A stretch of 21,003 nt of DNA from a virus. The first letter of the stretch is position 1. Each line of letters begins with the position of its first letter. Location of the stretch: positions 1 through 21,003 of the IMG/VR virus record IMGVR_UViG_3300047491_001078. One strand, given 5' to 3'. A model generated the notes under the pieces. The model was not told the DNA's origin. It made no database searches and saw only the letters and a program-made list of their open reading frames with translations. Shown piece after piece: positions 1 to 21,003 of the stretch. The position numbers and the translations under genes are program-made.

Positions 1-108
1 ATCATATAAGTTGTATGATAATAGAATATAGATAACTATTTATTTAAATTTGATCTAATTTTTATTTACTTTTTTTATACTTATCATATAATATATATAA
101 TAATAGAA
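1..108 (+). repeat. Imperfect direct repeat in the AT-rich leader (1-26 and 83-108)
   Basis: Two 26-nt units share atcatataa at one end and ataatagaa at the other, separated by exactly 8 nt in each (gttgtatg and tatatata). By eye 22 of 26 positions agree. The second copy contains the TATAAT hexamer of the promoter at 65-92 and the first contains TATAAG in the same place. It may be a duplicated promoter -10 region (tandem promoters) or a repeated operator. The rest of the leader is almost pure A+T with no gene. Confidence 0.45.
65..92 (+). promoter_or_regulatory. Putative sigma70-like promoter upstream of the first small gene
   Basis: TTTACT (65-70), a 16-nt spacer and a perfect TATAAT (87-92), about 40 nt before the first start codon. 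The block TACTTTT followed 13 nt later by TATAAT resembles two other sites in the window, at 1674-1702 and 7946-7974. In a region this AT-rich a lone TATAAT means little, so the support comes from the shared arrangement and the position before a run of co-directional genes. Confidence 0.45.
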
Positions 109-131
109 ACTTTATTTTGAAAGGAAACCTT

Positions 132-332
132 ATGAAAAAAAGTGGTAGTGGTTTAAGGACTTGTGGCTATTGCGCTTCGTTAGATATTAGTAAGCCGCAG
201 TCGGATGGTTTTTTAAATGGTTTTTACTGTCCTATTAAGAACTGCACTAGAGCTCCTGGTGCAGCATGTTATCCTGAATGTTTTACTCCTGTACAGGATA
301 AGTGCGATGGTTACAAGAGATTAAAGAAGTAG
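132..332 (+). CDS. Small Cys-rich protein, paralogue 1 (unknown function)
   Basis: This 66-residue protein has seven cysteines: C11 and C14 (CGYC), C33, C38, C46, C50 and C58, and a lysine-rich tail. The ATG at 132 is chosen because AAAGGA lies 6 nt upstream; a TTG at 117 in the same frame has no ribosome site and would cover it. The layout CG-x-C-x2-LD, then GF-x-C, then CF recurs in the next gene (351-545) and more loosely in 1206-1403, so these look like a small paralogous family. The cysteine pairs suggest metal binding, most likely zinc, which is inferred from spacing only. There is no signal peptide or membrane segment, so it should be cytoplasmic. It is the first gene after the promoter at 65-92. 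Confidence 0.7.
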   Translation: MKKSGSGLRTCGYCASLDISKPQSDGFLNGFYCPIKNCTRAPGAACYPECFTPVQDKCDGYKRLKK

Positions 333-350
333 TTTAGTGAAAGGAGAAAT

Positions 351-545
351 ATGATGGGAACTTGTAAAGAAGATTTTTGTGGTGATTGTAAATATTTGGA
401 CCGTACAGTAACTGGAACGCACGGATACACACAAGGCTTTTTGTGTGTAAAAAAGCAGAGTTTTAGAAGTAATGGTTCTGTGGCGCCTGATAATTGCTTT
501 GCGCATAGAGGATTTAAGTGGCCTGTACAGTCATCTAGCGAGTAG
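351..545 (+). CDS. Small Cys-rich protein, paralogue 2 (unknown function)
   Basis: This 64-residue protein has cysteines at 5, 10, 13, 32 and 49. Its CGDCKYLD, TQGFLC and DNCF segments line up with CGYCASLD, LNGFYC and PECF of the gene just upstream, which suggests tandem duplication and divergence. A strong AAGGAG sits 5 nt before the ATG at 351; the second codon is also ATG, so either could be used. The C-x2-C pair plus later cysteines is compatible with a zinc knuckle. It is co-transcribed with its neighbour 18 nt upstream and ends 3 nt before the winged-helix gene. No family can be assigned. Confidence 0.7.
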   Translation: MMGTCKEDFCGDCKYLDRTVTGTHGYTQGFLCVKKQSFRSNGSVAPDNCFAHRGFKWPVQSSSE

Positions 546-548
546 TGT

Positions 549-1055
549 ATGACTAAAGGAGAATATGAAGCTAAAGTAAAGATACTGGAGTATTTAATTT
601 TTGTTAGGAGGCAGTATGAACTTTTGCATGGAACTGTTGATGATACCCCAATAACAAGAGGCTTTAATATTGAGGGGTTTACTTCTGTAAGTGATATTGA
701 GCTAAATACAGGTATATCAGTGGCATTGATTAGAAATGCCTTAAAAGGTTGTGACTTAGTAGTAAGTAGAACAGGTAAAGCTGGTGGTTATCGCTTAAGT
801 GTTGCACCGAATAGTTTGCAGCATAGAGCTAATGCGATAGCCTTTGAAAATGACGGAAAAAGTCCAATTAAATGGGTGCGTGTAGTACCTTTAACATTGG
901 ATGATTTGATTGGTGAATATGTTGAAGGGCTGATAAAGTTTAACGTTTTTTATGAGGATATTGTTACAGATTTGATTGTAGCAGCACGTAAAAAGTTAAA
1001 GAAAAAGGTACTGTATGAATTTAGGCTAACCGCTTTTGGAGTGAGACATGAATAA
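549..1055 (+). CDS. Winged-helix DNA-binding protein with Rrf2-like wing
   Basis: This is a 168-residue protein. Residues about 45-85 read like a winged helix: a helix pair around SVSDIELNTGIS-x-ALIRNALKG, then a basic wing with SRTGKAGGYRLS (residues 73-84), which strongly resembles the S-R-G-x-x-GGY-x-L wing of Rrf2-family regulators. The cluster cysteines of iron-sulfur Rrf2 proteins are absent (only C68), so an Fe-S sensor role is not supported. The N-terminal 40 residues and the basic, helical C-terminal half (RKKLKKK near 150) have no recognised match. The ribosome site is weak; the start lies 3 nt after the previous stop, suggesting translational coupling. It probably binds DNA as a phage or host regulator, but it could instead be a replication or packaging accessory protein. 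Confidence 0.65.
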   Translation: MTKGEYEAKVKILEYLIFVRRQYELLHGTVDDTPITRGFNIEGFTSVSDIELNTGISVALIRNALKGCDLVVSRTGKAGGYRLSVAPNSLQHRANAIAFENDGKSPIKWVRVVPLTLDDLIGEYVEGLIKFNVFYEDIVTDLIVAARKKLKKKVLYEFRLTAFGVRHE

Positions 1056-1206
1056 GATTGTATATGTAGTATCTATTGATGGTGGTCCAATAGCAGCATA
1101 TGAGTTTGAGCAAAAAGCAAAACAGGTTATAGATAATCTTAGAGAGCTTAAGTGTTATAAAGAATCTAAGATAGAAATATCTGAAGTGTTTTTTGTTGGT
1201 AACTAA
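1048..1206 (+). CDS. Small unknown protein (52 aa)
   Basis: This short reading frame encodes 52 residues starting MNKIVYVVSIDGG and ending EISEVFFVGN. Its ATG overlaps the end of the winged-helix gene by 8 nt, and its stop codon shares one base with the next ATG (TAATG), the tight packing expected of a real coupled gene in this operon. Predicted layout is a beta strand (IVYVVSI), a charged helix (about residues 18-35) and a second strand (IEISEVFFV), a compact alpha/beta shape. One cysteine and no membrane segment. Function is unknown. Support is context and codon content rather than homology. Confidence 0.55.
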   Translation: MNKIVYVVSIDGGPIAAYEFEQKAKQVIDNLRELKCYKESKIEISEVFFVGN

Positions 1207-1403
1207 TGGTAATTGTTGCTAAGGAAAATTGTACAGAATGTGTATTTGGAGATAGGAATATATCATTAGTAGTTATTAATAGTAAAATAAGAGGTGTGTG
1301 TAATAAAACTGGTTGTGTGTTAGTAAGACTTGGTGATAATTTCTATGCTCCATGTAACGAGTTTATTTCTAAAAAGGATTATGATGCTTTATGGGAACAC
1401 TAA
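1206..1403 (+). CDS. Small Cys-rich protein, paralogue 3 (unknown function)
   Basis: This 65-residue protein has cysteines at 9, 12, 32, 37 and 50. The order C-x2-C, a short acidic turn (FGDRN), G-x-C near residue 32 and a C-x2-F element near 50 parallels the two Cys-rich proteins at 132-332 and 351-545, though identity is low. A zinc-binding fold is the simplest guess. It starts in a TAATG overlap with the 52-residue gene upstream and overlaps the zinc-ribbon gene downstream by 13 nt. A purine-rich site before the start is missing, so translation is probably coupled to the upstream gene. Confidence 0.6.
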   Translation: MVIVAKENCTECVFGDRNISLVVINSKIRGVCNKTGCVLVRLGDNFYAPCNEFISKKDYDALWEH

Positions 1404-1636
1404 AAAGATCTTCTACATGTGAAGTATGCTCTGAGATATTTTTTGCTACTCCATGGTGGGTTACTGTTTGTGGTACCTGTATAGCAGTAGCTAAGAGCAT
1501 GGTTACAGATTTGTTGAAGTTGGAAGAAGGGCTTACAGAATGGGAGGTTAAATTTTTAGAAGATATAAATAAAGGAGAACGGCTCTCTGTTAAGCAGGTA
1601 AAGCTTGTATTTAAGCTGTATCGAGAAAAAATTTAA
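1391..1636 (+). CDS. Zinc-ribbon protein with C-terminal helical domain
   Basis: This 81-residue protein has two clean cysteine pairs, C10-x2-C13 and C27-x2-C30, 13 residues apart, the pattern of a zinc ribbon. Residues about 45-80 form a charged helical segment (LTEWEVKFLEDINKG then LSVKQVKLVFKLY). From memory this resembles a short WE-x2-FL / LS-x-KQ helical module seen in phage and bacterial nucleic-acid-linked proteins; that match was not checked. A role in nucleic acid binding or in modulating a host enzyme would fit but is inference. It is the last gene before a 118-nt gap that contains the next promoter. No hairpin terminator is visible after it. Confidence 0.65.
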   Translation: MGTLKRSSTCEVCSEIFFATPWWVTVCGTCIAVAKSMVTDLLKLEEGLTEWEVKFLEDINKGERLSVKQVKLVFKLYREKI

Positions 1637-1673
1637 ACTTGTTAATTATTTGTAAAAAATATATAAAATAACG

Positions 1674-1702
1674 TTTACTTTTGGAGAAAAAAGGCATATA
1701 AT
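1674..1702 (+). promoter_or_regulatory. Putative promoter of the secreted-protein cassette
   Basis: TTTACT (1674-1679), a 17-nt spacer and a perfect TATAAT (1697-1702). TACTTTT begins at 1676 and is followed by exactly 14 nt and TATAAT, the same geometry as the site at 7946-7974. The expected transcript start is near 1709, about 45 nt before the ATG at 1755. It lies in a 118-nt non-coding gap, one of the few gaps of that size in the window. Confidence 0.6.
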
Positions 1703-1754
1703 ATAATTGTTTAGTTGTATGTACTGCTGAAAAGTTAATAAGGAGCCTAATATT

Positions 1755-2051
1755 ATGAAGTATGTTATTTTTGCTTTGACTGCTGTTAGTATGCTTATAG
1801 GAGTTTCATTTGGAGATGCATATTATAGTCAAGTAGAAAGAGACTACTATAGAAGAGCAACTTATAGTAGATATGTAGTTCCACAGTATATTGAGAGTCC
1901 TAATTGGTATATTAATAGTGTGCGAGAAAAAAGAACGTATTCTAAAGAGTACTACTTAAGCGGAAAGCAGTACACGAGAAACATATATGAGAAGCGGAAA
2001 GGAGATAACAGATGGTTAGAAAGAAGTAATGGCAGAACATATAATAAGTAG
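1755..2051 (+). CDS. Secreted or membrane-anchored Tyr-rich basic protein
   Basis: This 98-residue protein starts with a textbook signal-peptide-like segment: a lysine at position 2, a hydrophobic core through about residue 19, then SFGDAYYS, where cleavage after G20 or A22 is plausible. The mature part is unusually rich in tyrosine, arginine and lysine (for example ERDYYRRATYSRY) and has no cysteine, so it should be a basic protein outside the cytoplasmic membrane. AAGGAG lies 10 nt before the ATG. It is the first gene behind its own promoter and is followed by a 59-residue gene and a terminator. Possible roles are superinfection exclusion, envelope modification or lysis support. If the signal peptide is uncleaved it would be a membrane-tethered protein. 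Confidence 0.65.
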   Translation: MKYVIFALTAVSMLIGVSFGDAYYSQVERDYYRRATYSRYVVPQYIESPNWYINSVREKRTYSKEYYLSGKQYTRNIYEKRKGDNRWLERSNGRTYNK

Positions 2052-2096
2052 GTACAAGTAAACAACAAAAAGGAAACAAGTAGAAAGGAATTTAAG

Positions 2097-2276
2097 ATGG
2101 CTAAGGATGTTAAGGTTCAGATGGTTGTTGAAAAAGAATGCAAAAGCTGCGTTAGGTTTAAGGCTGCTACGCCTGAAGCTAATAAGCTTGTAAGTACCGT
2201 ATATATCAATAATGCCGCGCTTGAACAGATTGGTAGCCCTGATAAGATTGAGCTTACCATTAGCGCTGGTAAGTAA
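2097..2276 (+). CDS. Small C-x2-C protein (59 aa), probably highly expressed
   Basis: This 59-residue frame begins MAKDVKVQMVVEKECKSCVR and ends ELTISAGK. It has one cysteine pair (C15, C18) and a predicted all-beta C-terminal half (VSTVYI, IELTIS). GAAAGGAA lies 6 nt before the ATG. Codon choice (GCT, CTT, ACC, ATC, AAG, GGT) is closer to the major capsid gene than to its AT-rich neighbours, suggesting strong expression. From memory it resembles a widespread class of very small phage and mobile-element proteins with a K-x-x-x-R-[FY] start and a VY[IV]-x3-AL ... I-x-[LV]-TI end; that was not checked. It follows the secreted-protein gene by 45 nt and is closed off by a terminator 39 nt after its stop. 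Confidence 0.7.
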   Translation: MAKDVKVQMVVEKECKSCVRFKAATPEANKLVSTVYINNAALEQIGSPDKIELTISAGK

Positions 2277-2315
2277 GCTGCGAGTACTTTTGTTGTTGTT
2301 GGAGTCTTTAGTTTG

Positions 2316-2355
2316 GGGTTAAGAGGGAAATAAGCCACCCACTTAACCCTTTATT
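2316..2355 (+). terminator. Intrinsic terminator after the secreted-protein cassette
   Basis: GGGTTAAG-A-GGG (2316-2327) pairs with CCC-A-CTTAACCC (2338-2349): 11 base pairs with one A-A mismatch and a 10-nt loop, followed by TTTATTT. Both strength and position, just after the 59-residue gene and before a new ribosome site, support Rho-independent termination. Confidence 0.75.
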
Positions 2356-2399
2356 TATACAGTAAAATTTGGAGACTAAAATAGTTATTAGGAGACTTT

Positions 2400-2582
2400 A
2401 TGGGACATTTGAGATTGGTTAAAAAGGAGCGGTTGGTTAATCAAGTATTTAGTGCTGCAGCAAAGTGCGCGCTTAGAAAAAAGCTTAAAGCAAAAAAGGT
2501 TGATGTTAAAAATGAGAAAGGTAAAGTAATTGGGTTTTATTTTGAGCCACAATTAGCAAAGTATACCTTTAGAAAGGTTTAG
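2400..2582 (+). CDS. Small basic protein (60 aa), unknown
   Basis: This 60-residue, strongly basic protein (many Lys/Arg, e.g. RKKLKAKK) has a short helix followed by a strand-turn-strand ending (VDVKNEKGKVIGFYFEP). ATTAGGAGACTTT directly precedes the ATG, a good ribosome site; the same GGAGACT string occurs 20 nt further upstream without a start codon. It begins 45 nt after the terminator, so it needs readthrough or an unseen promoter. The charge suggests nucleic acid contact, which is only inference. Its stop is 2 nt before the hydrolase gene start. Confidence 0.6.
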   Translation: MGHLRLVKKERLVNQVFSAAAKCALRKKLKAKKVDVKNEKGKVIGFYFEPQLAKYTFRKV

Positions 2583-2584
2583 TT

Positions 2585-3211
2585 ATGGTTATGCCAAAAT
2601 ATGCATATACAGCTTATAGGAATAATATTAGTTCTTTTGGGTATTTAAATTGTACTGACAAAGTTACATTAAGTCCTAAAACATGGTTTTGGGCTTTAAT
2701 TGGACATACTGCTAGAACATTTGTTGATCCTGAAACTAATATTGCATATGTGTATGAGGCGACGACTTTGAATGACGGCACACGGGGTACACAGATTACG
2801 CTAATGTCTGATTGGTTGAAAAAGAGGACGCGTACTCATGTGTACTACCGTGCACCTGTTTTTGTTAATAAGTTAGAAGAAGAACCTTGTAATACTTTGT
2901 TTAAGCAGCATATCAAGAAGTTTAGAGGTTTGCCTTATCCAGATTTAAAACAATGGAAATGGCGTTGGCATATGGTAAATGCAGCATTGGATCTTGGTAT
3001 TAAAGAGTTAGAAAATAAGGATCAAGAGGAAATGATGCATTGCACACAGTTAGCGGTGCATTTAGATAGGTATTGTGGCTTAGTAAGTAAAGATGTAAAT
3101 CCTGCTGAATGGGAACCTGATAATTGTAGAAATCGTAGTAGGATAGATAAAGAGTTGGCAAAAGTAGGAAAAATGGTACTTACGTATGAAGTGGAGCTGT
3201 ACTATGGCTGA
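2585..3211 (+). CDS. Permuted papain-like (NlpC/P60-type) cysteine hydrolase
   Basis: This is a 208-residue protein. The arrangement IGHTAR (H41), then VYEAT (E58), then after about 95 residues MHCTQLAVHL (C153) with DRYCGL behind it matches the circularly permuted papain-like fold of the YiiX/YaeF group of NlpC/P60 enzymes, where the histidine strand comes first and the nucleophile cysteine sits at the start of a late helix. The substrate could be a peptide or amide bond, a peptidoglycan peptide or a lipid thioester; the family is diverse. There is no signal peptide, so it acts in the cytoplasm unless released at lysis or carried in the virion. The start at 2585 has AAAGG 7 nt upstream; a second ATG at 2591 is possible. 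It lies beside regulatory-looking small genes and not beside a holin, so a lysin role is uncertain. Confidence 0.65.
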   Translation: MVMPKYAYTAYRNNISSFGYLNCTDKVTLSPKTWFWALIGHTARTFVDPETNIAYVYEATTLNDGTRGTQITLMSDWLKKRTRTHVYYRAPVFVNKLEEEPCNTLFKQHIKKFRGLPYPDLKQWKWRWHMVNAALDLGIKELENKDQEEMMHCTQLAVHLDRYCGLVSKDVNPAEWEPDNCRNRSRIDKELAKVGKMVLTYEVELYYG

Positions 3212-3449
3212 TGGAACTTGTATATCTTGTAATAGTAAGTTTCCTGAAGAAGTATTGGAACTTTTTATTCAGAGTGAAACAAATATATTTGGTTTAATGT
3301 GCATGGGTTGTATTATTAAAAGGATTCGGGAAGTTATTGGTGATGAGTATCAATTTGAAACTAAGTATGCGCAGGATAAGTATTTAGCGTATCTTAATTA
3401 TATGAAAAAAGGAAAAAATAAAAATGCTTGTATTAAAAAGACGGCATAA
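3204..3449 (+). CDS. Zinc-ribbon-like protein (81 aa)
   Basis: This 81-residue protein has cysteine pairs C6-x2-C9 and C33-x2-C36, 23 residues apart, followed by a helical basic region (IIKRIREVIGDEY) and a Lys-rich end. GTGGAG lies 7 nt before the ATG at 3204, so this start is preferred over an in-frame ATG at 3186. It overlaps the hydrolase gene by 8 nt and the CsrA-like gene by 26 nt, indicating an operon with coupled translation. The two pairs suggest a bound zinc ion, possibly a DNA- or RNA-binding ribbon. No specific family is recognised. Confidence 0.6.
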   Translation: MADGTCISCNSKFPEEVLELFIQSETNIFGLMCMGCIIKRIREVIGDEYQFETKYAQDKYLAYLNYMKKGKNKNACIKKTA

Positions 3450-3645
3450 GCAAAGAATACTTATTGGCGATGATATTGTGATTACTGTATTTACTAAAAG
3501 CAAGTATGATAAAAGTGGTACAGTAATTTCTAATGTGTCAGTTGGTATTGATGCACCTGATAATGTAGTAATATTACGGGAAGAGTTGAAAAATGGAAAA
3601 AGATGTCAAAAAAGTAAACCTATTACCTATTTCAGAACAGAGTGA
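3424..3645 (+). CDS. csrA: CsrA/RsmA-like RNA-binding translational regulator
   Basis: This 73-residue protein keeps the hallmarks of CsrA: MLVLKRR at the start (L4, R6, R7 of the first strand), an IGDDIVITV strand (cf. IGDEVTVTV), GIDAP (cf. GVNAP) and VVILREEL (cf. VAVHREEI), with R52 in the place of the essential R44. CsrA forms a swapped dimer that binds GGA in mRNA leaders and blocks or stabilises translation. It differs by a longer, charged loop between strands 2 and 3 (around FTKSKYDKSG) and by an 18-residue tail that overlaps the next gene. AAAAGGA, a fair ribosome site and also a GGA site, lies 10 nt upstream, so autoregulation is possible. It may redirect host CsrA targets or time phage genes. 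The family call is firm; its targets are unknown. Confidence 0.85.
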   Translation: MLVLKRRHKQRILIGDDIVITVFTKSKYDKSGTVISNVSVGIDAPDNVVILREELKNGKRCQKSKPITYFRTE

Positions 3646-4036
3646 AGTAGCCTGGCTTATTAAGAAGATTGAGTTAGAGTTAAAAGATGTTATACCGATA
3701 TTAGACTCTGTAGGTAAGCAGTATGAGCATGATGTACCTTGGTCTGATAGGTTTTTAGCAGATCATAAGGCGTATCTTAAGAGAGTTCTTATTGGTGCTG
3801 TTGGAAGAATTAATACAAGTGCAGATGCGATTAAATTAGGTGTTATGTTTAAAACACCAGCGAAGTCTGCACATTTTACTTCAATGGGCCTATATAATGT
3901 GTTTAGAATTGCTAGGCAACGTAGAAGAGAAGTGATGTATATAAAGGATTTGCAAAAATGGGTGAACAGTTATTTAAGTGGAAAAGCTGCACCGCACATG
4001 TTTATAAACTATGCAAGGGATGGTTATTATGCCTAG
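3593..4036 (+). CDS. Unknown helical protein before the terminase genes
   Basis: This 147-residue, mostly helical, basic protein has no cysteine pair and no membrane segment. The ATG at 3593 has GGGAAGAG 7 nt upstream but lies 53 nt inside the CsrA-like gene; no usable later start near 3645 was found, so the long overlap is accepted. The last residues overlap the small terminase start by 8 nt. A helix around NVFRIARQRRREVMYI and the end YLSGKAAPHMF could contact DNA or RNA. Its position directly before the small terminase hints at a packaging or regulatory role, but no family is recognised. Confidence 0.55.
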   Translation: MEKDVKKVNLLPISEQSEVAWLIKKIELELKDVIPILDSVGKQYEHDVPWSDRFLADHKAYLKRVLIGAVGRINTSADAIKLGVMFKTPAKSAHFTSMGLYNVFRIARQRRREVMYIKDLQKWVNSYLSGKAAPHMFINYARDGYYA

Positions 4037-4847
4037 TAAAAAGAAGCCAGTTAAACAGGCAGACAAAATTGTCAAACCTGCAAAGAAAGCTAATAGTAAG
4101 CGAGTGGATAGAAACAAAAAACCAAGTAAAGCAGCTGTTGGAACAAATAAATATACGAGTAGAGCATTAGAAGAGCAAAATGTAGATTTTCCTTGGTTAA
4201 GTAATTTTGAAGCTTTAGTATTAGGCCGTGGAGGGTATTATGATACTGAAGGTGTGCTTCATAATCACGAAGGTTGTATTAGGTGTACTGCTATGGTGCA
4301 GTCTACCGGGCAACGATGTAAAAATTTTGCGGTTCATGGAGAGCTTACTTGTAATATACATGGAGGTACGCTTGCGAGAGCAAAAGCTGGTAAACAAAGA
4401 TTGTATTCAGCATTTATAGATGATCCTACGTTAGCAGCAGTATTTGAAAACGCTTGTAATGATGATAATAAGGAAATTAATGGGTTAAGAGAAGAGCTTG
4501 GCTTGTTAAGAATGTTATTGGCTAAGGTTTTAAGAACGTCTGAGCTTGATACCGCGAAAGAGGTTAAAGAAGTAGCGGGTGTTATTGGAGAAATTAGACA
4601 GTTAGTAGATTCATGTACAAAGGCAGAGCTTAGGCTTGGTCAATTAGTTGATATAAGTAAAATTGGATTAATAATGCAACAGGCAGCCAAAATAATTATG
4701 GTGCATGTTAAAGATGAGGAGGTTATAAAGAAAATTGCAGCAGACATCGATAACATCATTATCCCAAATGCTGGGGCAACAACTCCGCAGTTTGAACCAG
4801 TCAACAACTCTGGAAAAGTACGCGAATTGCCCACAGAAATTTATTAG
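4029..4847 (+). CDS. terS: Terminase small subunit (zinc-binding HGG type)
   Basis: This is a 272-residue protein. After a Lys-rich, probably disordered first 40 residues comes C83-x2-C86, TGQRC97, LTC108 and NIHGG (H111), a pattern I recognise from annotated phage small terminases (R-C-x-A ... TG-x-x-C ... C-x2-HGG). A long helical section follows (LREELGLLRMLLAKVL) of the kind used for oligomerisation. The small subunit recognises viral DNA and hands it to the large subunit at the portal. The ATG at 4029 is preferred because AAGGGA lies 8 nt before it; ATGs at 4011 and 4020 lack a site. It overlaps the large subunit gene by more than 100 nt. Assignment rests on the motif plus location. Confidence 0.75.
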   Translation: MPSKKKPVKQADKIVKPAKKANSKRVDRNKKPSKAAVGTNKYTSRALEEQNVDFPWLSNFEALVLGRGGYYDTEGVLHNHEGCIRCTAMVQSTGQRCKNFAVHGELTCNIHGGTLARAKAGKQRLYSAFIDDPTLAAVFENACNDDNKEINGLREELGLLRMLLAKVLRTSELDTAKEVKEVAGVIGEIRQLVDSCTKAELRLGQLVDISKIGLIMQQAAKIIMVHVKDEEVIKKIAADIDNIIIPNAGATTPQFEPVNNSGKVRELPTEIY

Positions 4848-6177
4848 TGATGAGCTTAAAGTAATTCTTACACCAGATCAAATAAAGGTTACACAGTCTG
4901 ATAGATTGATTAAAGGTGGCAGAATTAGTATTAAGGCAGGGCATGGTGTAGGTAAGACGTGTCTTGCAGCTTCATTAGGTATGTGGTTTAAGCATTCTGT
5001 ACGGCCTAGTATTGTATTGACAACTGCGCCTACGCAAAGACAGGTTAAAGAGTTGTTATGGCGAGAGATTAGGCATAGGCATGGTATAGCGCAGCTTCCA
5101 GGCAAGCCGTTAACAATGTCTTATAATATGAATGAGCGTGAGTACATGCTTGGATTTAGTACTGATGATGTAATGCAAATGCAGGGTTTTCATTGTGAAA
5201 ACATCATGGTACTTATTGATGAAGCAAATGGTTATCCTGCAGAGCTGTTTAATGCTGTTGAAGGTTGGTTGTCAGGCGGTATTAGAGTAGTATTAATACA
5301 GATTGGTAACCCTGTAAATCCTATTGGACCATTTTTTGATTCATTCTCAGACGGTGTTACTGATACATATACAATTAGTTGTTTGAACCATCCAAATGTA
5401 CTTGAGCGAAGGAATATAATACCTGGTGCTGTAAAGCATGAGTGGGTAGAATTGCAAAGAAAACGTTGGGGAGAAGAGTCTGCATTTTGGCTTAGTCGTG
5501 TTGCAGGTGAATTTCCTAAAGTGGCGTCTGATGTTGTCATTAACTTATTGTGGGTAGAACATGCAGAACAAGTTGTTAGTAAGTGTAAGTGTCGTGGTGA
5601 AGATTTGTTTATGGGATATGATCCTGCGGAGTATGGTGATGATGAGCATGCATGGGTAATAGGTTGTAGGCATAAAATTCATGCAGTTAAGTCATTAAAT
5701 AATATTGAGCCAGCGCAAGGTGTTAGAGAGACAAAATTATTAAAAACACAGTTTAGCATTAAGGATGACCATATTAGCATTGATGGTATTGGTGCGGGAG
5801 CACCTATAGCGTCTCAGCTAAAGTTAGATGGTGTGCATGCAAATAGAGTTGTTGTTTCTAATAGTGCGCATGATTCAAAAGAGTTTGAAGATTTAGGAAC
5901 TGAGTTGTATTGGAATGCTAGAAATATATTAAATCCTGGATCTGATTTGTATATTCCATTTTCATTTAATGGTAAGCGCGATCAATTAAAAGCAGATCTT
6001 TGTACAAGAAAGTTTCAAGCGTCAAATTCAGGACGCAGAATGTTGGAACCTAAAAGACAGTATAGAGCTAGGTTAAAAAGGTCGCCGAATCATGGTGACG
6101 CTTTTGTATTATGTTATTCTCCATTTGTTTGTAAGAGTTCTTATGGACTTATGTTATTACCAGACGTAATAAATTAG
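4735..6177 (+). CDS. terL: Terminase large subunit (ATPase-nuclease)
   Basis: This 480-residue protein is the packaging motor. Walker A is AGHGVGKT (68-75), Walker B with catalytic acid is IMVLIDEA (157-164), and a coupling-type QIGNPVN follows at 189-195. The C-terminal RNase H-like nuclease has acidic residues in GYDPAEYGDDE (D296), SIDGIGAG (D350) and NHGDAF (D455). It cuts concatemers and drives DNA through the portal. Start choice is uncertain: TTG 4735 has GAGGAGGT 11-12 nt upstream, inside the small subunit gene; ATG 4768 has no ribosome site. The conserved part only begins near residue 27, so either start leaves the enzyme intact. It is followed 14 nt later by the portal gene. Confidence 0.93.
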   Translation: MQQTSITSLSQMLGQQLRSLNQSTTLEKYANCPQKFISDELKVILTPDQIKVTQSDRLIKGGRISIKAGHGVGKTCLAASLGMWFKHSVRPSIVLTTAPTQRQVKELLWREIRHRHGIAQLPGKPLTMSYNMNEREYMLGFSTDDVMQMQGFHCENIMVLIDEANGYPAELFNAVEGWLSGGIRVVLIQIGNPVNPIGPFFDSFSDGVTDTYTISCLNHPNVLERRNIIPGAVKHEWVELQRKRWGEESAFWLSRVAGEFPKVASDVVINLLWVEHAEQVVSKCKCRGEDLFMGYDPAEYGDDEHAWVIGCRHKIHAVKSLNNIEPAQGVRETKLLKTQFSIKDDHISIDGIGAGAPIASQLKLDGVHANRVVVSNSAHDSKEFEDLGTELYWNARNILNPGSDLYIPFSFNGKRDQLKADLCTRKFQASNSGRRMLEPKRQYRARLKRSPNHGDAFVLCYSPFVCKSSYGLMLLPDVIN

Positions 6178-6191
6178 AAAGAGAGGCAAAC

Positions 6192-7568
6192 ATGCTTAAT
6201 TTTGGTTTTGGTACTAAGAAATTGATTAAAAAAGCTAATGAAAAGATTAGCGGTCTTGAGTCATTAATAGTTAACTTGCAAGATCAAGTGGATATTTTAT
6301 CTATTCGAAATCCTAAGAGTAGAAAGTATACAAATCATAAAGAACAAGTTATGGAAGTACGTAAAAAGTATAAGGGTCTTGCAGCGTATGGAAATCAGAT
6401 TACGCAAAGGTTGATTAACTTGCGTGTTGCTTTTTCTATGCCTAATCGATTATTTCTTATGCCAAATAAGAACTATATAGGTAAAGTTGATAAGACAATG
6501 CTTGAGGACTGCAAGCAGTTTTTAAAAACTTTTATGGAAATTAATGCATTAGATGGGTCAATGCCTAGAGATATTGCCAAAGAAGCTGAATTGCAAGGTC
6601 AAGTTGTAATTAAGCTAGTTTGGGATGCAGATATAAAGAATGTGCGATTAATTTATTATCCGTATTCTGATGTGTCGTATAGAGTAGAGTCAAAAAGTAA
6701 GTATTTATTAAATGGTGAAAAAGTTTTGTATGTGAAAGAGGATGGAGTTACTGATAAAGAGTATTCAAATGATGATTTTGTGTTTATTGCATTTAATGAT
6801 GAGCTTAGTACATTTGAAGGATTTCCAACGTGCGGTGGCATTTTGGAAACTATTGAAAATTTGGATAAAGATCTTATTGATTGGCGTTTGCTGAACCATT
6901 TATTTGCACATCCTACTCCGCATTTTAAGTGTGAAGAAAAAGATGATGCAGATGCGGTAAACGCATTAATTAGGCAGATTGGTTGGAAGGTTGGTACTGC
7001 AATTGCGACCAAATCTGATTTTAATTTGAAGGGTACTACAGGTGTTGAAACTAATTTGTTAATGTTAAGTATCACTACTAATGCAAAAATTATTAGTGCA
7101 CATACAGGCATTGCAATTCATTTTTTAGGTTTTGCAAATGTAATGACTAATAGGGCAACAGCCGATTCAATGGGTGAACCGACTGAAGTAGTGCTGCATT
7201 CTGAGATTAACAGTTGGAATACGTTTTATTTTGATATGTTTAGAAAAGCGATTAAGCTTAGGAATAGTAACATTAATGGTCAGTTAATTGAGAATTGTAT
7301 TGTGCCAAAGATTATTCCGCTTACTGATAAGCAGTATGAGCTTATCAAGGAACTATACTTGCCGCTTGCTGAAGCGAATAAGATTTCTAGCAAAACATTG
7401 CTTGAACAAATTCCTGGTTTGGATGTGGATGAAGAAGAAGCAAAGTTGGAAGAAGAAATTAGTAAGCAAGTAGAAATGGAGAAGAAAAATGCTGAGAAGA
7501 CTGGAAAAAATGCTAAGAATGTTGGTGAAAAGTCTGAAGAAGAAAATCTTGAAGAAGAAAATGACTGA
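6192..7568 (+). CDS. Portal protein
   Basis: This 458-residue protein, directly after the large terminase, has the size, position and style of a phage portal: an N-terminal charged coiled-coil segment, a clip/stem-like centre with the long helix around RLLNHLFAHPTPHF, and the GTTGVETNLLMLSITTNAKI and HTGIAIHFLGFANVMT stretches typical of portal cores before a helical crown. The C-terminal 60 residues are very acidic and lysine-rich (EEEEAKLEEE-like runs), likely a disordered tail inside the capsid. Twelve copies form the vertex ring for DNA entry and tail attachment. GAGAGG lies 6 nt before the ATG. Its stop overlaps the next gene start (ATGACTGA). No peptide signature is universal for portals, so location carries much of the weight. 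Confidence 0.85.
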   Translation: MLNFGFGTKKLIKKANEKISGLESLIVNLQDQVDILSIRNPKSRKYTNHKEQVMEVRKKYKGLAAYGNQITQRLINLRVAFSMPNRLFLMPNKNYIGKVDKTMLEDCKQFLKTFMEINALDGSMPRDIAKEAELQGQVVIKLVWDADIKNVRLIYYPYSDVSYRVESKSKYLLNGEKVLYVKEDGVTDKEYSNDDFVFIAFNDELSTFEGFPTCGGILETIENLDKDLIDWRLLNHLFAHPTPHFKCEEKDDADAVNALIRQIGWKVGTAIATKSDFNLKGTTGVETNLLMLSITTNAKIISAHTGIAIHFLGFANVMTNRATADSMGEPTEVVLHSEINSWNTFYFDMFRKAIKLRNSNINGQLIENCIVPKIIPLTDKQYELIKELYLPLAEANKISSKTLLEQIPGLDVDEEEAKLEEEISKQVEMEKKNAEKTGKNAKNVGEKSEEENLEEEND

Positions 7569-7893
7569 TAGGGTATTTCTTATGAAAGCAGCTCCTGTTG
7601 TTGAGTATTATGATGATCCAGAAAAAGGGACAGTAATTGGTCACTTAATTTTTTGTCCAGCATGTGAATGTGGGCATATATTCTATAACGGAAAACAGCG
7701 AGATAAAAATAGAGCAAGCTGGTCGTTTAATGGTGATTGCAATAGACCTACATTTCAACCATCTATGTTAGTGCATTATGGTGAAGATTTAAAGAAGGTA
7801 TGCCATAGCTTTGTTACAGATGGCAGAATATTATATCTGCAGGACTGTACGCATGAGATGGCTGGAAAAAGTATTGAGCTACCTTGTATTTAA
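7561..7893 (+). CDS. DUF6527-like Cys/His protein
   Basis: This 110-residue protein has a distinctive order of motifs: CPACECGH (32-39), WSFNGD (54-59), PTFQPS (63-68), CHSFVTDG (81-88), DCTHEMAGK (96-103). I recognise this as the DUF6527 family found in phage and prophage genomes, which has no known activity; the paired Cys and His residues suggest a bound metal ion. Two starts are possible: ATG 7561, overlapping the portal stop by 8 nt, or ATG 7582 with TAGGGT 7 nt upstream; all motifs lie after both. It sits between the portal and the scaffold/protease gene, and the gap after it holds the capsid operon promoter. Confidence 0.75.
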   Translation: MTDRVFLMKAAPVVEYYDDPEKGTVIGHLIFCPACECGHIFYNGKQRDKNRASWSFNGDCNRPTFQPSMLVHYGEDLKKVCHSFVTDGRILYLQDCTHEMAGKSIELPCI

Positions 7894-7945
7894 GTAGCTG
7901 AGCAAATAATTAGGAATGTTTTGTAGATAAAAAGATAAAACGTTG

Positions 7946-7974
7946 TATACTTTTTAGAACAAATGAGGTATAAT
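7946..7974 (+). promoter_or_regulatory. Putative promoter of the capsid operon
   Basis: TATACT (7946-7951), a 17-nt spacer and a perfect TATAAT (7969-7974). TACTTTT starts at 7948 and is followed by 14 nt and TATAAT, exactly as at 1674-1702; both are preceded by ATAAAA and CGTT. The predicted transcript start is near 7981, which is the ATG of the protease/scaffold gene, so the message could be leaderless or nearly so. Confidence 0.55.
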
Positions 7975-7980
7975 AAAGCC

Positions 7981-9162
7981 ATGAACGAAAAACAAGTACA
8001 AGTTGAGGCAATTTTGTCATTACTGGACGCAAAAAGTGTAGCGCAGTATATCCCTGAAGCTGTCTTAAGTAGGATTAAGAAGTATGATAGTAATCCTGTA
8101 TTTGCTATGATGACAGTGGGTTATGAGGGAGAAAGCACCGGTGACTTGTATAATGGAAATAAGGAAAAGCTAGGTAAGGATCAGTGGTATAAGCAGTTAT
8201 GGCCGATTAAGGCAGTTAAGCAGTTAGTAAGTAAGCTTACTGAAAAAGAAATACCTATTTATGCGCATCAGCACGATGTAACTGGCGAAAAGAATAGGAG
8301 TAAGCTTGGTTATATAGTTGCTGGAACTAAGAAGGTAATTAATGCTGTAACACATGCATTAGGTATTGCGTATATTACAGATATTCCTACTAGAGCGCAG
8401 CTGCAAAATGGCGAGTTAAATGCTTGTTCTATGGAAGCAAGATGCCTTTTTGTAGAAGCTCCGAACTCGCTTAATTGGGTAGTTGAATCTGTAAAAGAAG
8501 TTTTGGGTGTGGTGTTATTTAATAGGGAAGTTGTTGAACCTGGGTTTAAAAATGCAAATATTCTCGCAGTAGTAACAGCAATGAGCGCTGATGGAAAAGA
8601 AAGGAACAATGAGCGTATGGAAGTTACACTAGAAGATGTTAGAAAGTACATTGAAACTAATAAGGTAATTCCGAGTACACTGTTTAGCGTTGAGACTCTT
8701 ACAAAAGATCCGCGTGTTAAGGATATTTTGCAGAATGATATTGCTGTAGCAGTGCAAAAGAAGGATGATGAAATTAAGGCGCTTAATTTGGAATTAGTAC
8801 CTCTTAAGAAAGCGCAAGCAATGAGCACTCTTGGTGAAATGGTAGAAAAGAGTGAGTTGCTGAAAGAAGAACCTAAAAAGCTTGTTGAATACCTGAAAAA
8901 GATTATTCGTATTGATGGTAATACAGTAGATCAGGTTACTGTTGATAAAGAAATCAAGCTGCAACTTGGCGTTGTTAAGGATCTTGGTATTAAGTTTGAT
9001 GATACGTCAAAGAATACTAATGATAAGAAGGTAGATTCAAATAATAAGGATACTAAAAAGACAAGTAATGCAACGGATGATAATGGCGGTGAGGATCAGC
9101 CTAATCCTAATAAGGTTGAGAGCTATCTTACGCCTGAAACAAATCCGCTTATTCCTAAGTAG
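7981..9162 (+). CDS. Capsid maturation protease fused to scaffold
   Basis: This is a 393-residue protein between portal and capsid genes. IPIYAHQHDV (H96 or H98) followed by LNACSMEA (S150) fits the His/Ser arrangement of S78-type prohead proteases, where the serine lies in an S-[IM]-E motif. The C-terminal half has a helical, coiled-coil region (about 255-315) with many Lys and Glu, then a Lys/Asp/Asn-rich linker and a short tail, as in scaffold (delta) domains that are degraded during maturation. GAGGT lies 11 nt before the ATG at 7981, a little far; an ATG at 7963 in frame overlaps the -10 box and has no ribosome site. Sequence support for the exact catalytic residues is moderate. Confidence 0.7.
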   Translation: MNEKQVQVEAILSLLDAKSVAQYIPEAVLSRIKKYDSNPVFAMMTVGYEGESTGDLYNGNKEKLGKDQWYKQLWPIKAVKQLVSKLTEKEIPIYAHQHDVTGEKNRSKLGYIVAGTKKVINAVTHALGIAYITDIPTRAQLQNGELNACSMEARCLFVEAPNSLNWVVESVKEVLGVVLFNREVVEPGFKNANILAVVTAMSADGKERNNERMEVTLEDVRKYIETNKVIPSTLFSVETLTKDPRVKDILQNDIAVAVQKKDDEIKALNLELVPLKKAQAMSTLGEMVEKSELLKEEPKKLVEYLKKIIRIDGNTVDQVTVDKEIKLQLGVVKDLGIKFDDTSKNTNDKKVDSNNKDTKKTSNATDDNGGEDQPNPNKVESYLTPETNPLIPK

Positions 9163-9166
9163 TTAT

Positions 9167-9186
9167 CTGGTAAAGACACATACCAG
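9167..9186 (+). other. Short hairpin after the protease/scaffold gene
   Basis: CTGGTA and TACCAG form a perfect 6-bp stem with an 8-nt loop, 4 nt after the stop. No T-run follows, so it is not a good terminator; it may mark RNA processing or protect the 3' end, or it may be chance. Confidence 0.3.
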
Positions 9187-9233
9187 TTAAAATAAAGTTA
9201 AGAACTGTAGAAACAATTTTTGGAGAATTTAAT

Positions 9234-9626
9234 ATGCCAGCTTTTATTAAAAAGTCGTTGAATAGTGGTCGTCAGTATGTACAGCGTGTTTTTGGCGCGA
9301 ATGATAATATTGCTAAGGGTGATATTATTACTAACAACCAGCTTACTGGTTTTGCGCTTGATCGTGCTGGTGGTGCTAATGTTATTGCTGCACAGGCTTT
9401 GCTTGGTATTCATATTCCTGCGGAATGCGCTATCATGTTTGAGCATGAGTGTGTAACAATTAACAAGGCTGCGGTGCAGATTAATATCGGTGTAGCTGTG
9501 TATTGGGATCGTGTTGCGCTTAACTGTACCAATGTTGCTGCTGGTAATATCCGTATTGGTAATAGCCTTGCTACGTACGCTGCTAATGCCACTGAAATGG
9601 ATATTTACTTTAATGGGGCTAACTAA
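9234..9626 (+). CDS. Capsid decoration protein (DUF2190-like)
   Basis: This 130-residue protein has the features of the DUF2190 group: an early AKGDIIT segment, an Ala/Gly-rich stretch (GGANVIAAQALLGI), ECAIMFEHECVTINKAA, then GVAVYWDRV and IGNSLATYAA near the end. These small beta-rich proteins are often encoded just before the major capsid protein and bind the outside of the capsid as trimers that stabilise it. TTTTTGGAGAA lies 8 nt before the ATG, and the same string precedes the major capsid gene. Codon choice is enriched in C- and G-ending codons compared with its surroundings, suggesting high expression. Confidence 0.75.
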   Translation: MPAFIKKSLNSGRQYVQRVFGANDNIAKGDIITNNQLTGFALDRAGGANVIAAQALLGIHIPAECAIMFEHECVTINKAAVQINIGVAVYWDRVALNCTNVAAGNIRIGNSLATYAANATEMDIYFNGAN

Positions 9627-9689
9627 TTAGTTAGGTCTGTAAAGTAGCAAAACACAAAAAGTTAATAAGTAAATTTTTGGAGAAACTAT

Positions 9690-10691
9690 ATGAAGTCGGT
9701 AAAGATTTTTTCTGATTACAAAAAGATTAATTTGGATACGCCACAGGGTCGTATGCAGTTTTGTGGTGCTATTACTGCCTTTATGCGGCAGCCTTTGGAA
9801 GTACAGCGTAAGATGCTTGAACTTGGAACTACACAGTTTACTACTACCGCGGATCTTGGCGAAGATGTTCGTGTACTGATTGAAAAGTTCCATCTTGATG
9901 CGGAGATGCTTGATATTGGTTATCAGGCGTTTTTTGATGTACGTGATTTTTCTGGTACGCCTGCGCCTGGTTTTAGAATGCGCAATGTCACGTCTGGTCT
10001 TACCTTTGCACGTCGGCCTGAAGGTGGTAAGGCTGAGATTTATCGTGTAACTGGCCAGGAAATCTTTGTGCCGTTTGATATGTATGGTGGTGGCCTTGAG
10101 TTTGATCAGGCTTGGTTTGAAGATCAGCAGTGGTGGACTATTGAAGATACTGCTATGGAGTTTCGTGCTAAGTGGTATCGGGATAAGGCCAGTATTTTCT
10201 ATGATTTGATTGGTGCGATTGGTGCTGGCCAGAATATTGCTTGGCAGGGAGTTCCTGCTGATTCACAGCTTGATCGTGATATTATGACGCTTAATGCGGC
10301 TGCGGTAAACTTGCTTGTTGCTGCGAATGCGGCTGGGTATTCTGTAAGCCCGAATCAGATTTTGTATGTGCTTTCGCCTGTACAGCTTAAACCGCGGCTT
10401 GAGCGTGCACTTGCAGCTCAGCATCTTGTTCCTGGTGTTGGTGGTGCTAGTCGACAGGTTGAATATAACATTCGGCCGATTTACTCGCTTAATGTTCGCA
10501 GTGCTGGTGTACCTGTTACCAACATTTGGTATATGGGTATTCCTGGACTGTTGAATAAGATTGGCGAAAAGATGCCGCTTACTGTTCTTTCTAATTTTAA
10601 TATTGAAACTTTCGCAACTACGGCAGTTGGCTGGGGTAGATTTGGTGCAAACCTGAATCCTGTTCAGTTTAACCGTCTTGCTACTGCGTAA
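9690..10691 (+). CDS. Major capsid protein
   Basis: This 333-residue protein follows the decoration protein and precedes a strong terminator, the usual place for the major capsid protein. It has no cysteine pair, is rich in Ala/Gly/Phe/Tyr, and contains an ARRPEGGKAEIYRV loop and a helix starting at FEDQQWWTIEDTAMEF that resembles the spine helix of HK97-fold shells. The absence of a long N-terminal scaffold domain agrees with a separate scaffold gene. TTTTTGGAGAA precedes the ATG at 9690. Codons are the most biased in the window (CGT, GGT, CTT, many C- and G-ending codons), in line with the most abundant virion protein. The fold is inferred from position and style, not from a family motif. 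Confidence 0.85.
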   Translation: MKSVKIFSDYKKINLDTPQGRMQFCGAITAFMRQPLEVQRKMLELGTTQFTTTADLGEDVRVLIEKFHLDAEMLDIGYQAFFDVRDFSGTPAPGFRMRNVTSGLTFARRPEGGKAEIYRVTGQEIFVPFDMYGGGLEFDQAWFEDQQWWTIEDTAMEFRAKWYRDKASIFYDLIGAIGAGQNIAWQGVPADSQLDRDIMTLNAAAVNLLVAANAAGYSVSPNQILYVLSPVQLKPRLERALAAQHLVPGVGGASRQVEYNIRPIYSLNVRSAGVPVTNIWYMGIPGLLNKIGEKMPLTVLSNFNIETFATTAVGWGRFGANLNPVQFNRLATA

Positions 10692-10711
10692 ACAAGTAAA
10701 GCAATGTAAAT

Positions 10712-10746
10712 AGCGTGGGTATCTAGAAATAGGTACCCGCGCTTTT
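10712..10746 (+). terminator. Intrinsic terminator of the capsid operon
   Basis: AGCGTGGGTA (10712-10721) pairs with TACCCGCGCT (10734-10743): 10 base pairs with one G-U, a 12-nt loop, then TTTTA. It lies 20 nt after the major capsid stop and 20 nt before the next ATG. It likely ends most transcripts from the capsid promoter and reduces expression of the appendage genes behind it. Confidence 0.8.
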
Positions 10747-10766
10747 ATAAAATTAGGAGAATTGTA

Positions 10767-11135
10767 ATGCTTGCTGTGGTTGACCCAGACATGATAGCAA
10801 TTGTAGGTCTTTTCATTGCCTTGTTTTCAGCGTTGATTGGTTGCTATATTTTTATTTTTAGCTGTAGCAGTAAAATTATGACGGTGATGAGTGAGGAAAT
10901 TAGTAAGGTATATGTATTAATTAATTCACATATTCAGAATGCCCAAATGCATGCTGATATTGATAAGATGGTTAGTAATAAAGTTTGTGAAGAAGCTAGA
11001 AAAAGTAATAATGAAGCGATAAAAGGAATAAGAGCGGATTTGGATAAACAGCATGACGTGCTTGTTAATGTGGATAAGAATATGGCGACATTAACAGAGC
11101 GTGTAACAAATTTTATGGATCAGTTTAATAGGTAG
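10767..11135 (+). CDS. Membrane protein with coiled-coil domain
   Basis: This 122-residue protein has a single hydrophobic helix near residues 9-32 (IAIVGLFIALFSALIGCYIF) and then a long, polar helical part with heptad-like spacing (about 45-120), a membrane-anchored coiled coil. AGGAG lies 7 nt before the ATG, right behind the capsid terminator. A small single-span protein with a soluble coiled coil could be a holin-like or spanin-like lysis protein, an immunity/exclusion protein, or an internal virion protein. No endolysin motif is near. No family is recognised. Confidence 0.6.
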   Translation: MLAVVDPDMIAIVGLFIALFSALIGCYIFIFSCSSKIMTVMSEEISKVYVLINSHIQNAQMHADIDKMVSNKVCEEARKSNNEAIKGIRADLDKQHDVLVNVDKNMATLTERVTNFMDQFNR

Positions 11136-11142
11136 GTGCTTT

Positions 11143-11457
11143 ATGGCAAAACTTTTAGATGATTTTGTTAAGGAGTTAAATAAAAAGGTTGAAGAGCGCA
11201 GCCTATCATTAAAGCGGTGTGAAGAGCTTGATTTTGAAACTGCTTTGAAATTTTTACCTAAGACTGATAGGCCAAATTTAAATAGGGTATTATTTAATAA
11301 GGCAAAAGACAGGCTTGTTAAAAAGCGTTTTAAAGAGCTGGTTAATGAATTAAAGGATAATACAGTATTTAGGGATGAGTTAAGCAAGATTGCGAAGGGT
11401 ACTAAGTTTGAAGTTGTAAATACTTCAATAGAACGCTCCTTAAAAATAATTTTTTAA
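11143..11457 (+). CDS. Small helical charged protein, unknown
   Basis: This 104-residue, almost wholly helical protein is dense in Lys, Glu and Arg (RCEELDFETALKF, RFKELVNELKDN). It has no membrane segment and one cysteine. TAGGTAGGTG precedes the ATG at 11143, 7 nt after the previous stop. Its place between the coiled-coil membrane protein and the beta-helix protein suggests a scaffold, chaperone or connector role for the appendage genes, but nothing in the sequence proves it. Confidence 0.55.
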   Translation: MAKLLDDFVKELNKKVEERSLSLKRCEELDFETALKFLPKTDRPNLNRVLFNKAKDRLVKKRFKELVNELKDNTVFRDELSKIAKGTKFEVVNTSIERSLKIIF

Positions 11458-11469
11458 TTGGAGTATTAT

Positions 11470-13338
11470 ATGAGTTTGCAAAATACAACTGAATTTGCGT
11501 TTTTCTATAAAGCGACTAGTGGTAAAGATGGTTTACGTGGCTGTACAAAGGCGTATTTAGATAGTGTTAATGGTAATGTGGACACTTTAATGGATATTAT
11601 TGGTGCGCCTATTGAAGTTAGCGATATTACTGTTGCTAATAACTATACTACTAATAAAATTGAAATACAAGAAGGCGGTTTAGTGAATGTAAAACCAGAA
11701 TATGCTGGTGGCGGTGTAATTGTACATGCTGATTCAAGAGCATTTTTATTGAAGGCGCTTGATGGTAATGGCGTGCAAGAATTGTCTGAGATTAATCCTG
11801 GAGTAAAACAATTTTTTAAGTCTTCTTTATGGGCTGTGGTAGGCTGTGATGAAGAAAGGTCATATCTAGAAATTACTGATGGGTCAGACCCGCAAAGATT
11901 TGACGGTCAGTACTGTGAATTTTTTGCTAATTGGGATTATCATGTTACTGAACTTGTTATTGTTGATGGAAACGGTCAGTTAGTAATTGAAGATGGCGGT
12001 TCGTCAAATTTTGAGTCTTTAGGTTATAATTATGATAGCGGAGAAGTCTTTTTTGAGTTTGAAAATGCTGATTTAGAAATAGGTGGGGCTAGTAATGATC
12101 TACAAGAGTTGCTAGATAATACAGATGCGTCATTGCGTAGTCAGTGGGTATTTATTGGCACTAACTTAAATGTTGATGGAATTAAGATAAGTGCAGTAAA
12201 TGCTGGCAATGAAAATTATCAGACCATGCTGAATGTTGTTGGCTTTGTTGAGCATGCGTATGATAGCTTGCCTAGTGGGTTTGGCTATTTTCCTGCAAGT
12301 ATACCAAATGGTCAGTATTATAAGACTGCATATGATTGGCTTCTTTATAATAAAAAGTGGAATGGCGGTGTTGGTGCGACATCTAGATGGGTATCGCTAG
12401 ACGCAGCAGTTTCTGCACAAAAATGTGTATTTAAGGTTACGTCAGCGGGTACATATAATGTACGGTTTATGGGATTTAGGTACCAGAATTCTGTACGATA
12501 TGGTCAGATGGTTTTAATGGACAATGGTACAGATGCTGCATATGTGTCTATTAGGCATTGTCAGCAGTTTGAAAATGGTATTGTAGGTAATGATATATTG
12601 TTAAGTACAGATCAAGGTAATTCTGGTGAAGTATTTGATTGTATGCTTGCAGCACCGAGCCTGAGCACTAATTGTTCGCCTTATATTGGAAATTACACTA
12701 TAATATCTGGTGGAAATTCATGTGTTGAAGTTAGCCATTGCTGTTTTAAGAATTTAGGAAATGTTACACAACGGTATGGCTCGTTGTATTTTCATGATAA
12801 TTTGGTTATTGGATGTAGATATGGAACATCTACTATTACAGATGGCGCAGTTATTAGGCATAATAATGTGTATTATCCGACAGGAACAGGTGCGGCAAAT
12901 GCGTTAGAAAATATATACCAGTTGAATGGGACTATTGGTAGAATACACGCATGGGACGAGATTATTGTAATTAATAGCGCTTCTACTGGTTGGCTTGCAG
13001 GCACTAGCGCTATTGTTAAAGTTGCTGGTGGCGGGCAAGCATTTATCGACAACTGTTGTTTTTATAATATTCAGGGTACTATAATAAATCGTACTGTCTA
13101 TTCTCTCGTGGCTGCTTGGGCTGGACCTACAACAATTCAAGGTTTTGGTCAAAATAATATTGAAGCAGACCCGAAATTTGTAAACGCAGCGGAGCTTGAT
13201 TTTAGATTGATGCCTGATAGTCCATGTTTAGGAAAAGGTATTCGGTCAATTTTTGGTGGTAAAAATAGTATTGGAATACTTAATGGTGATTTAACTAGGT
13301 TGCCTTATGGTGTTTTGAAAGGGTATATAAATGGCTAA
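11470..13338 (+). CDS. Large right-handed beta-helix virion protein
   Basis: This 622-residue protein's second half has repeating short strands with Asn, Gly, Cys and aromatic residues (VSIRHCQQFENG, VEVSHCCFKN, VIRHNNVYY, AFIDNCCFYN) and ends with EADPKFVNA ... FRLMPDSPCLGKG (residues about 566-590), a cap seen in right-handed parallel beta-helix (pectate-lyase-like) proteins. The first 300 residues are beta-rich with a long acidic domain. This is the architecture of tail spikes and of head fibres that bind or cut sugars; no catalytic triad is identified. TTGGAG lies 6 nt before the ATG at 11470; a TTG at 11458 is rejected because it is part of that site. It lies in the head region, not with the tail genes. 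Confidence 0.7.
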   Translation: MSLQNTTEFAFFYKATSGKDGLRGCTKAYLDSVNGNVDTLMDIIGAPIEVSDITVANNYTTNKIEIQEGGLVNVKPEYAGGGVIVHADSRAFLLKALDGNGVQELSEINPGVKQFFKSSLWAVVGCDEERSYLEITDGSDPQRFDGQYCEFFANWDYHVTELVIVDGNGQLVIEDGGSSNFESLGYNYDSGEVFFEFENADLEIGGASNDLQELLDNTDASLRSQWVFIGTNLNVDGIKISAVNAGNENYQTMLNVVGFVEHAYDSLPSGFGYFPASIPNGQYYKTAYDWLLYNKKWNGGVGATSRWVSLDAAVSAQKCVFKVTSAGTYNVRFMGFRYQNSVRYGQMVLMDNGTDAAYVSIRHCQQFENGIVGNDILLSTDQGNSGEVFDCMLAAPSLSTNCSPYIGNYTIISGGNSCVEVSHCCFKNLGNVTQRYGSLYFHDNLVIGCRYGTSTITDGAVIRHNNVYYPTGTGAANALENIYQLNGTIGRIHAWDEIIVINSASTGWLAGTSAIVKVAGGGQAFIDNCCFYNIQGTIINRTVYSLVAAWAGPTTIQGFGQNNIEADPKFVNAAELDFRLMPDSPCLGKGIRSIFGGKNSIGILNGDLTRLPYGVLKGYING

Positions 13339-13723
13339 TACTAAGCTAACAGGCACAGAGAAAAATAATAACAATTTAACTGGAGTTGGAGTAGCACTTC
13401 AAATAGACGGTGTAAATATTACGTATACCGCTGCAAATGATGGTGTATTGACTGTACGTGTACAGTTAGGCAATGCAGCTGCGCCATTACAGAGTGGAGA
13501 ACGCATTAAAGTTAGCGTAAGTATTACGTCTGCGGTAACTGGTGATAAAATGCTTATGCCGCAGTTTTTTGTTGATGTGCCCGCTGGTAAAACAGTTATT
13601 GGTATTGTATCTGAGCCGTATACGGTACGAACTGGTGATATTATTGAAGTTGTTGCCAGTAGTAATAACGCGTTAGATATTGCAGTTGGCTCTTGTGTTG
13701 AATCTTTGCTGATTGGGTACTAA
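13331..13723 (+). CDS. Small beta-rich virion protein (head decoration or fibre-like)
   Basis: This 130-residue, strongly beta-predicted protein has a Gly/Asn/Thr-rich start (LTGTEKNNNN) and alternating strands such as ITYTAANDGVLTVRVQLG and VTGDKMLMPQFFVDV, an Ig-like or jelly-roll style. AAAGGG lies 8 nt before the ATG, which overlaps the stop of the beta-helix gene by 8 nt, so the two are probably made together, perhaps in one appendage. No cysteine pair or signal peptide. Best read as a capsid- or fibre-attached protein; family unknown. Confidence 0.55.
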   Translation: MANTKLTGTEKNNNNLTGVGVALQIDGVNITYTAANDGVLTVRVQLGNAAAPLQSGERIKVSVSITSAVTGDKMLMPQFFVDVPAGKTVIGIVSEPYTVRTGDIIEVVASSNNALDIAVGSCVESLLIGY

Positions 13724-13724
13724 T

Positions 13725-13895
13725 ATGTTTTTGAATATTTATTTGTTATTATTAAAGCTTAGGCAGAATTGCTTAAAAGGGTCGCAAAGTATGCAGAATA
13801 AGTATGTTGGTACTATTGCGATTAGCCCTAAGATCAGTGCCAGTTGTACTAGCACAAATAAGCAAACTGCACTGATTAAAAATACCTTAACTTAG
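13725..13895 (+). CDS. Very small protein of uncertain start
   Basis: From ATG 13725 this gives 56 residues: a short hydrophobic start (MFLNIYLLLLKLRQN) and a polar Ser/Thr/Lys-rich end (ISPKISASCTSTNK). The start lies one base after the previous stop and has no clear ribosome site. An alternative ATG at 13791 gives 34 residues and has AAAAGG 10 nt upstream, which is better. The polar tail is common to both. Its codons resemble the genes around it, and it fills an otherwise empty slot between two appendage genes, but it may not be translated. Confidence 0.35.
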   Translation: MFLNIYLLLLKLRQNCLKGSQSMQNKYVGTIAISPKISASCTSTNKQTALIKNTLT

Positions 13896-13904
13896 GAGAG
13901 TACA

Positions 13905-14438
13905 ATGGCACTTACTAAAGTTATCTATGTTGAGTCTGATAATGAGATTAAATTAGAGGGTTTAAAAGAGGCACGTACTGGCACTTTTATTAATAATGCT
14001 GCAGTTAAGGCTACGCTTGTAGAGAAGACAAAGCTGGTAGTTTCTGTTGCAGCACTTACTAGTGAGAATGGAGGCGCGGCAACTGGTTTGGCATGTGCAA
14101 ATAGTAAGGTCGCGATTGGAGATAAAGTTTGGATTAAAGGAACTAAGAATTGTGATGGGTTGTATATTGCGTTAGCTGGGACTACTATTGATAAACTTGT
14201 TATTGGTGTGGCATATATAGCAGATGTGCTTACTGGCAAAGAAGAAATTTATAGAGTAATAAGCGCATGTGCTGAGCAGGTATTAGAGTATGAGGCAGAG
14301 TCTAATGGTGATTATTATGGGACTATTTTGAACTCTGCATTGTTATTTGAAGGTGAAGAGTATTACTTGTTTATTGTCGCAACTTATAATGGTGTAGTTA
14401 CTACGCTTAGAGAAACCTATAAGGCTGCGTACCTGTAA
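13905..14438 (+). CDS. Beta-rich virion protein, unknown (177 aa)
   Basis: This 177-residue protein is mainly beta, with INNAAVKATLVEK-type strands and an Ala/Gly-rich centre, and is followed by EYYLFIVATYNG, the style of small Ig-like or beta-sandwich virion proteins. TAGGAG lies 8 nt before the ATG. It stands between the small appendage genes and the head-tail adaptor gene, so it may decorate the capsid or neck. No catalytic motif, membrane segment or cysteine pair. Confidence 0.55.
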   Translation: MALTKVIYVESDNEIKLEGLKEARTGTFINNAAVKATLVEKTKLVVSVAALTSENGGAATGLACANSKVAIGDKVWIKGTKNCDGLYIALAGTTIDKLVIGVAYIADVLTGKEEIYRVISACAEQVLEYEAESNGDYYGTILNSALLFEGEEYYLFIVATYNGVVTTLRETYKAAYL

Positions 14439-14465
14439 ACGTGTTTATATAGATAAAGGTAAAAA

Positions 14466-14891
14466 ATGGCAACGATACATTTTACTACTACCGATAAATT
14501 TAAGGAAAAGTTGTCAAAGCTTGCCGCGAATAACAACTTGACTTTTGAGTCTGAAGATGTAAAACGGTTAGAGCAAAGATTAACTGAAGCTTATAATGAG
14601 ATTGAAGGCGCGTTATTGGTACGAGGCTTATCAGTAATGCAAATTTCTACTTGGAAACGTGGAGAAGAATTCCAATTGGATATTGCGACTTATTGGTATG
14701 CAAAGGATTGCGCTTGGGGTGGAAAAGCCTTTGAAGAAAAGGATTGGACAAAAGTATTTGATCGTAGGATGGAATTGACAAAAGTTCCTATTGTGTCTAA
14801 TGATGGTGTTGTTTTATCAAAGGCAACTGGCGCATTTGCGGAAGGATTAAACTTGTTAGATGTTAATGCTTCTTTGGGGATATTTCCATAG
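14466..14891 (+). CDS. Head-tail adaptor (Mu gp36 / DUF1320-like)
   Basis: This 141-residue protein has the helical pattern of small head-completion proteins: a helix near RLEQRLTEAYNEIEGALLVRGL, then W and a further helix with DIATYWYAKDCAW, then DRRMELTKVPIV and a Gly/Ala-rich end. The EIE-x2-L-x-RGL element resembles the E-I-D-x2-L-x-RG core of DUF1320 and gp6-type connectors, which form a ring under the portal. It starts behind AAAGG and its stop directly abuts the next ATG. The family call relies on style and position. Confidence 0.6.
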   Translation: MATIHFTTTDKFKEKLSKLAANNNLTFESEDVKRLEQRLTEAYNEIEGALLVRGLSVMQISTWKRGEEFQLDIATYWYAKDCAWGGKAFEEKDWTKVFDRRMELTKVPIVSNDGVVLSKATGAFAEGLNLLDVNASLGIFP

Positions 14892-15434
14892 ATGACTACG
14901 CTAGCCTCTTATATCAATGACCATGTTCGATTGGACATGAAAACAAATTTTGATTTGGATAAGTGGGCTTCACATTTTACTGCTGAGCAAAATGAGGAAT
15001 TAATAAAGCAGTTGAAAAATATTATTTTGGATGATTTGGCGCAACGGTTTAAGATTGGTGGCGCTGGTGGAACTCAGTGGAAAAAGAAAAAGAAAATAAC
15101 AAGGGCATTTGAAGGTGGTGCAAATAAGACGCTTATCTATACCGGTACACTAAGTAAAAGCTTTGAGTATATGTATACGGCTGGTCAGTTAATTGTCTAT
15201 ACAAAAACGCCGTATGCAAAGGTGCATAATTTTGGGGCTACATTTGTAACAAGTAGAAAGCAGACTTATTGGATGTTTACGAATGTTTTCAAGAAGAAGT
15301 GTGGTCTGCCGAAAACTGGTTTTGAAATAAAAATTCCAAAAAGAACATTCATGTATTTTACGGATAATTTACGAGAGAAAATTAATTTGGCAGTATTTGC
15401 ATATTTTAAAAAGTCAGAAAAGATGGGTAAATAA
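14892..15434 (+). CDS. Virion morphogenesis / tail completion protein (Mu gpG / HK97 gp10-like)
   Basis: This 180-residue protein has the recognisable line-up W-KKKKK (about 57-63), TLIYTGTLSKSFEY (80-93), KTPYAKVHNFGAT (104-116) and IPKRTFMYF (148-156): a late L-x-x-TG-x-L-x-x-S core, then YA-x-[IV]-H-x-FG and a P-x-R-x-F end as in phage virion morphogenesis (gpG) and HK97 gp10-type proteins that help join tail to head. It begins immediately after the previous stop (no gap) and its stop overlaps the next ATG by one base. Confidence 0.75.
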   Translation: MTTLASYINDHVRLDMKTNFDLDKWASHFTAEQNEELIKQLKNIILDDLAQRFKIGGAGGTQWKKKKKITRAFEGGANKTLIYTGTLSKSFEYMYTAGQLIVYTKTPYAKVHNFGATFVTSRKQTYWMFTNVFKKKCGLPKTGFEIKIPKRTFMYFTDNLREKINLAVFAYFKKSEKMGK

Positions 15435-15931
15435 TGTATAAAGATATTACTAAAACTAGCGGATCAATAAGGACGCCGAATGCTGGTAACTTTAATAAGT
15501 ATATGGCTAAGCTTGTTGATTTAATTGCAGAAGCAAATCTTTTTAGAAGCGTAGGTATTTTAGTTAGAGAGACAGAAGCAATACAGGCTCCGATGTGTGT
15601 ACTTATTCCTATGAATAAGACTAGGACTGAGCAGCTTACAGGTGCTACTGTAGATGTTAGGTATACTATATCAGTTGCTGTTGCTTTAATGCATCCTGAT
15701 GATAGCATTATAACACAAATGATTTTAGATTATGCAGAAGAACTAGAAGCAATATTAAGTAATGCTGCTGCGATAAGTAATTCTAAGATATTGCTGTTTA
15801 ATGATATTCCTGGGCACTACAATACAGAAATCCAATTTGCAAATTTTGGCGATGTTAAGCAGCTGAGCGAAACTGTTTTGGCGTATAATACAGGTATAAA
15901 CGTTGTATTTTCTGCGTTCGAAACACGGTAA
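15434..15931 (+). CDS. Tail terminator-like protein
   Basis: This 165-residue alpha/beta protein has an early helix with LVDLIAEANLFRSVGILV, APMCVLIPM, then VRYTISVAVALM and a long helix with MILDYAEELEAILS, the mix seen in tail terminator (gpU-like) proteins. These form a ring that ends tail tube growth and joins the tail to the connector. Its position between the completion protein and the tube protein is the usual one. Start and stop share TAATG with the gene before. Confidence 0.65.
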   Translation: MYKDITKTSGSIRTPNAGNFNKYMAKLVDLIAEANLFRSVGILVRETEAIQAPMCVLIPMNKTRTEQLTGATVDVRYTISVAVALMHPDDSIITQMILDYAEELEAILSNAAAISNSKILLFNDIPGHYNTEIQFANFGDVKQLSETVLAYNTGINVVFSAFETR

Positions 15932-15973
15932 AATATAGTTAAGTAAAAAGTTTATTTTAATGGAGAAATAAAA

Positions 15974-16915
15974 ATGTCTAAACCTAATGTTGCTATTGGT
16001 AGTTCGCTCGGTTTTAAAGAAGAATCGCAAGCAGGCACTAAGATAAGTCTATCTTCAGGTGCGTCATTTATTGATTTGATTGCTTGTAATCTTAAGTACA
16101 CTGCAGAGAAGTATTCTGAGCCTGCGATTATGGGAACGCGTATTCAGGGGAAGCAGTCTGAAGTGTTGTCGCATAATAATGGCAATGGTACTTTTTCTTG
16201 TCGTGCTAGAGCAGCATATCTAGAACCGGTTGTCAAGATGGCACTAGGCCGTACGGTTAGTTCTGGTATATATGCGCCTATTTTGAATAATGCAGAATTG
16301 CCTACGTTTACTATTGAAAATAGCTTGGCAAGCGCGAATACAATTAGACTAATTGGTGCAAAGTGTGATGAACTTGTTTTGAAGAGTGAAGCAGGTCAAC
16401 CGCTTATTTTGGATGCATCAGTTCTGTCAATGAGCGGTGCGCGGAACCCGCAAGACTTGACGGTTGCGAACTATGCAAATTGGTTGGCGCAAGGTTTGTT
16501 TATGCATTCAAATATGACACTTGCTGCAACAAATGCTGCGTGGCTTGGCGGTAATACAGGAAAAGAAGTAAAGTCAATTGAAGTAACTCTAAAAAATAAT
16601 TTATCTGATGATGACTTTACTAACTCGGTTGATCGTGAGTTTATTTCAGAAGGAATGTTTGAAGCCCTTTTGAAAATGACTGTGCCTTATAATAGTACCA
16701 CAAAGGGTTATTGGGCGGCGGTAGCCGCATTAGATATTGTGGTGATTACTATTGAGTGGTCTGATGGTGAAAATGTGCTGACGCTTGAGTATAAGGGCAG
16801 GTGCGATACCGATTTACCCGAGATTAGTGATGTTTCACCGAAGTTTGTAGACTTGGAGTTTCATACGGTTAGCGAGTCTAACTCGGATAATGCAGTTACG
16901 CTGACTGTTGGATAA
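15974..16915 (+). CDS. Major tail tube protein
   Basis: This 313-residue, mainly beta protein includes FKEESQAGTKISLS near the start, a Gly/Asn-rich turn (NNGNGTFSCR), FTIENSLASANTIRL followed by GAKCDELVLKSEAGQPL, and KSIEVTLKNNLSDD later. The E-x2-x-GT start, an FTIE strand and G-A-x-x-[DE]-x-L-x-L followed by a late ...VTLKNNL are features I associate with siphovirus tail tube proteins. It precedes the chaperone and tape measure genes, as expected. ATGGAGA lies 6 nt before the ATG. No contractile sheath gene is next to it. Confidence 0.75.
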   Translation: MSKPNVAIGSSLGFKEESQAGTKISLSSGASFIDLIACNLKYTAEKYSEPAIMGTRIQGKQSEVLSHNNGNGTFSCRARAAYLEPVVKMALGRTVSSGIYAPILNNAELPTFTIENSLASANTIRLIGAKCDELVLKSEAGQPLILDASVLSMSGARNPQDLTVANYANWLAQGLFMHSNMTLAATNAAWLGGNTGKEVKSIEVTLKNNLSDDDFTNSVDREFISEGMFEALLKMTVPYNSTTKGYWAAVAALDIVVITIEWSDGENVLTLEYKGRCDTDLPEISDVSPKFVDLEFHTVSESNSDNAVTLTVG

Positions 16916-16953
16916 TTGTAAATAGGTTAATTAAAGTATAATTGGAGACTATA

Positions 16954-17376
16954 ATGCAGAGAAAACTTGGATATTTTGGGAATACGTTTACTAGGACTGC
17001 AAAGTTTAATGAGACTGGCGAGTTGCCTGAAGTAAATTTTTCTTATCGGCCATTGGATGTATATGAGACGTCGGTACTTGTGAGTAAGATTTTGGATACA
17101 CCTACTGTAGAAGAGTCTATGGTAGAAAGCTTACGAGTAGCGGCGTCTCATATTACTGATTGGGATTTGATGAAGTTAAATCCTAAGTATACTGGTGTTA
17201 CAGCTGAAGGTATGGTACCTGAGCCTGAGCTTTTGAAAGTTGATTTTACAAATGTTGAAGAGCTTAAGAAGGTATCACCTGTAATTATGGAGTTTATTAT
17301 TAATTCTATTAGGGGTGATTCTGAAAGTCCGTTTATGGATAAGAAGAATTTAGAGAAGCAAATAAAAAACTCATAA
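16954..17376 (+). CDS. Tail assembly chaperone, short form (G-like)
   Basis: This 140-residue protein lies between the tube and tape measure genes, the usual place of the lambda gpG-like chaperone. It is acidic and helical, with a Pro/Tyr turn (SYRPLDVYET) and a helix at the end before the charged tail KKNLEKQIKNS. TTGGAG lies 6 nt before the ATG at 16954; a TTG at 16942 inside that site is rejected. The zero-frame stop (TAA, 17374-17376) falls 4 nt after a slippery heptamer, so only some ribosomes end here; others shift to make the longer form. It binds the tape measure protein before tail polymerisation. Confidence 0.8.
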   Translation: MQRKLGYFGNTFTRTAKFNETGELPEVNFSYRPLDVYETSVLVSKILDTPTVEESMVESLRVAASHITDWDLMKLNPKYTGVTAEGMVPEPELLKVDFTNVEELKKVSPVIMEFIINSIRGDSESPFMDKKNLEKQIKNS

Positions 17377-17780
17377 AGGGCGCGGTACTATACATAGACT
17401 CTCCAAGTATATACTCGCGTCCTTGTGACAAGTGTAAAAAATATTTTTACCATAATGGACAGATTCAAAAGGGACCTGATAAAAAGCCAATTGAGCGTGC
17501 TAAAGGTCAGGTGCCAAATTGTAAGCTATGTGAAAAATTTGATGAGGATACTGAAGAAGTTTGGGAAGGTTTTACAAAGCAGAATCAGCTTATCTTTGAT
17601 ATATTTCTTGCTTGTAAAAACTTTAATCAGTTGCCGTGTCCTGGCGGCGTGTTGAATCAGGACCCGTGGCTTATGGAACTTTTTGTTAAGTTAAGCGAGA
17701 TTTTTGAGCAAGGCGCTGACTGTAATAATAAGGAGTTTCAAGTTAATATGCTTAAGACAATGCTTGGCGCGAGGATATAA
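16954..17780 (+). CDS. Tail assembly chaperone, frameshift fusion (GT-like, -1 shift)
   Basis: A -1 shift at the heptamer 17364-17370 joins 16954-17370 to 17370-17780 and gives about 275 residues. After the shift the reading frame is open without a stop to the TAA at 17778-17780, and the start of this frame (LIKGAVLYIDSPS) directly continues the chaperone. The added part carries a zinc-ribbon pattern, C-x2-C ... C-x2-C (PCDKC and NCKLC, 28 residues apart), then an acidic helix-rich end. A separate start for this part, GTG 17511, has no good ribosome site and would lose the first cysteine pair. The fusion corresponds to lambda gpGT, which recruits the tape measure protein to the tail tip. Confidence 0.8.
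17364..17424 (+). promoter_or_regulatory. -1 ribosomal frameshift element (slippery site plus stem-loop)
   Basis: The heptamer A AAA AAC (17364-17370) stands exactly in the X-XXY-YYZ register of the chaperone frame (AT-A AAA AAC). It is followed after 5-7 nt by a stem: 17376-17384 pairs with 17416-17424 (9 bp, one G-U), then after a small internal loop TATAC (17389-17393) pairs with GTATA (17407-17411). The loop is 13 nt. The zero-frame TAA lies in the spacer. Distance, register, hairpin and open -1 frame all agree. Confidence 0.85.
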
Positions 17781-19498
17781 TGGCAGGTAATATATTATCT
17801 ATGACACTACAGATGCGGAATCATGCTGTAGCTGTAGCTAATAATTTAAAGAACCAGCTAGTACAAACTGGTAATGCTGCACAAGGTTTTGGTACTAAAC
17901 TTGGCAAAGCTGTAAAAGCATCGCATACAAGTTTAGGTGGATTAATGGGGTCTTTAATTAATTTGAAGGCTCTTATTATTGCAGCTTTTGTATATAAAGG
18001 TATACAAGCATTCGCACGTTGGCTTGGTAGATTATCTGAAGAAGCAAATAAGGGTAAGGAGGCATTGATTAGGCTGCAGCAAGGTTTAGCATCTTTTGGT
18101 AATTATACTAAGAGTGCTGAAACTACTCTTGTAAATTTGTCTAATAAATTGCAGCAGCAGATTGGCATTGCTGATGATGTGTCTCAGTCTTTAATGGGAT
18201 TACTTGGTACATATAATATGACTGGCGCACAAATTGAAAGATTAACGCCACTTATTATCGACTTTGCAAAGGCTAAGGGTATTGAGCTTAAGACTGCCTT
18301 TGATCTTGTTGGTAAAGCAAACATGGGCTATACTGGTACATTATCTAGGTACGGTATAATTATTGATAGTACGCTGTCCAAAGAAGAAAAGATGGTTGAG
18401 CTTGAAAAGCTTATGGGACAGTATAGAGGTACAGCAGCCGCACTTGCAGGTACGTACGCTGGTAAGGTTTCTATTTTGAGTGCTAATTATGCTGATTTAA
18501 AAGAGCGAGCAGGTGAGACACTTCAAGTAAGTGCTGCGCAATCTGGTGTATTAGAAATGTTGAATGGTATTGTAAAAGATTCCATTCAATGGTGGGATAA
18601 ATGGGGTGTAGTTGTTGCTGATAAGCTAACTGGTGGTCTTAAAGGCGTTCTTGGCTTGGTGCAAAAAATTACTGATGCTGTAATGTCGTCACCTGTTGTT
18701 TGGGTGTTTGCTGAGTTGGCGTCGATTATCAAGGTAGTTTACTACGCTGGTAAAAGTTTGTTTACATTGATTAAAGCAGGTCTTGCGCAAGCAAGTAACT
18801 TGGTTACATTGGTCATTGCAAAATTTGGACAGTTAAAGGCAGCTATTTTTGGATCGGATGAAGATAAGAAGAATGCGAAATTGGTGGCCGAAGAAGTTGC
18901 AAATAATTATTGGGCTGAAGTAGAACGCATTAATAGTGAGATGAATGAGGAGCAAAATGATAATGCCGCTAAGTTAGCTGAGAATGCTAAGTGGGCTGGA
19001 AAGCTTTGGACGTCTGAGGGGTTTGCTGAATGGAAAACCGCGATGGATGCGCGACGTCAGGTATTACAGCAGCAAGCAGATGCGGAAAAAGCCGCTAATG
19101 AACGTGCTGTGGTAAATGGTGAAAAGAAGAATGAAGTATTATCTAGGACGATTCAGCTTACAAAGACTATGGCGCAGCAGTTTGCAATGGCTACTAGATT
19201 GGAGCAAGAGCAAACAAAGTATATGATGAAAAAGCTTAGGAATATGGATCCTAGCGATGTGGGTAATTTAAGTGAGCAAGAGAAAAAGCTGATTAATAAT
19301 CAAGGTGTTTTGAAAGAAGCCTATGAGGGTGTCTTCTCTGAGTATGCGGAAAAGCAGCTTGGTATAAAGGGTGAAAATAAGGAGCTTAAGGCTAAGCTTA
19401 CTATTTCACTAACTGATGAGGCTGCAAAATTGTTAAAGGTGAGTGGTGAGTCAGATAAAGAGTATAGAAATGTTCAGTATGAGTTAAAGGCGGGTTAA
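17780..19498 (+). CDS. Tape measure protein
   Basis: This 572-residue protein has a charged, helical N-terminus, a hydrophobic segment near residues 50-77 (LKALIIAAFVYKGI), long Ala/Leu/Gly-rich helices, and a second hydrophobic stretch near residue 300 (SSPVVWVFAELASIIKVVYY), then a Lys/Glu/Gln-rich helical half. NYADLKERAGETL, after a GTYAGKVSILSA helix, is the style of phage tape measure proteins. It sets tail length and may enter the membrane on DNA ejection. At the usual roughly 0.15 nm per residue the tail would be near 85-90 nm, a short siphovirus tail; this is an estimate. The ATG shares TAATG with the end of the frameshift product. There is no lytic transglycosylase or peptidase motif. 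Confidence 0.85.
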   Translation: MAGNILSMTLQMRNHAVAVANNLKNQLVQTGNAAQGFGTKLGKAVKASHTSLGGLMGSLINLKALIIAAFVYKGIQAFARWLGRLSEEANKGKEALIRLQQGLASFGNYTKSAETTLVNLSNKLQQQIGIADDVSQSLMGLLGTYNMTGAQIERLTPLIIDFAKAKGIELKTAFDLVGKANMGYTGTLSRYGIIIDSTLSKEEKMVELEKLMGQYRGTAAALAGTYAGKVSILSANYADLKERAGETLQVSAAQSGVLEMLNGIVKDSIQWWDKWGVVVADKLTGGLKGVLGLVQKITDAVMSSPVVWVFAELASIIKVVYYAGKSLFTLIKAGLAQASNLVTLVIAKFGQLKAAIFGSDEDKKNAKLVAEEVANNYWAEVERINSEMNEEQNDNAAKLAENAKWAGKLWTSEGFAEWKTAMDARRQVLQQQADAEKAANERAVVNGEKKNEVLSRTIQLTKTMAQQFAMATRLEQEQTKYMMKKLRNMDPSDVGNLSEQEKKLINNQGVLKEAYEGVFSEYAEKQLGIKGENKELKAKLTISLTDEAAKLLKVSGESDKEYRNVQYELKAG

Positions 19499-19499
19499 T

Positions 19500-20666
19500 A
19501 TGAATTTAGTGCTTAATAAGTTAGGTAGTGCATATACTTTTGAAATTACGCCTGCTATTGTTATGTCTACTGAAATTGGTTATAAAGATAGCACTAGCAA
19601 AAGGCTTGAAGAAAAGACTGTTTGGAATATTAGTGGTTATTTTGCGCCTGGTGCAAAGTCGTTAAAGGAACAGGTAGGAGAATTTGAAGAATTTATTAAT
19701 GCGGACTACTTGAATAATGTTCGGTTAATGGATGGCAGCTCAGTTATAGAAGAGCTATCTGGTGAGGGTAATGTTAGAATTACTAATTTGAGTTATCCAA
19801 CAGGATCAGGACCGCAGCATGCAACACGCAGAAATTTTGAAATAACATTAGAAGTTTTAAAGTATGCTCCTGAGTTTTTATCTACTGGTGTATATCAGTA
19901 TACTATTGAGTATGCTACTGAGCAAAGTACTCTTGTTACTAGGACTATTAGCGGTACAATAAAAGATTTAGTTGGCTATGCCGTATTAGATAAGCTTGAC
20001 GCGCTAATTACATTAAAAGGCTGGGCTATTTGGGATAGCGCAAATCTACTTTCAAAGAGTAGCTCTAGTAATGATGAAAATAGTGTATGCTCATTTAGTA
20101 TTGTTCATAAGAAGTATTGGGCAGCTTTTCCTGTAGGAACTACTAATGGTGAAATAACTCGTGAGCGCTCGGTCGATGCGCAAGGAGTTGTCAAGTACAA
20201 AATTTCTGGATGGTTTGAAGGTAATGAGCTTGACTGTACTGCAGCTATAATGGCTGAAAAAGCAGTAGGACATTTACTTGGAGAATCTATTTCAAGAGCA
20301 CCATATTCAAATAGAACAAATTTTAACTTAGAATTACTTGCGCAAGCAGGAGAGCAAGGGCCAATTTATTATAGTCAAGAAACATTGACGATACAAGAAG
20401 CAGTAGATGGTATCGTATTTAAACCGGTGTTGGGTGGAGGAGAGCCAGTTAAGCAAACTGTCGCAAGAACGACTGCGAAAGCTACTCAGTCTGGACTACT
20501 TAAAGGGCTTACATCTTGGCCTCCTCCCCCAGCATTACATTGGAGTGAAAGTAATTTAACTAGTAAGTCAGTAACAAGACTTCCGTTAGAAAGTCAAGCT
20601 GGTTTAGTTGGCTTTGGTATACAGTATAACTATCAATTTGAATTTTCAAATACACCGAGCTTTTAA
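19500..20666 (+). CDS. Tail protein downstream of the tape measure (distal-tail-like position)
   Basis: This 388-residue, beta-rich protein stands directly after the tape measure gene (start one base after its stop), where the distal tail protein usually lies. The N-terminal half has repeated strands (VWNISGYFAPG, VRITNLSYPTG, RNFEITLEVLKY), and two blocks (about 40-125 and 210-290) look alike in style: KISGWFEGNELDC ... NRTNFNLELLAQAG echoes NISGYFAPG ... RRNFEITLEVL, suggesting an internal duplication. A run WPPPPALHW sits near residue 342. The ribosome site is poor, pointing to coupling. No enzyme motif is seen; the exact family is not recognised. Confidence 0.6.
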   Translation: MNLVLNKLGSAYTFEITPAIVMSTEIGYKDSTSKRLEEKTVWNISGYFAPGAKSLKEQVGEFEEFINADYLNNVRLMDGSSVIEELSGEGNVRITNLSYPTGSGPQHATRRNFEITLEVLKYAPEFLSTGVYQYTIEYATEQSTLVTRTISGTIKDLVGYAVLDKLDALITLKGWAIWDSANLLSKSSSSNDENSVCSFSIVHKKYWAAFPVGTTNGEITRERSVDAQGVVKYKISGWFEGNELDCTAAIMAEKAVGHLLGESISRAPYSNRTNFNLELLAQAGEQGPIYYSQETLTIQEAVDGIVFKPVLGGGEPVKQTVARTTAKATQSGLLKGLTSWPPPPALHWSESNLTSKSVTRLPLESQAGLVGFGIQYNYQFEFSNTPSF

Positions 20667-20668
20667 AT

Positions 20669-21003
20669 ATGGCAAAAATAATTAGTGCGACATTAGCAGG
20701 AATACCTGTTTCTAGTTTAGACTTTCAGCTTGTGCTAGGAGTTGATCCTGGCACAGGCTCAGTTACTATTCCAGGTATTGGACATGATATTCCATATTTG
20801 ACGTCTATTGTACTATCTGATAATGAGAATACATATACGTTAAATAATATATATGTAACAGCAGTTAGGCATGTACTTAACTCTACTGGTGGAACTGATA
20901 CAGTATGTTCTATTGCCGATTTTAGAGTTGCTTGGAAGTATGGTTATATTAATGGGATATTTAATGAAGAAGACTACCGAGGTGTGCCTAAGCGAGAAAA
21001 AAC
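20669..21003 (+). CDS. Tail-associated protein, N-terminal part (cut by window end)
   Basis: The frame opens with ATG 20669, 2 nt after the previous stop, and stays open to the window edge (111 codons seen). It starts MAKIISATLAGIPVSSLDF and continues through beta-rich text such as GIGHDIPYLTSIVLSDNENT and TVCSIADFRVAWKYGYING. Next to the tail gene above, it is most likely another tail tip or hub component. The rest of the protein is outside the window, so no family can be named. Confidence 0.55.
   Translation, partial: MAKIISATLAGIPVSSLDFQLVLGVDPGTGSVTIPGIGHDIPYLTSIVLSDNENTYTLNNIYVTAVRHVLNSTGGTDTVCSIADFRVAWKYGYINGIFNEEDYRGVPKREK

Follow-up and report, generated by a model that had tools for sequence, protein, structure and literature searches.

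A csrA-like gene upstream of the terminase genes

Bacterial CsrA is a protein that grips GGA sequences and switches mRNAs off. The DNA analysed here is a 21,003-base IMG/VR virus record (the window, meaning that whole stretch), possibly a fragment of a phage genome, with genes for terminase, decoration, capsid and tail proteins and for a probable portal on its plus strand. Ahead of the terminase genes lies an open reading frame for a protein of 73 amino acids (Table 1; coordinates include the stop codon), whose translation is MLVLKRRHKQRILIGDDIVITVFTKSKYDKSGTVISNVSVGIDAPDNVVILREELKNGKRCQKSKPITYFRTE. A first-pass annotation had called this frame a CsrA homologue and proposed a profile search, which bore the assignment out: the protein scored 52.3 bits against Pfam CsrA (gathering cut-off 27) and matched the PHROG family of 'CsrA-like regulators' at 8.9e-11. 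Its placement in this phage family agrees with the presence of terminase, capsid and tail genes elsewhere in the window. The protein can be aligned to solved CsrA, RsmA and RsmE chains. Because it scores well under the NCBIfam equivalog cut-offs (39.9 against 70.1 bits for the CsrA equivalog TIGR00202), we regard it as a divergent member of the family, distinct from the standard host protein. The frame is a real gene, encoding a divergent and probably functional phage CsrA. Phage-borne CsrA is in itself already known, with csrA reported in 30 of 2,517 phages and 161 of 20,668 plasmids in a 2020 survey (PMC7366521); what sets the window protein apart is an unusual 8-residue extension.

Table 1 Features at the csrA locus of the window
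Feature	Position	Strand	Basis
Upstream ORF, Cys-rich, overlaps csrA by 26 bases	3204..3449	+	No Pfam/PHROG match
csrA ribosome site, A-rich leader, AAAAAAGGAAAAAATAAAA, contains A(N)GGA	3408..3423	+	Sequence
csrA-like gene, 73 aa, stop included	3424..3645	+	Pfam PF02599, phrog_9500
Strand 2-3 connection, residues 24-40, TKSKYDKSGTVISNVSV, predicted extended beta-hairpin	3493..3543	+	Alignment to solved chains; AlphaFold
Codon of R52 (= E. coli CsrA Arg44)	3577..3579	+	Alignments
Downstream ORF, overlaps csrA by 53 bases	3593..4036	+	No significant family match
C-terminal tail, residues 58-73, overprinted by the start of the next ORF	3595..3642	+	ORF coordinates, frame check, low pLDDT
Small terminase subunit, probable, weak	4011..4847	+	phrog_10899 0.0096, phrog_3678 1.7e-05
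Terminase large subunit; true start possibly further downstream	4735..6177	+	phrog_2 4.7e-23

The gene overlaps its neighbours on both sides, and the large terminase gene follows a short distance downstream. For the upstream frame we preferred a start at 3204 to the one at 3186 given in the ORF list. The tail of the protein had been described as non-canonical, a view that the comparison does not sustain: 21 residues follow the conserved Arg, against a median of 20.5 (range 8-55) in 60 CsrAs, and the DNA for residues 58-73 doubles, in another frame, as the beginning of the next ORF. Because this DNA is common to the next gene, the sequence of the tail is best explained by the overlap, and the tail is probably incidental. 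A cluster of small ORFs lies upstream of the packaging genes (132-545, 1206-1636, 2097-2276 and 3204-3449), several of which are rich in Cys and have CxxC-like motifs; among those scanned, none had a clear family match. Rfam and tRNA scans of the window returned nothing.

Searches of IMG/VR by terminase and capsid found no relatives of this virus, the portal protein had no match among phage records, and the capsid had one distant match there, in Microcystis phage MACPNOA1 (29.5%). Virus contigs bearing csrA share no neighbours with the window other than csrA itself and distant terminases. By protein alone, the nearest csrA in virus contigs was one degenerate copy, which is present in a Xenorhabdus genome as well. 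In L002 (5001-5303) and in L084 (Xenorhabdus thuongxuanensis), a csrA-like ORF retains the N-terminal CsrA part only and then runs into unrelated sequence. The setting of csrA also varies: the gene follows holin and endolysin genes in Escherichia phage PTXU04 and lies beside apparent recombination genes in two IMG/VR contigs, L007 (3300019756_000002) and L155 (3300035698_019057), where the neighbours were identified from our reading of the sequence and not by profile search. The placement of csrA is not conserved and therefore does not point to a fixed phage target.

RNA-binding core and strand 2-3 connection

The alignments show that the residues of the GGA pocket are kept in the window protein (L4, R6, R7, A44-P45 and R52), those at L4, R6, A36-P37 and R44 in E. 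coli numbering corresponding to L4, R6, A44-P45 and R52 here. This supports the earlier statement that the RNA-binding core and its key Arg are intact. The equivalent of E. coli Arg44 contacts the RNA loop in RsmE (PMC4005645). Across an alignment of 42 sequences, made up of the window protein, CsrAs from virus contigs and two genome loci, positions M1, L2, R6, I14, G15, A44, P45 and R52 were invariant, and all are therefore present in the window CsrA. Elsewhere the core diverges. Position 5 is Lys, a residue found there in none of 60 other CsrAs, which show Thr, Ser, Gly, Ala, Val or Leu, and positions 8-10 are an unusual HKQ.

Alignment to the solved chains of E. coli, Yersinia and Pseudomonas CsrA/RsmA shows 8 additional residues in the window protein where strand 2 connects to strand 3. 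This confirms the longer loop seen at first pass, and such a length is rare among the CsrAs that we compared. The cellular sample comprised about 170 CsrA matches; the 179 genomes sampled came from two phyla, 79 from that of a planctomycete and 100 from that of Xenorhabdus. Insert size was taken as matched codons minus profile span and read by eye from the match tables. Nearly all of these matches had inserts of 0 or +1, a few had +2 to +4, two had +16, as in RsmN, and none had +5 to +15; very long inserts are perhaps under-counted because local matches can split there. Among virus sequences collected regardless of loop length, the two marker glycines mostly had a spacing of 18-20; in the window protein it is 26. 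A scan of virus contigs aimed at longer connections found +7 in L155, +6 in L017/L176, +5 in L107/L121 and L133, and +4 in L102 and L114. The insert sequences differ among these long-connection CsrAs, from which we infer that the connection has probably lengthened on more than one occasion. An unannotated 92-residue CsrA of Pseudomonas phage vsMR (OR687460.1, 2001-2276 of L006) has two separate profile matches, and about 40 additional residues separate its strand 2 and strand 3 marker glycines, far more than in RsmN.

To describe the fold we used an AlphaFold model of a single chain built on the 42-sequence alignment (mean pLDDT 80.4, pTM 0.56). The model places strands at residues 11-14, 18-28 and 34-43 and a helix at 53-60, with a pLDDT of about 89 in the insert region and about 56 in the tail. 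Its sole good fold match in the PDB was RsmE bound to RsmZ RNA (2mfc; probability 1.00, TM 0.75 by target length, E 1.4e-03); the other matches were unrelated folds with E of at least 0.4. The insert is predicted to form an extended beta-hairpin. In the model the 8 residues prolong the strand 2-3 hairpin and do not form an RsmN-style helix, and the ordinary CsrA chain path can therefore be kept. L155, an unrelated virus contig, has its CsrA insert at the equivalent position, but that insert differs in sequence from the one in the window and was modelled as a loop with lower confidence, so an extended hairpin is no general rule for long CsrAs.

Comparison with known systems placed the window protein closest to the CsrA/RsmA/RsmE type (E. 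coli CsrA 1y00, Yersinia 2bti and Pseudomonas RsmE 2mfc), with which it shares the profile, the GGA-pocket residues and the predicted chain fold, and from which it differs in the added residues, Lys5, HKQ at 8-10 and sub-equivalog scores. RsmN/RsmF of Pseudomonas aeruginosa (4kji, 4k59) is likewise lengthened at this point between strands 2 and 3, but its insert is helical and 16 residues long, the C-terminal helix is missing and the dimer topology is different (PMC3791407), whereas the window CsrA has 8 residues in a predicted hairpin and retains a predicted C-terminal helix. The nearest relative found, the CsrA of L007, matches at 61% over 56 residues and has a KSG turn; its connection, at +2 residues, is shorter than that of the window protein, and the genes next to it are exonuclease- and RecT-like, not terminase genes. 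Gp28 of PTXU04 and its relatives in phages Pondi and Bas95 resemble the window gene as CsrA-type genes tightly packed in a lytic or tailed phage, but they lack the insert, are extended at the N terminus and differ in the C-terminal part, and they lie beside lysis genes where the window gene is near terminase.

GGA motifs in the phage's own leaders

GGA forms the core of the Shine-Dalgarno sequence, and CsrA-type proteins prefer an A one or two bases 5' of it. We picked 32 likely starts in the window by hand and scored GGA from -20 to -4, with T4, Staphylococcus phage phi11 and MACPNOA1 as controls, the stretches read from these phages carrying no csrA by annotation. GGA was present at 19 of the 32 window starts (59%), compared with 58% of 84 starts in T4, 55% of 49 in phi11 and 58% of 19 in MACPNOA1. 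The first-pass annotation had placed GGAG in nearly all ribosome sites; we found it in 12 of the 32. The fuller motif A(N)GGA was not enriched either, occurring at 34% of window starts against 50% in T4 and 41% in phi11, and GGA was no more exposed in hairpin loops in window leaders than in those of the control phages. These comparisons carry a caution: because GGA is equally common in T4 and phi11, its presence in phage ribosome sites does not count as evidence for CsrA control.

Particular leaders gave a similar picture. An AGGAG had been assigned to the loop of a hairpin at 1736-1755, but when the leader (1725-1775) was folded, 197 of 200 shuffles folded equally well or better (z +1.65). 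The probability of GGA lying in a hairpin loop was 0.00 in this leader and at 9234 and 9690. The motif TTTTTGGAGAA does stand before the decoration and capsid genes as first noted, with exactly two copies in the window (9217 and 9674). In neither leader is this GGA preceded by the consensus A, and the motif is most simply read as a strong ribosome site. The densest GGA cluster in the window had 11 GGA in 200 bases, against up to 12 in shuffles, so that no CsrB-like decoy RNA was apparent. Promoter and terminator scans near csrA found no more than shuffles. The gap that precedes the secreted-protein ORF contains a promoter-like TTTACT-17-TATAAT (1674-1702) with TTTTGGAGAA between its hexamers, from a scan that was as a whole no richer than shuffles. 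Two copies of GGAGACT (2368-2398) stand in the leader ahead of the ORF at 2400, one of them with a probability of 0.73 of lying in a hairpin loop; this is the best-looking double CsrA site near csrA, and comparable cases occur in the control phages. Autoregulation of csrA through its AAAGGAAA leader is possible. Nothing in the virus's own sequence points to a particular mRNA under CsrA control.

Proposed role of the phage CsrA

The explanation that we favour, with somewhat better than even confidence, is that the window protein is a working CsrA/Rsm member that forms a swapped dimer and acts mainly on host mRNAs. Two chains would assemble into the strand-swapped dimer typical of the family, with a pair of A(N)GGA sites; during infection this dimer would bind mRNA leaders, chiefly those of the host, and would block their translation or change it, either supplementing any host CsrA or competing with it. 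The Pfam and PHROG matches, the invariant positions, the RsmE fold of the AlphaFold model, the precedent of PTXU04 and the lack of CsrA-site enrichment in the phage's own leaders count for this explanation; Lys5, HKQ at 8-10 and the sub-equivalog NCBIfam scores count against it. In the one test of a phage csrA that we found, knocking down the homologue of PTXU04, an E. coli phage, led to smaller plaques (PMC11879866). Reprogramming of the host by the window CsrA is plausible in light of this phage and of what CsrA is known to do. Judged by elimination and precedent, and from part of a phage genome, action on host mRNAs appears likelier than control of late phage genes.

The latter idea, in which the protein mainly times late genes through GGA in their ribosome sites, draws on the position of csrA just upstream of the terminase genes, on TTTTTGGAGAA being common to two structural-gene leaders and on a few leaders in which a hairpin loop may present GGA (at 2400, P 0.73; at 15974, P 0.87). 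The evidence first offered for it did not hold up against the controls, where GGA and A(N)GGA were as frequent or more so and loop exposure was no lower; moreover, both structural leaders lack the consensus A and the leader at 1755 has no stable hairpin. We consider it unlikely. Still less probable is a loss of RNA control, whether in a decaying copy or in a dominant-negative protein that poisons host CsrA by pairing with it. The divergent positions 5 and 8-10, the absence of a close relative from the collections searched and the existence of decayed phage csrA copies (L002/L084) fit such a loss, but the frame is open with a plausible ribosome site, it is tightly packed between overlapping genes and every invariant family position is kept. 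A rearrangement of the RsmN kind, in which the insert would redirect the chain into a different, non-swapped dimer with changed specificity, has the shared insert position in its favour and is very unlikely: the insert has 8 residues and not 16, it is modelled with high confidence as a beta-hairpin and not a helix, the C-terminal helix missing in RsmN is predicted, and the best fold match is RsmE, not RsmN.

Within the favoured reading of a working dimer on host mRNAs, the extension is more likely to be a surface for another partner, or neutral, than a new RNA pocket, because by topology it lies at the end of strand 3 opposite the strand 3-4 loop that touches GGA. A bolder and distinctly speculative proposal is that several phages independently lengthened this hairpin as a docking surface, yielding a phage-specific regulator, distinct from CsrA and RsmN, that might for example recruit a host RNase, the ribosome or a CsrA antagonist. 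With its added hairpin, the divergent CsrA of this phage would offer a handle for telling mere mimicry of host CsrA from a newly gained contact. As a separate observation from the cellular sample, CsrA profile matches recur within single genomes of the planctomycete phylum (17 in G057, 15 in G078 and 9 in G033), some of them in tandem within one ORF.
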